Positions 1-64,000 of a stretch of 64,000 nt of DNA are shown in pieces. A program made the translations under genes and the position numbers. Under the pieces are notes generated by a model. The model had not been told where the DNA came from, made no database searches, and saw nothing but the letters and a program-made list of their open reading frames with translations. Within the stretch, counting starts at the first letter, position 1; the number at the start of each line of letters is the position of its first letter. Source of the DNA: Micromonospora terminaliae (GTDB lineage Bacteria > Actinomycetota > Actinomycetes > Mycobacteriales > Micromonosporaceae); assembly GCF_009671205.1 (NCBI RefSeq), contig NZ_CP045309.1:4588001-4652000 (forward strand), given 5' to 3'.

Positions 1-849
1 GACCAGGTTCCGCATCCACGCGTTGGAGAACACGATGATCGCGACGGCCACCACCACGGCGATCCAGGCGAGGATCTCCTTCGCCGGGAGCAGCGCGTTG
101 ATGTCGGCGTAGCCGGCGCCGTAGAGCTTGGCGCCCTCGTTGTACTCCAGCAGCATGGCCCGCTGGTCCAGCACGTACGCGATTGCCTTGAGCAGCACGA
201 ACACCGCGACCAGCGAGCTCAGGTGGGCCCGGGCCGCGTTGGTCATCCGGTCCCCGACGCCCTGCAGCCGCACCCCGCCGTAGATGTAGTGCACGGCCAG
301 CGCCCCGAGCAGGGCGAGCACCACGGCGGTGAAGCCGACGCCGAGCAGGTAGCGCCAGAACGGCAGCTGGAAGACGTAGAAGCCGATGTCGACGCCGAAC
401 TCCGGGTCCTTCACACCGAAGCTGCCGCCGTTGCGGAACAGCAGCCACTGGCTCCACCGGCCCTGTGCGGAGAGACCGGCGAAGAGCCCGATGACCGCGG
501 AGGCCAGGGCGATCCACGCGCCGAGCCGGGGGCTCAGCAGCATCCGGTAGCGCTCCAGGGTGGCCTGTTCGGCGGAATGCGGGCGCAGCTGCGGCCGCAG
601 CCGGTAGGCCAGCCAGAGGTTGCCGGCGAGGATCACCCCCATGCCGAGCCCGATGACCAGGAACAGCAGCAGCCGGGTGGCGAGCACACCGGTGAAGACC
701 TGCGTGTAGCGGACCTCGTCGAACCAGAGCCAGTCGGTCCACGCGTTGACACCCCACCCGAGCAGGGTGAAGAGCACGAACACCCCGATCAGGACCCCGA
801 TGGTGACGCGTCCGCGCCGGCTCATCCTCGGCAGGGGGCTGCTACGCAT
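1..849 (-). CDS. UPF0182 family membrane protein (N-terminal part, cut by window edge)
   Basis: The first 283 residues of a large integral membrane protein are present; the rest lies beyond base 1. Six hydrophobic segments are visible at roughly residues 14-36, 55-82, 111-128, 166-188, 209-228 and 257-276, after a basic N-terminus (RRGR). The motifs WFDEVRYTQVF (about 42-52) and the stretch around FGVDIGFYVFQLPFW (151-165) are hallmarks of the UPF0182 family, whose members run to about 950-1000 residues and whose biochemical role is unknown. The ATG at 849 is chosen because the hydrophobic pattern begins shortly after it; a TACTCT hexamer on the minus strand (901-906) could be its -10 element. 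It neighbours the PDZ protease in the same orientation, as in mycobacteria (Rv3193c/Rv3194c). Confidence 0.9.
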   Translation of the reverse strand, partial: MRSSPLPRMSRRGRVTIGVLIGVFVLFTLLGWGVNAWTDWLWFDEVRYTQVFTGVLATRLLLFLVIGLGMGVILAGNLWLAYRLRPQLRPHSAEQATLERYRMLLSPRLGAWIALASAVIGLFAGLSAQGRWSQWLLFRNGGSFGVKDPEFGVDIGFYVFQLPFWRYLLGVGFTAVVLALLGALAVHYIYGGVRLQGVGDRMTNAARAHLSSLVAVFVLLKAIAYVLDQRAMLLEYNEGAKLYGAGYADINALLPAKEILAWIAVVVAVAIIVFSNAWMRNLV

Positions 850-1006
850 GACCACTGTTGGCTCCGCACGCTCGATGTGATCGGCTCCGACCAGGCACCC
901 AGAGTACGGGGTGTTCCTGAACGCGTCGGGTCAAGGTCACGTCACGATCGTCCGGTGGCCCGGCAGGTCGGGCCCGGCGGCGGTCCGGCGGCGGGCCGGC
1001 CGGGGG

Positions 1007-2020
1007 TCAGCAGCGGGTCGGCTGCCCTCCCGCGCGGATCTTCTCCAGCGCCGTCAGCGCGTCGTCCAGCGACGCCACCTTGAGCAGCGGCAGGTCGGGC
1101 TGCGGGTTGCGGACCGCCTCGGCGCAGTTGTCGGCGGGCACCAGGAACACCTTCGCCCCGGCCTGCTTGGCGCCGACCAGCTTCTGGGCGATGCCGCCGA
1201 TCGGGCCGACCCGGCCCTCGTCGTCGATGGTGCCGGTGCCGGCGATGACCTTCCCGCCGGTCAGGTCGGCCGGCTCCAGCTTGTCGACGATGCCCAGGGC
1301 GAACATGAGTCCGGCGCTGGGGCCGCCGATGTCGCCGAGGTCGATCTTCAGGGTGAACGGGTGCGGCTGCTGCTGGTCGATCTCGATGCCGATGCGGGGA
1401 CGGCCGTCCTGCTCGCGACTGGTCACCGTGGCGGTGGCCGCCGCACCGGCCCGGGTGTAGCCGATCTTCAACTCGGTGCCGGCCGGCTTCGCCCGGATCA
1501 GCTCGGTGAGCCGGGCCGCGCTCGTCACCGGCTGGCCGTCGACCGAGGTGATCACGTCGTTGGGCTTGAGCACGTCGACCGACGGCCCGCCCGCGGTGAC
1601 CGCCTTGACCAGCACCCGGATCGGGTAGCCCAGCTCGCGCAGGGCCGCCGTCTCGGCGCTGGTCTGCGAGTTCTGGAAGTCCTCGGCGTTGCGCTTCTCG
1701 ACCTCCTCCTGCGACTCCCCCGGCGGGTAGACCAGCTCCCGTGGCACCACCGCCTCGTCCGAGGAGAACCAGCCGGCCAGGGCCGAGCGCAGCCGGACGG
1801 TGGGCTGCACACCCACCGTGGTCAGCCGGAGCTGCCCGGCCGAGGTGGACGTCGCCCGGCCGGTGACCTGGATGATCTCCTTGCCGTCCTCGCTGCCCAG
1901 CGTGTTGACCGTCGGGCCGGGACCGAGCACCACGTACGGGATCGGCACGCTCAGCACGCCGACGCTGAGCAGGGCGGTGAGCAGTGCACCGAGGAGTACG
2001 GTCACGCCGCGACGTCTCAT
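1007..2020 (-). CDS. Membrane-anchored PDZ / Lon-type serine protease (YlbL-like)
   Basis: 337 residues: an N-terminal membrane anchor (about 7-26), a PDZ region (about 140-200, SVDVLKPNDVITSVDGQPV) and a C-terminal S16 (Lon-like) proteolytic domain. The catalytic serine sits in GGPSAG (Ser235), and the partner lysine is probably Lys280 in IAQKLVGAK. Such proteins sit on the outer face of the membrane and probably cleave secreted or membrane substrates; the substrate here is unknown. A longer start is open to 2068, but the ATG at 2020 puts a basic MRRRG directly before the anchor and has a TACGCT -10 hexamer exactly 7 nt upstream (2028-2033), which suggests a leaderless transcript. Confidence 0.88.
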   Translation of the reverse strand: MRRRGVTVLLGALLTALLSVGVLSVPIPYVVLGPGPTVNTLGSEDGKEIIQVTGRATSTSAGQLRLTTVGVQPTVRLRSALAGWFSSDEAVVPRELVYPPGESQEEVEKRNAEDFQNSQTSAETAALRELGYPIRVLVKAVTAGGPSVDVLKPNDVITSVDGQPVTSAARLTELIRAKPAGTELKIGYTRAGAAATATVTSREQDGRPRIGIEIDQQQPHPFTLKIDLGDIGGPSAGLMFALGIVDKLEPADLTGGKVIAGTGTIDDEGRVGPIGGIAQKLVGAKQAGAKVFLVPADNCAEAVRNPQPDLPLLKVASLDDALTALEKIRAGGQPTRC

Positions 2021-2027
2021 GGGCCAG

Positions 2028-2033
2028 AGCGTA
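2028..2033 (-). promoter_or_regulatory. Leaderless -10 element for the PDZ protease
   Basis: TACGCT on the minus strand lies 7 nt before the ATG at 2020, so transcription would start at or near the start codon. Supports the shorter start. Confidence 0.5.
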
Positions 2034-2122
2034 CCGATCCGGCCCGGAACGTCCGGCGCGGTGACCACCGGACTTCGCCCTCAGCGCAACGCCGACGCGC
2101 GCGACCTGCGGCGCGGCGCGCG

Positions 2123-2128
2123 TACCGT
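2123..2128 (+). promoter_or_regulatory. Leaderless -10 element for the DUF2342 metalloprotease
   Basis: TACCGT lies 7 nt before the GTG at 2136. No Shine-Dalgarno sequence is present, in line with a leaderless mRNA. Confidence 0.5.
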
Positions 2129-2135
2129 AGAGGTC

Positions 2136-3407
2136 GTGCCTGATATTCCGTTCGGCTTCGCGCTCCCGGGTGGGCAACCACCAGACCCCAACGATCCCGC
2201 GCAGATGCAGCAGTTCATGTCGCAGTTGCAGCACCTGCTCTCGGCGCCGGGCAGCGGACCGGTCAACTGGGACCTCGCCCGGCAGGTCGCCGCGAGCCAG
2301 CTCGCCGCCGCCGGCGACCCGGCGGTCTCGCCGTTCGAACGCAACGCGGTGGAGGAGGCGCTGCGCATCGCCGACCTCTGGCTGGAGCCGGCCACCTCGT
2401 GGCCCACCGGCATCCGCACCTCGGTGGCCTGGAACCGCAACGAGTGGATCTTCAAGACCCTCGACGTGTGGCGCAAGCTCTGCGACCCGGTCGCCAGCCG
2501 GATGGTCGGCGCCATGGGCGACCTGGTGCCGCCGGAGGCCCGCGCCCAGCTCGGCCCGATGCAGTCGATGGTCGCCACGCTGGGCGGCGCCCTCTTCGGC
2601 GGCCAGCTCGGCCAGGCGCTCGGCTCACTCGCCGCCGAGGTGCTCTCCGCCGGCGACATCGGCCTGCCGCTCGGCCCCGCCGGCACCGCCGCGCTCGTCC
2701 CCGCGAACATCCGGGCGTACGGCGAGGGCCTCGAACTGCCCGAGGACGAGGTCCGCCTCTACGTGGCCCTGCGCGAGGCCGCCCACCAGCGGCTCTTTCA
2801 GCACGTCCCGTGGCTGCGCGGGCACGTGCTCACCGCGGTCGAGAACTACGCCGCGGGCATCCGGGTCAACCGGGAGGCGATCGAGGAGGCGATGGGCCGG
2901 GTCGACCCGACCGACCCGGAGTCGATGCAGGCGATCGCCCTGGAGGGCATCTTCACCCCCGAGGACACCCCGGCGCAGAAGGCGTCGCTGGCCCGGCTGG
3001 AGACCGTCCTCGCCCTGGTCGAGGGCTGGGTGTGCCACGTGGTCGACAGCGCGGCGGGCGACCGGCTGCCGAACGTGGTCCGCCTCGGCGAGGCGTTCCG
3101 CCGTCGCCGGGCCGCCGGCGGTCCGGCCGAGCAGACCTTCGCCGCCCTGGTGGGCCTGGAGCTGCGGCCGCGCCGGCTGCGCGAGGCGACCGTGCTCTGG
3201 TCGGCGCTCACCGAGCACCGCGGGATCGCCGGCCGGGACGCCGTCTGGGGCCACCCCGACCTGCTCCCGTCGGACGAGGACTTCGCCAACCCGGAGGCGT
3301 TCGCCGCGACCACCAGCGACCTGGACGAGGAGCTGGCGAACTTCGACTTCACCGCACCCGGGGCGCCGGAGGAGCAGGCCCCGGGCGAGGACGACGACAA
3401 GTCCTGA
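2136..3407 (+). CDS. DUF2342 / zincin-like metalloprotease family protein
   Basis: 423 residues starting at GTG (MPDIPFGFALPGG). The sequence matches the actinobacterial zincin-like family PF10103 (DUF2342): conserved N-terminal stretch with NWDLARQ (44-50), a glycine-rich middle (LGGALFGGQLGQALG, 149-163) and the signature REAAHQRLFQHVPWLRGH (213-230), which replaces a classical HExxH in this family. The family is annotated as a putative zinc metalloprotease; substrate and activity are not established. The C-terminus is acidic (EEQAPGEDDDKS). It is divergent from the PDZ protease, with a 115 bp intergenic region containing both leaderless promoters; the same pair (Rv3194c/Rv3195) is divergent in M. 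tuberculosis. Confidence 0.85.
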   Translation: MPDIPFGFALPGGQPPDPNDPAQMQQFMSQLQHLLSAPGSGPVNWDLARQVAASQLAAAGDPAVSPFERNAVEEALRIADLWLEPATSWPTGIRTSVAWNRNEWIFKTLDVWRKLCDPVASRMVGAMGDLVPPEARAQLGPMQSMVATLGGALFGGQLGQALGSLAAEVLSAGDIGLPLGPAGTAALVPANIRAYGEGLELPEDEVRLYVALREAAHQRLFQHVPWLRGHVLTAVENYAAGIRVNREAIEEAMGRVDPTDPESMQAIALEGIFTPEDTPAQKASLARLETVLALVEGWVCHVVDSAAGDRLPNVVRLGEAFRRRRAAGGPAEQTFAALVGLELRPRRLREATVLWSALTEHRGIAGRDAVWGHPDLLPSDEDFANPEAFAATTSDLDEELANFDFTAPGAPEEQAPGEDDDKS

Positions 3408-3419
3408 CGCCGCACGTCC

Positions 3420-3455
3420 GCCGGGGCCCGCACGAGCAGTCGTGCGGGCCCCGGC
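3420..3455. terminator. Bidirectional hairpin terminator
   Basis: Perfect 16 bp inverted repeat (arms 3420-3435 and 3440-3455, loop GCAG) between the convergent DUF2342 gene and the MobA-like gene. No long T tract on either side. Confidence 0.7.
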
Positions 3456-3507
3456 GCAGCTCTGGGCGCTCATCGGTTGGGCGGCCCTGCGCGGCTCGGG
3501 GTGCTCG

Positions 3508-4110
3508 TCAGCCGGGTTGACCGGAGAGCAGCGCCCGGGTGGCCTCCCAGCCCTCGAAGGCCGGGTCGAGGGTGGCCAGGTCGGCTGCCCCGCGCAGCCT
3601 CCGCCAGCCGGCGGTGACCGCCACGTCCCCGGGGCGCGGGGCGGCGGCACGCACCTCGGCCGGCGCCGCGGTGTCCAGGTCGAGTGCCGGCAACCACTCC
3701 GGTACGGGCAGCCGGGCGGCCACCCCGAGCAGTCCCGCCCCGTTGCCTTCGACGGGTGCGACGGCGACCGGGCGGCTGGTCAGCGGCCGGAGCAGCTTGC
3801 CGAGGGTCAGCCCCGGCACGTCCGGCGCGTCGGCCACCACGACGGCCGCCTGGTCGTACCCGGTCAGCGCCGCGAACACCGCGGTGGCGGTGGGTTCGGG
3901 GACCTCGTACACGGCGGTCCCGGGCCAGACCACCGCGTCGGCCAGCCAGCGGTCCGCCGGTGTCACGGCCACCGCGGTCTCCACCTCGTTGAGTGTGGCC
4001 AGCAGGTCCACCACGTCCTCGGCGAGCGCGCTGCGCCACCGCACCGGATCGATCCCCGGCGGCGTCCACCCGACCGGGCCGAGCAACGCCACCACCACAC
4101 GTCGAGCCAC
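3508..4110 (-). CDS. MobA-like / DUF2064-type nucleotidyltransferase-fold protein
   Basis: 200 residues, GTG start (MARRVVVALLGPV). The order of segments (VVALL near the start, VVVADAPDVPGLTLGKLLRPL mid-protein, then PVAVAPVEGNGAGLLGVA) follows the nucleotidyl/glycosyl-transferase A fold of MobA/CofC/DUF2064 proteins, where these segments correspond to the GDxPxL and PxxDGGxxLxGL motifs. Here the metal-binding aspartates are changed (ADAPDVP, PVEGNGAG), so activity is uncertain. TAGGGT at 4117-4122 (minus strand) lies 6 nt before the GTG, supporting this start. The product and partner are unknown. Confidence 0.65.
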   Translation of the reverse strand: MARRVVVALLGPVGWTPPGIDPVRWRSALAEDVVDLLATLNEVETAVAVTPADRWLADAVVWPGTAVYEVPEPTATAVFAALTGYDQAAVVVADAPDVPGLTLGKLLRPLTSRPVAVAPVEGNGAGLLGVAARLPVPEWLPALDLDTAAPAEVRAAAPRPGDVAVTAGWRRLRGAADLATLDPAFEGWEATRALLSGQPG

Positions 4111-4116
4111 CCGACG

Positions 4117-4122
4117 ACCCTA
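4117..4122 (-). promoter_or_regulatory. Leaderless -10 element
   Basis: TAGGGT on the minus strand, 6 nt before the GTG at 4110. Confidence 0.4.
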
Positions 4123-4201
4123 ACCCCGCCACCCACCGCCGCCCCGGCCGGCACAGCAGCGCCGTGGCCACCCGTCAGAGGGCGCGGAGGGGCGCGACGG
4201 G

Positions 4202-4732
4202 TCAGTCGGTCAGGGGGACGCCGGTGGTTGCCGCTACGCCTTCCAGGTAGCCGCGGGCGCGCTCGCTCTTCGGGTAGCGGGCGACCAGGGCCCAGAAGGC
4301 GGCGTTGTGGCTGGGTACGATGAGGTGCGCCAGCTCGTGCAGCAGCACGTAGTCGATCACCCAGTCGGGCATGTCCTGGATGCGGTGGGAGATCCGGATG
4401 GTGCGGTCGGCGGGGGTGCAGGAACCCCAGCGGCCGTTCTGGTTGGTCACCCAGCGGACACTCGCCGGAATGGCGGCCGCCCCGTGCTCGGAAAGGTAGA
4501 GGCTGATCAGTCGGGTGGCCCGGGCCAGCAGCTCGGCGTCCGAGCGGGCGAGCCGGCCCTCGCGGGCGGCGAGCCGGGCCAGCATCCGGTCGACCCACTC
4601 GCTCTCCTCGGCGCGGGAGAACTGGTCGGGGATGAGCACCACGACGCGTTCCCCGTCGCGGTACGCGGACACCGTGCGCCGCCGGCGCTGGCTGCGCCGT
4701 ACTTCGACGACGGGCTTCCGCGTCCCGGCCAT
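4202..4732 (-). CDS. YgjP/SprT-like zinc metallopeptidase (DUF45 family)
   Basis: 176 residues. The WLM/DUF45 (M48-clan) signature LLHELAHLIVPSHNAAFW supplies the HExxH zinc ligands; upstream is the family's WGSCTP motif (NGRWGSCTPADRTIRISHRI split over the middle of the protein). The E. coli relative YgjP is a putative metal-dependent hydrolase; its substrate is not established. The ATG at 4732 (MAGTRKPVVEVRRSQRRRR) is preferred to one at 4801 because conservation typically starts near the basic VEVRRS segment. A T-rich stretch with TTGCGG and TTAGCT about 18 nt apart upstream on the minus strand could be its promoter. Confidence 0.8.
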   Translation of the reverse strand: MAGTRKPVVEVRRSQRRRRTVSAYRDGERVVVLIPDQFSRAEESEWVDRMLARLAAREGRLARSDAELLARATRLISLYLSEHGAAAIPASVRWVTNQNGRWGSCTPADRTIRISHRIQDMPDWVIDYVLLHELAHLIVPSHNAAFWALVARYPKSERARGYLEGVAATTGVPLTD

Positions 4733-5210
4733 CACTGGTCCGCGCAGCCTCGGATGACTGTCACGAGGGAAAGCTAATGCGTACTGACCAGGGGTCCGCA
4801 AGAGTCAACACGACGACACGCGCCCGGAAAATGGTGGTTGGTCGTCAGGAGTCCTGAAAAATTTCTTTGGCGCGGCAGTTGACCATCACCTGCGGGCCGC
4901 TGTCAACGTTAGGTGATCTACGGAAGAGCTGTCGCGGTGGGGCTGCCCCGAAGGGGGATCTGTGGGCATTCACCCGGCGTGTCCCCGCGAAACTGACTTA
5001 TCCGACGTAACGCGGCATGCACACTCTCGACGTCGACTTACTCACAGAGTCGACGCACAGCTGACATGGAACCGCCCAGACCTGGGTAGGGTCCGCCAAC
5101 CAGCGGTCATGTGAGTGATCGCGGAGAACCCCCCGGCGCCGGCGCCACGCGTGGCCCGCCGCAGGGAAACCCGCCGGAGGCGTCCGGTGGACGAGACGAG
5201 GAGGGCTACC
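4733..5210. other. 478 bp non-coding region with overlapping inverted repeats
   Basis: Between the divergent YgjP gene and the zinc-ribbon gene. Two structures stand out. At 4878-4917, GTTGAC (4878-4883) pairs with GTCAAC (4902-4907), and ATCACCT (4885-4891) pairs with AGGTGAT (4911-4917); the interleaved order 1-2-1'-2' is that of an H-type pseudoknot or of two overlapping operators. At 5031-5055, CGTCGACT and AGTCGACG form a perfect 8 bp inverted repeat with a 9 nt gap. TAGGGT near 5090 is a possible -10 for the zinc-ribbon gene. No coding frame in this region looks real. Confidence 0.5.
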
Positions 5211-5378
5211 GTGGCCGACCAGGCCCAGACCTACAACGGTTACTGCGTGAAGTGCAAGGAGAAGCGGGACTTCGAGGGCCGCGTGGAGGTCTCGAAGACC
5301 GGCATGAACATGGCCAAGGGCAAGTGCCCGGTGTGCGGCACAACAGTGAACCGCATCCTGGGCAAGGCCAAGGTCTGA
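5211..5378 (+). CDS. Small zinc-ribbon protein, DUF5679
   Basis: 55 residues from a GTG preceded by a strong GAGGAGG ribosome binding site at about 5197-5204. Two CxxC pairs, CVKC (12-15) and CPVC (39-42), separated by 23 residues form a probable rubredoxin-like zinc ribbon; the C-terminus is basic (NRILGKAKV). The family is widespread and highly conserved in actinobacteria with no known function; the fold would suit a nucleic-acid or protein contact role, but that is inference. A longer frame to 5115 exists, but its extra residues are not of this family type. Confidence 0.88.
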   Translation: MADQAQTYNGYCVKCKEKRDFEGRVEVSKTGMNMAKGKCPVCGTTVNRILGKAKV

Positions 5379-5456
5379 CCCGCCCGGGTCGTACGGGGGA
5401 GGGGTGGCGGCTGCCGCCCCTCCCCCGTCGCGTACCCGACAGTGGCTACCGGAGGG

Positions 5457-5520
5457 TTGTGGACAACCCGGGTTTTCCTGTGGACAACCCTGGCCAGGGC
5501 CCGGCGCACCTGTGGACAAC
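5457..5520. promoter_or_regulatory. Cluster of three DnaA-box sequences
   Basis: TGTGGACAA, the complement of the actinobacterial DnaA box TTGTCCACA, occurs three times in the same orientation at 5458-5466, 5479-5487 and 5511-5519. Start-to-start distances are 21 and 32 bp, about two and three helical turns, so the boxes face the same side of the DNA. The cluster ends about 40 bp before the start of the cyclodehydratase-like gene. It could be a DnaA-controlled promoter or a DnaA titration/reactivation site. Confidence 0.65.
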
Positions 5521-5558
5521 GATCGACGGAGAGCGCAGACACGGTCACGATTCGTGGT

Positions 5559-6671
5559 GTGACCGACCCGATGCCCCTCGCCCGTCCGACGCTCCTGCCC
5601 GGCCTGACCCGGCTCTGGCGGGACCGGCACACCCTCCAGCTCGGGGTGGAACCCGGCCGGGCCGTGCTGCTGGAGGTGACCAGCCCGGGCGCCGCCCGCC
5701 TGCTCGACCTGCTCGACGGCACCCGCAGCGAGCGGGCCGTGCTCGCCGCCGCCGCCGACGCACGGGTCCCGCCGGCCGAGGCCCGGATGCTGCTCGACAC
5801 ACTCCGCTCGGCCGCGCTGGTCGTACCCGCGCAGAGCCTGCTCCCCCGCGACCTCACCGGGCCGGTCCGGGCCCGGCTCGCCGGGGAGGCCGACGCCCTG
5901 GCCCTGGCCGCGCCCGCCCTGCCCGGCACGCCGGCCCGGCTGCTGCGCCGCCGGCGCGCGGCGCGCGTCCTGGTCACGGGGGCCGGGCGCCTCGGCGCGG
6001 CGATCGCCGTCGCGCTGGCGCAGGCCGGGGTCGGGCACGTCGTACCCGATCTGGCCGGCCCGGTCCGCCCGGGTGACCTGGTGGGGACCGGCGTCACCGG
6101 CGCGGAGCTGGGCCGTCCCCTGGCGCCGGCGGTGCGTGCGGCGCTGGCCCGGTGCGCGCCCGGCACGACGACCACGCCGATCCGGCCCGGCCGGGCGGAC
6201 CTGGTGGTCCAGCTCGGCGCGGACCGCCCGGCGGCCCTGCTCGCCACCGGGTACGCGCGCCGCCGCCAGCCGCACCTGCTGGTCGACCTGCGCGGCGGCG
6301 TGCCGGTGGTCGGCCCGCTGGTCCGCCCGCCGGTGGGTCCCTGCCTGCACTGCCTCGACCTGCACCGGACCGACCGGGACCCGGACTGGCCGGCACTCGC
6401 CGCCCAGCTCGCGTCCGGCGACGGCGACCGGGCCTGCGCGGCGGCCACCCGGCTGGCCGCGGCGGCCTACGCGACGGCCGAGGCGTTGACCCACCTCGAC
6501 GGGGGCACTCCGGAAACCCTGGGCTGCGCGGTCGAAATCGGGCAGCCCGGGCGGTTCCGGCACCGCCGGTGGCCACCGCACCCCTCCTGCGGGTGCTCGG
6601 GGCGTCGCCCGATCCGGTCTGGCGCATCCGCTCCCGGCCGCACAGCAGCAGCGGGCCCGTCGCGTCGGTAA
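5559..6671 (+). CDS. ThiF/TOMM cyclodehydratase-like protein (orphan)
   Basis: 370 residues. The middle holds a Rossmann-like segment RVLVTGAGRLGAAIAVALAQAG (about 136-157) of the ThiF/E1 type, and two cysteine pairs, CLHC (262-265) and CGC (344-346), match the zinc site of E1-like and TOMM (thiazole/oxazole-modified microcin) cyclodehydratase proteins. The N-terminal part resembles a peptide-binding region of such proteins. No YcaO partner, precursor peptide or transporter is in the window, so a RiPP role is not supported by context; proteins of this type are found singly beside AarF/WhiB7 genes in actinobacteria. GTG at 5559 is chosen over an ATG at 5571; there is no clear ribosome binding site. 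The AarF gene starts 11 nt after its stop. Confidence 0.6.
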   Translation: MTDPMPLARPTLLPGLTRLWRDRHTLQLGVEPGRAVLLEVTSPGAARLLDLLDGTRSERAVLAAAADARVPPAEARMLLDTLRSAALVVPAQSLLPRDLTGPVRARLAGEADALALAAPALPGTPARLLRRRRAARVLVTGAGRLGAAIAVALAQAGVGHVVPDLAGPVRPGDLVGTGVTGAELGRPLAPAVRAALARCAPGTTTTPIRPGRADLVVQLGADRPAALLATGYARRRQPHLLVDLRGGVPVVGPLVRPPVGPCLHCLDLHRTDRDPDWPALAAQLASGDGDRACAAATRLAAAAYATAEALTHLDGGTPETLGCAVEIGQPGRFRHRRWPPHPSCGCSGRRPIRSGASAPGRTAAAGPSRR

Positions 6672-6681
6672 CAATGACCGG

Positions 6682-8028
6682 GTGACCGACATCCCGCGCC
6701 GGGCCGTGTCCCGGACCGCCAAGCTCGCCGCTCTGCCGCTCGGTTTCGCCGGTCGGACCGTCCTCGGCATGGGCAAGCGGGTCACCGGCCTCGCGTCCGA
6801 CGTCATCTCCGCCGAGATCCAGCAGCGCACCGCCGAGCAGCTGTTCAGCGTGCTCGGGCAGCTCAAGGGCGGGGCCATGAAGTTCGGGCAGGCCCTGTCG
6901 GTCTTCGAAGCGGCGCTGCCCGACGAGATCGCGGCGCCCTACCGGCAGGCGCTCACCAAGCTCCAGGAGGCCGCCCCGCCGCTGCCCGCGGCGACCGTGC
7001 ACAAGGTGCTCGCCGAGCAGCTCGGGCCGGACTGGCGGGATCGGTTCGTGGAGTTCAACGACACCCCGGCCGCCGCGGCCAGCATCGGCCAGGTGCACCG
7101 CGCGATCTGGCGCGACCCGGGCTACGGGCCGAACGGCGGCCCGCGCCACCGGGACGTGGCCGTGAAGATCCAGTACCCGGGGGCCGGGGACGCCCTGCTC
7201 GCCGACCTGAAGCAGCTCTCCCGGCTGGGCGGCATGTTCCGCGCGATCCAGCCGGGGCTGGACGTCAAGCCGCTCCTCGTCGAGCTGCGTGAGCGGATCA
7301 CCGAGGAGCTGGACTACGAGCTGGAGGCCGAGTCGCAGCGCGCCTTCGCGGCCGCGTACGCCGACGACCCGGACATCTACATCCCCGAGGTGCTCGACGC
7401 CGCGCCCCGGGTGCTGATCACCGAGTGGGTCGAGGGCACCCCGCTGTCACAGATCATCCGCGAGGGCACCGAGGAGCAGCGCGACGAGGCCGGGCGACTG
7501 ATGGCCGAGCTGCACCTCTCCGCGCCGATGCGGGCCGGGCTGCTGCACGCCGACCCGCACCCGGGCAACTTCCGGCTGCTCCCCGACGGCCGGCTCGGCG
7601 TGATCGACTTCGGCGCGGTGGCCCGGATGCCGGAGGGCACCCCCGAGCCGATCGGCCGGATCGCCGCGCTGGCGCTGCGGGACGACGCGGACGCAGTGGT
7701 CGCCGGGCTGCGGGACGAGGGTTTCGTGAGCCCCACCGAGCCGATCGACGCCGAGGGGGTGCTGGACTTCCTCCGACCGATGCTGGAGCCGATCGCCGCG
7801 GACGAGTTCCGGTTCACCCGGGCCTGGCTGCGTGCCCAGGCGGCCCGGCTGGCCAGCCCCCGCTCCCCCACCTACCAGCTCAGCCGCCAGCTCAACCTGC
7901 CCCCGTCGTACCTGATGATCCACCGGGTGACGCTGGGCTCGATCGGGGTGCTCTGCCAGCTGGAGGCGAAGGCGCCCTACCGGGCGATCCTGGAACGCTG
8001 GCTGCCCGGCTTCGCCCCGGTGGGCTGA
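6682..8028 (+). CDS. AarF/ABC1/UbiB family atypical kinase
   Basis: 448 residues starting at GTG. The family signatures are present in order: KxGQ motif MKFGQALS (66-73), the VAVKIQYPGAGDA lysine segment, ITEWVEGTPLSQI hinge, the catalytic HADPHPGNF loop and VIDFGAVARM, the DFG-like metal site. ABC1/UbiB proteins are protein-kinase-like ATPases linked in other organisms to quinone or lipid metabolism; actinobacteria of this group make menaquinone, so the true substrate is unknown. In M. tuberculosis the homologue (Rv3197) is next to whiB7 and has been connected to antibiotic tolerance. It probably is co-transcribed with the upstream cyclodehydratase-like gene. Confidence 0.88.
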   Translation: MTDIPRRAVSRTAKLAALPLGFAGRTVLGMGKRVTGLASDVISAEIQQRTAEQLFSVLGQLKGGAMKFGQALSVFEAALPDEIAAPYRQALTKLQEAAPPLPAATVHKVLAEQLGPDWRDRFVEFNDTPAAAASIGQVHRAIWRDPGYGPNGGPRHRDVAVKIQYPGAGDALLADLKQLSRLGGMFRAIQPGLDVKPLLVELRERITEELDYELEAESQRAFAAAYADDPDIYIPEVLDAAPRVLITEWVEGTPLSQIIREGTEEQRDEAGRLMAELHLSAPMRAGLLHADPHPGNFRLLPDGRLGVIDFGAVARMPEGTPEPIGRIAALALRDDADAVVAGLRDEGFVSPTEPIDAEGVLDFLRPMLEPIAADEFRFTRAWLRAQAARLASPRSPTYQLSRQLNLPPSYLMIHRVTLGSIGVLCQLEAKAPYRAILERWLPGFAPVG

Positions 8029-8040
8029 CCGATCCACGCC

Positions 8041-8074
8041 GAAGGGGCGGTGACCGTACGGTCACCGCCCCTTC
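8041..8074. terminator. 34 bp perfect palindrome, bidirectional terminator
   Basis: Positions 8041-8057 and 8058-8074 are exact reverse complements (GAAGGGGCGGTGACCGT and its complement). It separates the convergent AarF gene and the small LPNGTEM protein gene. Confidence 0.75.
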
Positions 8075-8087
8075 CGGGTGTAGGGAT

Positions 8088-8261
8088 CTAGAGAACGCCC
8101 AGGTCGCGGGCCGACTGGCTGCGGCCACGCATGGCGACGGTACGGGCGGAGTTGGTTGCCTCAGTGCTCGTGGTGGTGCCGGCCTGAGGCCGGCGCATTC
8201 GAGCCCGGGACAACGCTTCGTGGAGTAGTTGCATCTCGGTTCCATTCGGCAGGTGCAGCAT
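8088..8261 (-). CDS. Small conserved actinobacterial protein downstream of whiB7
   Basis: 57 residues from ATG 8261 (MLHLPNGTEMQLLHEALSRA); a GTG at 8294 would add 11 residues. The LPNGTEM..LHEALSRARM segment is a compact, probably helical unit that looks conserved; the tail is rich in Ser/Arg. No enzymatic motif is visible. It lies 60 nt after the whiB7 stop on the same strand with a small hairpin (CCGGTG/CACCGG at 8282-8297) between, so it may be the second gene of the whiB7 transcript. Function unknown. Confidence 0.6.
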   Translation of the reverse strand: MLHLPNGTEMQLLHEALSRARMRRPQAGTTTSTEATNSARTVAMRGRSQSARDLGVL

Positions 8262-8321
8262 CGGTTTCGGCTTTCTCGCGGCCGGTGGGTTCACCGGCGG
8301 GGACGTTGGAACGGGGTTGTG

Positions 8322-8687
8322 TCAGGCTGCCAGCCGGACGGAGCTACGCGACTCGGACAGCCCACTGGCCGCCAGTCGCGCCTCCGCCTCGACCCGGAGC
8401 TGGGCGTCACGGGCGAGGTCCTCCTTGCGCGGACGGCCACGGGGCCGCTTGCGCGGGACGACCGCGCCACGCTCGAAGATCTCGCCGCCCCAGACGCCCC
8501 AGGGCTCGGCCCGCTCCACCGCGCCGGCGAGGCACTCGACGCGCAGCGGGCAGTCCCCGCAGAGCGACTTGGCCAGCTCGAGCTCGGCAGGCGAGTCGGA
8601 GAACCACAGGTCGGGGTCGAACTTCCGGCAGGGCAGGTTCGCCTCCACCTCGACGCTCACGTCGAGCGGGGCCAACGCCAGACTCAT
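8322..8687 (-). CDS. whiB7: WhiB7-type iron-sulfur transcription regulator
   Basis: 121 residues. Four cysteines (C20, C43, C46, C52) bind the [4Fe-4S] cluster, followed by the EPWGVWGGE turn (61-69) that contacts the sigma factor and a C-terminal AT-hook, RKRPRGRPRK (79-88). The AT-hook plus EPWGVWGG identify the WhiB7/WblC class, which activates intrinsic antibiotic-resistance genes from promoters with an AT-rich patch before -35. The ATG at 8687 directly follows GGAGG, too close to serve it; the better ribosome binding site is AGAGAGGTG about 8 nt upstream. The gene follows a translated leader and an intrinsic terminator, as known for whiB7/wblC control by attenuation. Confidence 0.87.
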   Translation of the reverse strand: MSLALAPLDVSVEVEANLPCRKFDPDLWFSDSPAELELAKSLCGDCPLRVECLAGAVERAEPWGVWGGEIFERGAVVPRKRPRGRPRKEDLARDAQLRVEAEARLAASGLSESRSSVRLAA

Positions 8688-8752
8688 CCTCCGGTCACCT
8701 CTCTCTCACTTCGATCTCGTGGATCGCATTTCTGACGGCACTACGGCGGTGC

Positions 8753-8799
8753 AAAAAAAACTGAGGCCGCGGATCCCGGTGTGCGGGTTCCGCGGCCTC
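8753..8799 (-). terminator. Intrinsic terminator in the whiB7 leader
   Basis: On the minus strand a 15 bp stem (arms 8785-8799 and 8763-8777, one mismatch) with a 7 nt loop is followed by one A-G-type step and eight T residues (8753-8760). It lies after the leader reading frame and 66 nt before the whiB7 start, so transcripts must read through it to express whiB7. CCTCGAGG at 8796-8803 overlaps the base of the 5' arm and can pair with an identical, self-complementary copy at 8837-8844, a possible antiterminator. Confidence 0.85.
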
Positions 8800-8823
8800 G
8801 AGGTGAGCCGGTGGTCTGGTGGA

Positions 8824-9078
8824 TCAGACCGGTCTACCTCGAGGTGGAACGCCGCGGACATCCGTGCGCTTCTTGACGTCACCGATGCCCATGCCCGCGA
8901 AGCCACTGGTCCCCTCGATCTCCGCCAGCGGCGCGACGGTCAGGTTCAGCTCGGCCTGAACCTGGGCCTGGTGCACCTGCGGAGCCGACGGTCGAGCGGC
9001 AAGGGCCACCCGGACGGACGACAGCGGAGCGACGGCAGCTGGCATCGCCGCCGGACGCTCATAGGTGAAGATCTCCAC
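8824..9078 (-). CDS. Leader peptide / small protein upstream of whiB7
   Basis: 84 residues from GTG 9078 (MEIFTYERPAAMPAAVAPL), preceded by GAGGAGG 8 nt upstream, with third positions mostly G or C, so it is probably translated. It is Ala/Pro/Val-rich, has no cysteine and no recognised domain, and ends GVPPRGRPV with its stop 25 nt before the whiB7 terminator. whiB7 leaders in other actinobacteria carry a short upstream frame whose stalled translation permits read-through; this one is much longer than those, so it may be both leader and functional protein. Function of the peptide itself is unknown. Confidence 0.65.
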   Translation of the reverse strand: MEIFTYERPAAMPAAVAPLSSVRVALAARPSAPQVHQAQVQAELNLTVAPLAEIEGTSGFAGMGIGDVKKRTDVRGVPPRGRPV

Positions 9079-9167
9079 GGGTGCCACCTCCTCGTCTCTC
9101 CTCGTGCCGACCATGGACTCAACCCCCGTGAGCAGCCAGAATGGCGCCGCTCGCGAGGTGTGCCATG

Positions 9168-9205
9168 AGGCTATTCCTCGCCGCAGGGCGAGGGCAAACG
9201 ATTTA
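9168..9205 (-). promoter_or_regulatory. Candidate whiB7 promoter
   Basis: Minus strand: TTGCCC (9192-9197) as -35 and TAGCCT (9168-9173) as -10 with an 18 nt spacer; the AT-rich GTAAATCG lies directly before -35, the position where WhiB7 is known to bind next to the housekeeping sigma factor. Autoregulation is inferred. Confidence 0.45.
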
Positions 9206-9208
9206 CGG

Positions 9209-11362
9209 CTAGATTTCGAAACTTTTCTGCGGGCAGACCTCGTCCACCCCCGCACCGGCCACCAGGGCCAGCACCGTATCGCCGTAAAGGCCCAGTTTGC
9301 GGGGGCCGATTCCGGCGATCGCGACCAGCTCCTCGGTGCGGCCGGGCTTCCGCTCGGCCAGCGCGGTGAGCGTGGCGTCGGTGAACACCACGTACGCCGG
9401 CACCTTCTGCGCCCCGGCCACGCGCTGCCGCCACTCGCGCAACCGCTCGTACAGCTCCTCGTCCAGGTCGGACGGACAGGTCGGGCAGCGGCCCAGCTTC
9501 CGGTCCGCACCGGCCAGCAGGGTGGCGCCGCAGATCCGGCAGGAGACGACCTGGGTGCGGCGCCGCTCGGTGCGCCGGGCCGCGCCCGCGCCGGCCCGCT
9601 CGCCGCCGCCGGAGCGGTCCAGCTGCGGCAGGAAGCGGGACGGCCGCCGGGCCCGGCCGCCGGGCGAGCGGGCCGCCGCGTACGACAGCCAGAGCCACTC
9701 CCGCGCCCGGGTGATTCCCACGTAGAGCAGCCGCCGCTCCTCCTCGACCTGCTCGGGGGTCTTCGCGTACGTGGTGGGCAGCGTGCCCTCGGCCAGCCCG
9801 ACCAGGAAGACGGCGTCCCACTCCAGGCCCTTGGCCGAGTGCAGCGAGGCCAGCGTCACCCCCTCCACGGTGGGCACGTGCTGCTGTGCGGCCCGCCGGG
9901 CCAGCTCCTCGTTGAAGTCGCCCAGGGTGACGGGGCGCTCGATGGCGGCGGCCTCGCCGATCGGCACCACCTCGGGCGTCGCCGCGTACTCCTCGGCGAG
10001 CTGGACCAGGGCGGCGAGCGCCTCCCACCGCTCGCGTGCCGCACCACCGGCCGGGGGCGCGTCGGGCGCCCAGCCGACCGCGGCCAGTCCCTCCACCACG
10101 GCGGCCGGCAGCGGGGTCTCCCCCGGGATGGACCGCGTGGCGGCGCGCAGCGCGACCATCGCCTGCCGCACCTCGGGGCGCTCGAAGAAGCGTTCCGCCC
10201 CCTGCACGACGTACGGGACGCCGGCCTCGGTGAGCGCCTTCTCGTACGCCTCGGACTGCGCGTTGGTGCGGAACAGCACGGCGATCTCCCGGGCCGGGGT
10301 GCCGCCGTCGACCAGCGCCCGGCAGCGGGCGGCGACCGCGTTGGCCTCGGCCGGCTCGTCGGTGAAGATCCGCAACTCGGGCTCGGGGCCCGGCGGGCGC
10401 TGGCCGTGCAGCTCCAGCCGCAGCCGGGCCTCGGCGCCCCGCGCCTGGGAGATCACCGCGTTGGCCAGCCCCACCACCTGCGGGGTGGACCGGTAGTCGC
10501 GGACCAGCCGGACCACCGTGGCGTTGCGGTGGCGGCGCGGGAAGTCGACCAGGTAGGACGAGGTGGCCCCGGTGAACGAGTAGATGGTCTGGCTGGCGTC
10601 GCCGACCACGGTGAGGTCGTCCCGGCCACCGAGCCAGGCGTCCAGCAGCCGCTGCTGGAGCGGGTTGACGTCCTGGTACTCGTCGACCACGAAGTGCCGG
10701 TACTGGCCGCGGACCTGTTCAGCGACGTCGGCGTGCTCCTCGATCCCCCAGACCGCGGCGCGCAGCATGTCCTCGAAGTCGATCACCCCGTTGCCGCGCT
10801 TGAGCCGCTCGTACGCGGCGAAGACCTCGGCCACCTTCGCCGGCTCGTGTGGGGTCTCGCGTAGCGCCTTGGCCGCGGCCACCACGTACTCACCCGGCTC
10901 GACCAGCGACGACTTGGCCCACTCGATCTCCCCGGCCAGGTCCCGGGCGGCGGCCCGGTCGGCCCGCAGGCCCACCTTGGCGGCGGCCAGGGTGACCACC
11001 CGGACCTTGCTGTCCAGCAGCTCCGGCATGGCCCGGCCCTCCAGCAGCCGGGGCGCGAAGTAGCGGACCTGGCGCAGCGCCGCGGCATGGAAGGTGCGCG
11101 CCTGCACACCGCCCACGCCCAGCCCGGCGAGGCGGGCTCGCATCTCGGCGGCGGCGCGGGCCGTGAAGGTGACCGCCAGCACATGCCGGGCGGAGATGTC
11201 GCCGGTGAGCGCGCGGTGCGCGATCCGGGAGGTCACGGCCCGGGTCTTGCCGGTCCCGGCGCCGGCCAGGATGCAGACCGGACCGGCCGGGGCGGTCACC
11301 GCGGACCGCTGCTCCGGGTCGAGGCCGGCCAGCACCCGTTCCGCCGCTGAGTGAACCACCAC
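9209..11362 (-). CDS. uvrD2: ATP-dependent DNA helicase UvrD2
   Basis: 717 residues, superfamily 1A helicase. Walker A GAGTGKT (34-40), motif II VDEYQDVNPLQQ, VVGDASQTIYSFTGA (motif III) and the C-terminal motor motifs (LASLHSAKGLEWDAVFLVGL, LLYVGITRARE) are all present. After the motor come a tetracysteine zinc finger (CRIC...CPTC, about 610-635) and an HRDC domain at the C-terminus (YVVFTDATLTALAERKP), the layout of mycobacterial UvrD2 (Rv3198c), an essential 3'-5' helicase. GTG at 11362 is the start. Divergent from mycoredoxin, as in mycobacteria. Confidence 0.93.
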   Translation of the reverse strand: MVVHSAAERVLAGLDPEQRSAVTAPAGPVCILAGAGTGKTRAVTSRIAHRALTGDISARHVLAVTFTARAAAEMRARLAGLGVGGVQARTFHAAALRQVRYFAPRLLEGRAMPELLDSKVRVVTLAAAKVGLRADRAAARDLAGEIEWAKSSLVEPGEYVVAAAKALRETPHEPAKVAEVFAAYERLKRGNGVIDFEDMLRAAVWGIEEHADVAEQVRGQYRHFVVDEYQDVNPLQQRLLDAWLGGRDDLTVVGDASQTIYSFTGATSSYLVDFPRRHRNATVVRLVRDYRSTPQVVGLANAVISQARGAEARLRLELHGQRPPGPEPELRIFTDEPAEANAVAARCRALVDGGTPAREIAVLFRTNAQSEAYEKALTEAGVPYVVQGAERFFERPEVRQAMVALRAATRSIPGETPLPAAVVEGLAAVGWAPDAPPAGGAARERWEALAALVQLAEEYAATPEVVPIGEAAAIERPVTLGDFNEELARRAAQQHVPTVEGVTLASLHSAKGLEWDAVFLVGLAEGTLPTTYAKTPEQVEEERRLLYVGITRAREWLWLSYAAARSPGGRARRPSRFLPQLDRSGGGERAGAGAARRTERRRTQVVSCRICGATLLAGADRKLGRCPTCPSDLDEELYERLREWRQRVAGAQKVPAYVVFTDATLTALAERKPGRTEELVAIAGIGPRKLGLYGDTVLALVAGAGVDEVCPQKSFEI

Positions 11363-11453
11363 AGCCAGGAATCATTCCAGCCTCCGGCGATGTTGCAGCG
11401 ACTAGCCTGGCCTGACCGGACCGGGCTCGAGTCACCCCTTGGAGGACCTGACC

Positions 11454-11696
11454 ATGTTGACGATGTATTCCACCTCGTGGTGCGGCTACTGCCACCGGCT
11501 GAAGTCGCAGCTCGACCGGGAGGGCATCGGGTACGAGGTGGTCGACATCGAGCAGGACACGAAGGCCGCCGAGTTCGTGATGAGCGTCAACGGCGGCAAC
11601 CAGACCGTCCCGACCCTGCGGTTCGACGACGGCAGCGCCCTGACCAACCCCTCGATCGTCCAGGTCAAGCAGCACCTGGCCAGCCTCGCCGGCTGA
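11454..11696 (+). CDS. mrx1: Mycoredoxin (glutaredoxin-fold, CGYC)
   Basis: 80 residues with active site WCGYC (9-13) in MLTMYSTSWCGYCHRLK and the cis-proline segment QTVPTLRFDDG. Mycoredoxin-1 uses this site to reduce mycothiol mixed disulfides with proteins, the mycothiol counterpart of glutaredoxin. ATG 11454 has GGAGG 8 nt upstream. The presence of mshB at 49.5-50.4 kb agrees with mycothiol use. Stop is followed by a strong terminator. Confidence 0.9.
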   Translation: MLTMYSTSWCGYCHRLKSQLDREGIGYEVVDIEQDTKAAEFVMSVNGGNQTVPTLRFDDGSALTNPSIVQVKQHLASLAG

Positions 11697-11715
11697 CCCG
11701 GCCCGCGCTGCGACC

Positions 11716-11745
11716 AGCGGCCGCCCCGTTCCGGGGGCGGCCGCT
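11716..11745. terminator. Bidirectional hairpin terminator
   Basis: 12 bp perfect inverted repeat (arms 11716-11727 and 11734-11745) between the convergent mycoredoxin and MFS genes. Confidence 0.65.
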
Positions 11746-11753
11746 GTCGTGTC

Positions 11754-13019
11754 TCAGGGCGTCCGGCGCCGGCGCGTCGCCGCCAGCACCTCGTGGTCGA
11801 GCGGGCGGCGCGGAGCCGGCACGTGGACCAGGACGGACCGGGGCGCGGTGAGCCGGCGGCCGCGCCAGAGGTAGAGGCCGGCGGCCGTGGTGGTCACCCC
11901 GACCAGGGCGAAGAGCAGGCGGTAGTCGAACACACCGACGAACAGCGCGCCGGACCCGATGGAGACCGCCTGCGGGCCGCTGACCAGCGCCTCGGAGGCG
12001 GCCGCGACCCGGCCCAGCAGCCCCGGCGGGGTCCGCCGCTGGATCAGCGTGTTCAGCCCGACCATGGTCAGCGGCAGGGAGAGCCCGGCCAGCAGCAGCG
12101 CCACCACGCCGAGCCAGAGCCGGGGGTACGCGAGCGCCAGCGCGGCCGGCCCGAAGAAGGTCACCCCGGCGGCCAGGGCGCCCACCTCGCCGGCGCGGCG
12201 CACCACGGCGGCCGAGACGAGCCCACCGACCAGCCCGCCGATCCCCTGCACGGTGACGAGCACACCGACGAACGCGGCGTCGCGGCCCAGCCCCAGGTCG
12301 ACGTACGCGAAGATCAGCGACTCGGTGAAGCCCATCATGAGCGAGCCCAGCCCGTACCCGAGCAGGGCCCGGCGCAGCGCGGGGTCGCCGGCCAGGTGGC
12401 GGAGGCCGGCGCCCAGCCCGGCCGGCCAGCGGCGCGCGGGCCGGACCGGCGTGGCTTCGGTGACCCGGAGCACGCCGACCACCGCGGCGGCGGTGAGGAA
12501 GCCGGACATGGCCAGGGCGACCAGCAGCCAGCCGCCGACCGCGGCGTAGAGCCCGGCCCCGGCCAGCGGGCCGACCAGCCGCAACCCCTGCCGGACGGTC
12601 TGCAGCACCCCGTTGGCGTCGGCCAGCAGGTCGCTCGGCACCAGGTGCCGGATGAGCCCGCTGAGCACCGCGCTCAACGCGATGTACGACAGCCCGTAGA
12701 GCGCGGCCACCACGTAGATCATCCAGACGTCGGCGCGGTCGTGGACGGCGAAGAGCGGGCAGAGCAGCACGGCCGTGCCGAGGTTGGCGGTCACGAAGAA
12801 CGGCCGGCGGCGGACCCGGTCGACCACCCAGCCGACCAGCGGGGCGAGCGCCATGGGCGCGATGACGGCGAAGATGGTCGCCCCGGCCATGCCGTCGGAC
12901 CCGGTGAGGTCCTTGACCCAGACGGCCAGGGCCAGCAGCAGGATCGACTCGGCCGCCATGCTCGCCAGCAGCGCGACGAAGAGCAGGCGGAAGTCGGGGC
13001 GGCGCAGGACGGTGCGCAT
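11754..13019 (-). CDS. MFS transporter, drug/macrolide efflux type
   Basis: 421 residues with about 12 hydrophobic segments, first at residues 9-32 (FRLLFVALLASMAAESILLLALAV split). The loop between helices 2 and 3 reads GWVVDRVRRRP, the MFS GxxxDRxxRR motif. It resembles MefA/TetV-type exporters with the MFS_3 profile; substrate cannot be told from sequence. ATG 13019 follows GGAGGAAACCG, which decides this start over one at 13088. It is divergent from an XRE regulator; a regulatory link is possible but not shown. Confidence 0.85.
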   Translation of the reverse strand: MRTVLRRPDFRLLFVALLASMAAESILLLALAVWVKDLTGSDGMAGATIFAVIAPMALAPLVGWVVDRVRRRPFFVTANLGTAVLLCPLFAVHDRADVWMIYVVAALYGLSYIALSAVLSGLIRHLVPSDLLADANGVLQTVRQGLRLVGPLAGAGLYAAVGGWLLVALAMSGFLTAAAVVGVLRVTEATPVRPARRWPAGLGAGLRHLAGDPALRRALLGYGLGSLMMGFTESLIFAYVDLGLGRDAAFVGVLVTVQGIGGLVGGLVSAAVVRRAGEVGALAAGVTFFGPAALALAYPRLWLGVVALLLAGLSLPLTMVGLNTLIQRRTPPGLLGRVAAASEALVSGPQAVSIGSGALFVGVFDYRLLFALVGVTTTAAGLYLWRGRRLTAPRSVLVHVPAPRRPLDHEVLAATRRRRTP

Positions 13020-13119
13020 CGGTTTCCTCCCGTTTTTGTCGCGTGACACGCCCCCGCCGGACCCTCCGACACCGGTCGCGCCGTCCATACTGACCGTGGG
13101 GGGCGAATTTCATACAGTT

Positions 13120-13140
13120 ACCGTCGCGTCCTGCGACGGT
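13120..13140. promoter_or_regulatory. Inverted repeat in the MFS / XRE intergenic region
   Basis: ACCGTCGC (13120-13127) and GCGACGGT (13133-13140), perfect arms with a 5 nt gap, ending 19 nt before the XRE start. Candidate operator, or a leader hairpin. Confidence 0.4.
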
Positions 13141-13159
13141 CCACGGGAAAGAGGACACC

Positions 13160-14140
13160 GTGCCTCCTGCCGCACCAGGCCCGATCCTGCGCCGTCGCAG
13201 GCTCGGCACCGAGCTGCGCCGACTGCGCGAACAGGCCGGCCTCACCGGCGACCAGGTCATCGAGCGGATCGGCTGGGCCTCCGCGTCCAAGCTGTCGCGT
13301 CTGGAGAACGGCCGCAGCCGGCCCGACCCCGACGACGTGGGTGTCCTGCTGACCCTCTACGGCGCCGAGGCCGAGCTCCGCGAGGAGCTGCTGGGGATCA
13401 CCCAGGAGGCCGGCGACATGCGCGGCTGGCTGCGCAACTTCCCGGTGATGACCCAGCAGCAGCGCGGGTTCGCCGAGCTGGAGGCGGGCTGTGCGGAGAT
13501 CTCGGAGTACAACCCGGTGCTGGTGCCCGGGCTGTTGCAGACCCCGGGCTACGCCCGGCACCGGATCATGTCCGCGGCTCAGGTCGCCGAGGAGGCCGGC
13601 GACCTGGAGATCGAGGACCCGGAGACCGAGGTACGCGCCCGGCAGGCCCGCCAGTCGCTGCTGACCCGCTCCCCGGACGCGCCGCGCTACACGGCGGTGC
13701 TGGAGGAGGCCGCGCTCGGGCACCGGGCGGGCCCGCCCGAGGTGCTGCACGAGCAGATCGTCCACCTCTGCGAGCTGGCCCTGCTGCCGAACGTGACCCT
13801 GCGCCTGTTGCTGCGCGACACCCGGGTCGGCGACTGGTACCTCCCACCGACCGCCTTCTCGGTCTACCGGTTCGCCGACCCGCTCGATCCGGAGACGTTG
13901 GCCATCGAAGGTGGGTTCACCGACGTCATGTCGACCGAGGCAAACACCCTAAATCGCTATAAAGTGGTGTTCGAGTGGCTATGCTCGGCGGCGCTCTCCG
14001 CATCGGACACCCTCTCCTGGCTGATCGAGGCGACGGGACGGCTGACCGGCACGGCAGCCGAGTCCACAGTGGCGTTCGGGCCGGCAACGGCGCCGACCCA
14101 GCGCCGCCGCGACTCGGGGCGCCTGACGACGGACCGGTGA
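13160..14140 (+). CDS. XRE-family regulator with DUF5753
   Basis: 326 residues from GTG. The N-terminal helix-turn-helix (about 11-70; LGTELRRLREQAG then ASASKLSRLENGRSRP) is followed by a DUF5753 ligand-type domain (about 95-270; EYNPVLVPGLLQTPGYAR, then VLEEAALGHRAG). This pair of domains is hugely expanded in actinobacteria and is usually encoded with a DUF397 protein, as here; the studied example is the WhiJ/AbaA-like developmental loci of Streptomyces. The DNA target is unknown. The tail is Ala/Thr-rich. Confidence 0.88.
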   Translation: MPPAAPGPILRRRRLGTELRRLREQAGLTGDQVIERIGWASASKLSRLENGRSRPDPDDVGVLLTLYGAEAELREELLGITQEAGDMRGWLRNFPVMTQQQRGFAELEAGCAEISEYNPVLVPGLLQTPGYARHRIMSAAQVAEEAGDLEIEDPETEVRARQARQSLLTRSPDAPRYTAVLEEAALGHRAGPPEVLHEQIVHLCELALLPNVTLRLLLRDTRVGDWYLPPTAFSVYRFADPLDPETLAIEGGFTDVMSTEANTLNRYKVVFEWLCSAALSASDTLSWLIEATGRLTGTAAESTVAFGPATAPTQRRRDSGRLTTDR

Positions 14141-14210
14141 TCCACGGGGAGGAGTCCGGCCTGCGGCGTCACTCGTCCCCATCGGAGCACTCCAGACCAG
14201 GAGCAGAACC

Positions 14211-14441
14211 ATGAACGAGATCCGCAACAGCTCGTCCGGGCAGCTCGCCGGCCTCGCCTGGCGCAAGAGCACCCGCAGCCAGACCTCGAACTGCGTGGAG
14301 GTCGCGCCACTGCGCACCGGACCCGGGGCCGTGGCGCTGCGGGACAGCAAGGACCCGCGCGGGCCGGTGCTGTTGTTCAACCGGGCCGGCTGGCTCGGCT
14401 TCATCGCCGGGGCGAAGAACGGCCAGTTCGACCTGAACTGA
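14211..14441 (+). CDS. DUF397 protein, partner of the XRE regulator
   Basis: 76 residues. WRKSTRSQTSNCVEVAP (17-33) and ALRDSKDPRGPVLLF (about 42-56) are the DUF397 signature. Such small proteins act with the neighbouring XRE/DUF5753 regulator, probably as antagonists or cofactors. ATG 14211 has AGGAG 9 nt upstream; the gene starts 70 nt after the regulator stop. Confidence 0.88.
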   Translation: MNEIRNSSSGQLAGLAWRKSTRSQTSNCVEVAPLRTGPGAVALRDSKDPRGPVLLFNRAGWLGFIAGAKNGQFDLN

Positions 14442-14454
14442 TCCGGCGAGGTGC

Positions 14455-14487
14455 GGGGGGCCGTCGGCGTGCTGCCGGCGGCCCCTT
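14455..14487 (+). terminator. Terminator after the XRE/DUF397 pair
   Basis: GGGGCCGTCGGC and GCCGGCGGCCCC form a GC-rich stem (one mismatch) around GTGCT, about 16 nt after the DUF397 stop. Confidence 0.55.
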
Positions 14488-14563
14488 GCGCGTCCATCCC
14501 GACAGGTGCGCTGAGCTGGGGTCACCCGATCGGTCGATGCCGCGAGCGATAGGCGGGTTTCAC

Positions 14564-14591
14564 TTGCTGGGACGCCACGCGGGCGTAACAT
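14564..14591 (+). promoter_or_regulatory. Sigma-A-like promoter
   Basis: TTGCTG (14564-14569) and TAACAT (14586-14591), 16 nt apart, about 60 nt before the ATG at 14651. Confidence 0.5.
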
Positions 14592-14650
14592 GACGCAAGA
14601 GTGACGTGGAAGTTGCAGCCTGCATCCGTCCGTCCGCACCGGGGGACACC

Positions 14651-14920
14651 ATGCGGTTCCTGATCGTCCGCACCGAGATCCGTGCCGCCGCCGAGAGCGA
14701 CATCGCCGCCGCGTGGGCCGGTGGCGGTCGGCTGCGGGACGAGACCAGCCTCCCGGAATCCCGCCGCCAGGTCGTCCACGCCGAGGACCGGGACGCCGCG
14801 CTGCTGCTCGCCCGCGCGCTGTCCACCGTGGGTGCCGTCCGGGCCGGCCGGCACCGCGTCAAGGTGCTGCCCATCGAGGACCTGGCGCCGGAGCACCCGT
14901 ACCACTGGGGTGGCAGTTGA
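14651..14920 (+). CDS. Hypothetical small protein
   Basis: 89 residues, MRFLIVRTEIRAAAES... ending EHPYHWGGS. Alternating hydrophobic/charged pattern suggests a soluble alpha/beta protein; no cysteine, no known motif. GGGGGAC precedes the ATG and a good promoter lies at 14564-14591, which supports that it is a real gene. Monocistronic; converges on nudC. Function unknown. Confidence 0.6.
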   Translation: MRFLIVRTEIRAAAESDIAAAWAGGGRLRDETSLPESRRQVVHAEDRDAALLLARALSTVGAVRAGRHRVKVLPIEDLAPEHPYHWGGS

Positions 14921-14931
14921 CCCACTGACGT

Positions 14932-14988
14932 CCGTCGTGACTGGACCGGCTCCCCCGCCGCGTTCCACGCCTTCCCCGGTCACGACGG
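14932..14988. terminator. Long-loop inverted repeat between convergent genes
   Basis: CCGTCGTGAC (14932-14941) pairs perfectly with GTCACGACGG (14979-14988) across a 37 nt loop. Probably a terminator for the upstream small gene; no T tract. Confidence 0.35.
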
Positions 14989-15086
14989 CCCGTGTTCCCG
15001 GCCCGCGACCGCCGCGGCAACGACGGTCCGGGCCGGGACCGCGTCCAGCCCGCGCCCCCAGCCGCCTGCGCGGCCCACCCGGGTGA

Positions 15087-16034
15087 TCAGCAGTGGCCGT
15101 CGAGCCAGCGGTGGACCAGGAAGAGGGCGATCGACGACGGCGGCGGGAGCAGCAGGCGGTCGCCGCCGTCGACCCGGACCGGCTGGCCGCCCAGCGCGGC
15201 CCCGATCTCCCGCCGGGTGAACCAGCGGGCGTGGGCGATCTCGGCCGGGTCCAGCCGGATCGGCGCGTCGGCGTCGGCGCGGGCCAGGAAGCCCAGCATC
15301 AGCGAACCGGGGAACGGCCAGGACTGGCTGCCCGCGTACCCGATCTCCTCGACCTCGACGCCGACCTCCTCGCGGACCTCCCGCAGCACGGCGGCCTCGG
15401 CCGACTCCCCCGGCTCGACGTAGCCGGCCAGGCAGGAGTAGCGGCGCTCGCCCGGGGTGCTCGGCCAGGTGGCGTTGTTGCCCAGCAGGCAGCGCCCGTC
15501 CGGGCCGTCCACGCCGTCGTGCACCAGCACGATCATGGCCGGATCGGTACGCGGCCAGATCCGCCCGCCGTTCGCGTCGACGCGCGACCAGCCGGCCTCG
15601 TCCACCTGGGTCGCCTGCCCGTTCGACGAGGAGAAACCGTGCCGGACGTGCCAGTTGAGCAGCGCCAGCGCCGTGGTGAAGATCCCGGCGTCGCGGTCGG
15701 TCAACAGGTGGCCGACCTCGCGCAGGCTGACCCGCCGGGTGCCGGCCAGCTCGGGCAGCGGCCCGTCCACCGCGAAGACCGGCACGCCGTCCGAGTCGAC
15801 GCCCAGGAACATCGGCACCGACCGGGGCACCTCGGGCAGCTCGCCGGCGCCGACCAGCACCAGCTCCGGCGGGGCCGCCTCGCCCCGGACCAGCGCGCGA
15901 CCGTCGTCGGTCGAGTCCAGCACGAGCACCCGCGCCAGCTCCCATGCCTCGGCGAGCCAGCCCGGGTCGGTACGCCGGTGGGCCGCCCGGTCGAGCGTGG
16001 TCCGGGCCAGCGGTGGGGCGGGCTCGCCGGTCAT
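15087..16034 (-). CDS. nudC: NADH pyrophosphatase NudC-type Nudix hydrolase, zinc cysteines lost
   Basis: 315 residues. The Nudix box runs from GYVEPGESAEAA (204-215) through REVREEVGVEVEE (218-230), followed by SQSWPFPGS (236-244), the SQPWPFPxS array that marks NudC enzymes, which split NAD(H) to NMN(H) and AMP and can remove NAD caps from RNA. The zinc ribbon that normally carries four cysteines is degenerate here: FSSSNG (134-139) stands where FCxxCG is expected and no second CxxC exists, though WPRTDPAMIV (160-169) is kept. The ATG overlaps the M16 peptidase stop (ATGA), so it is translationally coupled to it. Confidence 0.88.
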   Translation of the reverse strand: MTGEPAPPLARTTLDRAAHRRTDPGWLAEAWELARVLVLDSTDDGRALVRGEAAPPELVLVGAGELPEVPRSVPMFLGVDSDGVPVFAVDGPLPELAGTRRVSLREVGHLLTDRDAGIFTTALALLNWHVRHGFSSSNGQATQVDEAGWSRVDANGGRIWPRTDPAMIVLVHDGVDGPDGRCLLGNNATWPSTPGERRYSCLAGYVEPGESAEAAVLREVREEVGVEVEEIGYAGSQSWPFPGSLMLGFLARADADAPIRLDPAEIAHARWFTRREIGAALGGQPVRVDGGDRLLLPPPSSIALFLVHRWLDGHC

Positions 16035-17368
16035 GTGGACTCCGTGCGAACGGGAGTGAGCGTGGCGAGACTGTCGGCCACCCGCTCGGCGTCGCCGAGC
16101 ACCACGGTGACCGCCAGCGCGGGCGCGAGATAGCGGGCCGCCGCCGCGGCAACGTCGTCCACGGTCGCCGCGGCCAGCCGGGCGGCGTGCTCGGCCAGGA
16201 AGTCGAGGCGTAGCCCGTTGCCGGCGTACGCGCTGGTCAGCGACGCCAGCCCGGCCTGGGTGGACGCGCCGAGCTGGAGCGTGCCGAGGGCGTACTGGCG
16301 GGCCTGCTCCAGCTCGTCCGGCTTGGGCGGCAGGGCGGCCAGCCGGCCCAGCTCGTACATGGTCTCCAGCAGGGCGGGCGCGGTCACCTCGGTGGCCACC
16401 TCGGCGGCGGCCACCAGCACCGACCCGGCCACCGAGTGCTCGACCAGCGAGTGCGGCCCGTACGTGTAGCCCTTGTCCTCGCGGATGTTCTCCACCCAGC
16501 GGGAGGAGAAGTAGCCGCCGAAGACCAGGTTGGCGAGTTGCAGCGCGGCGTGGTCGGGGTGTGTGCGGGGCACCGCGGGCAACGCGATCCGCAGCGACGA
16601 CTGCACCGAGCCGGGGCGGTCGACAAGCAGCAGCGGCCCGGGCTCCAGCGGCGGCGCGGGCGGCAGCTCGGCGGGCTGCCCCTCCCCCGTCCAGCCGGAG
16701 AGCGCCCGCTCGGCGGCGTCCAGGGCCCGCTCGGGCTGTACGTCGCCGACCAGGACCAGCACCGCGCCGGCCGGGTGCACCCGCTCGGCGTGCAGCCGGC
16801 GCAGCACCGGCGGCTTCACGGCGCGCACCTGGTCGGGCTCGGGGGTCTGGACGGCGTACGGGTGCCGGCCGTAGATCCGCTTGAGCAGCGCGGTGCGGGC
16901 CAGGTGGGCGGGCTGGCTCTGGGCCACCTGGATCCGGTCGACCAGCCGGTCCCGCTCGGTCTCCACCCAGTCGGCCGGGTAGGTGGCCCCGGTGAGCACG
17001 TCGGCGAGCAGCTCCAGCATCCGGTCGAGGCCGGTGACCAGGCCCGCGCCGGAGAGCATGAGCCGGTCCGGGTCGATGCCGGCGGAGAGCCCGCCGCCGA
17101 CCTTCTGCAACTCGGCGGCGAGCTGGGTCGCCGTGTGCGTCTCGGTGCCCGAGAGCAGGGTCTGCGCGAGCATCCCGCCGCGGGCCAGGTGGGTACGCCC
17201 GAACGGCATCCAGAGCCGCAGCTCCACGAGCGGGATCGCGCTGCGGCGCACCGCGATCACGGTGAGGCCGTTGCCGAGCGTGCGCTCGGCCTGCTTGGGC
17301 AGCTTGAGCCTGCGGTTGGGACCGAGCGCCGGCAGCGGCCGGGTGCCCGTCTCGACGGTTGCACTCAT
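16031..17368 (-). CDS. M16 family peptidase-like subunit, no HxxEH
   Basis: 445 residues with the M16 (pitrilysin/MPP) fold: LGNGLTVIAVRRSAIPLVEL start, then LSGTETHTATQLAAEL. The zinc motif HxxEH is absent; the equivalent place reads ARGGMLAQTLL. This is the non-catalytic partner of a paired M16 peptidase, forming a closed chamber with the active subunit encoded just upstream, as in two-subunit bacterial M16B enzymes. Its start overlaps the stop of that gene (ATGA). Confidence 0.85.
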   Translation of the reverse strand: MSATVETGTRPLPALGPNRRLKLPKQAERTLGNGLTVIAVRRSAIPLVELRLWMPFGRTHLARGGMLAQTLLSGTETHTATQLAAELQKVGGGLSAGIDPDRLMLSGAGLVTGLDRMLELLADVLTGATYPADWVETERDRLVDRIQVAQSQPAHLARTALLKRIYGRHPYAVQTPEPDQVRAVKPPVLRRLHAERVHPAGAVLVLVGDVQPERALDAAERALSGWTGEGQPAELPPAPPLEPGPLLLVDRPGSVQSSLRIALPAVPRTHPDHAALQLANLVFGGYFSSRWVENIREDKGYTYGPHSLVEHSVAGSVLVAAAEVATEVTAPALLETMYELGRLAALPPKPDELEQARQYALGTLQLGASTQAGLASLTSAYAGNGLRLDFLAEHAARLAAATVDDVAAAAARYLAPALAVTVVLGDAERVADSLATLTPVRTEST

Positions 17369-18675
17369 CGCGCACCTCCGGCGATGACCTCGATGGACGC
17401 GCGGCGCTCGGGCCGCAGGGTGGCGGCGGCGGCGCGGACCTGCTCGTCGGTCACCTCGCCGACCAGTCTGGGCAGCTCGTTGAGCAGGCCCGGCTCGCCG
17501 CGCTGTTGTTCCAGGACGGCCATCCGCAGCGCCCGGCCGAGCACCGCGTCGGTGTCCCGCAGCAGGTGGGTGGCCATCCGGGCCTGGGTCCGGGCCAGCT
17601 CCCCCTCGGTCAGCCCGTCGGTGGCCAGCCGGTCCAGTTCCTCGTCGACGGTGCGCAGCACCTTGTCGACGTCGCCACCGGGCGGCAGGTGCGCCTGCAG
17701 CAGCAGCGCCGTGGGGTCGCGCACGTCGAACGGGTCGCCCATGAAGCCGAGGTAGCCGCCGAGGCTGGTGACCGAGCGGTCCCGCTGGACGAGCCGCTCG
17801 ACCAGCCGGGAGGCGTCGCCGTCGGTGAGCACCTCGGCCAGCACCACGTAGGGCAGGTAGCCGGCGAAGTCGGTCACCGGGTCGGGCACCCGCCAGGCCC
17901 CGGCCACCGCCGGCAGCGGGGCCAGCTGATCGGTGTACGAGGTGCGCCGCTCCGCGGTGAGGTCGGGCTCGGCGAAGTCGGGGCGGTCCGGGGCGGGCCG
18001 GGCCGGCACGTCGCCGAAGTGCCGCTCGATCAGCGCGGTCGCCTCGGCCACGTCGACGTCCCCGCTGACCGCCAGGACCGCGTTGCCACTGGCGTAGTAG
18101 CGGCGGAAGAAGTCGGCCGCGTCGCCGACGGTGGCCGACTCCAGGTCGTCGAAGGAGCCGTAGCCGTCGTGGGCGTTGGGGAAGGTGTCGAACATGACCG
18201 GCGGCAGGGTGAGCCAGGGGAACCCGCCGTACGGCCGGTTGAGCACGTTGACCCGGATCTCCTCCTTGACCACGTCGACCTGGTTGCGCAGGTTCTCCTC
18301 GGTCAGCCGGGGGCCGCGCATCCGGTCGGCCTCCAGGAAGAGCGCCCGCTCCAGCGCGTTGCTGGGCAGGGTCTCGTAGTAGTCGGTGTAGTCCAGGTGG
18401 GTGGAGCCGTTGAAGGTGCCGCCGGCGCCCTGGACGTGCCGGAAGTGGGCCAGCTTCTCGAGGTTCTCCGAACCCTGGAACATCAGGTGCTCGAAGAGGT
18501 GGGCGAAGCCGGTGCGGCCCTCGGGCTCGGAGCGGATGCCGACGTCGTAGACCACCGCCACCCCGATGACCGGGGCGCTGCGGTCGGGGGTGAGCACCAC
18601 CCGCAGGCCGTTGTCGAGGGTGAACCGCTCGACCGGGTATTTCGTCGCTGGAATTCTCGCTCTCCGCGTCGGCAC
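17365..18675 (-). CDS. M16 family zinc metallopeptidase, catalytic subunit
   Basis: 436 residues. HLFEH (59-63) in GFAHLFEHLMFQGSEN provides the inverted zinc motif HxxEH, with the third ligand in the NQVDVVKEEIRVN segment about 75 residues later. It works with the inactive subunit encoded downstream, on an unknown peptide substrate. GTG 18675 (MPTRRARIPATKYPVERF) is selected because TAGGGT (18683-18688, minus strand) lies 7 nt before it; the frame is open further to 18873, but the added part lacks family character. Confidence 0.87.
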   Translation of the reverse strand: MPTRRARIPATKYPVERFTLDNGLRVVLTPDRSAPVIGVAVVYDVGIRSEPEGRTGFAHLFEHLMFQGSENLEKLAHFRHVQGAGGTFNGSTHLDYTDYYETLPSNALERALFLEADRMRGPRLTEENLRNQVDVVKEEIRVNVLNRPYGGFPWLTLPPVMFDTFPNAHDGYGSFDDLESATVGDAADFFRRYYASGNAVLAVSGDVDVAEATALIERHFGDVPARPAPDRPDFAEPDLTAERRTSYTDQLAPLPAVAGAWRVPDPVTDFAGYLPYVVLAEVLTDGDASRLVERLVQRDRSVTSLGGYLGFMGDPFDVRDPTALLLQAHLPPGGDVDKVLRTVDEELDRLATDGLTEGELARTQARMATHLLRDTDAVLGRALRMAVLEQQRGEPGLLNELPRLVGEVTDEQVRAAAATLRPERRASIEVIAGGAR

Positions 18676-18682
18676 GTGATCG

Positions 18683-18688
18683 ACCCTA
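18683..18688 (-). promoter_or_regulatory. Leaderless -10 element of the M16 operon
   Basis: TAGGGT on the minus strand, 7 nt before the GTG at 18675. Confidence 0.5.
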
Positions 18689-18784
18689 ACGCGTCCGCAG
18701 CGCGCGCACCGGCGGTGTGCGCGGGCCCACCGGACGGCGGTGCCGGGCGGGGGCCGACCGGCGTCGCCATCTCCACCGAACAGG

Positions 18785-18806
18785 TGGGAATTGTCGACAA
18801 TCCCCA
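18785..18806. promoter_or_regulatory. 22 bp imperfect palindrome
   Basis: Core TTGTCGACAA (18791-18800) flanked by TGGGAA and TCCCCA, 10 of 11 base pairs symmetric. Lies between the divergent M16 operon and the ABC transporter. Candidate regulator site, target regulator unknown. Confidence 0.4.
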
Positions 18807-18863
18807 GGTCGCGCGTCCCGGATGGTGGCAGGGTCTTGACGCCGCCCGGCGCCTGCCCCAGTC

Positions 18864-18884
18864 TTCCTACCAACTAAGTAGGAA
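18864..18884 (+). promoter_or_regulatory. Inverted-repeat operator of the sulfonate-type ABC operon
   Basis: TTCCTAC (18864-18870) and GTAGGAA (18878-18884) with a 7 nt gap, perfect arms, ending 20 nt before the first start codon. TTGACG (18836-18841) upstream is a possible -35, which would place the repeat at the transcription start, as expected for a repressor site. Spacing and size suit a dimeric Rrf2 protein such as the one encoded at the end of the operon; that link is inference. Confidence 0.6.
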
Positions 18885-18904
18885 TACTGCGGATTGGATA
18901 CACG

Positions 18905-19969
18905 ATGAGACGGCTCCCCTTCCGCCGCCTGGTCACCCTGGCCACCCTCGCCGTGGTCGGCGCGGCCACCCTGGGCGCCACCGCGGCCTGCGGCGACGAC
19001 AGCGACGAAGCCGCCGGCGGCTCCGGTCCGGTGACCCTGCGCCTCGGCTACTTCCCGAACATCACCCACGCGCCGGCCGTCGTCGGCGTGGAGAAGGGCA
19101 TCTTCAAGGAGAAGCTGGGCGGCAACGTCACGCTGGAGACCAAGACGTTCAACGCCGGCCCGGCGGCCATCGAGGCGGTCTTCTCCGGCGCGCTCGACGC
19201 CACGTACATCGGTCCGAACCCGACCGTGAACGCCTTCTCGAAGTCGAAGGGCGAGGCGGTCCGGGTCGTGTCCGGCGCCGCGTCCGGCGGCGTGGCGCTG
19301 GTCGTGAAGCCGGGGATCACCTCCGCGGAGCAGCTGCGCGGCAAGAAGATCGCCACCCCGCAGCTCGGCAACACCCAGGACGTCGCGCTGCGCTACTGGC
19401 TCAAGGAGAAGGGCCTGCAGACCACCAAGGAGGGCGGCGGCGACGTCAAGGTGGTCCCCCAGGAGAACGCGCAGACCGTCGAGACCTTCGGCAGCGGCGC
19501 CATCGACGGCGCGTGGGTGCCCGAGCCCTTCGTCTCCCGGCTGGTGAACGCGGGCGGCAAGGTGCTGGTCGACGAGCGCGACCTCTGGCCGGACAAGAAG
19601 TTCGTCATCACCAACCTGCTGGTCAGCACCAAGTTCCTCAAGGCGCACCCGGACGTGGTGAAGAAGCTGGTCGAGGGGCAGGTCGCGGCCAACGAGTTCG
19701 TCAACAGCAAGCCGGACGAGGCCCAGCAGGCCATCTCCGACCACATCGGCAAGATCACCGGCAAGCCGCTGGACCTCAAGCTGATCAAGCAGGCCTGGCC
19801 GACGCTGGAGTTCACCAACGACCCGATCCCGTCCTCGCTGAAGACCGGCCTGGACCACGCCGTCGCGGTCGGGCTGACCCAGCCGGTCGACCTGAACGGC
19901 CTCTACGACCTGAAGTACCTCAACGAGGTGCTCAAGGCCCAGGGCAAGGCCGAGGTCGTCCAGCCGTGA
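18905..19969 (+). CDS. ABC transporter substrate-binding lipoprotein, sulfonate/nitrate/taurine type
   Basis: 354 residues. Signal peptide with twin basic start (MRRLPFRR), hydrophobic core and a lipobox ending at Cys29 (ATAACGDD). Mature part follows the SsuA/NrtA fold: LRLGYFPNITHAPAVVGVEKG near residues 44-64, then FNAGPAAIEAVFSGALDATYIGPNP, LGNTQDVALRYWL and IDGAWVPEPF. The family binds aliphatic sulfonates, taurine, nitrate or similar small anions; the exact ligand is not clear. First gene of a three-gene uptake operon closed by an Rrf2 regulator, which favours a sulfur source. Confidence 0.85.
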   Translation: MRRLPFRRLVTLATLAVVGAATLGATAACGDDSDEAAGGSGPVTLRLGYFPNITHAPAVVGVEKGIFKEKLGGNVTLETKTFNAGPAAIEAVFSGALDATYIGPNPTVNAFSKSKGEAVRVVSGAASGGVALVVKPGITSAEQLRGKKIATPQLGNTQDVALRYWLKEKGLQTTKEGGGDVKVVPQENAQTVETFGSGAIDGAWVPEPFVSRLVNAGGKVLVDERDLWPDKKFVITNLLVSTKFLKAHPDVVKKLVEGQVAANEFVNSKPDEAQQAISDHIGKITGKPLDLKLIKQAWPTLEFTNDPIPSSLKTGLDHAVAVGLTQPVDLNGLYDLKYLNEVLKAQGKAEVVQP

Positions 19970-20745
19970 CGTCGACCACGACGACCCCGCGCAGCGCGAC
20001 CGGCTCGGTCGCGCTGCGCGGCGTGACCAAGGTGTACGGCCAGGGCGAACAGGCCGTCCTGGCGCTGGACGGGGTGTCGCTGGACGTCGCCCCCGGCGAG
20101 TTCGTCTGCCTGGTCGGCGCGTCCGGCTGTGGCAAGAGCACGCTGCTCAACCTGGTGGCCGGCCTGGACCGGGCCAGCGGCGGCCGGATCGAGCTGGGCG
20201 AGGGGGTGAACCCCGGCCTGATGTTCCAGGAGCCGGCGCTCTTCCCGTGGCTCACCGTCGAGGCCAACGTCGAGGTGCCGCTCAAGCTGCGCGGGCTGCC
20301 CCGGGACGAGCGCAAGGCCCGGGTCGCCGAGCTGCTGCGCACCGTCCACCTGTCCGACTTCGGCCGCAAGCGCCCGCACCAGCTCTCCGGCGGCATGCGG
20401 CAGCGGGTCGCGCTGGCCCGCACCCTCGCCCTGGACACCCCGGTGCTGCTCATGGACGAGCCGTTCGGCGCGCTCGACGCCATGACCCGGGACATCCTGC
20501 ACGACGAGCTGGAACGGATCTGGTCCGAGCGGAAGCTCACCGTGCTCTTCGTGACGCACAACGTCCGCGAGGCGGCCCGGCTCGCCGACCGCATCATCCT
20601 GCTCTCCAGCCGGCCCGGCCGGATCATCTACTCCACCGGGGTCGACGTGCCGCGGCCCCGGCGGATCGACTCGCCGGAGATCGCGGCCATCGCCGCCGAG
20701 GTCACCGACCGGCTGCGTACGGAGGTGGGCCGCCATGGCCAGTGA
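19966..20745 (+). CDS. ABC transporter ATP-binding protein, SsuB/TauB type
   Basis: 259 residues. Walker A GASGCGKST, the Q-loop FQEPALFPWLTV, the ABC signature LSGGMRQRVALAR and Walker B VLLMDEPFGALD, followed by the H-loop FVTHNVREA, all match nitrate/sulfonate/taurine importers. Starts at a GTG that overlaps the stop of the binding-protein gene (GTGA), indicating translational coupling. Confidence 0.92.
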   Translation: MTSTTTTPRSATGSVALRGVTKVYGQGEQAVLALDGVSLDVAPGEFVCLVGASGCGKSTLLNLVAGLDRASGGRIELGEGVNPGLMFQEPALFPWLTVEANVEVPLKLRGLPRDERKARVAELLRTVHLSDFGRKRPHQLSGGMRQRVALARTLALDTPVLLMDEPFGALDAMTRDILHDELERIWSERKLTVLFVTHNVREAARLADRIILLSSRPGRIIYSTGVDVPRPRRIDSPEIAAIAAEVTDRLRTEVGRHGQ

Positions 20746-21619
20746 CACCCTCGCCGGGGCGCCGCGTACCGACGCGGAGATCTCCGGCCTCGACGCTCTG
20801 GAGATCGCGGGGCGGGAGAAGGCGCCGTCCCCGCTGCGCCGGACCTGGTCGGCCACCTGGCCCAAGCTGGCCGCGCTGGCCCTGGCCATCGCGCTCTGGC
20901 AGGCCGTGGTCTGGACCGGCTGGAAGGACCCCTGGGCGTTGCCCGGTCCGGTGCCCGTCTTCGCGGACCTGGGCCACTACGCGCTCAGCTCGGCGCTCTG
21001 GGAGGGCCTCGCCACCACGGCACGGCGGGCCGCCGTGGGCTTCGCGGCCGCGGTCGCCGTCGGTCTGCTGCTCGGCCTGGCCGTGGCCCGGGTGAAGGTG
21101 CTCCGCGCCGCGATCGGCTCGATGATCACCGCGCTGCAGACCATGCCGTCGATCGCCTGGTTCCCCCTCGCGATCCTGCTGTTCCAGCTCAGCGAGCAGG
21201 CCATCTTCTTCGTGGTGGTGCTCGGCGCGGCGCCGTCCGTCGCCAACGGCGTCATCCACGGCGTCGACTACGTGCCGCCGCTGCTCGTCCGGGCCGGTCG
21301 CAACCTCGGCGCCCGCGGGCTCAACCTCTACCGGTACGTGATCGCGCCGGCCGCGCTGCCGGCCATCGTGGCCGGGCTCAAGCAGGGCTGGGCGTTCGCC
21401 TGGCGCAGCCTCATGGCGGGCGAGCTGCTGGTGGTCATCGCCACCCGGACGTCGATCGGCGCGCAGCTCACCTATGCCCGGGAGCTGAGCGAGGCCACCC
21501 GGCTGATGGCCATCATGATCGTCATCCTCGTGGTGGGCATCGTGGTGGACGCCGCGTTCGGCGCGGCCGACAAGGCAATCCGCCGCCGCTGGGGCGTGCT
21601 GGACCAGGCTGGCAACTGA
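20735..21619 (+). CDS. ABC transporter permease, SsuC/TauC type
   Basis: 294 residues with about six membrane segments (from LAALALAIALWQAVVW near residue 46 to MAIMIVILVVGIVVDAAF near the end) and the cytoplasmic EAA-like loop AGRNLGARGLNLYRYVIAPAALP, which couples to the ATPase. The ATG overlaps the last codons of the ATPase gene by 11 nt. Confidence 0.9.
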   Translation: MASDTLAGAPRTDAEISGLDALEIAGREKAPSPLRRTWSATWPKLAALALAIALWQAVVWTGWKDPWALPGPVPVFADLGHYALSSALWEGLATTARRAAVGFAAAVAVGLLLGLAVARVKVLRAAIGSMITALQTMPSIAWFPLAILLFQLSEQAIFFVVVLGAAPSVANGVIHGVDYVPPLLVRAGRNLGARGLNLYRYVIAPAALPAIVAGLKQGWAFAWRSLMAGELLVVIATRTSIGAQLTYARELSEATRLMAIMIVILVVGIVVDAAFGAADKAIRRRWGVLDQAGN

Positions 21620-21623
21620 CGTC

Positions 21624-22067
21624 GTGTACGTCTCCGCGCGCGCCGACTACGCGCTCCGGGCCATGCTCGCCGTCGCCGACGCCGCCGGGTCCACCGGCGA
21701 CGGGGGGTACGGGGGCGGCGAGCTGGTCAAGGCGGCGAGCCTGGCCGAGCGCCAGGACATCCCGCTCAGCTTCCTCCAGGGCATCCTGCTCGACCTGCGC
21801 CGGGCCGGGCTGCTGCACAGTCACCGCGGCACCGAGGGCGGGTACGCGCTCACCCGGCCGCCCGCCGACATCAGCGTGGGCGACGTGCTGCGGGCGGTGG
21901 GCGGCGCGCTGACCAGCGTCCGGGGCATGCCCGCCGACCACGCCGGCTACCACGGGGTGGCCGCCGGGCTGCGGGACGTGTGGCTGGCGGTGGACGGCGC
22001 GATCGCCCTCGTGGTCGACCGGACCACCCTCGCCGACCTGCTGGCCGACCGCGCCGCGGCGTCCTGA
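21624..22067 (+). CDS. Rrf2-family transcription regulator, no cysteines
   Basis: 147 residues. The winged helix-turn-helix is clear: VSARADYALRAMLAVADAA (3-21), IPLSFLQGILLDLRRAGLLHS, then RGTEGGYALTRPP, the Rrf2 wing. The protein has no cysteine at all, so it cannot hold the Fe-S cluster of IscR/NsrR/RsrR; it is of the CymR-like class, which senses sulfur status through partners or metabolites. An insertion rich in glycine (GDGGYGGGE, about 25-33) lies between helix 1 and 2. It starts 4 nt after the permease stop and probably controls the operon through the repeat at 18864-18884. Confidence 0.85.
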   Translation: MYVSARADYALRAMLAVADAAGSTGDGGYGGGELVKAASLAERQDIPLSFLQGILLDLRRAGLLHSHRGTEGGYALTRPPADISVGDVLRAVGGALTSVRGMPADHAGYHGVAAGLRDVWLAVDGAIALVVDRTTLADLLADRAAAS

Positions 22068-22126
22068 CCGTCCGGCTGGATCGGGCCGCGGGTGCGACGC
22101 GGCCCGCACCTGATCGACTCCGGCTC

Positions 22127-22171
22127 GGCGAGGTGGCGGTGTCCGGCAGGCCGGGATGCCGCCACCTCGCC
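22127..22171. terminator. Hairpin between convergent Rrf2 and helicase genes
   Basis: GGCGAGGTGGCGG (22127-22139) pairs perfectly with CCGCCACCTCGCC (22159-22171); the 19 nt loop contains its own CCGG/CCGG pair. Serves both directions. Confidence 0.65.
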
Positions 22172-22187
22172 GTGCTGGAGCGGAGGA

Positions 22188-23450
22188 TCAGCCTCGGCGG
22201 CGCGGGCGGCGGGACCGGGCCGGGCGGGAGGCGGGCGCGGGGTGCGGCGCCGGCGGCGGGCTGATGCTGACCGGGACGCCGGTGGGCTGGCGGGCGCCGG
22301 TGACGCGGGCCAGTTCGTCGTCGCCGGGGCGTACCCGGGCGGTGTGCGGGGTGATGCCGGCCACGGACATCAGCCGGGAGACGTCACGGCGCTGCTCCGG
22401 CAGGACCAGGGTGACCACCGTGCCCGACTCCCCCGCCCGGGCGGTCCGCCCGCCCCGGTGCAGGTAGTCCTTCGCCTCGGTGGGCGGGTCGGCGTTGACC
22501 ACCAGGTCCAGCCCGTCGACGTGGATGCCCCGGGCCGCCACGTCGGTCGCCACCAGCGCGGTGACCTGGCCGGTGCGGAACTGCTCCAGGATCCGGGTGC
22601 GCTGCGGCTGGGTCTTGCCGCCGTGCAGCGCGGCCGCGCGTACCCCCTTGGCCAGTAGCTGGCGGGCGACGCGGTCGGCGCGGTGCTTGGTCGCCATGAA
22701 CAGGATGGTGCGGCCCTCGCGGGCGGCGATGTGTGCCAGCGCGGCCGGCTTGTCCTCCGCCTCGACGTGCAGCACGTGGTGGGTCATCGCGGTCACCGTG
22801 GCGGTGCCCGGGTCGACGGAGTGCGAGACCGGGCGGTCCAGGAAGCGGCGGACCAGCTTGTCCACGCCGCCGTCCAGGGTGGCCGAGAAGAGCATCCGCT
22901 GGCCGTTCGGGGCGACCTGCTCCAGCAGCTTCGTGACCTGCGGCAGGAAGCCCATGTCGGCCATCTGGTCGGCCTCGTCGAGCACCGTGACGGCCACCTC
23001 GTCGAGCCGGGCGTCCCGCCGGTCGATCAGGTCGTGCAGCCGACCCGGGGTCGCCACCAGCACCTCGGCGCCGGCACGCAGCGCGTCCGCCTGCCGCTGG
23101 AGGGAAAGCCCGCCGACCACGGTGGCGCAGCGCAGCCCGAGCGCCCGGGCGTACGGGGTGAGCGCCGCGGTGACCTGCTGGGCCAGCTCGCGGGTGGGCA
23201 CCAGCACGAGCGCCAGCGGACGGCCGGGGCGGGCACGGCGGCCGGCCGTGCGGTGCAGCAGCGGCAGCCCGAAGGCCAGCGTCTTGCCCGAGCCGGTGCG
23301 CCCGCGGCCGAGCACGTCGCGGCCGGCCAGCGAGTCCGGCAGGGTCGCCGCCTGGATCGGGAACGGCTCGGTGATGCCCTGCGCGGTCAGTTCGCGGACC
23401 AGCGCCGGGGCCAGGCCGGTGGCAGCGAAGGTGGGAATGGTCATGGTCAT
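22188..23450 (-). CDS. DEAD-box ATP-dependent RNA helicase, RhlE type
   Basis: 420 residues. Motifs in order: Q motif FPIQAATLP (30-38), Walker A GRTGSGKT (50-57), PTRELAQQV, VLDEADQMADMGF (motif II; DEAD), LFSATLD (III), TDVAARGIHVDGLDLVVN (V) and HRGGRTARAGE (VI). The C-terminal tail is a short basic Pro/Arg-rich segment that may bind RNA. These helicases remodel structured RNA in ribosome assembly and cold response. ATG 23450 is preceded by AGGAAGG 9 nt upstream, which is itself inside a hairpin, and the cold-shock gene lies just upstream on the same strand. Confidence 0.92.
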   Translation of the reverse strand: MTMTIPTFAATGLAPALVRELTAQGITEPFPIQAATLPDSLAGRDVLGRGRTGSGKTLAFGLPLLHRTAGRRARPGRPLALVLVPTRELAQQVTAALTPYARALGLRCATVVGGLSLQRQADALRAGAEVLVATPGRLHDLIDRRDARLDEVAVTVLDEADQMADMGFLPQVTKLLEQVAPNGQRMLFSATLDGGVDKLVRRFLDRPVSHSVDPGTATVTAMTHHVLHVEAEDKPAALAHIAAREGRTILFMATKHRADRVARQLLAKGVRAAALHGGKTQPQRTRILEQFRTGQVTALVATDVAARGIHVDGLDLVVNADPPTEAKDYLHRGGRTARAGESGTVVTLVLPEQRRDVSRLMSVAGITPHTARVRPGDDELARVTGARQPTGVPVSISPPPAPHPAPASRPARSRRPRRRG

Positions 23451-23453
23451 GCG

Positions 23454-23490
23454 AAAAAGCCTTCCTCGACGCGGCACGTGTCGAGGAAGG
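23454..23490 (-). promoter_or_regulatory. Terminator-like hairpin masking the helicase ribosome binding site
   Basis: On the minus strand CCTTCCTCGAC (23480-23490) and GTCGAGGAAGG (23460-23470) make a perfect 11 bp stem with a 9 nt loop, followed by C and five T. The GAGGAAGG of the 3' arm is the Shine-Dalgarno sequence for the ATG at 23450. The element can therefore end transcription or block translation. Confidence 0.75.
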
Positions 23491-23509
23491 GCGCCGGGAA
23501 GCGGCGCGT

Positions 23510-23528
23510 CACCGGCGTTTCGCCGGTG
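23510..23528 (-). promoter_or_regulatory. Second hairpin in the helicase leader
   Basis: CACCGGCG (23510-23517) and CGCCGGTG (23521-23528) with a 3 nt loop, perfect. Together with the hairpin at 23460-23490 it makes a structured leader of about 90 nt; TACCTT (23547-23552, minus strand) is a possible -10. Confidence 0.5.
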
Positions 23529-23621
23529 GTCACAAGCACGAACCGAAAGGTACGGGCCGGCCCGCCGCAGCACGCCACGTCCCGCGGAGCGGGTGGGCGG
23601 CGCAGCGGACCGGCCCGTCAC

Positions 23622-23638
23622 CGCGCCCGGGGGGCGCG
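23622..23638 (-). terminator. Hairpin after the cold-shock gene
   Basis: CGCGCCC / GGGCGCG (23622-23628 and 23632-23638), 26 nt after the cold-shock stop. Weak terminator without T tract. Confidence 0.45.
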
Positions 23639-23663
23639 ATGGTGTTACCGGATGATCCGAAGA

Positions 23664-23867
23664 TCAGAGCGGACGGATGTTCTCCGCCTGCGGGCCCTTC
23701 TGGCCCTGGGTCACCTCGAACTCGACCCGCTGGTTCTCGTCCAGGCTCCGGTAGCCGGAGGACTGGATCGCCGAGAAGTGGGCGAAGACGTCGGCGCCGC
23801 CGTCGTCGGGGGTGATGAAACCGAAGCCCTTGTCAGCGTTGAACCACTTGACGGTGCCAATTGCCAT
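23664..23867 (-). CDS. Cold-shock protein (CspA family)
   Basis: 67 residues; RNP1 KGFGFITP (13-20) and RNP2 VFAHFSAI (27-34) on an OB fold, beginning [15 protein letters not shown] single-stranded nucleic-acid chaperone of the housekeeping or cold-inducible type. ATG 23867 with AAGGAGA 8 nt upstream. The roughly 190 nt before it hold two perfect hairpins, typical of the structured leaders that control csp mRNA. Confidence 0.95.
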
Positions 23868-23971
23868 TTGTTCGTCTCCTTGACGGAACGTTCGGATCCG
23901 CACCTGTTGCGGACCCGAGGAGTGCGTCGCGCGTGGCCGCGCGCCGCACCTGTCGCTGCTGGTCGCCCCGC

Positions 23972-24025
23972 CCGGAGAACTCCGGACACAACAAAGAGCG
24001 CCTGGGGCCACAATCCGCCAGGCGC
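23972..24025 (-). promoter_or_regulatory. Structured leader of the cold-shock mRNA
   Basis: Two stems: GCGCCTGG/CCAGGCGC (arms 23998-24005 and 24018-24025) and CCGGAG/CTCCGG (23972-23985, 2 nt loop). Both lie between the probable promoter and the ribosome binding site. Confidence 0.5.
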
Positions 24026-24065
24026 ACACAGAGTCTCTGGAAACCAAAACTGCAACGTGGTCAGC

Positions 24066-27000
24066 CTAGCACGATCTCTGCAACGCCGCGCCCTCTGTCG
24101 GAAATTCCGGCACCGCGGCGACGAGTGCGGTCAGCCCGGCGGCGTCGAGCAGGTCGGCCGGGCGAACGGTCACGCCGTCCCGGACGTAGTGGAAGGCGGC
24201 ACCGACCCGCTCGACCGGCACCCCGGCCAGCTCGGCCCAGGCCAGCCGGTAGACGGCGAGCTGCACTGCCGCCGCGTCGGCCTCCCGCCCGGTGGGCTGC
24301 CGGCCGGTCTTCCAGTCGACCACGTCGAAGCGGCCGCCGGGGCGGGCGAAGACCGCGTCCATCCGGCCGCGGACCACCACCCCGGCGATCACCGTGGCGA
24401 AGGGCACCTCCACCTCCACCGGCACCCGCTCGGCCCACTCGCTGGCCAGGAAGCGCTCCTGGAGTTCGGTGAGCGCGTCGTCCGGTGCGGCGTCCTCGTC
24501 GGCCGCGCCGGGCAGCTCGTCCACATCGAGCAGGCGGTCGGCGCCGAAGCGCTGCTCCAGCCACGTGTGGAAGGCGGTGCCCCGCCGGGCGTACGGGTTG
24601 GGCTCGGTGGGCATCGGCCGGCGCAGCGTACGGGCCAGGGCCTCCGGGTCACGGCGCAACGCCACGAGCTGGGTCACCGACAGGTGCCCGGGCAGCTCCA
24701 CCTCGACGGCCTCGGCCCGCCGGGCCAGCTCGGCCCGTTCGGCCAGGAGCAGGTCGGCCTCGCTCCGCCAGCGGGCCACCTCGGGATCCTCGGCGGGCGC
24801 CGTCGTGTCGCCGTCCTCGGCGGGTGCCGTGGTGTCGACGTCCCCGGCCGGTGCCGGAGCGGCGGCCGCCAGCAGGGCCTCCTCGCGGCGGGCCGCCTCG
24901 GGGTCGGCCAGGTAGCGGCGGACCAGGGCGGCCGCCTCGGCCAGCGCCGGGCGGCGGGCGCCCAGCGGGTCGGCCGGCCACTCCGCCCGCAGGACCGTCT
25001 CGGTGGTCGGGTTGACCGCGTCCCCGGCGGGCTCGGGTGCCCAGGCGTCGACCAGGTGCCCGTCCCCGCCGGCCAGGCAGGCGTCGTGCACCTCGCGGAG
25101 GAAGACCGAGGGGCCGCGGAACTTCTTCGTCCCCTCCCCCCACCAGTAGCCGGAGCAGAGCAGCAGCCGGCGGGGCCGGGTCACCGCGACGTACGCCAGC
25201 CGGCGCTCCTCCCGCTCGTCGTGCGCCCGCCAGGCGTCGGTGAAGTCCTCCACCGCCCGGGCCACCCCGCGCTGGTCGTCCGCCCCGGCCGGGGCCAGCT
25301 CGGGCAGCCCGTCCGCGTCGCCGCGCAGCGGGAACGGCAGCACGCCGAGCCCACCCAGCCAGTGGTCGGAGTTGCGTACCGGCCCCGGCCACACGCCCCG
25401 GGTCAGCCCGGCGACCGACACCACGTCCCACTCCAGGCCCTTGGCGGCGTGGGCCGTGAGGATCTGCACGGCGCCCTCCACCACCTCGACCTCGCCCGGG
25501 GTGAGGCCGCGCTCCTCGTCCTCCGCGGCGGCCAGGTAGGCGAGGAAACCGGCCAGCGTGGCACCGGGCGTCTCGCCGCTGAACCGGGCCGCGACGTCGC
25601 CGAGCGCGTCCAGGTGGGCGCGGGCCAGGCCCGCGTCGCCGGCGCCGTCCCGGCCGGCCCGGACCGCCACCTCCACGTCCAGGCCGATGGTCCGCTCGAT
25701 GTCCGCGATCAGCTCCGGCAGCGACTGGTCCAGCCGGTAGCGCAGCAGCGCCAGCTCCATCCCGTACGACCGGAGCCGGGCGAAGCCCTCCGCCGAGTAC
25801 GCCTGCGCCGGCCCCAGGTCGGCCAGCGCCTCGACCAGCGTGGCCTCGTCCAGCGCGTCCACGGTGATCTCCGGCCCGTCGTCGCCGGTCACCTCGCGCC
25901 GGGCCCGCGCGATGGCCCGGGCGCGCCGGTGCAGGGCCACCAGGTCACGCGGCCCGATCCGCCAGCGCGCGCCGGTGAGCAGCCGCAGCAGCGCCGCCCC
26001 GTCCGTCGGGTCGGCGAGCACCCGCAGCGTGCAGACCACGTCCCGGATCTCGGGGGTGTCCAGCAGGCCGCCCAGGCCGACCACGTCGACGGGCAGCCCG
26101 CGGGCGCGCAGCGCCGCCTCGAGAGCCGGGATCTGGCTGCGCAGCCGGACCAGCACGGCGGTGGTGGGGCGCCGGTGCGCCGGGATGTGCTCGGGCAGCG
26201 CGTCGGGCATCCCGGCCGCTCCGCGCCAGGCCGCCAGCACGCTGTCGGCGATCCAGTCGGCCTCGTCGGCGTACGTCTCCAGCAGCGCGCAGTGCACCGT
26301 GCCGGCGGCCCGGCCGCCGGGGCTGCGGTGCGGGATGGGCTCGCGGACGCTGAGCGCGGCGTGCAGCTCGGGCACCCGGGCGCCGGCCGCCCGCAGCGGC
26401 ACCGACAGCGCGTTGGCGACGCCGAGGATCTCGGGGCGGTTGCGCCAGCTCGTGGTGAGGCTGAGCACCTCGGCGGGGGCACCGTCGGTGCGGGCGAACT
26501 CGGTGGGGAACCGGTCCAGCGTGCCGGCGCTGGCCCCGCGCCAGCCGTAGATGGACTGGCAGGGGTCGCCCACCGCGGTGACCGGGTGGCCGCCGCCGAA
26601 CAGCGCGTTGAGCAGCACCACCTGGGCGTGGCTGGTGTCCTGGTACTCGTCCAGCAGCACCACCCGGAACCGGTCCCGCTCGATCACCCCGACGCCGGAG
26701 TGGTCGCGGGCCACCCGCGCGGCCCGGGCCAGCTGGTCGGCGAAGTCCATGGCCTCGAAGTCGTCCTTGCGCCGGGCGTACGCGCGGACCAGGGGCAGCA
26801 GCTTCAGCCGGGTCTGCTGGAGCTGGAGGGCCTTGCGCACGTCGGCGTAGACCCGGCCGGGGCGGGACTGCACCTCGGCGAAGAACCGGCCGGTCCAGGC
26901 GGCCAGCTCGTCCGGGTCGACGAGGTGCTCGTCCAGTTCGCCGGCCAGGGCGAGCACCGCGTCGGTGATGGTCGACGGCATCCGGTCCACCTCGGACATG

Positions 27001-27533
27001 TCGCCGTCGTAGTTGCGCACCAGCAGGTCGACGAGCTGCCAGCGGGACGCCTCGGTGAGCAGGCGGGTGGTCGGCTCGTAGCCGGCGCGCAGCCCGTGCT
27101 CGGTGACGATCCGGCCCGCGTACGAGTGGTAGGTCGACACGGTCGGCTCGCCGGCCAGGGGGTCCTCGTGCGGGTCCCGGCCCTGCCGGCCGAGCCGGCG
27201 GATGAGCTGGTCGAGCCGGGTGCGTACGCGGTGTGCCAGCTCGCCGGCCGCCTTGCGGGTGAAGGTGAGACCGAGGATCTGCTCGGGGCGGACGTAGGAG
27301 TTGGCGACCAGCCAGACCACCCGGGCGGCCATCGTCTCGGTCTTGCCGGAGCCGGCGCCCGCGACCACCAGCAGCGGCTCCACCGGCGCGGCGATGATCG
27401 CCGCCTGTTCCCGGGTGGGCGCCGGAAGCCGGAGCAGCCGGGCCAGCTCGACCGGGGTGTAGCGGGGGCCGGCGTCGGCGGTCCTTGGCGTCGGGGTGGC
27501 GGTGGCGCCGAAGAGCGTCGGCTGCGTCGTCAT
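24066..27533 (-). CDS. adnB: AdnB: helicase-nuclease subunit of the AdnAB DNA end-resection complex
   Basis: 1155 residues. N-terminal UvrD-like motor: Walker A GAGSGKT (59-65), LGLTFTRKAAGELAHRVR, motif II LLDEYQDTSHAQ, VGDPCQSIYGWRGA, then ILTAHAAKGLEWDVVSVAGL and LAYVAVTRPRRLLL. C-terminal RecB-like nuclease: GTAFHTWLEQRFG, GRMDAVF and VVDWKTG (from about 1071) followed by QLAVYRLAW, giving the D-x(n)-E/D-x-K active site. In mycobacteria AdnAB resects double-strand breaks, with AdnB as lead motor. An internal linker at about residues 905-935 has a direct repeat of T/A-PAEDGDTTAPAED type. Start overlaps the adnA stop (ATGA). Confidence 0.93.
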   Translation of the reverse strand: MTTQPTLFGATATPTPRTADAGPRYTPVELARLLRLPAPTREQAAIIAAPVEPLLVVAGAGSGKTETMAARVVWLVANSYVRPEQILGLTFTRKAAGELAHRVRTRLDQLIRRLGRQGRDPHEDPLAGEPTVSTYHSYAGRIVTEHGLRAGYEPTTRLLTEASRWQLVDLLVRNYDGDMSEVDRMPSTITDAVLALAGELDEHLVDPDELAAWTGRFFAEVQSRPGRVYADVRKALQLQQTRLKLLPLVRAYARRKDDFEAMDFADQLARAARVARDHSGVGVIERDRFRVVLLDEYQDTSHAQVVLLNALFGGGHPVTAVGDPCQSIYGWRGASAGTLDRFPTEFARTDGAPAEVLSLTTSWRNRPEILGVANALSVPLRAAGARVPELHAALSVREPIPHRSPGGRAAGTVHCALLETYADEADWIADSVLAAWRGAAGMPDALPEHIPAHRRPTTAVLVRLRSQIPALEAALRARGLPVDVVGLGGLLDTPEIRDVVCTLRVLADPTDGAALLRLLTGARWRIGPRDLVALHRRARAIARARREVTGDDGPEITVDALDEATLVEALADLGPAQAYSAEGFARLRSYGMELALLRYRLDQSLPELIADIERTIGLDVEVAVRAGRDGAGDAGLARAHLDALGDVAARFSGETPGATLAGFLAYLAAAEDEERGLTPGEVEVVEGAVQILTAHAAKGLEWDVVSVAGLTRGVWPGPVRNSDHWLGGLGVLPFPLRGDADGLPELAPAGADDQRGVARAVEDFTDAWRAHDEREERRLAYVAVTRPRRLLLCSGYWWGEGTKKFRGPSVFLREVHDACLAGGDGHLVDAWAPEPAGDAVNPTTETVLRAEWPADPLGARRPALAEAAALVRRYLADPEAARREEALLAAAAPAPAGDVDTTAPAEDGDTTAPAEDPEVARWRSEADLLLAERAELARRAEAVEVELPGHLSVTQLVALRRDPEALARTLRRPMPTEPNPYARRGTAFHTWLEQRFGADRLLDVDELPGAADEDAAPDDALTELQERFLASEWAERVPVEVEVPFATVIAGVVVRGRMDAVFARPGGRFDVVDWKTGRQPTGREADAAAVQLAVYRLAWAELAGVPVERVGAAFHYVRDGVTVRPADLLDAAGLTALVAAVPEFPTEGAALQRSC

Positions 27534-30500
27534 GGGTGCTCCGTGGGCGGCTCGACGACCTGGCGGCCCTGCCCGGAGACCGGGCAGCTCGTGCGCACCG
27601 GGCAGACCCGGCACTTGGAGTTGGCGACGGCGGCGAAGGTGGCGGCGGCCATCGTGTCGGCGGTGCGCCGGACCAGCGCGGTGGCCCAACCGGCCTCGGG
27701 GCCCTCCCCGGCGGCGGCCTGGGCCTGCTCCTTGGCCTCCTTGGCGCCGGTGCCGAGCTGCACGAGCGCGGCGCCACCGGACTCCTCGCCGAACTCGGCG
27801 AAGGCTCCCGCCTCCACGGCCGCCTGGTAGGCGCCGAGCTGCGGGTGCTCGGCCACCTCCCGTTCGGTGACCGCCGTGGACTTGCCGGTCTTCAGGTCGA
27901 TCACGACGAGCCGCCCCTCGGCGTCGACCTCCAGCCGGTCGACCCGGCCGGTCAGCTCGACGGGCCGGCGCGGGTCGTCGAGGCGCACCGCGAACTCGTG
28001 CTCGATGGCGAGCAGCCGCCGCGGGTTGCCGGCGAGCCAGCGCAGCAGCTTGTCCACCATGGCCTCGGCGCGGGCCCGTTCCGGGCCGACCATCCAGCGG
28101 GCGGCCAGCTCGATGGCGTCGAACCGGGCGGCCACGTACTCCAGCAGGGCGGTCCGGTCGACGCTGGCGTCCTCGGCCAGCATGGCGGCGGCGTGCACCA
28201 GGTTGCCGACGCCCTGCGCCGCGCTGGCCGGGGCGCTGCCGCCGTGCCGTTCCAGCAGCCAGCGCAGGCTGCACCGCAGGGCGCTCTCCATGGCCGACGG
28301 CGTGACCCGCACCGGCTCGCCCTCGTCGACCAGCGGCCGGTCGTCGGACAGGCCGCGCAGCCCCCACCAGTCGTCCGGGTGCGCGCCGGGCACCCCGGCG
28401 GCGGCCAGCCGGGCCAGCTCGGCCGCCGCGGCGCGCCGCCGGGTGACCGGCGCCGCCGGGTCGGTGACCGCGGTACGCAGTTCCGCCACCAGCGCCGACA
28501 GGGTGAGCCCGCGCGGCGGCAGGGTGACCGGCAGGACGCCGGGCGCCCCGTCCTGCGGGTCCTCGTCCCCACCGGTCGTGCCGCCGTCGGCCGGGTTGCT
28601 CGGGCGCGGTCCCCGGTCGGGGGCGGGCGGGACCGTGCCGCCGCCGCCCACGGCGGGCGGATCCGTGGCGGCCAGCTCGTGCAGGAAGCGGCTGGGCTGC
28701 TCCTCGTGGTCGTCGCCGCCGACCGCCGCCGAGGCGACCGCGGTGACGAGCAGCCGCCGCCGGGCGCGGCTGACGGCGACGTGGAACAGCCGGCGCTCCT
28801 CGTCCAGCAGCGCCGAGGTCTGCCCGACCAGGCTGGCCCGCAGCCCGGCGCCGTCGGCCCGGCCGGCGAGCACGTCGACGAGCCGTTCCGAGCCGAGCAG
28901 GCTGCCGCGCAGCCGCAGGTCGGGCCAGACGCCCTCCTGCACACCGGCGATCGCGACCAGGTCCCATTCCAGGCCCTTGGCCGCGTGCGCGGTGAGCAGG
29001 CGCACGGCCTCGCCCCGGTCGGCGCTGGCAGCGAGGGTGTCGGCCGGCAGCTCCTGACCGAGCACGTGGTCGAGGAAGACCTCGGTGCGCGCGCCGGGCA
29101 GCCGGTCGGTGAACCGGGCGGCCGCGTCGAAGAGCACCAGGACCGCGTCGAGGTCACGGTCGGCCGCCTCGGCCCGCCAGCGCTGCGCCGTCTCGTGCTC
29201 GCCGGTGGCGGCCCGGCCGCGGGTGATCGCCCCGGCCCAGCGCTCGGCGAGCCCGCTCTCCCGCCACACGGCCCAGAGCACGTCCTCGGCGGTCGCGCCC
29301 GGCGTGGCGGCGGCCTGCCGGGCGGTCTCCAGCAGGTGCGCCACGGCCTGCGCCGGCGCCGCCCAGCGCCGCTCGACGGTGGCCAGCCCGGCCGGGTCGC
29401 GCAGCGCCTCGACGATCAGCTCGCCGGACGGGCGGCGGTCACCGGCGGCCAGCGCGAGCGCGCGCAGTCCTTGGCGCAGCCGCCGCTCGGCGAGCGGGTC
29501 CGCGCCACCCAGCGGCGAGTGCAGCAGGGCGACGGCCGACTCCTCGTCGAGCCGGTCGGGCTCGAGCGCGCAGCGGAGCAGCAGCAGGAGCGGGGCCACG
29601 CCGGGCTGGAGGTGCAGCGGCAGGTCCTCGCCGTGCACCACGGTCGGCACCCCGGCGGTGTGCAGGGCCCGCCGCAGCGAGGGCAGTTGCCGGCCGGTGG
29701 AGCGGACCAGCACCGCCATCCGCGACCAGGGCACCCCGTCGAGCAGGTGCGCCTCGCGCAGCGCGTGGGCGAGCCACGCCGACTCGCTGGTGGCCGAGCG
29801 GAAGGTGCGGACGTCCACGGTGGCCGGCGGGGCGTCGGGCAGGGGCCGCAGCCGCCGGTGCGCCGCCGGGCCGCGCAGCCGGCGGGCCAGCCGGGCGGTG
29901 GCCGCCAGCAGCTCCGGCCCGGCCCGGTACGAGGTGGTCAGCGTGACCTGGGCGGCCGGCGCACCCGAGGCGGTGCGGAAGCGGTGCGGGAAGGTGGCCA
30001 CGCCGGCCGGGTCGGCGCCGCGGAACGCGTACGTGGAGGAGTCCGGGTCGGCGAAGGCGACCAGGGGCTTGCCGCCGCCGGCCACGACGGCGAGCAGGTC
30101 GAGCTGGGCGGGGTCGGTGTCGGCCAGCTCGTCGACGTAGACGTGGGCGAGCCGGCGGCGCTCGGCGGCCAGCAGCTCCGGGTCGTCGAGCAGCATGCCG
30201 GTGGCGGCCCGGACCAGCTCGGCGGGGTCGTACGCGATCGAGCCCCGGTTGCTCACGTCGCGCAGGGCGAGGACGGCCACGTACTCGCGGAGGAAGCGGG
30301 CGGCGGCCGGCCAGTCGGCGCGCCCCAGCTTCTCGCCCAGCCGGGCCAGCTCGACGGGGCCGACGCCCCGCTCGGCGGCGCGCATGAGCAGGTCGCGGAG
30401 CTGCTGGGCGAAGGCACGGGTGCGCAGGGCGGGGCGCAGGTCCTCCGGCCAGCCGACCGGGTCGTCCTCCGGCTCCTCGCCCACGATGTCGAGCAGCTCG

Positions 30501-31012
30501 CGGATGATGAGGTCCTGCTCGGGGCCGGTGAGCAGCCGGGGCGAGGGTTCGCCGCGTTCGGCGGCGGCCCGGCGGAGCAGCCCGAAGGCGTACGCCGGGA
30601 AGGTGCGCACCAGCGGCTCGCGGACGACCCGGTGACCGTCGCCCGCGATCCGCGCCTCGATCCGGTGGCGCAGCTCGGTGGCGCCCCGCCGGCCGAAGGT
30701 GAGCACCAGGACGTGTTCCGGGTCGACGCCCTCGGCCACCCGGGCGGCGACCGCCTCGACCAGGGTGGCGGTCTTGCCGGTGCCCGGCCCGCCGACGACC
30801 AGCATCGGCCCGTCGGTGTGCGCGACGACCTCGGCCTGCACCGGGTCCGGGCGGCGCGGCGACGGGTGCGCGGCATCGCCCGCGGACCCCCCGGATCGCG
30901 GCTCCGTCTCGGCCGGCCCGCCGGACCGACCACCCCCCTGCTCCGCCCCGGCGTCGCGGGAGACCCCCGTCCCCACGTCACCGGCCCGGCGCACCAGCCG
31001 ATACGCCTGCAT
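27530..31012 (-). CDS. adnA: AdnA: motor-nuclease subunit of the AdnAB complex
   Basis: About 1160 residues. Walker A GGPGTGKT (74-81); the motif II position reads YVDELADTD instead of DEYQD. The C-terminal nuclease has GRVDRLEVD and VVIDLKTGKST, then a C-terminal CRVCPVRTSC (CxxCx5C) with an upstream cysteine in ALRCSLRWLLERHGG, an arrangement that binds an Fe-S cluster in AddB-type nucleases. The start is uncertain: ATG 31012 (MQAYRLVRRAG) is chosen; ATG 31021 adds 3 residues. A frame up to 31192 would read through a G-run tract and an inverted repeat and is not believed. Residues 20-55 are low-complexity Gly/Pro/Ser. Confidence 0.92.
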   Translation of the reverse strand: MQAYRLVRRAGDVGTGVSRDAGAEQGGGRSGGPAETEPRSGGSAGDAAHPSPRRPDPVQAEVVAHTDGPMLVVGGPGTGKTATLVEAVAARVAEGVDPEHVLVLTFGRRGATELRHRIEARIAGDGHRVVREPLVRTFPAYAFGLLRRAAAERGEPSPRLLTGPEQDLIIRELLDIVGEEPEDDPVGWPEDLRPALRTRAFAQQLRDLLMRAAERGVGPVELARLGEKLGRADWPAAARFLREYVAVLALRDVSNRGSIAYDPAELVRAATGMLLDDPELLAAERRRLAHVYVDELADTDPAQLDLLAVVAGGGKPLVAFADPDSSTYAFRGADPAGVATFPHRFRTASGAPAAQVTLTTSYRAGPELLAATARLARRLRGPAAHRRLRPLPDAPPATVDVRTFRSATSESAWLAHALREAHLLDGVPWSRMAVLVRSTGRQLPSLRRALHTAGVPTVVHGEDLPLHLQPGVAPLLLLLRCALEPDRLDEESAVALLHSPLGGADPLAERRLRQGLRALALAAGDRRPSGELIVEALRDPAGLATVERRWAAPAQAVAHLLETARQAAATPGATAEDVLWAVWRESGLAERWAGAITRGRAATGEHETAQRWRAEAADRDLDAVLVLFDAAARFTDRLPGARTEVFLDHVLGQELPADTLAASADRGEAVRLLTAHAAKGLEWDLVAIAGVQEGVWPDLRLRGSLLGSERLVDVLAGRADGAGLRASLVGQTSALLDEERRLFHVAVSRARRRLLVTAVASAAVGGDDHEEQPSRFLHELAATDPPAVGGGGTVPPAPDRGPRPSNPADGGTTGGDEDPQDGAPGVLPVTLPPRGLTLSALVAELRTAVTDPAAPVTRRRAAAAELARLAAAGVPGAHPDDWWGLRGLSDDRPLVDEGEPVRVTPSAMESALRCSLRWLLERHGGSAPASAAQGVGNLVHAAAMLAEDASVDRTALLEYVAARFDAIELAARWMVGPERARAEAMVDKLLRWLAGNPRRLLAIEHEFAVRLDDPRRPVELTGRVDRLEVDAEGRLVVIDLKTGKSTAVTEREVAEHPQLGAYQAAVEAGAFAEFGEESGGAALVQLGTGAKEAKEQAQAAAGEGPEAGWATALVRRTADTMAAATFAAVANSKCRVCPVRTSCPVSGQGRQVVEPPTEHP

Positions 31013-31056
31013 CCCCGACATCCCACCACGCCGGTACGACACCAGAAAACCCGCCG

Positions 31057-31120
31057 CCCCACCCCCACCCCGGGCCCCCACCCGCACCCCCGCACCCCCC
31101 GCACCCCCCGCACCTCCCCC
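31057..31120 (-). other. G-run tract with G-quadruplex potential upstream of adnA
   Basis: On the minus strand this 64 nt contains at least eight runs of four to six G, many spaced by TGC, in a short tandem array. It lies 45-108 nt before the adnA start codon on the non-template strand. Confidence 0.6.
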
Positions 31121-31124
31121 GCTC

Positions 31125-31189
31125 CCGTCGATCATGAGGTTGGCGGCACTGAAGGAGATCGACTTCGCCGTCAACCTCATGATCGACGG
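31125..31189. repeat. 65 bp near-perfect inverted repeat (REP-like element)
   Basis: Arms of 22 nt (31125-31146 and 31168-31189), 21 of 22 matching, built on CGTCGATCATGAGGTTG, around a 21 nt centre. AT content is higher than its surroundings. It lies between the LOG gene and adnA. The compact palindrome resembles intergenic repetitive elements; copy number elsewhere in the genome cannot be seen here. Confidence 0.7.
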
Positions 31190-31228
31190 CAAGGGTCGGG
31201 CCGGCGAGGGTCGGGCGGGCCGGCGGGG

Positions 31229-31774
31229 TCAGGTCAGGCGGGTGTCCAGGAGGTTCAGGGCTTCCGGGACCGTTTCCGCCACCAGGAGGAGGTCCAGGCC
31301 GGCCGGTTTGAGGAAGTGGCGGTCGGCCAGGGTGCGCAGCCAGTCGAGCAACGGCAGGTAGAAGCCGTCGGCGTCGACCAGCACCATCGGCTTGGCGTGC
31401 ATGGCCAGGGTGGCGGTGGTCCACACCTCGAACAGCTCGTCCAGGGTGCCGAGCCCGCCGGGCAGCGCGACGAACGCGTCCGACTTGTCGATCATCAGGG
31501 TCTTGCGGCTGGCCATCCCGTCGGTGATCAGCAGCTCGTCGGAGGCCAGGTCGGCGACCTCGAGGTCGACCAGCGCCTGCGGAATGACACCCAGGGTGCG
31601 GCCGCCGGCGGCGCGCGCCCCGTCGGCCACCGCGCCCATCATCCCCACGCACCCGCCGCCGCTGACCAGCGTGTGCCCGCGCCGGGCCAGCTCCGCGCCG
31701 GTCTCGGTGGCCAGGTCCAGCCAGCGGGCGTCGAGGGTGCGCGAGGACGCGCAGAACACGCAGACGTTCGCCAT
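31229..31774 (-). CDS. LOG family protein (TIGR00730), cytokinin riboside 5'-monophosphate phosphoribohydrolase type
   Basis: 181 residues, Rossmann-like. VSGGGCVGMMGAVADGA and the LOG signature PGGLGTLDELFEVWTTA (PGGxGTxxE) are intact, including the catalytic Arg-Glu segment. LOG proteins hydrolyse nucleoside 5'-monophosphates to base and ribose phosphate. Starts 2 nt after a second LOG paralogue, so the two are one operon. In M. tuberculosis one LOG gene (Rv1205) is also next to dapE. Confidence 0.88.
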   Translation of the reverse strand: MANVCVFCASSRTLDARWLDLATETGAELARRGHTLVSGGGCVGMMGAVADGARAAGGRTLGVIPQALVDLEVADLASDELLITDGMASRKTLMIDKSDAFVALPGGLGTLDELFEVWTTATLAMHAKPMVLVDADGFYLPLLDWLRTLADRHFLKPAGLDLLLVAETVPEALNLLDTRLT

Positions 31775-31776
31775 GT

Positions 31777-32643
31777 TCAGCCCTGCTCCGCCGGCCCCTC
31801 GGGGGCGGCCTCCGCGGCGGCCCGCTGGTCAGCGGCGACCCGGGCGACCGCGTCCTCGCGGACGGCCTCCTGCTCGGCCGAGAGCACGGCCTCGGCCTCC
31901 ACGATGTGCCGGACCGCCTCGTTGACGTCGTCGGTGAGGCAGATGAGTTCCAGGTCGTTGGGGCCGATCTTGCCGTCGGCGGCCATCGTGTCCCGGAGCC
32001 AGTCGAGCAGGCCCCGCCAGTAGTCGACGCCCATGAGCACCACGGGGAAGCGGGTCACCTTGCCGGTCTGCACCAGGGTGAGCGCCTCGAAGAGCTCGTC
32101 CATGGTGCCGAAGCCGCCGGGCAGCACCACGAAGGCCTGGGCGTACTTGACGAACATGGTCTTGCGGGCGAAGAAGTAGCGGAAGTCGATGGCCAGGTCG
32201 ACCCAGTCGTTGAGGCCCTGCTCGAACGGCAGCTCGATGCCGAGCCCCACGGAGAGCCCGCCCGCCTCGCCGGCGCCCCGGTTGGCGGCCTCCATGACAC
32301 CCGGCCCACCGCCGGTGATCACGGCGTAGCCGGCCCGGGCCAGCGCGCCGCCCAGTTCCTCGGCGAGCCGGCACTCGGGGCTCTCGGGCTTGCTCCGGGC
32401 CGAGCCGAAGACGCTGACCGCGGGCGGCAGGTCGGCGAGGGTGTCGAAGCCCTCGACGAACTCGGACAGGATGCGCAGCGCCCGCCAGGCGTCCTTGGTC
32501 TTCCAGTCGCCCCGGCCCCGGGAGTCGAGCAGCCGCTGGTCGGCGGTGCTGGTCGGGATGGCCTGGTTGCGCAGCGTGACAGCACCTCGGTGCCGTTCCC
32601 CGCTCGGCCCGCGGCCGGGTGGCCGCCCGTTGCTCTGGCTCAT
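31777..32643 (-). CDS. LOG family protein (TIGR00730), longer paralogue
   Basis: 288 residues. ITGGGPGVMEAANRGAGEAG and VLPGGFGTMDELFEALTL carry the LOG signature; the N-terminal 60 residues and a C-terminal acidic/Ala-rich helix (about 245-288) are extra to the short paralogue. Probable nucleotide-processing enzyme. TACGGT (32650-32655, minus strand) lies 6 nt before the ATG, so the operon is probably leaderless. Confidence 0.88.
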   Translation of the reverse strand: MSQSNGRPPGRGPSGERHRGAVTLRNQAIPTSTADQRLLDSRGRGDWKTKDAWRALRILSEFVEGFDTLADLPPAVSVFGSARSKPESPECRLAEELGGALARAGYAVITGGGPGVMEAANRGAGEAGGLSVGLGIELPFEQGLNDWVDLAIDFRYFFARKTMFVKYAQAFVVLPGGFGTMDELFEALTLVQTGKVTRFPVVLMGVDYWRGLLDWLRDTMAADGKIGPNDLELICLTDDVNEAVRHIVEAEAVLSAEQEAVREDAVARVAADQRAAAEAAPEGPAEQG

Positions 32644-32649
32644 GGGGCC

Positions 32650-32655
32650 ACCGTA
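32650..32655 (-). promoter_or_regulatory. Leaderless -10 element of the LOG operon
   Basis: TACGGT on the minus strand, 6 nt before the ATG at 32643. Confidence 0.45.
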
Positions 32656-32743
32656 GTGGAGCCGGGGCGGCGCGGTGCGGAGGCGGGCGGCCCGGAGAAA
32701 TTCTTCGTGATCATGGGCAACTAAATGGCTCGCTCGTACGTCT

Positions 32744-32765
32744 TACTATTCACATACCGGGTATG
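32744..32765 (+). promoter_or_regulatory. -10 element and CATAC palindrome
   Basis: TACTAT (32744-32749) is a strong -10. CATAC-CGG-GTATG (32753-32765) directly follows and would cover the transcription start. Its core matches the larger palindrome at 38562-38582. Candidate repressor site. Confidence 0.5.
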
Positions 32766-32799
32766 CCCGGGCGACGCGCCTTCGGGGGAGGAGCCAGCG

Positions 32800-32961
32800 T
32801 TGATCAGCAACAGCGAGATGATCCGGATCCGCCGGCAGATGCAGCGGCGGATCCGCGACGTGGTGGCCGAGCGCCGCCGCGCCCGGATGATGGAAGCCCA
32901 CCACACCGACCTCACCGGCGAGACCACCGAGACGGAGACCCCGCTGACGACCACGCTCTGA
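32800..32961 (+). CDS. Small basic hypothetical protein
   Basis: 53 residues from TTG 32800 (MISNSEMIRIRRQMQRRIRDV), preceded by GGGGGAGGAG 7 nt upstream, which decides this start; an ATG at 32725 would remove the promoter. The first 35 residues form a very basic amphipathic helix (RIRRQMQRRIRDVVAERRR), the last 18 are Thr/Glu-rich. No known domain. Possibly a nucleic-acid-binding or membrane-associated small protein; not known. Confidence 0.55.
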   Translation: MISNSEMIRIRRQMQRRIRDVVAERRRARMMEAHHTDLTGETTETETPLTTTL

Positions 32962-32976
32962 CGGTCCGGCCGGCCC

Positions 32977-33007
32977 GGGGGTCCGCGTCACCGACGCGGG
33001 CCCCCGG
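32977..33007. terminator. Bidirectional hairpin terminator
   Basis: Stem of about 15 bp, CCGGGGG.CCGCGTC around ACC, between the convergent small gene and dapE. Confidence 0.6.
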
Positions 33008-33015
33008 TCGCGTAC

Positions 33016-34089
33016 TCAGGACGAGGCGAGCCAGCGGTGCAGCGTGGCCGCGCCATCGCGGATCTTGGTCAGCTCGACGTGCTCGTCCTTGTGGTGGGCC
33101 AGGTTCGGGTCGCCGGGGCCGAAGTTCAGCGCCGGCATGCCCATGGCCGCGAACCGGGCCACGTCCGTCCAGCCCAGCTTGCCGATCGGGGCCGCGCCCA
33201 CCGCGGCCAGGAACTCCTGCGCCGGCGGGTTGTCCAGCCCCGGCGCCGCGCCGGCCGCCGCGTCGGTGACCGTCAGCTCGAAGCCGGCGAAGACCTCGCG
33301 CAGGTGCGCCTCGGCCGCGGCCGGGTCGCGGTCCGGGGCGTACCGGTAGTTGATCTCGATGTCGCAGCGGTCCGGGATGACGTTGCCCGCCACGCCGCCG
33401 GTGATCCGGACGGCGTTCAGGCCCTCGCGGTAGTCGCAGCCCTCGATGGTCACCCGCCGCGCCTCGTACGTGTTGAGCCGGCGCAGCACCTCGCCGGCGC
33501 CGTGGATGGCGTTCACCCCGTGCCAGGACCGGGCCGCATGGGCCCGCTCGCCGTGCGTGGTGACGATCGCCCGCATGGTGCCCTGGCAGCCCGCCTCCAC
33601 GATCCCGTAGGTGGGCTCCAGCAGCAGCGCGAAGTCGGCCGCCAGCCACTCCGGGTGCGCCTGGGAGACGAGCGTGAGGCCGTTGTACCTCGACTCGATC
33701 TCCTCGGCCTCGTAGAAGAAGTAGGTCACGTCGTAGCGCGGGTCGGGCAGGGTCACCGCCAGGTGCAGCGCGAAGGCCACGCCGGACTTCATGTCGGAGG
33801 TGCCGCAGCCGTACATCAGGTCGCCGCGCATGGTCGACGGGAAGTTGTCGTTGAGCGGGACGGTGTCCAGGTGGCCGGCGAGCACCACCCGCTGCGGGCG
33901 GCCCAGGTCGGTGCGCGCCATCACCGTGTTGGAGTGCCGGTAGGTGGTGAGGTGCGGCACGCCGCGCAGCACCTCCTCGACGCAGTCGGCGATCGCCTTC
34001 TCGTTGAGCGACACGGACTCGATGTCGACCAGCGCGCGGGTCAGCGCCACCGGATCGGCCAAGACCTCGGGGGTCAACGGGTTCTGCAT
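33016..34089 (-). CDS. dapE: Succinyl-diaminopimelate desuccinylase DapE
   Basis: 357 residues, M20 family. Metal ligands and catalytic residues are visible in [23 protein letters not shown] and [10 protein letters not shown], and the C-terminal HHKDEHVE. The enzyme removes succinate from N-succinyl-LL-diaminopimelate, giving LL-DAP for lysine and peptidoglycan. ATG 34089 ([13 protein letters not shown]) is chosen over a GTG at 34098 because TACCGT lies exactly 7 nt before it. Divergent from dapD, sharing a promoter palindrome. Confidence 0.93.
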
Positions 34090-34096
34090 GTGTGGC

Positions 34097-34106
34097 ACGG
34101 TACCGT
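34097..34106. promoter_or_regulatory. Shared palindromic -10 for dapE and dapD
   Basis: ACGGTACCGT is a perfect palindrome that reads TACCGT in both directions (34101-34106 plus; 34097-34102 minus). Each TACCGT ends exactly 7 nt before its start codon (ATG 34089 minus; GTG 34114 plus), so the 24 bp intergenic region is symmetrical to the base and both genes are leaderless. Confidence 0.7.
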
Positions 34107-34113
34107 CATTTTC

Positions 34114-35073
34114 GTGACGACCGCACAGTCTGCCTGGGGCATCGGCCTGGCCACGATCACCGCTGAAGACCAGGTGCTGGACACCTGGTACCCGACCGGC
34201 AAGCTGGGGCTCGGCGAGCTGCCACTGGTCGCCGGGGAGGACGAGGCCGACGTGCTCGACCTGCCGCCCGGCGCGGTCGGCGAGCGGGTGCTGCCCGGCC
34301 TGCGCACGGTCCAGGTGGTCACCGTCATCGGTTCACTGGACGACCCGATCAAGGACGCGGCCGACGCGTACCTGCGGTTGCACCTGCTCTCCCACCGCCT
34401 GGTGCGGCCCAACGAGCTGAACCTCGACGGCATCTTCGGCAAGCTGGCCAACGTGGCGTGGACCTCGGCCGGGCCGTGCCCGCCGGAGCGGGTCGACGAG
34501 CTGCGGGTCATCGAGCGGGCCGCCGGCCGCCACCTGGCCGTGCACGGGGTGGACAAGTTCCCCCGGATGACCGACTACGTGGTCCCGGCCGGCGTGCGCA
34601 TCGCCGACGCGGACCGGGTCCGGCTCGGCGCCCACCTGGCCGCCGGCACCACCGTGATGCACGAGGGCTTCGTCAACTTCAACGCCGGCACGCTGGGCGC
34701 CTCGATGGTCGAGGGGCGGATCGTGCAGGGCGTGGTGGTCGGCGACGGCTCCGACATCGGCGGCGGCGCCTCGATCATGGGCACCCTCTCCGGCGGCGGC
34801 ACCGAGAAGGTGCGCATCGGCGAGCGGAGCCTCGTCGGCGCGAACGCGGGCGTGGGCATCACCCTGGGCGACGACTGCGTGGTGGAGGCCGGCTGCTACA
34901 TCACCGCCGCCTCGAAGATCACCCTGCCGGACGGCCGGGTGGTCAAGGCCCGCGAGCTCTCCGGGGTGGACGGCCTGCTGTTCTGGCGCAACTCGGTGAC
35001 CGGCGCGCTGGAGGCGAAGCCGCGCACCGGCCGGGGCATCGAGCTGAACGCGGCGCTGCACGCCAACGACTGA
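34114..35073 (+). CDS. dapD: Tetrahydrodipicolinate N-succinyltransferase DapD
   Basis: 319 residues. N-terminal alpha/beta part with WGIGLATI start, then the left-handed beta-helix (about 170-260: [49 protein letters not shown]). The long actinobacterial type (like Rv1201c) carries the LDTWYP N-terminal stretch. It succinylates tetrahydrodipicolinate in lysine/DAP synthesis, the step before DapC and DapE. Start GTG 34114. Confidence 0.93.
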
Positions 35074-35086
35074 CCGACCGCGCGGA

Positions 35087-35115
35087 GCGGGCCGGGGCGC
35101 GAGGCCCCGGCCCGC
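35087..35115. terminator. Bidirectional hairpin terminator
   Basis: GCGGGCCGGGGC (35087-35098) and GCCCCGGCCCGC (35104-35115), perfect 12 bp stem, between dapD and the convergent subtilase gene. Confidence 0.65.
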
Positions 35116-35162
35116 CCGCCGTCCGGGCCGCGGCACGACGGCCGCGGACCCGGACCATAGGT

Positions 35163-38100
35163 TCACCGCAGGCGGTACGCCTGGATGATCCGCTCGGTGA
35201 CCGTGTTGCCGGCGCTGTCCCGGGCGGTGGCCCGCAGCGAGACGTGACCGGGGCCGGCCGGGTGCCGGACGGTGGCCGCCCAGCCCGCGCCCTGCTTGTG
35301 CAGGGCCGCCCTGCGCCAGGTCTTGCCGCCGTCGTACGAGACGTCGACGGTCAGCGCCGCGACGGAGGCCGCCGGCGCGCCGGGCTGCCGCTGCACCGTC
35401 ACCGGAATGGTGAAGGTCCGGCCGGCCGGTGCGCTGCTGTCCACGGCCAGCGGCGGGGCGAAGCGGACCGCCATGGCGGGCAGCCGCGCCCACTCGTCAC
35501 CCGGGACGTGCCTGGAGCGGAACGTCCAGGTGGCCGAGACCTCGGTGCTCAGGTCGGTGAAGCCGCGCGTGGCGGAGGTCTCCAGCCGGTAGCTCGCCAC
35601 GCCCGGCGGCACCTGGAACTCGCCGTACCCCGGGGTGGCCTGCTCGGCGAGCAGCTTCCCGTTGCGGTAGAGGGCGGTCCGTTCGGTGTTGTTGCGCGAG
35701 CCGCCGGGGTGGCCGGCGGCGTCGCTGTGCACCGGCAGGTCGACGACGAGGGTGTCGCCGTTGCGCGTGATGCCCTGCTCCGGCCACCGCGGCTGCGGGA
35801 ACGACGGCCCGTACGGCGCGCTGTTCCAGTCCTCCCGGTAGGTCCGGCCGGGGCGGTACCGGGTGGGCACCGACGCCAGCACCGCCTGCACCTCCAGCCA
35901 GCCGTCCTCGCCGCGCGCGCCGAAGTCCAGCTCGGAACTCCACCGGGTACGGGTCGTGCTGTAGTGCTCGACCCGCTTGCCGGGCACCGGGACGGGGACG
36001 ACGACCGCCGAGCCGCCGATGTTGTAGTCGGACTCGGGGAAGACGATCCGCTCGTTGTCCGGCCCCGGGTAGCCGGCCGCGAACTTGTGCGTCACGGTGG
36101 CCAGGTCGGCCGGCCGGTAGTGCCGGACGAACCCGGTCGGCATCCGGCCCGGGAAAAGCTCGTTGAGACCGTAGAAGTACGGGCTGCGCTCCGGCGCCGT
36201 CGGTTCGAGCCACTGGCTGGCCAGGGCGGCGACGAAGAGCGAGTCGGAGACGTTGCGCCCGAGCGGGCCGCTGTAGAGGCCGTCGAAGCTGAACGTCCAG
36301 AGCCCGAACCCGTAGGAGAAGTTCGCGGTGGACCAGTTCGCCGACAAGTCGATCAGGAGCGGGGCCGCGCCGCGCTGCGGCACGGTCGACCGCACCGGCT
36401 TCGCCCGCCGGGCGTCGATCGTGAGCCGCTGGTCACCGCTCACCACCAGCTCCGGCTGGGCGAGCATGGACACCTCGGTCCAGCCCTCCTCCCCCGGCAC
36501 GTAGATCAGGCTGTTCAGGCCGTACCGGCCCTTCGGGAGGCGCAGCCGCGCCTCGCCGTCGGGGTCGTACACGTCCCGGTACAGGGCGGTGTCCAGGCCG
36601 ATCAGGGTGGTGAAGTAGTCGCCCGTGAGCTTGCCGGCCCGGTCCCGGTGCGTGACGGTCAGGTCGTAGCTCTCCACCTCACGGTTGACCGCGAGCGGGG
36701 TCACCGCGACCGCGCCGCCGGCACGGGCGAGCAGCCGGCCCGTCCAGTAGCCGTCGAGGCCGCCGAGCCTGGTGTCGGCCGTGACGGTGACCTGGGCCGT
36801 CCCGCCGGCCGGCACGGTGAGCCGGGACGCGCCGAGGGTGAACATGCCGGCCGGGGCGGTGCGCCCGTCGGGGCCGGTGACCTCGGTGGCGAGGTCGAGG
36901 GTGAGCGGAGCGCTGCCGCCGTTGCGGTAGGTGACCGTGCGGGCCATCGGCTGGTCGTCGCCGTGCGGCCAGGCCGCCACCCCGAACGAGACGCTGGGCG
37001 GGTCGCTGGTCACCTGCTCGGTGATCGCGTGGGCCACGTCGACCCGGCCGGCGCCCTGCTGGAACGCCGTCTGGTCGGGGTGCGGCTTCGCCGAGGCCAT
37101 GAGGGTGGCCTTGTACCGCCCCGCGGTCCAGCCGGGGTGCTGCTGGGCGAGCAGCGCCGCCGAACCGGCCACGTGCGGCGTGGCCATCGAGGTGCCGGAG
37201 AGGGAGACGTACTTGTCCCCCACCGGGTCGCCGATGGCGCCGTTGGCGGCCCGGGCGGCCACGATCTCGACGCCCGGCGCGGTGATGTCGGGCTTGATCC
37301 CGCCGTCGACCCGCGGCCCCCGGCTGGAGAAGTCGGCCAGCGCGTCGTCCCGGTCGACCGCGCCGACCGCCAGCGCGGCGTCGGCGGTGGCCGGCGAGCC
37401 GACCGAGCCGTCGGCGCCGTCGTTGCCGGCGGCCACCACGAAGAGCGTGCCGGTCTGGGCGGTCAGCGTCTCGACGGCCTGCTCCAGCGGGTCGACCTCG
37501 GGGAAGTCGGCGCCACTGAGGCTCATGTTGACCACGGTGGCGTGCTTCTCGGCCGCGGCCCACTGCATGCCGGCGAGGATCGCCGACTCGGTGCAGCCCT
37601 GGTTCTCGCAGACCTTGCCGGAGAACAGGGTGGCGTCGGGAGCCACGCCGCGGTACTTCCCGCCGGAGGCGGCACCGCTGCCCGCGATGATCGACGCGAC
37701 GTGGGTGCCGTGCCCGACCATGTCGTCCGACTCGGCCGCCTCGCTGAAGTTGCGCGCGTCGGCGACCCGGCCGGCCAGGTCGGGGTGAGTGAGGTCGACG
37801 CCGGTGTCGAGCACCGCGACGCTGACCCCCTTGCCGGTGAAGCCGGCGGCCCAGGCCGTGGGCGCGCCGATCTGCGGCACGCTGTGGTCGAGGGTCACCC
37901 GCCGCCGGCCGTCCAGCCAGATCCGGTCGACATCCCCCGCCGCGTCGACCCGGGCACCGGCCCGGCCGGCCGTGACCGCGGCCCAGACCGCGCCGGCGTC
38001 GGCCTTCGTCGCGACCACTGCGGCGCCGCCGATCGCGGGCAGGTCGCGGGTCACCCGGGTGCCGGCCGTCGGGGCCGCCGCCCGTCGGGCCGACCCCGGC

Positions 38101-38504
38101 CGGTACGACACGAGCAGCGGCAGCGTGTCCCGCCGGGCGTCGTCGTAGCCGGCCGCGACCAGTCCCGTGACGTCGAACAGCCGCCGGTCGACCCGGCCGG
38201 CCCGGACCAGGGGCAGCGCGTCCTGCGGCAGCACGGTGAGGTGCCCGCGTTCCCGGCCGACCAGGAAGCCGATCCCGGCGCGGCCGGCGCCGGGGCGGAC
38301 CGCGGCCTGCCCGGCGGCGGTCACGGTGACCCGGTCGCCGGTGATCAGGGTGACGGTGCCCGGCCCGCCGTCTGCGGGGGCCGCGGTGCGGGCCGGGGCG
38401 CCGTCCGGGGCGGCCGAGGGAGCGGCGGTGGCCGGCACGGGCGCGCCCAGCGCCAGCCCGAGGGTGAGGCCGAGGCCGGCGATTCTTCTTCGATTTCGGA
38501 GCAA
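35163..38504 (-). CDS. Large secreted subtilisin-like S8 serine peptidase
   Basis: About 1113 residues. Signal peptide (RNRRRIAGLGLTLGLALGAP, cleavage near PATAAP), a propeptide-like stretch with TVTLITGDRVTV, then the S8 domain with Asp in VAVLDTGVDLTHP, His in GHGTHVASIIAG and Ser in SGTSMATPHVAG. The remainder (about 600 residues) is beta-rich, including Fn3-like/Big segments, for substrate or wall binding. Start is set at TTG 38504, right after AAGGAGG, because MLRNRRR gives a proper signal peptide; ATG 38534 would add an acidic lead. Extracellular protease; substrate unknown. It shares a palindrome with the divergent acetyltransferase. Confidence 0.85.
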   Translation of the reverse strand: MLRNRRRIAGLGLTLGLALGAPVPATAAPSAAPDGAPARTAAPADGGPGTVTLITGDRVTVTAAGQAAVRPGAGRAGIGFLVGRERGHLTVLPQDALPLVRAGRVDRRLFDVTGLVAAGYDDARRDTLPLLVSYRPGSARRAAAPTAGTRVTRDLPAIGGAAVVATKADAGAVWAAVTAGRAGARVDAAGDVDRIWLDGRRRVTLDHSVPQIGAPTAWAAGFTGKGVSVAVLDTGVDLTHPDLAGRVADARNFSEAAESDDMVGHGTHVASIIAGSGAASGGKYRGVAPDATLFSGKVCENQGCTESAILAGMQWAAAEKHATVVNMSLSGADFPEVDPLEQAVETLTAQTGTLFVVAAGNDGADGSVGSPATADAALAVGAVDRDDALADFSSRGPRVDGGIKPDITAPGVEIVAARAANGAIGDPVGDKYVSLSGTSMATPHVAGSAALLAQQHPGWTAGRYKATLMASAKPHPDQTAFQQGAGRVDVAHAITEQVTSDPPSVSFGVAAWPHGDDQPMARTVTYRNGGSAPLTLDLATEVTGPDGRTAPAGMFTLGASRLTVPAGGTAQVTVTADTRLGGLDGYWTGRLLARAGGAVAVTPLAVNREVESYDLTVTHRDRAGKLTGDYFTTLIGLDTALYRDVYDPDGEARLRLPKGRYGLNSLIYVPGEEGWTEVSMLAQPELVVSGDQRLTIDARRAKPVRSTVPQRGAAPLLIDLSANWSTANFSYGFGLWTFSFDGLYSGPLGRNVSDSLFVAALASQWLEPTAPERSPYFYGLNELFPGRMPTGFVRHYRPADLATVTHKFAAGYPGPDNERIVFPESDYNIGGSAVVVPVPVPGKRVEHYSTTRTRWSSELDFGARGEDGWLEVQAVLASVPTRYRPGRTYREDWNSAPYGPSFPQPRWPEQGITRNGDTLVVDLPVHSDAAGHPGGSRNNTERTALYRNGKLLAEQATPGYGEFQVPPGVASYRLETSATRGFTDLSTEVSATWTFRSRHVPGDEWARLPAMAVRFAPPLAVDSSAPAGRTFTIPVTVQRQPGAPAASVAALTVDVSYDGGKTWRRAALHKQGAGWAATVRHPAGPGHVSLRATARDSAGNTVTERIIQAYRLR

Positions 38505-38561
38505 CGTTCCTCCTTCGTCACGCGTCTTCATCAATGAGAGCCATCGACGCAGATTGCCAGA

Positions 38562-38582
38562 ATTACATACCGCGTATGTAAT
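38562..38582. promoter_or_regulatory. Palindromic operator between subtilase and acetyltransferase
   Basis: ATTACATAC (38562-38570) and GTATGTAAT (38574-38582) with CGC between, perfect. A plus-strand promoter TTGCCA (38554-38559) to TGTAAT (38577-38582) with a 17 nt spacer overlaps it, and on the minus strand TTGACG (38590-38595) is a possible -35. A repressor bound here could control both divergent genes. The core CATACCGxGTATG recurs at 32753-32765. Confidence 0.65.
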
Positions 38583-38645
38583 CGGAAGTCGTCAATCCGA
38601 CGAAACGAGGGCCGCGCCCCCCGCGATGCGGCGCATGATCGCCGG

Positions 38646-39212
38646 GTGACCGCCATGAAGGACCGCATGCTCGCCGGTGAGTTGTACATCGCCGACGATC
38701 CGGAGATCATCGCCGACCTGGACCGGGCCGCCCGGCTCAGCGAGCGCTTCAACCGCAGCTCGGCCGACGACCCCGACGGACGACTCGCCGCCCTCCGCGA
38801 GCTGCTCGGCTCGGTCGGCGAGGACGCCTGGGTGCGGCCACCGCTCTACTGCGACTACGGCTACCAGACCCACATCGGGCCGCGCACCTTCGTCAACTTC
38901 AACGCGGTCTTCCTCGACGTCGCCCGGATCACCATCGGCGCGGACGTCCAGATCGGACCGAACGTACAGCTCCTCACCGCCACCCACCCGGTCGAGCCGG
39001 CGGCCCGGCGGGCCAAGTGGGAGGCGGCCCAGCCGATCACCATCGGCGACAACGTCTGGCTCGGTGGCGGCGTGATCGTGCTGGCCGGGGTGACCATCGG
39101 GGAGAACACCGTGGTCGGCGCGGGCGCGGTCGTGACCAGGGACCTACCCCCCAATGTGGTGGCCGTGGGTAACCCCGCGCGCCCGGTCCGGACCCTCGAA
39201 GACGCCGACTGA
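38646..39212 (+). CDS. Maltose/galactoside O-acetyltransferase-like hexapeptide transferase
   Basis: 188 residues from GTG. N-terminal MAC domain ([18 protein letters not shown]) then the left-handed beta-helix with hexapeptide repeats ([53 protein letters not shown]). The catalytic histidine is in TATHPVEP. Acetylates sugars using acetyl-CoA; the physiological acceptor is unknown. Divergent from the subtilase. Confidence 0.88.
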
Positions 39213-39295
39213 TCTCCGGAAACGACGCCTCACCGGGTGCGGATTCCGGCCGGAGGGTCTCGGGGGTGGCCCGGCTGCCGCGCCGGGCCGTGCCG

Positions 39296-39943
39296 TCACC
39301 CCGGCAGGGGGTCGGCCAGCCGGACCACCAGGTCGGCGTGGTCGGCGGTGCCGGCGACGAGCCGGGCGTTCGCCTCGTCGCTGCCGAGCGCCCAGGCGCG
39401 GGCCTGCTCGGGTGTCTTCCCGTACGCCTCGTGCCGGGCGGTGAGGCGGCGCACCCGCAGCTCGGCGTCGAGGTCGAGGAACCAGATCTGGTGCAGCAGC
39501 GTGCGCACCTCCTCCCACGGGTCGTCGCGCAGCAGCAGGTAGTTGCCCTCGGTCACCACGAGCCGCACCTCGGGCGGCACCTCGATGGCACCGGCGACCG
39601 GCTCCTCCAGGTCCCGGCGGAACGCGGGCGCCCACACCGAGGTCGGCTCCAGCCGCCGCAGCCGGCGCAGGGTGGAGACGAAGCCGTTCACGTCGAACGT
39701 GTCCGGCGCGCCCTTGCGGGCCTCCCGGCCGAGCCGGACCAGCTCCGACTGGGCCAGGTGGAAGCCGTCCATCGGCACGAGCCGGGCGGCCGGGCCGACC
39801 TCGGCGACGATCCGCTCGGCCAGCGTGGACTTGCCGGCCCCGGGCGCGCCGGCGATGCCGAGCAGCTGCCGCGGGCCGTCCCCGGCGAGGGCCCGGGCCC
39901 GGGCCACCAGTTCGCCGAGCGGGAGCGTCTGCGCGGGCGGCAT
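39296..39943 (-). CDS. P-loop nucleoside/nucleotide kinase (uridine kinase-like)
   Basis: 215 residues. Walker [10 protein letters not shown] (about 31-39), a DGFH motif ([12 protein letters not shown]) typical of uridine/pantothenate kinase-like proteins, [16 protein letters not shown] and the LID-like [16 protein letters not shown]. The substrate is not clear from sequence; the fructose-transport-type FrcK/YggC proteins share this layout. Its ATG overlaps the last base of the SIMPL stop (TGATG). Confidence 0.78.
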
Positions 39944-40584
39944 CAGCCGAGCACCGGCTCGCTGATGGTGAACCGGGCCTCCACCGCCGCCTGCACGGGC
40001 TGCGGCTGCGGGTCCAGCTCCAGTTCGGGTGCGGCCTCGCCGGCCCGGGCGAAGCCCGCCTTGGACAGCATCGGCGGGGCGCTGGACAGGCCGGTGTCGG
40101 CCAGCTCCACCAGGGCGGTCACCCGGGCGCCGAGCGCCTCCGCGTATTCCCGGGCGCGGGCCAGGGCGTCCGCGATCGCGGCGTGCCGGGCCTCCCGGTA
40201 GGCCGGGCTGTCCGGCCGCAGCGACCACCACGGGCCGGCCAGCTCGACCTGCTCCTGGTCGGCGAGGCGGAGCATCAGCTCGCCGAGCGCCGTGAAGTCG
40301 ACCACGGTGACCGTGGTGGTCACGCTGCCGTGGTAGGCGACCACCCGCTCACCCGAGCGCTTCGTCTCCGGCCAGACCCGGAGCTGGCCGGTCTCGCGCC
40401 GCTCCACGGCCGGCTCGGCCGCGTCGAGCAGCACCCGCACGGCGGCCGCCCGCTCGGCCAGCCGGGTCAGCGTCGTCTCCCGGTCGCGGTCCCGCGCGGT
40501 GGCGGTCACCGTGAACCGGGCCAGCTCGGGGGCCACCTCGCGGTACGCCTCGCCGCGTACCGCCACGACCGGTGCGTCCGCCAT
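39943..40584 (-). CDS. SIMPL domain protein (DUF541)
   Basis: 213 residues, no signal peptide. [19 protein letters not shown] opens the SIMPL/DUF541 fold (about 8-210) with [18 protein letters not shown] and [21 protein letters not shown]. The family is otherwise often periplasmic; function unknown. Leaderless: TAGGCT (40592-40597, minus strand) is 7 nt before the ATG. Second base pair of the operon is the kinase. Confidence 0.75.
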
Positions 40585-40589
40585 GCCGC

Positions 40590-41615
40590 TCAGCCTAGTG
40601 GCGGGGTGGCCGGAAGGTGGGCCGTGTAGGTGACCGCGCCGCCCGCCACCCGGCAGCCGGTCAGGTGACCGCCGGCCGCCCCCAGCTCGCGGAGGAAGGC
40701 CAGCTCCCCGGCGTGGTCGGCGGCGGCCGGGAACTCGCGCCGGTGGGCGGTGAACGCGCGGCCGTGCAGGGCGGCCCGGGCCGTGCGGCCCTCGGCGAGC
40801 CGGCCGGCCAGCTTGCCGGGGTCACCGGCGCGCAGCGCCTCGGCCAGCTCGTCGAGGTAGGCCCGGACCGCGTCCAGCTCGGCCAGCACCCGCTCGCGGT
40901 TGCCGAGCAGCATGTTCGCGGTCCGCTCGGGCGGGCCGCCGGCCACGCGGGTGCCGTCGGAGAAGCTGCCGGCGGCGAGCGCGAGCACCGCGTCGCGCAG
41001 CGCCGACCGCTGCACCGTCCCGGCCAGGGCCCCGGCGAGCAGGTGGGGCAGGTGGGAGGCGAGCGCGGCGGCGCTGTCGTGCTCCGGGGCCGACATCGGC
41101 ACCACCCGGGCATGGAAGACGTCGATGAGCAGCGCGGCGAGCCGCCGGAACGCCGGCATCCCGGTGGGCCCCGGGCAGAGCACCCAGGCCGCCCCGTCGA
41201 GCAGCGCCGGGGTGGCCGCGTCGAGGCCGGCCCGGTCGGCGCCGGCCATCGGGTGGCCGGGCACGAACCGGTGCCCGAGGCCCTGCGTGGCGGCGGCCGT
41301 GGCCACCTCGGCCTTGGTGCTGCCCACGTCGGTGAGCACGCACCGGTCGTCGGTGGCCGCGGCCACCCGGGCCACGGTGGCGGGCAGGGTGGGCAGCGGG
41401 CCGCAGAGGAAGACCACGCCCCGGCCGGCGACCGCCTCCTCGACCGTGTCCGGCGCCGCGACCCCCTGCTCGCGGACCCGCCGGCGGGTCGCCGGATCCG
41501 GGTCCCACCCGGCCACGTCGAGCCCGGCGTCGCGGAGCCGGAGCAGCACCGAGCCCCCGATCAGGCCCGTGCCGACCACGGCCGCCCGCGCCTGCCCGCC
41601 GGCTCCGCCCACCAT
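40590..41615 (-). CDS. tyrA: Prephenate dehydrogenase (tyrosine synthesis)
   Basis: 341 residues. NAD-binding AAVVGTGLIGGSVLLRLRD (12-30), DVGSTKAEV, and the HPMAGADRAGLDAA segment of the TyrA family, followed by LASHLPHLLAGALAGT. Converts prephenate to 4-hydroxyphenylpyruvate in tyrosine synthesis. No ACT domain is visible at the C-terminus. ATG 41615 has GAGGTGGG 5 nt upstream, which decides the start. Only 5 nt separate it from the SIMPL gene. Confidence 0.85.
   Translation of the reverse strand: MVGGAGGQARAAVVGTGLIGGSVLLRLRDAGLDVAGWDPDPATRRRVREQGVAAPDTVEEAVAGRGVVFLCGPLPTLPATVARVAAATDDRCVLTDVGSTKAEVATAAATQGLGHRFVPGHPMAGADRAGLDAATPALLDGAAWVLCPGPTGMPAFRRLAALLIDVFHARVVPMSAPEHDSAAALASHLPHLLAGALAGTVQRSALRDAVLALAAGSFSDGTRVAGGPPERTANMLLGNRERVLAELDAVRAYLDELAEALRAGDPGKLAGRLAEGRTARAALHGRAFTAHRREFPAAADHAGELAFLRELGAAGGHLTGCRVAGGAVTYTAHLPATPPLG
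40592..40597 (-). promoter_or_regulatory. Leaderless -10 element of the SIMPL gene
   Basis: TAGGCT on the minus strand, 7 nt before the ATG at 40584. Confidence 0.5.
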
Positions 41616-41692
41616 CGGCCCACCTCGGCGTCCCGTCGTCGCGGGGCCGGACCGGCCCCGCGGAAAGTCCCGCCGAGGATACCGTCCGGGGC

Positions 41693-42661
41693 TCAGCCCT
41701 GGCCCGCCGTCACCGTCCCCCGCCACCGGGCGAACGCCCTCCCGGGGTCGCCGAAGTACGCCCACGGCAGCTCGGTCACCAGGTCACCGAGCGCCCGGAA
41801 GCGCTCCGCCGCGGCGGCGTGGTCACCGCCCACGGCGAAGCACGCCGCGAAGTTGTTGTGCGGCTGCGGCCAGCCCGGGTACCGGCCGTGCTCGGGGTGG
41901 CGCACCGACTGGTCGGCCGCGGCGCGCAGCTCGGCGAGCACCGCGGGGTCGCGGAGGTGGGCGTCGTCCTCGCCGGACGGCAGGTTCAGCCACACCTCCA
42001 GGTGGGCCGCCGCGACCAGGTGGGCCAGGCCGCTGGCGGCCGGCGCCTTCGCCGCCGCCGACCGGGCGAAGTCGAACATCTCCTCGTCGCTGCCGAACCA
42101 CTTGGCGCACCGGTACTGGAGCATCTGGACGTGCGCCAGCCGGTGCCAGGGGTGCCGGGCGACCACCTCGGCGAAGCGCCGCGCCGCCTCGTCCCGTTCC
42201 ACCTGTCGGCCGCGCGCCGAGGTGACCAGGAAGGCCCGGGCCGTGGTGTCCTCCGGATCCCGCGCGGCCACCTCGTCGAGCAGGTTCTCCGCGAAGGTCA
42301 GCCGCTTGTGGAACTCGCGGAACTGCTCCTGGCTGGTGAGCGAGGAGGACGCGCCGCCCCGGGCCTCCCACGCCCAGTGCACCGCGTGGGTGCCCCGGAC
42401 CAGCAACGGGAGGGTGCTGCGCGGCTCGGCGTCGGCCCACTCGCCGATCCACTCCTGCACGCCCGGCACCCGGCCGGCGGCGGAGAGGCAGAACGCCTGG
42501 TGGTCGGGGTCGGTGACGGTGACCAGCACGTCGCGGGCGGCCCGCCAGTCCCGGCGGGCCAGCGCCTCGGAGAGCGCCCGGGCGGCCGGGTCACCCATCG
42601 CCGGGTCGACCGGCAGCGCCGGTCCACTCTGCTGCTTCGTCCTCCGCCGGAACGGCCACAT
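41693..42661 (-). CDS. Hypothetical protein, TPR-like helical
   Basis: 322 residues starting MWPFRRRTKQQSG. Alpha-helical repeats with patterns such as ALSEALARRDWRAARDVL and AARDPEDTTARAFLVTSARG suggest TPR-like packing; WAYFGDPGRAFARWR near the end. No membrane segment and no catalytic motif. ATG 42661 has GGAGGACG 6-10 nt upstream. Possibly a scaffold; divergent from the M48 peptidase. Function not recognised. Confidence 0.7.
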   Translation of the reverse strand: MWPFRRRTKQQSGPALPVDPAMGDPAARALSEALARRDWRAARDVLVTVTDPDHQAFCLSAAGRVPGVQEWIGEWADAEPRSTLPLLVRGTHAVHWAWEARGGASSSLTSQEQFREFHKRLTFAENLLDEVAARDPEDTTARAFLVTSARGRQVERDEAARRFAEVVARHPWHRLAHVQMLQYRCAKWFGSDEEMFDFARSAAAKAPAASGLAHLVAAAHLEVWLNLPSGEDDAHLRDPAVLAELRAAADQSVRHPEHGRYPGWPQPHNNFAACFAVGGDHAAAAERFRALGDLVTELPWAYFGDPGRAFARWRGTVTAGQG

Positions 42662-42806
42662 GTCCTCGTCCTCCCCCGTGCGTGTCGACGGAGATCGTAG
42701 GGCGGGCCGGATGGGCACGGAAGGGGGTTGTCCGAGGCGCGCTCGCGTCGTACGGTCCCCCGGCGGCCCGACCGGACGGGCCGGTCTCAACGGGGAAGGA
42801 AAGCGC

Positions 42807-44648
42807 ATGTCCGCCACCTACCGGGCACTCGCCTCGGTGGTCATGTTGATCGGTTTCTACGTCGTCGCGCTGCTCCAGCTCGCCGCCGTGGCCGCGCTCG
42901 GCGTCTGGCTGTTCAGCCACACCAGCGGCGTGATCACCGGCAAGCTGCTGCTCCCGCTGGTCGTCGCCCTCGGCGCCGTCGGCGTCGGGCTGTGGAAGGC
43001 GATCCGTACGAAGAACGAGCCGGCGCCCGGCCTCATCCTGGACGAGCGGGCGGCGCCGTGGCTCTGGGCCACGGTGCGGGAGCTGGCCACCGCGGTCGGC
43101 ACCCGCGCGCCCGACGAGATCCGCCTGGTGCCGGAGGTGAACGCGGCGGTCGGCGAGCAGAGCCGCCTGCTGGGCCTCATCGGCGGCCGGCGGACCCTCT
43201 ACGTGGGACTGCCGCTGCTGCAGGCCATGCGGGTCGACCAGCTCCGCTCGGTGCTGGCCCACGAGCTGGGCCACTACTCCGGCCGGCACACCCGGCTGGG
43301 CGGCGTCGCCTACCGGGGCCGCCTGGCCATCGGCGAGACCATCGAGCGGATCAGCCCGCGCAACCCGATCGGCTGGGTCTTCAAGCAGTACGCGAAGCTC
43401 TACCTGCTGGTCGACAACGCCGCGTCCCGTCGCCAGGAGCTGGAGGCCGACCGCGCCTCCGTGCAGATCGCGGGGCACCAGGCCGCGGCCTCGGCGCTGC
43501 GCACCCTGCCCGCCCTCGACGCGGCCTGGCGCTTCTACGAGACCCGGTACGTCGACCCGGGTTGGTCGGCCGGGCTGGCGCCGGACGACTTCTTCGGCGG
43601 CTTCGGCCACCTCCTGCAGGCACGCCGCGACGAGATCGACGAGCTGCGGGAGAACGCCCCGGAGGGTCCGGCGTCCCGCTGGGACACCCACCCGCCGATC
43701 GGCGCGCGCGTCGCCGCGATGGACCAGATCCCTCCGGTGCACGTCACGCCGGACGACCGGCCGGCCTGGAGCATGCTCGCCGACGTGGTGGGCGCCGGCC
43801 GGGCGCTCCAGAGCCTGATCGTCGCCCACGGCTCCCGCCGCCTGCTGCCCTGGCCGGAGTTCATCGCCGAGTCGATTGCCGCCGGGGTGCAGCAGCGGGC
43901 GGACGGGATCTACCGCGCGGCCGGCCGGTTCACCGGCACGCCGGAGCCGGGCCTGCCCACCGTCCTGGACCTGGTCCGCGCCGGCCGGCTCGGTGAGTTC
44001 GCCGAGCAGTTCTTCACCAACGCCACCCGCCGGGAGGCGGCGGCCGCCTTCGCCGGCCCGATGGAGACGCTGCTCGACAACGCGGCGGTCCGCTCGGGCC
44101 GGGCGTACTGGCAGCTCTCCTGGTCCGAACCGGCCCGGCTGGTCGGTCGCTCCGGCGAGCCGTGGGACCTGGCCGAGGTCGCCAAGCTGGCGGTCGCCCC
44201 GGAGACCCTGGACGAGGCGCTCGCCCGGCTGGCCGAGCTGGGCGTCGACGTGCGGCAGTCGACGGTGCTCCAGGCCCGGGCCTCGGCCCGGAACGCCGAC
44301 CTGATCGCCGCGCTCGCGAACATCAAGATCGACGGCCGGGAGCACGACGTGTACGTGCTGGACAACGGCCTGGTCCTGGTCCCCGAGCCGGGGAAGGCGC
44401 ACGAGGGTGAGAAGCGGCTCAAGGAGGTGCTGAGCGCGACGCCGGTCGCCGAGGTGGCCAGCCGGAACCCGTTCCTGCCGTACGAGGAGATCCGCTCGGT
44501 CGAGGTGACCAAGCGGGTGCCGCTGAAGGCGGTCATCACCCTTCACGACGGGCGGACCGTGCAGGTGCAGGAGCTGATGGCCAGCGAGTTCCTGGAGAAG
44601 CACAGCCGGGACACGCTGCTGCGGGTGTTCGAGCAGATCAACGCCTGA
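42807..44648 (+). CDS. M48 family membrane zinc metallopeptidase
   Basis: 613 residues. Two N-terminal membrane segments (about 10-36 and 44-64), then the peptidase with HELGHYSGRH (HExxH 152-156) and the third ligand in RRQELEADRASV. The C-terminal third (about 360-613) is an extra domain rich in Ala/Leu helices ending in a LEKHSRDTLLRVFEQINA. Similar to HtpX/Ste24-type proteases that clear misfolded membrane proteins; the extra domain is typical of actinobacterial forms. ATG has GGAAGGAAAG upstream. Confidence 0.85.
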   Translation: MSATYRALASVVMLIGFYVVALLQLAAVAALGVWLFSHTSGVITGKLLLPLVVALGAVGVGLWKAIRTKNEPAPGLILDERAAPWLWATVRELATAVGTRAPDEIRLVPEVNAAVGEQSRLLGLIGGRRTLYVGLPLLQAMRVDQLRSVLAHELGHYSGRHTRLGGVAYRGRLAIGETIERISPRNPIGWVFKQYAKLYLLVDNAASRRQELEADRASVQIAGHQAAASALRTLPALDAAWRFYETRYVDPGWSAGLAPDDFFGGFGHLLQARRDEIDELRENAPEGPASRWDTHPPIGARVAAMDQIPPVHVTPDDRPAWSMLADVVGAGRALQSLIVAHGSRRLLPWPEFIAESIAAGVQQRADGIYRAAGRFTGTPEPGLPTVLDLVRAGRLGEFAEQFFTNATRREAAAAFAGPMETLLDNAAVRSGRAYWQLSWSEPARLVGRSGEPWDLAEVAKLAVAPETLDEALARLAELGVDVRQSTVLQARASARNADLIAALANIKIDGREHDVYVLDNGLVLVPEPGKAHEGEKRLKEVLSATPVAEVASRNPFLPYEEIRSVEVTKRVPLKAVITLHDGRTVQVQELMASEFLEKHSRDTLLRVFEQINA

Positions 44649-44655
44649 CCCCGTC

Positions 44656-44688
44656 GGGGCGGCCGGCCCTTCCTGGACCGGCCGCCCC
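44656..44688. terminator. Bidirectional hairpin terminator
   Basis: GGGGCGGCCGG (44656-44666) and CCGGCCGCCCC (44678-44688), perfect 11 bp stem, between convergent M48 and dapC genes. Confidence 0.65.
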
Positions 44689-44699
44689 GGCGAGGGTGG

Positions 44700-45809
44700 T
44701 CAGGCCTCGGCGAGCCGGGCGGCGACCGCGTCGACGTGCTCGTCCGACTCGGTCAGGGCCACCCGGACGTGCCGGGCGCCCGCCGGGCCGTAGAAGACGC
44801 CGGCGGCGACCAGGATGCCGCGGCGGGCCAGCCAGTCGACGGTGTCCCAGCAGTCCTCGTCCCGGGTCAGCCAGAGATAGAGCCCCGCCTCGGAGTGCTC
44901 GACCGTGAAGCCGGCGGCGGTGAACGCGGCGCGGAGCTTCTCCCGCCGGGCCCGGTAGCGCTCCCGCTGCGCGTCGGCGTGCGCCTGATCGCCCAGCGCG
45001 GCCACCATGGCCGCCTGCACGGGGGCGGGCACGATCATGCCGGCGTGCTTACGGATCTTGAGCAGCTCGGCCACGAGCGCCGGGTCACCGGCCACGAAGC
45101 CGGCCCGGTAGCCGGCCAGGTTGGAGCGCTTGGAGAGCGAGTGCACCGCCAGCACGCCCTCGTACGACCCGCCGCAGACCTCCGGCGAGAGCACCGAGAC
45201 GGGCTGGGCGTCCCAGCCCAGCGGCAGGTAGCACTCGTCGCTGGCGACCACCGCGCCGCGCTCCCGCGCCCAGTCGACCACCTTGCGCAGGTGGCCCGCG
45301 GGCAGCACCCGGCCGGTCGGGTTGCCGGGCGAGTTCACCCAGACGAGCCGGACCCGGGGGTCGGGGCCGAGGGCGGTCAGCGAGTCGGTGCGCACCGTGG
45401 TGGCGCCGGCCAGGCGGGCCCCGTCCTCGTACGTCGGGTAGGCGATGGACGGCACCACGACGACGTCACCCGGGCCGATGCCGAGCAGCGTGGGCAGCCA
45501 GGCGACCAGTTCCTTGGAGCCGATCGTGGGCAGCACGCCGAGCCCGTCGACGCCCGCACCGCAGGCGCGGGCCACCCAGGCCGCTATCGCGTCCCGCAGC
45601 GCGGGCGTGCCCGCGGTCAGCGGGTAGCCGGGCGCGTCCGACGCGTCGGCCAGCGCCTGCCGGATCAGCGCCGGCACCGGGTCGACCGGCGTGCCCATCG
45701 AGAGGTTGATGAGACCGCCCGGGTGCGCCGCGGCCATCGCGGCCGCGGCGTCCAGGGTGTCCCAGGTGAACTCGGGCAGCCGCGACGAGACCGGCGCGGG
45801 CCGGTTCAG
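44700..45809 (-). CDS. dapC: Succinyldiaminopimelate aminotransferase DapC, apparent CTG start
   Basis: 369 residues, aminotransferase class I. INLSMGTPVDPVPALI, GYPLTAGTPALRDAIAAW, VNSPGNPTGRVLP and the PLP lysine in LSKRSNLAGYRAGF are all present. Transfers an amino group to N-succinyl-2-amino-6-ketopimelate in DAP synthesis, the step between DapD and DapE. No ATG, GTG or TTG lies in frame near the family's N-terminus (about LPEFTWDTL); the codon at 45809-45807 is CTG, after GGAGAGGG and overlapping the fdxA stop as CTGA. A longer frame exists, but it runs across fdxA in another frame. Confidence 0.85.
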   Translation of the reverse strand: MNRPAPVSSRLPEFTWDTLDAAAAMAAAHPGGLINLSMGTPVDPVPALIRQALADASDAPGYPLTAGTPALRDAIAAWVARACGAGVDGLGVLPTIGSKELVAWLPTLLGIGPGDVVVVPSIAYPTYEDGARLAGATTVRTDSLTALGPDPRVRLVWVNSPGNPTGRVLPAGHLRKVVDWARERGAVVASDECYLPLGWDAQPVSVLSPEVCGGSYEGVLAVHSLSKRSNLAGYRAGFVAGDPALVAELLKIRKHAGMIVPAPVQAAMVAALGDQAHADAQRERYRARREKLRAAFTAAGFTVEHSEAGLYLWLTRDEDCWDTVDWLARRGILVAAGVFYGPAGARHVRVALTESDEHVDAVAARLAEA

Positions 45810-46132
45810 TGGCCCTCTCCGCGCGGCGGCTGCGCGGCCACGAAGGTCGCGTCCTTCTCCACCTTGCCGATCTTGGAGGCGCCGCCCGGCGAGCCCAGAT
45901 CCTCGAAGAACTCGTAGTTCGCCCCGGTGTAGTCCTTCCACTGCTCCGGGACGTCGTCCTCGTAGAAGATCGCTTCGACCGGGCAGACCGGCTCACAGGC
46001 ACCACAGTCGACGCACTCGTCGGGGTGGATGTAGAGCATCCGATTGCCCTCGTAGATGCAGTCGACCGGGCACTCCTCGATGCATGCCTTGTCGAGCACA
46101 TCCACGCACGGCTCGGCGATGATGTAGGTCAC
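45806..46132 (-). CDS. fdxA: Seven-iron ferredoxin FdxA
   Basis: 108 residues from GTG. [3Fe-4S] ligands come from CVDVLDKACIEECPVDC and [4Fe-4S] from CVDCGACEPVCP. Electron donor ferredoxin of the actinobacterial type; its partner here is unknown. GGAGGAGAAG upstream gives a good ribosome binding site. The tail (ATFVAAQPPRGEGH) extends past the ferredoxin core. Paired with dapC, as in M. tuberculosis (fdxC/dapC). Confidence 0.95.
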   Translation of the reverse strand: MTYIIAEPCVDVLDKACIEECPVDCIYEGNRMLYIHPDECVDCGACEPVCPVEAIFYEDDVPEQWKDYTGANYEFFEDLGSPGGASKIGKVEKDATFVAAQPPRGEGH

Positions 46133-46211
46133 CGGTCTTCTCCTCCGCAAGACTCGCCGCGATCATCCGCGACGGTAAGAGCCTAGTATCTCGCCGGGGA
46201 GGGGGTCGATC

Positions 46212-47162
46212 GTGCTCCGACAGCAGGACGTGGGACACCGGATCGTGGTCCGGCGGATTGTGGGGATTCGCGAAGGCCGGCCGCTGTTCACCGACGCGCT
46301 CGGCGAGCTGGTCGAACTGAGCGAGACCCACATCACGCTGGCCACCGACCGGGGTCGGGTGCGGGTACCCGTGGACGAGGTGCACCGCGCGAAACGGGTG
46401 CCGGCGGCCCGCCGGCCGACGGCCGCCGCCGTGATCGCCCTGGAGCTGGCCGCCGACGAGGCGTGGCCCGCCCCGGTACGCGGCCGGCTCGGCGACTGGC
46501 TGCTGCGCAGCGCCGACGGCTGGACCGGCCGGGCGAACAGCGCGCTGCCCGTCGGCGACCCGGACCGCCCCCTGCCCGCCGCGCTGGACGCCGTGCAGCG
46601 CTGGTACGCCGAGCGCGGCCAGCCCGCCACGGTGAACACCCCGCTGCCGCTGGCCGCGCCGGTCGGCGCCGAACTGGACGCGCGCGGCTGGACCGCCCGG
46701 CCCCCGGTGCTGGTGCAGACCGCCCCGCTCACCGCGCTGCCGGCGGGGCGCCCCGACCTGCCCCCGGTCGGCCTCGCACCGGAGCCCTCCGACGAGTGGC
46801 TGGCGGTGGCCGCCGGCCGCAAGGGCGGGCTGCCGGACGCCGCCCGGCACGTGCTCACCGCCGTGGACCGGATCCGCTTCGCCCACCTGTACGTGGACGG
46901 GCGGCTGCTCGCGGTGGGCCGCGGCACGGTCACCGGCGAGGGACGCCGGCTCGGCCTCACGCTGATCGAGGTGCTGCCCGAGGCCCGCCGCAGGGGGTTC
47001 GCCGGGGCGGTCATCCGGGCGCTGGCCGACTGGGGCCGCGCCGAGGGCGCCACGCAGGCCTTCCTCCAGGTCGAGCAGCGCAACGCGCCCGCCGTGGCCC
47101 TCTACCAGCGGCTCGGCTTCACCACCCACCACACGTACCTGACCCGGGTCGCCCCGGCCTGA
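46212..47162 (+). CDS. GNAT acetyltransferase with N-terminal SH3-like domain
   Basis: 316 residues from GTG. The first 60 residues (VGHRIVVRRIVGIREGRPLFTDAL) look like a small barrel found before many GNAT domains in actinobacteria; the acetyl-CoA site is in EARRRGFAGAVIRALADWG (about 257-275), then LQVEQRNAPAVALYQRLGF. Substrate unknown. Starts 79 nt from the divergent fdxA start. Confidence 0.82.
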   Translation: MLRQQDVGHRIVVRRIVGIREGRPLFTDALGELVELSETHITLATDRGRVRVPVDEVHRAKRVPAARRPTAAAVIALELAADEAWPAPVRGRLGDWLLRSADGWTGRANSALPVGDPDRPLPAALDAVQRWYAERGQPATVNTPLPLAAPVGAELDARGWTARPPVLVQTAPLTALPAGRPDLPPVGLAPEPSDEWLAVAAGRKGGLPDAARHVLTAVDRIRFAHLYVDGRLLAVGRGTVTGEGRRLGLTLIEVLPEARRRGFAGAVIRALADWGRAEGATQAFLQVEQRNAPAVALYQRLGFTTHHTYLTRVAPA

Positions 47163-47187
47163 TCGGAGGATTCCGGCAGGTCGTCCT

Positions 47188-47209
47188 GGGTACGGAGATA
47201 GCCGTACCC
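47188..47209 (+). promoter_or_regulatory. Inverted repeat before the Rho-N repeat gene
   Basis: GGGTACGG (47188-47195) and CCGTACCC (47202-47209), perfect, with a 6 nt loop; 21 nt before the ATG at 47231 and 25 nt after the GNAT stop. Could be a terminator of the former or an operator of the latter. Confidence 0.4.
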
Positions 47210-47230
47210 CGGTGAGGAAGGACCTGCTCG

Positions 47231-48382
47231 ATGGCCAAGCAGCACACGGCGCGGCGCGGGAGCGGCGCGGCGGCGACGAAGAACCAGCCCGGCAACCAGA
47301 CGCCGGACACCCCCGACATCAACGAGAGCGAGATCGCCCGCCTCAAGGTCGACCAGCTCCGCGACCGCCTCCGCCGGCGCGGCGTCACCGGCACGGCCGA
47401 GATGCGCAAGCCCGAACTGGTCGACGCGCTCATCCGGGCCCTGCGCGAGGGCCGGAAGACGACCGGTTCCCGGGGCGGCACCACGGCACGCGGGACCACG
47501 GCGCGCGGCGGCTCGGGTTCCGGGCGCGACCGCACGTCCTCGGGTCCCGGCCGGCGTGGCACGGGCGGCCGCTCCGGCGCGGGTTCCGCGCCCCGCGGTC
47601 GCGGCAAGAGCGGGGAGCAGCCCGGCAACCAGACCCCGGACACCCCGGACATCAACGAGAGCGAGATCGCCCGCCTCACGGTCGACCAGCTCCGCGACCG
47701 CCTCCGCCGGCGCGGCGTCACCGGCACGGCCGAGATGCGCAAGCCCGAACTGGTCGACACGCTCATCCAGGCCCTGCGCGAGGGCCGGAAGACCACCCGC
47801 TCACGCGGCAGCTCGGGCTCGGGCGGCGGTTCCGGCTCGGCGTCGCGCCGCTCGACCGGTGAGCAGCCCGGCAACCAGACCCCGAACACCCCGGACATCA
47901 ACGAGAGCGAGATCGCCCGCCTCACGGTCGACCAGCTCCGCGACCGCCTCCGCCGGCGCGGCGTCACCGGCACGGCCGAGATGCGCAAGCCCGAACTGGT
48001 CGACACGCTCATCCAGGCCCTGGTCGAGGGCCGAAAGACCACCCGCTCCCGCAGCGGCTCCGGCTCGGGTGGCGGCTCGGGCTCCCGTGGCAGCTCCGCT
48101 TCGCGAGCCACCTCCGGCTCCGCCCGCGTCCCGCGCAGCCGTTCGGGCGCCCACGACGCGGAAGAGGGCGACCGGCAGCCGGTCCGGGTCACCGGCGACG
48201 CGGGTGCGGCGTCGACCCTGGCGGCGGCGGACCGGGTGGTGGCCTCGATGGTGCCGCCGGAGGTGGACCGGGTGGACGAGGTCGTCACGCCGGAGGGCAC
48301 CATGATCACGATTGGCGCGGGCCAGGCCGTCGAGTCGGTCGACTCGCCACCCCTTCCCGGCACCCGGAAGCCCCGGCCGTAG
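47231..48382 (+). CDS. Protein with three near-identical Rho-N/SAP-like repeats
   Basis: 383 residues. Three units at about residues 19-77, 130-188 and 212-270 each read QPGNQTPDTPDINESEIARL, then VDQLRDRLRRRGVTGTAEMR and KPELVDALIRAL, a SAP/Rho-N-type helix-extended-loop-helix unit that usually binds nucleic acid. Linkers are Ser/Gly/Arg/Thr-rich and probably disordered; the tail (about 300-383) is acidic then ends DEVVTPEGTMITIGAGQAVES. Repeats are almost identical in DNA, so duplication was recent or repeats are kept alike. ATG 47231 has GAGGAAGG upstream. Likely a nucleoid- or RNA-associated protein; no direct evidence. Confidence 0.75.
   Translation: MAKQHTARRGSGAAATKNQPGNQTPDTPDINESEIARLKVDQLRDRLRRRGVTGTAEMRKPELVDALIRALREGRKTTGSRGGTTARGTTARGGSGSGRDRTSSGPGRRGTGGRSGAGSAPRGRGKSGEQPGNQTPDTPDINESEIARLTVDQLRDRLRRRGVTGTAEMRKPELVDTLIQALREGRKTTRSRGSSGSGGGSGSASRRSTGEQPGNQTPNTPDINESEIARLTVDQLRDRLRRRGVTGTAEMRKPELVDTLIQALVEGRKTTRSRSGSGSGGGSGSRGSSASRATSGSARVPRSRSGAHDAEEGDRQPVRVTGDAGAASTLAAADRVVASMVPPEVDRVDEVVTPEGTMITIGAGQAVESVDSPPLPGTRKPRP
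47285..47460 (+). repeat. Repeat unit 1 of the Rho-N repeat gene
   Basis: 176 nt; units 2 and 3 start at 47618 and 47864, giving spacings of 333 and 246 nt (both multiples of 3). Confidence 0.85.
47618..47793 (+). repeat. Repeat unit 2 of the Rho-N repeat gene
   Basis: Nearly identical to units 1 and 3 over 176 nt; the differences are a few scattered substitutions. Confidence 0.85.
47864..48039 (+). repeat. Repeat unit 3 of the Rho-N repeat gene
   Basis: Differs from unit 2 by only a few substitutions (for example NTPNTPD in place of TPDTPD). Confidence 0.85.
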
Positions 48383-48465
48383 CCGGCGCGCCACAGCGCA
48401 CACCGCAGCGGGCCGGTCCCGCCCGGACGCCGCGCCCGACGGGCAGGCGCCGGGCGGGATCCGCC

Positions 48466-48930
48466 TCAGCGGCGGACGATCTTGCGGGGCTTCGCCGCCT
48501 TCAGCTCGGCGTACCGCTTGAGCTGCCGGGAGCGGTGGTCGCGGCCGAGCGCCGTGAGGGTCAGGTAGCCCACCAGCACGCCGGCCACGGTGGCCGCGAG
48601 GTAGAGCCAGATCTGGGCGAAGAAGAGGCCGGCGCCGCCGTCGAACGGGTTCTCGCCGACCAGCAGCGGGCCCACGAAGACGGTCAGGGCCAGCGCCACG
48701 ACCACGGCGACGGCGAGGTCGCCGGTCCAGTGGCCGGCCGGCCGGTCCGCGCCCCAGCGGAACGCCGTGCCGGCCAGGATCAGCCCGATCACGAGGAACA
48801 TCACCAGCGAGACCCGGCCGGAAGCGGTGTCGTCGTCCGGGTAGGCGAACCTGATGACCAACCGGGCCACCACGTTGACCACGAACAACGCGACCGCCAG
48901 CACGCCGACCGCACGCCACCGCTGGAACAT
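48466..48930 (-). CDS. Four-helix membrane protein, unknown
   Basis: 154 residues with hydrophobic segments at about 8-28, 41-56, 70-92 and 102-125, then a basic tail (RHRSRQLKRYAELKAAKPRK type) facing the cytoplasm. No family recognised. Monocistronic between the Rho-N gene (convergent) and the next membrane gene. Confidence 0.65.
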   Translation of the reverse strand: MFQRWRAVGVLAVALFVVNVVARLVIRFAYPDDDTASGRVSLVMFLVIGLILAGTAFRWGADRPAGHWTGDLAVAVVVALALTVFVGPLLVGENPFDGGAGLFFAQIWLYLAATVAGVLVGYLTLTALGRDHRSRQLKRYAELKAAKPRKIVRR

Positions 48931-49013
48931 CGCACGCCTCCCGCCGTACCGCCCGCCGTCACGGGCTCCTGGCAGGAATATCTACCACCGCAACCTGTGC
49001 GGCGTCTGCACCC

Positions 49014-49508
49014 TCAGCGCACCGGCGGCGGCACCACGAGCTGCCGGAAACCCAGCACCGCGAACGTGATCGCCCCGGCCACGATCAGCCCGAGGCCCAG
49101 CACGTTGTCGCCGCCGAGCGCGAGATCGCCCTCGACGGTGCGGAAGCCGCCCGCGACGATCACCACGAACCAGGGCAGGGCGGCCAGCGCCGCCGCCCAG
49201 CGGGTGCCCACCGCCCGGTTGGCGAACTCGCTCACGAGCACCGTCAGCGCCACCACCGCGGCGATACCGCCCAGCGCGAGCGCGGTGCCGGTCAGGGCCT
49301 TGCCGGCACCGCCGGGGCGGCCCTTGACCACCTCCCAGGCCCAGGTGGCGTAGAGCAGGTCGAGCACGGCGACGAGCACGCCGGCCCAGACCGCCACCAC
49401 CCCGCCTGCGACCCGCAGTGCGAGGTCGGCCGCCCGGCCCGAGGGCTCGGGCGGCGCGGCGGGCTGCTGCTCGGGGGCGACCGACATGGGTACGGCGGGC
49501 AGCGTCAC
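49014..49508 (-). CDS. Membrane protein next to mshB (DUF6113-like)
   Basis: 164 residues, four hydrophobic segments ([54 protein letters not shown] and [18 protein letters not shown]). Starts at GTG overlapping the mshB stop (GTGA), so it is co-translated with mshB. Role unknown; this pairing with mshB is usual in the group. Confidence 0.75.
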
Positions 49509-50419
49509 CGGAGGCCGGCCGCCGTGACCGGGGACCGGTCCGGCCGGTCCAGCGCCAACCCGGCGAAGAGGTCGTCCTCCCAGCCGTACGGGCCGCTGCC
49601 CGGGCCCTTCTCGCCGACCGCGAGGGTGAAGAACTCCACGCCCATGAACTCGGCGCCGAAGTTGCCGGCGATCGAGTAGAGCCAGGAGGTGGCGGGGATC
49701 TGGGTGGCGTGCGCCCGCATGGCCGCCTCCTTGGCGGCGTGCCGGTCGGTGGCGTCGATACGCGCGGCGATCCCCTCGTCCGGGGTGCCGAAGGGCAGCT
49801 CGTCGGCGCTGTCGATGCCGGCGAAGGGGTTGTCCGACGACTCGGTGAACGCCTCCAGGCCGGCCTCCAGCACGCCGCGGGGCATCGCCGTCCAGTAGAC
49901 CTTCGCCGGGGCGATCCCCTCGGCGGCGGCCAGCTCCACGCCGCGCATCGCCACGCGGTGCGCCTGGATGTGGTCGGGGTGGCCGTAGAAGCCGTTCGGG
50001 TCGTACGTGACGAGCACCTGCGGGCGGACCTCGCGGATGACCTCCAGCAGGTGCCCGGCGGCCTCGTCGAGGTCGGCCTGCCAGAACGCGCGGGGGTGCT
50101 CGTTGGTGGCCAGCCCCATCATCCCGGAGTCGCGGTAGCGGCCCGCCCCGCCGAGGAAGCGGTGGTCGGTGACGCCGAGCGCCGCGCAGGCGGCCGACAG
50201 CTCGCCGATCCGGTAGCCGCCGAGCTGGTCGGCCTCGGCCGCCGCGAGCTGCGCCAGCGCCGGCACGTGGATCTCGCCCTCCTCGCCCAGCGTGCAGGTC
50301 ACCAGGGTGACGTGGGCGCCGGTGGCGGCGTAGTGCGCCATCGTCGCGCCGGTCCCGATGGACTCGTCGTCGGGGTGCGCGTGGACCAGCAGCAGGCGTC
50401 GGTCGGGCAGCGTCGTCAC
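49505..50419 (-). CDS. mshB: N-acetyl-GlcN-inositol deacetylase MshB (mycothiol synthesis)
   Basis: 304 residues, LmbE/PIG-L fold. Zinc site motif HAHPDDES (about 13-20), then TLGEEGEI and the HPDHIQAH triad segment. It deacetylates N-acetylglucosaminyl-inositol to give the amine used by MshC. Starts were weighed between GTG 50428 and GTG 50419; the latter is exactly 7 nt after TAGAGT, which makes it a leaderless start and places 50428 inside the -10. Confidence 0.92.
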
Positions 50420-50426
50420 GCCCGTC

Positions 50427-50432
50427 ACTCTA
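50427..50432 (-). promoter_or_regulatory. Leaderless -10 element of mshB
   Basis: TAGAGT on the minus strand, 7 nt before the GTG at 50419. Confidence 0.5.
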
Positions 50433-50501
50433 ACCGGCGGTCCTGCCCGCCCGAGGCGTACGCGTCCGCCCAGGTCGGCCACATCACGCCCGGCGCGCGC
50501 C

Positions 50502-50507
50502 TACTCT
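50502..50507 (+). promoter_or_regulatory. Leaderless -10 element of the S9 peptidase
   Basis: TACTCT, 8 nt before the GTG at 50516. Confidence 0.45.
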
Positions 50508-50515
50508 CTACAGGC

Positions 50516-52660
50516 GTGGACTTTCCCGAGCTGGCCGCCCGCACCCGTCGGTTCAGCCACGGGGCGCCGCGCTCCGTCTCCGTCGCCGACGACGGCTCCC
50601 GGGTCATCTTCCTGCGCTCGTCCGGACCGGAGGACCCGGCCGACGCGCTCTGGCTGCTCGACATCGCCTCCGGCGAGGAGCGCCTCGTCGCCGACCCGGC
50701 GGTGCTGCTGGGCACGGACGGCGAACCGGTCACGCTGGCGCCGGGCGAGCGGGCGCTGCGCGAGCGGCTGCGGCTCAGCGCCGCCGGCATCGGCTCGTAC
50801 GCCCTGGACGGCGCCGGCCGGGTGGCCGCGTTCGCGCTGGCCGGCCGCCTGTTCCGGGCCGACCTGGTGCACGGCGACGTGGTCGAGGTGGCCGCCGTCG
50901 GCCCGGTGATCGACCCGCGGCCCGACCCGACCGGCGAACGGCTGGCCTACGTCACCGACGCCGCCGAGGGCGTACGCCGGGGCCAGCTGCGGGTGGTCGA
51001 GCCGGACGGCACGGACAACCTGCTGGCCGGCGAGGACAGCGGGGTGACCTGGGGACTGGCCGAGCACATCGCGGCGGAGGAGTTCCACCGCTACCGCGGC
51101 TACTGGTGGGCCCCGGACGGGCGCACGGTGCTGGCCGCCCGGGTGGACGAGTCCCGCCTGGACCGCTGGTACCTGCACGACCCGGCCGACCCGGCGAGCC
51201 CGCCGACGTCCGTCGCGTACCCCCGGGCGGGTGGGCCGAACGCGGAGGTCAGCCTGCACCTGCTGGACCTCGACGACGGCTGGGTCGACGTGCACTGGGA
51301 CCGGGAGACCTACCCGTACCTGACCTCGGTCGACTGGTCGGACGGGGGCCCGCTGATCACCGTGCTGCGCCGGTCGCAGCAGCACGGGCTGGTGCTGGCC
51401 GTGGACCCGCGCACCGGGGAGACGCAGGTGCACGCCGAGCTGGCCGACCCGCGCTGGGTGGAGCCGATCCCGGGCACCCCGGCGCACCTGCCCGACGGCC
51501 GGGTGCTGGTCGGCGGCGAGCTGGCCCACGACGGGTACGACGCCCGCTGCCTGTTCGCCGACGGCACCCTGCTCACGCCGCCCTCGCTCTACGTGCGGCG
51601 GGTGGTGGGCCGGCTGCCGGCCGGCCCGAACTCGGCGGCGGACCTGCTGGTCGAGGCGAGCGAGGGCGAGCCGAGCCAGCGCCACCTCTACCGGGTGCGG
51701 ACGGCGATCGGCGGCGGGGTGGACGCCCGCCGGATGGGCAGCGACCCCGGCTGGCACACCGCCGCGATCGGCGGCAGCACGCTGGCCGTGGGGGTGGCCT
51801 CGCTGGAGCACCCGGGCACCCGCTGGCGGGTGTGGCACGACGACCGGGAGGTGGGCGAGCTGGTCTCGCACGCCGCGACCCCGCCGTACGCGCCGCGGCC
51901 GACGCTGGTCCGGGTGACCGACCGGCGGCTGCCGAGCGCCGTGCTCTACCCGGGCGAGCACGTGAAGGGCACGAAGCTGCCGGTGCTGCTGGACATCTAC
52001 GGCGGTCCGGGCCACCAGGAGGTGATCGCGGCGCGGGGGGCGTGGCTGGAACGGCAGTGGTTCGCCGAGCAGGGCTTCGCCGTGGTGACCATCGACAACC
52101 GGGGCACCCCGGGCATCGCCCCGTCCTTCGAGAAAGCGATCCACCGGCGGGTGGCCGACGTGATCCTGACCGACCAGGTGGACGCCCTGACCGCGCTGGC
52201 CGGCAAGCACCCGGACCTGGACCTGGAACGCGTGGCCGTGCGCGGCTGGTCGTTCGGCGGCTGGCTGGCCGGGCTGGCGGTGCTGCGCCACCCGGAGCTG
52301 TTCCGGTGCGCGATCGTCGGCGCCCCGGTCACCGACTGGACGCTGTACGACACCGCGTACAGCGAGCGCTACCTGGGGATGCCGGACGACGGGATGGACG
52401 TCTACGCCCACCACTCGCTGGTCGAGCTGGCCGCCGAGCCGGTCGGCGACCCGGCGCAGGCCCGGCCCATGCTGCTGGTGCACGGCCTGGTCGACGACAA
52501 CGTGCTGGCCGCGCACACGCTGCGGCTCTCTGCGGCGCTGCTGGCCGCCGGCCGGCCGCACGCGGTGCTGCCGCTCACCGGGGCCAGCCACATGGCCGCC
52601 GGCGGGGTGGCCGAGCGGCTGCTCCGGCTGGAACTGGACTTCCTCCGCCGGCACCTCTGA
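50516..52660 (+). CDS. S9 family prolyl oligopeptidase / dipeptidyl peptidase IV-like
   Basis: 714 residues. N-terminal beta-propeller-like part (about 1-430; e.g. SVSVADDGSRVIFLRSSG), then the alpha/beta-hydrolase: nucleophile elbow RGWSFGGWLAGL, acid in HGLVDDNVLAAHT and histidine in TGASHMAAGG. DPP-IV-type feature: EEFHRYRGYWWAPDG with the acidic pair for the substrate amino terminus. No signal peptide is seen, so it is probably cytoplasmic and clears peptides. Start GTG 50516. Confidence 0.9.
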   Translation: MDFPELAARTRRFSHGAPRSVSVADDGSRVIFLRSSGPEDPADALWLLDIASGEERLVADPAVLLGTDGEPVTLAPGERALRERLRLSAAGIGSYALDGAGRVAAFALAGRLFRADLVHGDVVEVAAVGPVIDPRPDPTGERLAYVTDAAEGVRRGQLRVVEPDGTDNLLAGEDSGVTWGLAEHIAAEEFHRYRGYWWAPDGRTVLAARVDESRLDRWYLHDPADPASPPTSVAYPRAGGPNAEVSLHLLDLDDGWVDVHWDRETYPYLTSVDWSDGGPLITVLRRSQQHGLVLAVDPRTGETQVHAELADPRWVEPIPGTPAHLPDGRVLVGGELAHDGYDARCLFADGTLLTPPSLYVRRVVGRLPAGPNSAADLLVEASEGEPSQRHLYRVRTAIGGGVDARRMGSDPGWHTAAIGGSTLAVGVASLEHPGTRWRVWHDDREVGELVSHAATPPYAPRPTLVRVTDRRLPSAVLYPGEHVKGTKLPVLLDIYGGPGHQEVIAARGAWLERQWFAEQGFAVVTIDNRGTPGIAPSFEKAIHRRVADVILTDQVDALTALAGKHPDLDLERVAVRGWSFGGWLAGLAVLRHPELFRCAIVGAPVTDWTLYDTAYSERYLGMPDDGMDVYAHHSLVELAAEPVGDPAQARPMLLVHGLVDDNVLAAHTLRLSAALLAAGRPHAVLPLTGASHMAAGGVAERLLRLELDFLRRHL

Positions 52661-52703
52661 ACGCGCGGGCACCTCTGAAAGAGCCGGCACCTGGGAACGC
52701 GCG
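52649..52703 (+). repeat. Three imperfect 18-19 bp direct repeats at the peptidase stop
   Basis: GGCACCTCTGAACGCGCG, GGGCACCTCTGAAAGAG and CGGCACCTGGGAACGCGCG follow each other across and after the stop codon. Probably a small slippage duplication. Confidence 0.5.
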
Positions 52704-52704
52704 A

Positions 52705-52732
52705 AGGCCCCGGCCGGATCGGACCGGGGCCT
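52705..52732. terminator. Bidirectional hairpin terminator
   Basis: AGGCCCCGG (52705-52713) and CCGGGGCCT (52724-52732) around 10 nt, between convergent S9 peptidase and oppA-like genes. Confidence 0.55.
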
Positions 52733-52748
52733 CCGCGGGGTCAGGCTG

Positions 52749-54494
52749 TCACTGCTTCACGTAGGCGTTCACGAAGCTCGGCCAGCCGAAGATGCTGCCG
52801 ATGAACAGGCCGCCGGCCTTCTCGCCGTGCGCGACGGAGACGACCTCGTTGTAGAGCGGCACCGCCGGCGCCGACTCCTTCATGAGCTTCTCGTCGAGCG
52901 CGCTCCACTCCTCCGCCTGCTTGGCCGGGTCCTCCGCGAGCACGCGGTCGAACTCGGCGTTGATGGCGTCGTTGTTGAGCTGGGAGGTGTTGCTGTTGCC
53001 CTCCGCCTTGATGTTGCGGCCGTCGAAGAGCACCGGCAGGATCGACGCGCCGCTGGGCCAGTCGGCGGCCCACGAGTCGACCCAGATGTCCCACGGGTTG
53101 CTCTTCTTCTTCACGAAGTCGAGGTAACCGTCCTCGGGGATCGGCTTGATGGTGACGGTGAAGCCGGCCTTTTCCAGGGCGTTCTTGATCTGGGTGGCGG
53201 TCTCCTGCGACGGGGTGTCGTCGGAGGTGCCGAGCACGAGGTTCACCGACTTGCCGGCGAGCAGCTCCTTGGCCTTCTCCGGGTTGCCGCTCTCCCCGGC
53301 CGGGTACGCGTCGAACTGCTTGTAGCCGAGCGTGGTCGGCGGCAGCAGGGTGGTGAGCGGCACGGCGCCGTACGGGCCGCCGAGGTTCTTGGTGATGCTG
53401 CTGCGGTCGATCGCGTAGTTGATCGCCTGCCGCACGGCCAGGTCGGTGACCCGCGTCGTGTTGATGCTCAGCCGGTAGGCGTTCGGCGTGGCGGCGACGA
53501 TCATCCGCTCCTTGAGCTTGGCGTCGCCGGTGACCTTCGCGATCAGCTCGGACGGGACGCCGCCGGTGCCCACGGCCGCGGCGTCGTTGCCGGTGCCGGC
53601 GAGCACCCGGTTGGTCTGGGTGGCGTTGTCCGCTCCCAGCGACCAGACGAACTTGTCCGGGTACGCGTGCCGCACCGGGTCGGTCGCCGGGTCCCAGTTC
53701 GCGTTCCGCTCCAGCACCATCTCCACGCCGGGCGTGATCTTGGTGAACTTGTACGGCCCGGACGAGAACGGCTGGTTGTCCAGGTTGACGCCGGTGTCCT
53801 TGTCCGCCGGCAGCGGCGCGGTGGCCGGCAGCGACACGGCGAACGGCAGGTCACAGCGCGGCTTGCTGAACTCGAAGCGCAGCGTCTGCGCGTCCGGGGT
53901 GCTCAGGCCCGGCGGCAGCGAGGTCTTGTTGGCCTTGAAGTTCCACTTGGTGTCGTACTGCGGGCTGTCGGCCAGCCACTCCTGCAGGTAGGTGGGGCCA
54001 CCCGTCAGGTCGGGGTCGAACGAGCGGGCGATGCCGTACGCGATCTCCTTGGAGGTGATCGGACGGCCGTCCTCGAACTTGACGCCCTGCTTGATCTTGA
54101 ATTCCCAGACCTTGCAGTCGTTGTTGACGTTCTTGCCGGGGGTCTCGGCCAGGTCGCCGACCAGGGTCACGTTGCCCTTGCCGTCGTCCTTGAACGTGGT
54201 GAGGAAGCGCGCGTAGAGCTGGCTCCCCATGAGGCCGGCGAACGAGTAGACCCGCTGCGGGTCCAGGTGGGAGATCTTGTTCTCGCGCAGGATGTAGAAG
54301 GTCCCGCCCTTGGCCGCGCCGGGCACCTCCGCCGCCGGACCCAGCGAGTCCTTGGGGTCGGTCGCGATGGCGCCGCTGCGGGGCTTGTTGCTGTCCACCT
54401 TGTCGGCGTTGTCGCCGGTGTTCTTGCTGCATGCACTGAGGGCGACCACCAGTGCCATCGCACCGCCCATGGCGGTGGCGAGTCTTGCTCGCAT
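52749..54494 (-). CDS. oppA: Oligopeptide/dipeptide ABC substrate-binding lipoprotein
   Basis: 581 residues, SBP family 5. Signal peptide and lipobox LSAC (19-22) give a lipid-anchored Cys22. Then the family's YILRENKISHLDPQRVYSF, VWEFKIKQGVKFEDGRPITS and LRFEFSKPRCDLPFAVSLPA. Binds peptides for import through the permeases encoded upstream. ATG 54494 follows GGAGGAGTGAGT. It is the last gene of the operon and 94 nt from oppB, with a gap that may hold a processing or attenuation site. Confidence 0.92.
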   Translation of the reverse strand: MRARLATAMGGAMALVVALSACSKNTGDNADKVDSNKPRSGAIATDPKDSLGPAAEVPGAAKGGTFYILRENKISHLDPQRVYSFAGLMGSQLYARFLTTFKDDGKGNVTLVGDLAETPGKNVNNDCKVWEFKIKQGVKFEDGRPITSKEIAYGIARSFDPDLTGGPTYLQEWLADSPQYDTKWNFKANKTSLPPGLSTPDAQTLRFEFSKPRCDLPFAVSLPATAPLPADKDTGVNLDNQPFSSGPYKFTKITPGVEMVLERNANWDPATDPVRHAYPDKFVWSLGADNATQTNRVLAGTGNDAAAVGTGGVPSELIAKVTGDAKLKERMIVAATPNAYRLSINTTRVTDLAVRQAINYAIDRSSITKNLGGPYGAVPLTTLLPPTTLGYKQFDAYPAGESGNPEKAKELLAGKSVNLVLGTSDDTPSQETATQIKNALEKAGFTVTIKPIPEDGYLDFVKKKSNPWDIWVDSWAADWPSGASILPVLFDGRNIKAEGNSNTSQLNNDAINAEFDRVLAEDPAKQAEEWSALDEKLMKESAPAVPLYNEVVSVAHGEKAGGLFIGSIFGWPSFVNAYVKQ

Positions 54495-54588
54495 ACTCAC
54501 TCCTCCGGGTCCGATGAAGGAAAGCTTCGCTTAGGTTTCATCCGCGGTAAATTTCGAGCAGATAACGAATCGACTGCGACATGCCAGC

Positions 54589-55575
54589 TCAGCCGAGACG
54601 CACCCGCGGATCGATGAACGCGTAGAGCAGGTCGACCACGATGTTCGCGACGACCACGAAGAGCGCCGAGATCAGCACGGTGGCCATGATGGTCGGCAGG
54701 TCGCCCTGGCGGACCGCCTCCACGGCGGTACGCCCCAGCCCCTGGATGCCGAACGTCGTCTCGGTGATGACCGTGCCGCCGAGCGCGGCGCCCACGTCCA
54801 GGCCGGCGATCGTCACGATCGGCGTGATCGCCGCCCGCAGCGCGTGCCGGCCGTAGACCTTCCGCTTCGCCACACCCTTGGCCCGGGCGGTGCGGACGAA
54901 GTCCTCGGAGAGCGTCTCCAGCATCTGCGCCCGGGACAGCCGGGCGTAGATGGCGGAGAACAGCAGGGCCAGGGTCACCCAGGCCAGCACCAGCCCGCGC
55001 GCCCACTCCACCGGGTTGTCGAGGAAGGGCACGTACCGGGGCGTCGGCAGGATCCGCAGCGAGTAGACGAAGATCAGCAACAGCACCGCGCCGACGAAGT
55101 AGAGCTGCAGCGAGGCGAAGGTCAGCGTGAGCCCGATCGACACGCGGTCGAGCAGCGAGCCCCGGCGCAGCGCCGATATCATCCCGAGCCCCACCCCGAG
55201 CGCGAGCCAGAGCACCGCCGCGGGCAGCACGATGTTCAACGTCACGGGCAGCACCCGGGCGAAGGTGTCGCTGACCGCCTCGCTGTTCACGTACGAGTAG
55301 CCGAGGCAGGGCGCCTCGCACTCGCCGCCCTGCGCGCTGCCCAGGTCGCGGCCGACGAAGATGCCCTTCATGTAGTTGGCGTACTGCGTCGGCTTCGGAT
55401 CGTTCAGCCCCAACTCCGTCCGCACCCGCTCCAGGCGCTCGGCGTTGCAGTTCTTCGGGCACATGCCGGTCACCGGGTCGCGGGGCAGCGCGAAGAACAT
55501 CAGGAAGCTGACGATGCTCACCGCGAGCAGCACCGAGACCGCCAGCAGCAACCGCTTCAGCAGAAACCGCACCAT
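54589..55575 (-). CDS. oppB: Peptide ABC transporter permease, DppB/OppB type
   Basis: 328 residues with about six membrane segments (first LLLAVSVLLAVSIVSFLMFFALP) and the EAA loop region RTARAKGVAKRKVYGRHALR. Two cysteines in an unusual short insertion (MCPKNCNAERLE, about 38-49) follow the first helix; this is a loop to the outside and could form a disulfide. 13 nt from oppC. Confidence 0.9.
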   Translation of the reverse strand: MVRFLLKRLLLAVSVLLAVSIVSFLMFFALPRDPVTGMCPKNCNAERLERVRTELGLNDPKPTQYANYMKGIFVGRDLGSAQGGECEAPCLGYSYVNSEAVSDTFARVLPVTLNIVLPAAVLWLALGVGLGMISALRRGSLLDRVSIGLTLTFASLQLYFVGAVLLLIFVYSLRILPTPRYVPFLDNPVEWARGLVLAWVTLALLFSAIYARLSRAQMLETLSEDFVRTARAKGVAKRKVYGRHALRAAITPIVTIAGLDVGAALGGTVITETTFGIQGLGRTAVEAVRQGDLPTIMATVLISALFVVVANIVVDLLYAFIDPRVRLG

Positions 55576-55588
55576 GGCGCCGAACCCC

Positions 55589-56590
55589 TTACCGTGACGA
55601 CTTCGGATCGAGCGCGTCGCGCAGCGCGTCGCCGAAGAGGTTGAACGCCAGCACGAGCGCGAAGATGGTGATGCCCGGGAAGAAGACGTACGCCGGGTCG
55701 GTCTGCAGGTAGTCGATGCTGCGGTAGATCATCCGGCCGAAGCTCGGCACCGACTCGGGCAGCCCGACGCCGAGGAAGGACAGCGCCGCCTCACCGGTCA
55801 CGTACGACGGCACCGCCAGCGAGAACGCGACCAGGATCGGCGCCCAGATGTTCGGCAGCAACTGCCGGAAGAGCATGTGACCCAGCCCGGCGCCACTGGC
55901 CCGGGCCGCCTCGACGAACTCCCGTTCCCGCAGCGACACCACCTGCCCGCGGACGAGCCGCGCCGTGCCGGTCCAGCCGAACGCGGCGAACACCACGATC
56001 AACGTGGTCACCGCGAACCAGGTGGGCACCGCGTCCCGGGGGCCGTAGAAGCGCAGCGAGAACGTCGGGACCACGGCGAGCGCGAAGATGAGGAACGGCA
56101 TGGCCAGGGCCACGTCGGTGACCCACATGATGACGGAGTCGACCACGCCGCCCAGGTAGCCGGCGACGATCCCGAGCACCACGCCGATCGTCGTGGTGAC
56201 GAGCGCGGCGCCGAGGGCGATCAGCAGCGAGGTGCGGATGCCGTAGATCATCCGGATGAAGATGTCCCGGCCCAGGCCCGGTTCGAGCCCGAACCAGTGG
56301 TCGCCGCTGACCCCGCCCACGTATCCGAGCGGCATGCCGGTGCTGTCCAGCAGGTCGCCGAACTGCTGGCTCGGCGACATCCCGTAGAGCCGCTGGAGCA
56401 GCGGCGCCGCCACTGCCGCCAGGATGAACACGGCCAGCACGATGCCGCTGACCAGCGCCGTACGGTCCCGGCGCAGCCGGGCCCAGACCAGTTGGCCGGG
56501 CGAGCGCCCGACGAGCCCCTTCTCCTCGGGGCCCGCACCGGTGGACTCGATCTCGGCAAGCGCCACGCCCTCGACCGGGGACAGGCTCAT
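55589..56590 (-). CDS. oppC: Peptide ABC transporter permease, DppC/OppC type
   Basis: 333 residues. N-terminal segment typical of OppC-N ([20 protein letters not shown]), then [19 protein letters not shown] and the EAA loop [23 protein letters not shown] 56590 overlaps the stop of oppF (ATGA). Confidence 0.9.
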
Positions 56591-57621
56591 TTCGACACCT
56601 CCTCGGCGGTCACGGCGGCCGGTCCGGCGCCCTGGCTGATCGTTCCCGTCTCGGGGAAGTGGCAGGCGGTGGCCTGGTTGCCGCCGTCCCGGGGGACGAG
56701 CGCGGGCTCCTCGGTGGCGCACCGCTCCTGCGCCTTCCAGCAGCGGGTGCGGAAGCGGCAGCCCGACGGCGGGTTGAGCGGGGTGGGCACGTCGCCGGTG
56801 AGCCGGATGCGCCCGGCCGGGCCGAGCGTCGTGACGTCCGGGATGGCCGAGAGCAGGGCGCGCGTGTAGGGGTGCTGCGGCCGCTCGTAGATGTCGTCGC
56901 GGTCGCCGATCTCGACGATCTTGCCGAGGTACATGACGGCGACCCGGTGGCAGAAGTGCCGCACCACGGCGAGGTCGTGGGCGATGAAGACGAACGCCAG
57001 GTCCAGGTCGCGTTGCAGGTCGCGCAGCAGGTTGATGACCTGGGCCTGGATCGAGACGTCCAGGGCGGAGACCGGTTCGTCGGCGACGATGAGCTTCGGG
57101 CGCAGCGCGAGCGCGCGGGCGATGCCGATGCGCTGGCGCTGCCCGCCGGAGAACTCGTGCGGGTAGCGGTTGTAGTGCTCGGGGTTCAACCCGACCAGTT
57201 CGAGCAGTTCCTGGACCCGCTTCTTGATGCCGCCCGGCGGATTGATGCCGTTGACCTGCAACGGCATGGCCACGATCCGCCCGACGGTGTGCCGGGGGTT
57301 CAGCGAGGCGTAGGGGTCCTGGAAGATGATCTGGAGGTCCTGGCGCAGCGGCCGCAACGCGCCGCGCCGCGCGTGGGTGATGTCCCGGCCCGCGAACTCG
57401 ATGCTGCCGGAGGTGGACTCCAGCAGCCGCACCAGCATCCGCCCGGTGGTGGTCTTCCCGCACCCAGACTCCCCGACCAGGCCCAGGGTCTCCCCCGGCC
57501 GCACGTCGAAGTCGAGGCCGTCGACCGCCCGGACGGCACCCTTGGCGCGGAAGCCCTCCCGCACCGGGAAGTGCTTGGTCAGCCCCCGCACGCGCAGCAG
57601 CGGCTCGGTCTCGGTGCTCAT
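56587..57621 (-). CDS. oppF: Peptide ABC transporter ATP-binding protein, OppF/DppF type
   Basis: 344 residues. Walker [11 protein letters not shown]-loop [14 protein letters not shown] signature [13 protein letters not shown] and Walker [14 protein letters not shown], then the C-terminal oligopeptide region with [17 protein letters not shown] that holds an Fe-S or zinc-like cysteine set (typical of OppD/F). ATG overlaps the oppD stop (ATGA). Confidence 0.93.
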
Positions 57622-58721
57622 CGGGCCACTCCCACCTGGGCGATGTCCTGCTGGTAGAGCCGGGTCCGCTCCTCGGCCGGCAGGTGACAGGCCACCAGGT
57701 GGCCCGCCTCCCCGGCCGCCCGGAGCTCGGGCACCTCGGTGCGGGAGCGGTCGCCGTTGCGGTCCGCGTAGCGGCAGCGCGGGTGGAACGCGCACCCCGA
57801 CGGCAGGTTGATCAACGACGGCGGGTTGCCCTTGATGGGCACGAGGTCCGCGTCCGCGTCGCCGTGCAGCGACGGCACGCTCGACAGCAACCCCCAGGTG
57901 TACGGATGCTGCGGCCGCCGCAGCACCTGCTCCACGCTGCCGTGCTCGACGGCCCGGCCCCCGTACATGACGAGGACGTCGTCCGCCACCTGGCTGACCA
58001 CGCCCAGGTCGTGGGTGATCAGGATGATCGCCGAGCGGAACTCCTCCTGGAGGTCGCTGAGCAGGTCCAGGATCTGCGCCTGCACGGTCACGTCCAGGGC
58101 GGTGGTCGGCTCGTCGGCGATCAGCAGGTCCGGGTCGTTGACCAGGGCCATCGCGATCATCGCCCGCTGCCGCATGCCCCCGGAGAACTCGTGCGGGTAC
58201 TGGTCGAACCGCTTGGCCGGCTGGGGGATGCCGACCCGGCCGAGCATGTCCACGGCCCGGGTGCGGGCCTCCCGCTTCCCGGCCCGCGGATGATGCACCC
58301 GGTACGCCTCAGCGATCTGCTTACCGACGCTGTAGTAGGGATGCAGCGCCGACAGCGGATCCTGGAAGATCATCGCCATGTCCCGGCCCCGCAGCCGCCG
58401 CACCTCCTCCTCGGCCAGCCCGACCAGCTGACGGCCACCCACCGAGATCTCCCCCGTGATGGTGGCCCGCTTCGCGTTGTGCAGGCCGAGGATCGCCAGC
58501 GACGTGACGCTCTTGCCCGAACCCGACTCGCCCACGATGCCCAGCGTGCGCCCGCGCTCGACGGCGAACGACACCCCGTCGACGGCCTTCACCACGCCGT
58601 CCTCGGTGTCGAACCGCACCCGCAGGTCCCGGACCTGGAGGTACGGGCCCTCACCGGCGCGCTGCTCCGGCACCTCGGGGTGGTCCGGCTCCCCGGACGG
58701 CACCGTCTCCGACCTGCCCAT
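57618..58721 (-). CDS. oppD: Peptide ABC transporter ATP-binding protein, OppD/DppD type
   Basis: 367 residues. Walker [11 protein letters not shown]-loop [12 protein letters not shown], signature [14 protein letters not shown] and Walker [14 protein letters not shown], then the [10 protein letters not shown] region. First gene of the D-F-C-B-A operon; GAGGGAGG about 8 nt before the ATG and a TAGGTT -10 (58747-58752, minus strand) with TTTTCG about 17 nt upstream. Confidence 0.93.
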
Positions 58722-58746
58722 GACCGCCTCCCTCAGTGACGAAGAG

Positions 58747-58775
58747 AACCTACAGCAAACTTCTGGAGGCGAAAA
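58747..58775 (-). promoter_or_regulatory. Candidate promoter of the opp operon
   Basis: TAGGTT (58747-58752) as -10 and TTTTCG (58770-58775) as -35 with a 17 nt spacer, on the minus strand. Confidence 0.35.
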
Positions 58776-58958
58776 TAAGCTACAAGCGGCGGCCTGTCAG
58801 CGGCCTGAGCGTAACGACTGGGTTTCCCACCTGAACAGTCCTCACCTGGACATTCATGGTTGCGACTGGGCTTCGACGCCGCGACGCCGCACGTCAGGTG
58901 CGACCATGGACGCGGCGACCGAGGGAAGATTTCGCGCCGACACGAGGTGGAGGTGACC

Positions 58959-59507
58959 GTGACCGCGGCAGTGTTCGACCACGACGGCCCGTGGACCGAA
59001 GAGGAGTACCTCGCCCTCGGCGAGACGCAGCAACGCGTCGAACTCTTCGACTGGAGCCTCTACGTGACCCCTGGGCCCACTCCTCTGCACCAGAACATAT
59101 CCGGCGAACTTCGCGCCGCGCTCCGCCGACCGGTGCGGGACGCCGGCCTTCGAGTGCTCGAAGCCGTGAACGTCCGCCTGAGAGCGGGCCGGATCCCGAT
59201 CCCCGACCTGGTCATCACCAACGACATCGATCTGAGCGTGCTCGTGATCGAGGCCAGCGACGTGCACCTGGTTTGCGAGATCGTCTCTCCCAGCAACGCG
59301 GCCACCGACAAGGTGCTCAAGATGCACTACTACGCCGCCGCGCGGATCGAGTGGTACCTGCTGATCGAGCAGGAGACCCTGACGATGCACCTCTACCAGC
59401 GGCAGGGCGCGCACTACGTCGAGCGGTCCGTCACGAAGGCGGGCGAGGTGCTGGAGCTGACCGAGCCCGTTCGGGCGACGATCCGCCCCGAGGAGCTGCT
59501 CGGCTGA
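58959..59507 (+). CDS. Uma2-family (DUF820) PD-(D/E)XK endonuclease-like protein
   Basis: 182 residues. The Uma2 signature is intact: WTEEEYLALGETQQRVELFD (start), IPIPDLVITND, VCEIVSPSNAATDKVLKMHYYAA, and IEWYLLIEQETLTMHLY. The D in PDL, E in CEIVSPS and K in DKVLK match the predicted nuclease site. Uma2 proteins are abundant and of unknown role in actinobacteria and cyanobacteria. GTG 58959 has GGAGG 6 nt upstream; a GTG at 58953 is also possible. Codon choice is a little less GC-rich at third positions than neighbours. Confidence 0.82.
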   Translation: MTAAVFDHDGPWTEEEYLALGETQQRVELFDWSLYVTPGPTPLHQNISGELRAALRRPVRDAGLRVLEAVNVRLRAGRIPIPDLVITNDIDLSVLVIEASDVHLVCEIVSPSNAATDKVLKMHYYAAARIEWYLLIEQETLTMHLYQRQGAHYVERSVTKAGEVLELTEPVRATIRPEELLG

Positions 59508-59527
59508 CGGGTGTCGGTGGGCTCGCC

Positions 59528-59533
59528 TAGGGT
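59528..59533 (+). promoter_or_regulatory. Leaderless -10 element of tldD
   Basis: TAGGGT, exactly 7 nt before the ATG at 59541. Confidence 0.5.
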
Positions 59534-59540
59534 CGGGCGC

Positions 59541-60977
59541 ATGACGGGATTCGACGCGGCGACCGCCGCCGTCCAGGCCGCCCTCGACGCGGGAGCCCGC
59601 TACGCGGACGCCCGGGTGATGCACCGCCGCTACGAGTCGATGTCCGCCCGCAACGGCGACATCGAGGAGCTGACCCAGGACGAGAGCATCGGCCTCGGTG
59701 TCCGCGCGCTGGTCGGGTCGAGCTGGGGCTTCCACGCCGTACCCGAGCTGTCGGACGCCGCGGCCCGCGACGCCGGCCGGCGCGCCGCGGCGATCGCCAC
59801 CGCGAGCGCGCGGGTCCCGGGCCCGCCGATCGACCTGGTCCCCGTCGAGGCGACGGTGGCGAGCTGGGCCTCGGGCTGCAAGGTCGACCCGCTCGGCGTG
59901 CCGCTCTCCGACAAGGGCGACCTGCTGGTCCGCGCCACCGCGACGATGCGCGAGCACGGCGCCGACCTGGCCGAGGGCCTCTACCAGATCTGGGACACCG
60001 CCAAGTGGTTCGTCTCCAGCGAGGGGCACCGCGTCGACCAGCGCATCCGCGAGTGCGGCGGCGGCATCTCGGCCACCTCGATCGGCGACGGCGAGACCCA
60101 GCGCCGCTCCTACCCGAGCTACCGCGGTCAGTACGGCACCACGGGGTGGGAGCTGGTCACCTCGCTGGACCTGGCCGCCCACGCCGCCCGGATCGCCGAG
60201 GAGTCGCGGGAGCTGCTCACCGCCCCGGAGTGCCCGTCCGGCGAGACCGACCTGATCCTCGGCGGCGAGCAGCTCGCCCTCCAGATCCACGAGTCGGTCG
60301 GGCACGCCATCGAGCTCGACCGGATCCTCGGCTGGGAGGCCGCCTTCGCCGGCACGTCCTGGCTGGACCTGACCCGGCTGGGCACGCTGCGCTACGGCTC
60401 GGAGCTGATGAACGTCACCATCGACCCGACCATCCCCGGCGCGCTGGGCAGCTTCGGGTTCGACGACGAGGGGTCCCCGGCGGTCAAGCGGGACGCGGTC
60501 CGCGAGGGGCGCTGGGTGGGGGTGCTCGCCGGCCGGGACTCGGCCGCCGTCGCCGGCCTCGACTACGGCGGGAGCGTCCGCGCGGACGGCTGGGCGCGGC
60601 TGCCGATGGTGCGGATGACCAACGTGGGCCTGGAGCCGGGCCCGCACACGCTCGACGAGATCATCGCGGCGACCGACGACGGGGTGCTCATGGACCTCAA
60701 CCGCTCCTGGTCCATCGACGACAAGCGGCTCAACTTCCAGTTCGGCTGCGAGGTCGGCTGGGAGGTGAAGAAGGGCCGCCGGGGGCGGATGCTGCGCAAC
60801 CCCACCTACACGGGGATCGGGCCGACCTTCTGGCGCTCGATGGACATGCTCTCGTCCGAGATCGTGCCGTGGGGCACGCCGAACTGCGGCAAGGGGCAGC
60901 CCGGCCAGACCGGGCACACGGGCCATCCGGCCGCCCCGGCCCGTTTCCGCAACGTCCGGGTGGGGGTGCGGGCATGA
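59541..60977 (+). CDS. tldD: TldD, subunit of the TldD/TldE metalloprotease
   Basis: 478 residues. The zinc site is HESVGHAIELD (HExxxH), with conserved DGLGVR-type start (DESIGLGVRALVGSSWGF) and TNVGLEPGPHTLDEIIAATDDGVLM. TldD and TldE/PmbA form a hexameric protease that trims unfolded small peptides, including microcin and RiPP leader precursors. ATG 59541. Confidence 0.92.
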   Translation: MTGFDAATAAVQAALDAGARYADARVMHRRYESMSARNGDIEELTQDESIGLGVRALVGSSWGFHAVPELSDAAARDAGRRAAAIATASARVPGPPIDLVPVEATVASWASGCKVDPLGVPLSDKGDLLVRATATMREHGADLAEGLYQIWDTAKWFVSSEGHRVDQRIRECGGGISATSIGDGETQRRSYPSYRGQYGTTGWELVTSLDLAAHAARIAEESRELLTAPECPSGETDLILGGEQLALQIHESVGHAIELDRILGWEAAFAGTSWLDLTRLGTLRYGSELMNVTIDPTIPGALGSFGFDDEGSPAVKRDAVREGRWVGVLAGRDSAAVAGLDYGGSVRADGWARLPMVRMTNVGLEPGPHTLDEIIAATDDGVLMDLNRSWSIDDKRLNFQFGCEVGWEVKKGRRGRMLRNPTYTGIGPTFWRSMDMLSSEIVPWGTPNCGKGQPGQTGHTGHPAAPARFRNVRVGVRA

Positions 60978-62368
60978 GCGAGCTGGATCTCGCGGGCCAC
61001 GTGGTGGAGCTGGTCCGGCGGCTCGCCGGGCCGGACGCCCAGGCCGAGGTGGTGGTGACCCGGGCCGACCTGGCGCTGACCCGGTTCGCCAACTCGTTCA
61101 TCCACCAGAACGTCGCCGAGTCCGCCACGGCGGTGCGGCTGCGGCTGCACGCCGACGGGCGGACGGCCGCCGGCAGCGGCAGCCTGGTCGACCCCGACGG
61201 GTTGGCCGCGCTGGTCGAGCGCACTCTGGCGGCGACCCGGCTCGCCCCGACCGACCCGGCCTGGCCGGGGCTCACCCCGTCGACACCGGTCCCGGCCGGC
61301 GCGCCCGTGGACGAGGCCACCGCGGCCGCCTCGCCCGACGAGCGGGCCGCCCGGGTCCGCGCCTTCGTGGACGCCGTCGAGGGGCTCGAGGCCGCCGGCT
61401 ACTGCCGGACGGCGCACCGATCCGCGGCGTTCGCCAACTCGGCCGGGCACTCGGCGGTGGGACGGTCGGCCGAGGCGGCCATGGACGGCATCGCCCGGGC
61501 CGGCGGCGCCGACGGGGTGGCCCGGCACTGCGCCGACCGCCTCGCCGACCTCGACGGCGGGGCGCTGGGTGCCCGGGCGGCCGCGAAGGCGCGGGCCGCG
61601 GCGGACCCCGTCGAGCTGCCTCCGGGGCGCTACGAGGTGGTGCTCGAACCGGCCGCCGTGGCCGACCTCCTCGACAACCTCGCCTGGTACGGCTTCAACG
61701 GCAAGCGGTACGCCGAACGGCAGTCCTTCGCCGAGCCGGGCGCTGCCCAGTTCGACCCGGCGTTGACCCTCGTGGACGACCCGCTGCACGCCTCCGGGCT
61801 GCCGTACGACCTGGAGGGCACGCCCCGGCGGGCGCTGACCCTGGTCGAGGCGGGCACCACCGCCGCGGTGGCGCACGACCGGCGTAGCGGCGCCGAGGCG
61901 GGCACCGGGTCAACGGGGCACGGGATGCCGGGCGGGTCGACGTTCGGCCCGCTCCCGCACAACGTCCGCCTGCTGCCGGGCGACGGCCCGGTGGAGGTGG
62001 CCGCCGGGCCGCTCAGCGCCGGGGTGACCGGCGCGGTGGCCGACCCGGACACCGCCGCGCTGGTCGCCGGGATGTCCCGTGGGCTGTTGGTCAGCGACTT
62101 CTGGTACACCCGCGTGCTCGACGCGAAGCAGCTGGTCGTCACCGGGCTGACCCGCAACGGCGTCTGGCTGGTGGAGGACGGGGTGCCCACGCGGGCGGTG
62201 CGCGACTTCCGGTTCACCGAGTCCTACCCGCGGGCGATGGGCCCGGGCCGGGTGCTCGGCCTCGGCCGGTCGCCGGTCCGCCAGCCGGACCGGGTGGACG
62301 GTTTCTGGTGGGAGACCCCCGCGCTGCGGCTGGCGTCGTGGAACTTCACCGGTGGCGCGTCCGGCTGA
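60974..62368 (+). CDS. tldE: TldE/PmbA, partner subunit of TldD
   Basis: 464 residues. Family marks: ALTRFANSFIHQNV, AAADPVELPPGRYEVVLEP, WYGFNGKRYAERQSF and the C-terminal VTGLTRNGVWLVEDG. No zinc motif, as expected for the non-catalytic partner. Its ATG overlaps the tldD stop (ATGA). Ends VTGLTR then DFRFTESYPRAM, the TldE tail. Confidence 0.9.
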   Translation: MSELDLAGHVVELVRRLAGPDAQAEVVVTRADLALTRFANSFIHQNVAESATAVRLRLHADGRTAAGSGSLVDPDGLAALVERTLAATRLAPTDPAWPGLTPSTPVPAGAPVDEATAAASPDERAARVRAFVDAVEGLEAAGYCRTAHRSAAFANSAGHSAVGRSAEAAMDGIARAGGADGVARHCADRLADLDGGALGARAAAKARAAADPVELPPGRYEVVLEPAAVADLLDNLAWYGFNGKRYAERQSFAEPGAAQFDPALTLVDDPLHASGLPYDLEGTPRRALTLVEAGTTAAVAHDRRSGAEAGTGSTGHGMPGGSTFGPLPHNVRLLPGDGPVEVAAGPLSAGVTGAVADPDTAALVAGMSRGLLVSDFWYTRVLDAKQLVVTGLTRNGVWLVEDGVPTRAVRDFRFTESYPRAMGPGRVLGLGRSPVRQPDRVDGFWWETPALRLASWNFTGGASG

Positions 62369-62605
62369 CCGCTCAACATATTGATCTTGGTTCGGGTCTT
62401 TCCAACCTCCCGGACACACGGGACACTGCGTTGCGCGGCCGGGCCGCGAAGATCGGCGTAACGTGTGTCACTTAGCTGCGCCGGTTCGCCGGTGCGGTCT
62501 GATGCGTGCGCAAGACGTGGCAGTGGACGCGGTCTCGCCGGTCCGCTGACCGGTACGGAAGGTGTGATCCGCCGCCCCGTGAGGGCGCCGTCAGGGAGAC
62601 GACTA
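62369..62605 (+). other. Upstream region of the sdh operon
   Basis: 237 nt with no coding frame that looks real. It holds the probable sdh promoter; no recognised regulator box was found. TAACGTG and GTGTGTCAC around 62458-62470 form a partly symmetric patch that could be a regulator site. Confidence 0.35.
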
Positions 62606-63412
62606 ATGACATCAACGGCAACGAGGCCGCGGGGAGCGCGGGGGCGCGCCGCCATCGCGGCGAAGACGTTGCGAACGGACCGCTGGTGGTTCGCGCCACT
62701 GATCACCGTCGTCGGGCTCAGCGCCTGGGTCATCTACGCGACGGTCCGGGTCTTCATGCACAAGTGGTACTGGGTGGACGCCTACCACTACCTGACGCCG
62801 TTCTACTCCCCCTGTGTCACCGACCGGTGCGTGGAGGGCTCCTCGCACTTCGGCAGTTTCCTGCCGGGCTGGTGGATCATCCCGGACGCGGCGCTCACCC
62901 TGCCGTTCCTGCTGCTGTTCCGGCTCACCTGCTACTACTACCGCAAGGCCTACTACCGGTCGTTCTGGCTGTCGCCGCCGGCCTGCGCCGTGCCGGACGG
63001 GCACCAGGCGTACGGCGGGGAGACCCGGTTCCCACTGCTCGGCCAGAACCTGCACCGCTACTTCTTCTACCTCGCCGCGATCATCTCGCTGATCAACACC
63101 TACGACGCGATCTACGCGTTCCACTCCCCCAAGGGCTTCGGCTTCGGCCTGGGCAACGTCATCCTGCTGGTCAACGTGGTGATGCTCTGGGCGTACACCA
63201 TCTCCTGCCACTCCTGCCGGCACATCATCGGCGGGCGGCTCAAGCACTTCTCCAAGCACCCGCTGCGCTACCGGGCGTGGACCGGGGTGTCCTGGTTGAA
63301 CGTCCGGCACATGCAGCTCGCCTGGATCACCCTCGGCACCCTGGCGCTGACCGACTTCTACGTCATGGCGGTGGCGGCCGGCTGGTTCAACGACCTGCGG
63401 TTCATCAACTGA
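62606..63412 (+). CDS. sdhC: Succinate dehydrogenase membrane anchor subunit
   Basis: 268 residues with about five hydrophobic helices (APLITVVGLSAWVIYATVRV, WIIPDAALTLPFLLLFRL, YFFYLAAIISLINTYDAIY, VILLVNVVMLWAYTISC, MQLAWITLGTLALTDFYVM). Of the actinobacterial Sdh1 type, in which the anchor differs strongly from SdhC/D of E. coli; CHSCRHIIGG (residues about 208-217) and several histidines could bind heme or contact quinone. Directly before the flavoprotein gene (10 nt gap), which confirms the assignment. ATG has GGGAG upstream. Confidence 0.8.
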   Translation: MTSTATRPRGARGRAAIAAKTLRTDRWWFAPLITVVGLSAWVIYATVRVFMHKWYWVDAYHYLTPFYSPCVTDRCVEGSSHFGSFLPGWWIIPDAALTLPFLLLFRLTCYYYRKAYYRSFWLSPPACAVPDGHQAYGGETRFPLLGQNLHRYFFYLAAIISLINTYDAIYAFHSPKGFGFGLGNVILLVNVVMLWAYTISCHSCRHIIGGRLKHFSKHPLRYRAWTGVSWLNVRHMQLAWITLGTLALTDFYVMAVAAGWFNDLRFIN

Positions 63413-63422
63413 GAGCCTGGAC

Positions 63423-64000
63423 ATGACTGAGACGCGAATCGAACGACACCACTACGACGTCGTCGTGATCGGGGCCGGCGGCGCCGGCCTGCGCGCGGCG
63501 ATCGAGGCCCGGCTGGCGGGCAAGAAGACCGCGATCATCTCGAAGTCGCTGTTCGGCAAGGCCCACACGGTGATGGCCGAGGGCGGCGCGGCGGCCGCCA
63601 TGGGCAACGTGAACTCCCGGGACAACTGGCAGGTGCACTTCCGGGACACCATGCGCGGCGGCAAGTTCCTCAACAACTTCCGGATGGCCGAGCTGCACGC
63701 GAAGGAGTCGCCGCAGCGGATCTGGGAGCTGGAGACGTACGGTGCGCTCTTCGACCGTACCAAGGACGGGAAGATCTCCCAGCGCAACTTCGGCGGCCAC
63801 GAGTACCCGCGGCTGGCGCACGTCGGCGACCGGACCGGCCTGGAGCTGATCCGCACCCTCCAGCAGAAGATCGTCTCCCTCCAGCAGGAGGACAAGCGGG
63901 AGTTCGGCGACTACGAGGCCCGGATCAAGGTCTTCTCCGAGACCACCATCACCGAGCTGCTGCTCGACAACGACCGGGTGGCCGGCGCCTTCGGCTACTA
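63423..64000 (+). CDS. sdhA: Succinate dehydrogenase / fumarate reductase flavoprotein subunit (N-terminal part)
   Basis: The first 192 residues are present; the window ends before the stop. FAD Rossmann motif VVVIGAGGAGLRAAIEARLA (about 14-33), then ISKSLFGKAHTVMAEGG, in which the histidine of KAHT is the expected covalent FAD site. The gene forms an operon with the membrane subunit; the iron-sulfur subunit should follow. Carries electrons from succinate to menaquinone. Confidence 0.95.
   Translation, partial: MTETRIERHHYDVVVIGAGGAGLRAAIEARLAGKKTAIISKSLFGKAHTVMAEGGAAAAMGNVNSRDNWQVHFRDTMRGGKFLNNFRMAELHAKESPQRIWELETYGALFDRTKDGKISQRNFGGHEYPRLAHVGDRTGLELIRTLQQKIVSLQQEDKREFGDYEARIKVFSETTITELLLDNDRVAGAFGY

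Follow-up and report, generated by a model that had tools for sequence, protein, structure and literature searches.

The 24-bp gap between dapE and dapD, divergent genes of the lysine/cell-wall pathway in Micromonospora terminaliae, very probably acts as a bidirectional promoter recognized by the housekeeping sigma factor, with TANNNT -10 elements that overlap on opposite strands. The gap, GTGTGGCACGGTACCGTCATTTTC, lies in the window, the 64,000-nucleotide stretch of DNA that was analysed, and the features discussed here are collected in Table 1. The two predicted -10 elements overlap at the TA in the center of the palindrome, and RNA polymerase would therefore open the same short block in either orientation; two polymerases presumably could not occupy the site simultaneously. 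In the window species each transcript would start at or beside its start codon, which would make both mRNAs leaderless. The first-pass annotation had described TACCGT on both strands, 7 nt from each start codon, within a 24-bp gap, and this description was exact to the base. Its statement that the region is symmetric held for the 10-bp core, the layout, and the spacer length but not for the spacer letters, as only one of the seven mirrored spacer pairs (34090/34113) is complementary. The site thus has the overlapping, opposite-strand -10 elements that mark bidirectional promoters, and on each side a TANNNT ending within the 5 to 8 nt of the start codon that marks leaderless genes.

Table 1. 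Features of the dapE/dapD region (positions in the window)
Feature	Positions	Strand	Description
dapE, succinyl-diaminopimelate desuccinylase	33016..34089	-	ATG at 34089 (CAT on the forward strand, 34087-34089); TIGR01900 dapE-gram_pos, 515.1 bits vs cut-off 304.2
dapE codons 2-9	34063..34086	-	few third-position changes; overlaps the expected dapD -35 region
Gap between start codons	34090-34113		24 bp
Conserved 14-bp block GCACGGTACC[G/T]TC(A)	34095..34108		centred on the palindrome
Palindrome ACGGTACCGT	34097-34106		both predicted -10 elements within; 2-bp overlap at 34101-34102; centre 34101.5
Predicted dapE -10, TACCGT	34097-34102 (read 34102-34097)	-	7 nt, then ATG
Predicted dapD -10, TACCGT	34101-34106	+	7 nt, then GTG
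dapD, tetrahydrodipicolinate N-succinyltransferase	34114..35073	+	GTG at 34114; TIGR03535 DapD_actino, 463.8 bits vs cut-off 441.5

The closest named DapD was that of Micromonospora solifontis (97% identity). Converging on dapD from the minus strand is a large ORF (35163-38534) that matches subtilisin-type serine protease models; its top NCBIfam match, T7SS_mycosin, was under the cut-off. The 6.74-Mb genome has a single copy of the 10-mer ACGGTACCGT, located here, and its backwards control is present in 3 places. The full layout, CAY-N6-8-ANNNTANNNT-N6-8-RTG, was found once in the 64-kb window, with a mean of 0.1 in 30 single-base shuffles. The rarity of the 10-mer alone is weak evidence; its conservation is strong evidence.

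Conservation within the genus was examined in 101 genomes drawn from a larger number; DapD was found in 100 of these, and all 100 loci were used. At every locus the dapE match started at residue 1 and the block lay at exactly 7 nt from the dapE ATG. The ten bases 8 to 17 nt before this ATG were ACGGTACCGT at 71 loci and ACGGTACCTT at the other 29, and the T, A, and last T of each hexamer (A...TA...T) were invariant on both strands in 100/100. On a tree computed from the gene ends (281 columns; 39 starred branches among 97 inner ones), 12 of the 14 block columns had no changes, the others being 34105 (G or T, 7 changes) and 34108 (1 change; A at 96 loci, C at 4). The columns on either side (1-5 and 20-24) had 1 to 20 changes each, and nine of these ten had at least 6. 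Within the core only 34105 varied; TANNNT leaves this letter of the dapD hexamer free, and the mirrored letter at 34098 was constant in all 100 loci. The 29 ACGGTACCTT loci carry TACCTT as the dapD-side hexamer, with TANNNT intact; this form was present in 2 of the 24 short-gap loci and 27 of the 76 leadered loci described below. Base-perfect symmetry, as claimed in the first-pass annotation, is therefore not kept across the genus. Selection appears to maintain a TANNNT on each strand, with no requirement for a perfect palindrome. Positions 34098-34100, 34103, and 34104 were also invariant in 100/100 loci, although TANNNT does not demand them, and the invariance of these remaining free core positions exceeds what TANNNT alone explains.

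The dapE and dapD starts are 24 bp apart at 24 of the 100 loci and 72 to 190 bp apart at the other 76, so the claimed spacing is retained for dapE and not for dapD. Using a permissive set of Shine-Dalgarno-like words, 4 or 5 letters long, we found a match before dapD at 76/76 leadered loci and at 0/24 leaderless-type loci, which share the layout of the window; dapD at the latter thus lacks the Shine-Dalgarno word, as leaderless genes do. Matches before dapE, of which the window dapE has none, occurred at 29/100 loci. These were exactly the 29 TACCTT loci, which indicates that the dapE word is AAGGT, the complement of the dapD-side -10. The dapD-side T A...T was kept in 76/76 loci at which the dapD start is displaced, so this hexamer is not mere start-codon context and, to judge from this pattern, is a transcription signal. 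A leaderless dapD is consequently not a requirement of the shared site, since 76/100 loci are leadered and keep the dapD-side -10. The leaderless and leadered states changed at least 7 times on the tree, with gain and loss not distinguished, and 4 of these changes are forced by starred branches. We rejected a leaderless mini-ORF as a general feature of the dapD leader: in many leadered loci the region 4 to 11 nt past the -10 holds no start codon, and the frame of any that is present enters dapD, overruns the dapD start, or stops earlier. At some leadered loci (e.g., L034, L047, and L051), a GTG lies 8 nt after the dapD -10, in frame with dapD and stop-free, so a leaderless, N-terminally extended DapD would be possible there. 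The proposal of a shared leaderless promoter is thus partly supported: two overlapping -10 elements at leaderless distance are kept in relatives, but perfect symmetry and the dapD distance are not.

A further proposal, that each gene has its -35 element within the first codons of its neighbour, found no support as stated in the genus data. A TGAC-core (nTGACn) -35 with a spacer of 14 to 21 bp was absent in both directions in the window sequence, and within the genus it was found on the dapD side at 0/100 loci and on the dapE side at 2/100. Third-position changes on the tree numbered 11 for dapE codons 2-9, 11 for codons 10-14, and 111 for codons 15-26. These quiet codons could reflect a promoter that extends into the coding start or selection on the first part of the gene itself; because the quiet stretch extends past any -35, a constraint on the dapE start region is favoured. 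Upstream of its -10, dapE has the coding sequence of dapD in the 24-bp class, whereas the 76 leadered loci have leader DNA there in place of the dapD coding start. Since the two classes differ in this way, there is no fixed dapE -35.

The arrangement recurs well beyond the genus. We compared 135 distinct loci, taken from the wider samples or from named records and each with a divergent dapE close by, including the named Micromonospora records and with identical stretches merged; start codons were chosen mechanically among candidates, and controls were run on the same candidates. A TANNNT was found 5 to 9 nt before dapE at 133/135 loci, compared to 3 to 13 in five controls, and 5 to 9 nt before dapD at 110/135 (absent in 25), compared to 3 to 7. 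Both genes had one at 108/135 loci, compared to 0 to 1 in the controls: TANNNT before both genes at 10 to 14, 15 to 19, and 20 to 24 nt was found at 0, 1, and 1 of 135 loci, and the control motifs TNNNAT and ATNNNA at 5 to 9 nt were found at 1 and 0. Among loci with a close divergent dapE from the family (49), order (23), and class (19), the dapE element was present at 48/49, 23/23, and 18/19 and the dapD element at 38/49, 17/23, and 19/19, respectively. Both were present at 37, 17, and 18 loci, with overlapping hexamers at 20, 2, and 14; in the order sample, separate -10 elements are the rule. For the 72 unnamed family, order, and class loci with both elements, two overlap registers were found, -1 (TANNNTA) at 19 loci and +4 (ANNNTANNNT) at 17, with none between, in a count that preferred an overlapping pair where several were possible and in which the register partly follows from the gap length. 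Most other overlaps are absent, as expected, because TANNNT and its own reverse complement clash there. Gaps with both elements were 17 to 20 bp (19 loci) or 22 to 26 bp (19 loci) long, the next being 31 bp and above. The 17-bp gap of some lineages consists of 5 nt, TANNNTA, and 5 nt, and the lack of gaps below 17 bp agrees with this being the smallest gap in which two leaderless genes can share a -10. The +4 layout was found in the named species Micromonospora solifontis, Micromonospora globispora, and Saccharothrix tamanrassetensis as well as in assemblies from the Frankiales, Frankiaceae, and Geodermatophilaceae; the two -10 elements are separate in the records of Mycobacterium and Mycolicibacterium. 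All six Streptomyces records are without a close divergent dapE, and in all of them dapD retains its TANNNT. Such records, among 33 named loci of this kind of which 26 have TANNNT 5 to 9 nt before dapD, indicate that a leaderless-distance -10 before dapD is commoner than its sharing with dapE.

Three other explanations of the site were weighed. One is that the symmetry arose by chance in a gap that is short and GC-rich. In its favour, a palindrome with at most one mismatch is expected about twice per 64-kb window (2 matches against 1.87 expected) and so is not rare by itself; conservation across the genus and the controls at the wider loci contradict this explanation, and we regard it as extremely improbable. 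It is also quite unlikely that dapE alone uses the site, the dapD half being kept for the sake of dapE and dapD being transcribed from elsewhere. The dapE side is indeed the more constant (133 versus 110 of 135 wider loci) and its distance is fixed at 100/100 genus loci, but T34106, which lies outside the dapE -10, is invariant even where the dapD start has moved. Moreover, the dapD element stands at 5 to 9 nt at 110/135 loci against 3 to 7 in controls, and it is present at 26 of the 33 named loci that lack a close divergent dapE, all six Streptomyces included.

The palindrome could instead serve as operator for a dimeric repressor of both genes, an explanation that would account for a palindromic, centred site conserved in the genus beyond the needs of TANNNT but that we consider unlikely. 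The 10-mer is found just once in its own genome, and by hand count the 13-mer GCACGGTACCGTC had 98 matches in the 101 genus genomes, 71 of which are the dapE/dapD locus, as that form is carried by 71 of the 100 loci. The 27 other matches are somewhat more than the 17 of the backwards control but far from an exact-site regulon, and one of the 27, in G077 (the genome without a DapD match), may be the dapE/dapD locus itself. In addition, the dapD half changed from G to T without the mirrored change at 29/100 loci, with 7 changes on the tree, and in other genera the TANNNT elements of the two strands are retained in another register. A regulon-type operator is thus disfavoured by the single 10-mer in 6.74 Mb; the site may be an operator for a single-target or tolerant regulator. 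A bidirectional promoter remains the preferred reading.

The founding paper on bacterial bidirectional promoters is said to date from 2021. The dapE/dapD site is a further case of this already described type of two-way promoter. Such promoters are treated by Warman, Grainger, and colleagues (PMC10268837 and PMC12825309); the latter paper gives start-to-start distances of 18, 10, and 23 bp for promoters with shared -10 elements and allows small shifts of distance with the spacer. These promoters resemble the present site in their overlapping opposite-strand -10 elements, their near-symmetric sequence, and their divergent transcripts for a single pathway. The 18-bp class would correspond to register -1 if the spacers are 6 nt long, and the 23-bp class to register +4. 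The 7-nt spacers of the window predict starts 25 bp apart if the starts are the start codons, compared to the published 23. Unlike the promoters described there, dapE and dapD are both predicted to be leaderless at 24/100 genus loci, and because both directions look leaderless almost the whole gap would be promoter. The -10 words also differ, being the GC-rich actinobacterial TANNNT. According to PMC12825309, basal activity at five E. coli bidirectional promoters is not high enough for polymerases to compete substantially, and one direction can be repressed when the other is activated. The first-pass annotation had suggested that dapD and dapE compete or are expressed in fixed proportion; by analogy, competition between polymerases at dapD/dapE would be possible but not the default.

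Actinoplanes and Micromonospora belong to the same family. In PMC7682106, TAnnnT was reported for 98% of the Actinoplanes start regions examined, with a spacer of 6.2 +/- 1.1 nt, together with 1179 starts of leaderless transcripts. Leaderless genes of M. tuberculosis (PMC3898074) and Actinoplanes (PMC7682106) likewise have a -10 5 to 8 nt from the start codon, and dapD further resembles them in having no Shine-Dalgarno word; unlike the present pair, they are described mostly gene by gene. In PMC3898074 a figure legend describes divergent promoters in close juxtaposition as common and gives one leaderless divergent pair, PrpD/Rv1129c. Among the best title matches in the open PubMed Central literature, there was no report of a leaderless dapE/dapD promoter shared by both genes.

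The leaders that separate dapD from the promoter in relatives often contain a repeat. Loci L020, L053, and L099 have 1, 1, and 3 copies, respectively, of a unit of approximately 55 bp that starts with GTGA and lies just before the dapD GTGA. Of the 76 leadered loci, 56 matched a repeat unit (E 1e-3 or better), 24 of these over at least 40 bases; the other 20 had no unit match, and the repeat was rejected as the whole origin of the dapD leaders. The L099 stretch (genome G013) had at least 26 to 41 matches per genome in five genomes, dap locus included, with approximately 40 of 206 to 292 candidates scored per genome. Two of its units were matched in 31/61 family genomes, representing 23/44 genera. 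We then considered 40 repeat arrays (L224-L263), drawn from the top-scoring matches of two genomes. In 37/40 an ORF of at least 70 codons began just after the array, with its start within DTGA in 34/40, compared to 36/200 random positions of the same stretches, and a stop codon lay within 25 nt upstream in 36/40, a count without a random control. The arrays comprise 1 to 6 tandem copies with a unit spacing of 53 to 62 bp, and 27 of 38 spacings leave a remainder of 2 on division by 3. Of the 78 units, 72 begin with GTGA; 63 of these have an ORF of at most 40 codons, and 62 end in DTGA, so that the stop of the small ORF overlaps the next start. At dapD itself a small overlapping ORF is not the rule, with none in many leadered loci, and the 64-kb window has no copy of the repeat beyond a weak 19-base match at 54487-54505.

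Mycobacterial interspersed repetitive units (MIRUs) were reportedly described by Supply in 1997. The Micromonospora repeat resembles MIRUs as presented in PMC12548453. Both are multicopy and tandem, sit at DTGA start codons, as 34 of the 40 arrays do, and contain a small ORF that ends at the next DTGA. They differ in that the repeat here belongs to another genus and family, and the likeness is one of placement and small-ORF logic. No report of such repeats in Micromonospora was found among the best title matches in the open PubMed Central literature.

A broader reading, to which we would give an even chance of being correct, is that the gap is an ancient two-way promoter at its physical minimum, leaderless in both directions, which has switched between overlap registers. 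The dapD start of Micromonospora would then be a recurrent landing site for MIRU-like repeats, which add a leader to a leaderless gene without removing its promoter. One gene pair present in many lineages of the class allows a shared promoter to be compared across registers, symmetry states, and DNA added at the start codon. These natural variants make it possible to test what a two-way promoter needs: symmetry, spacing, or just two -10 words.
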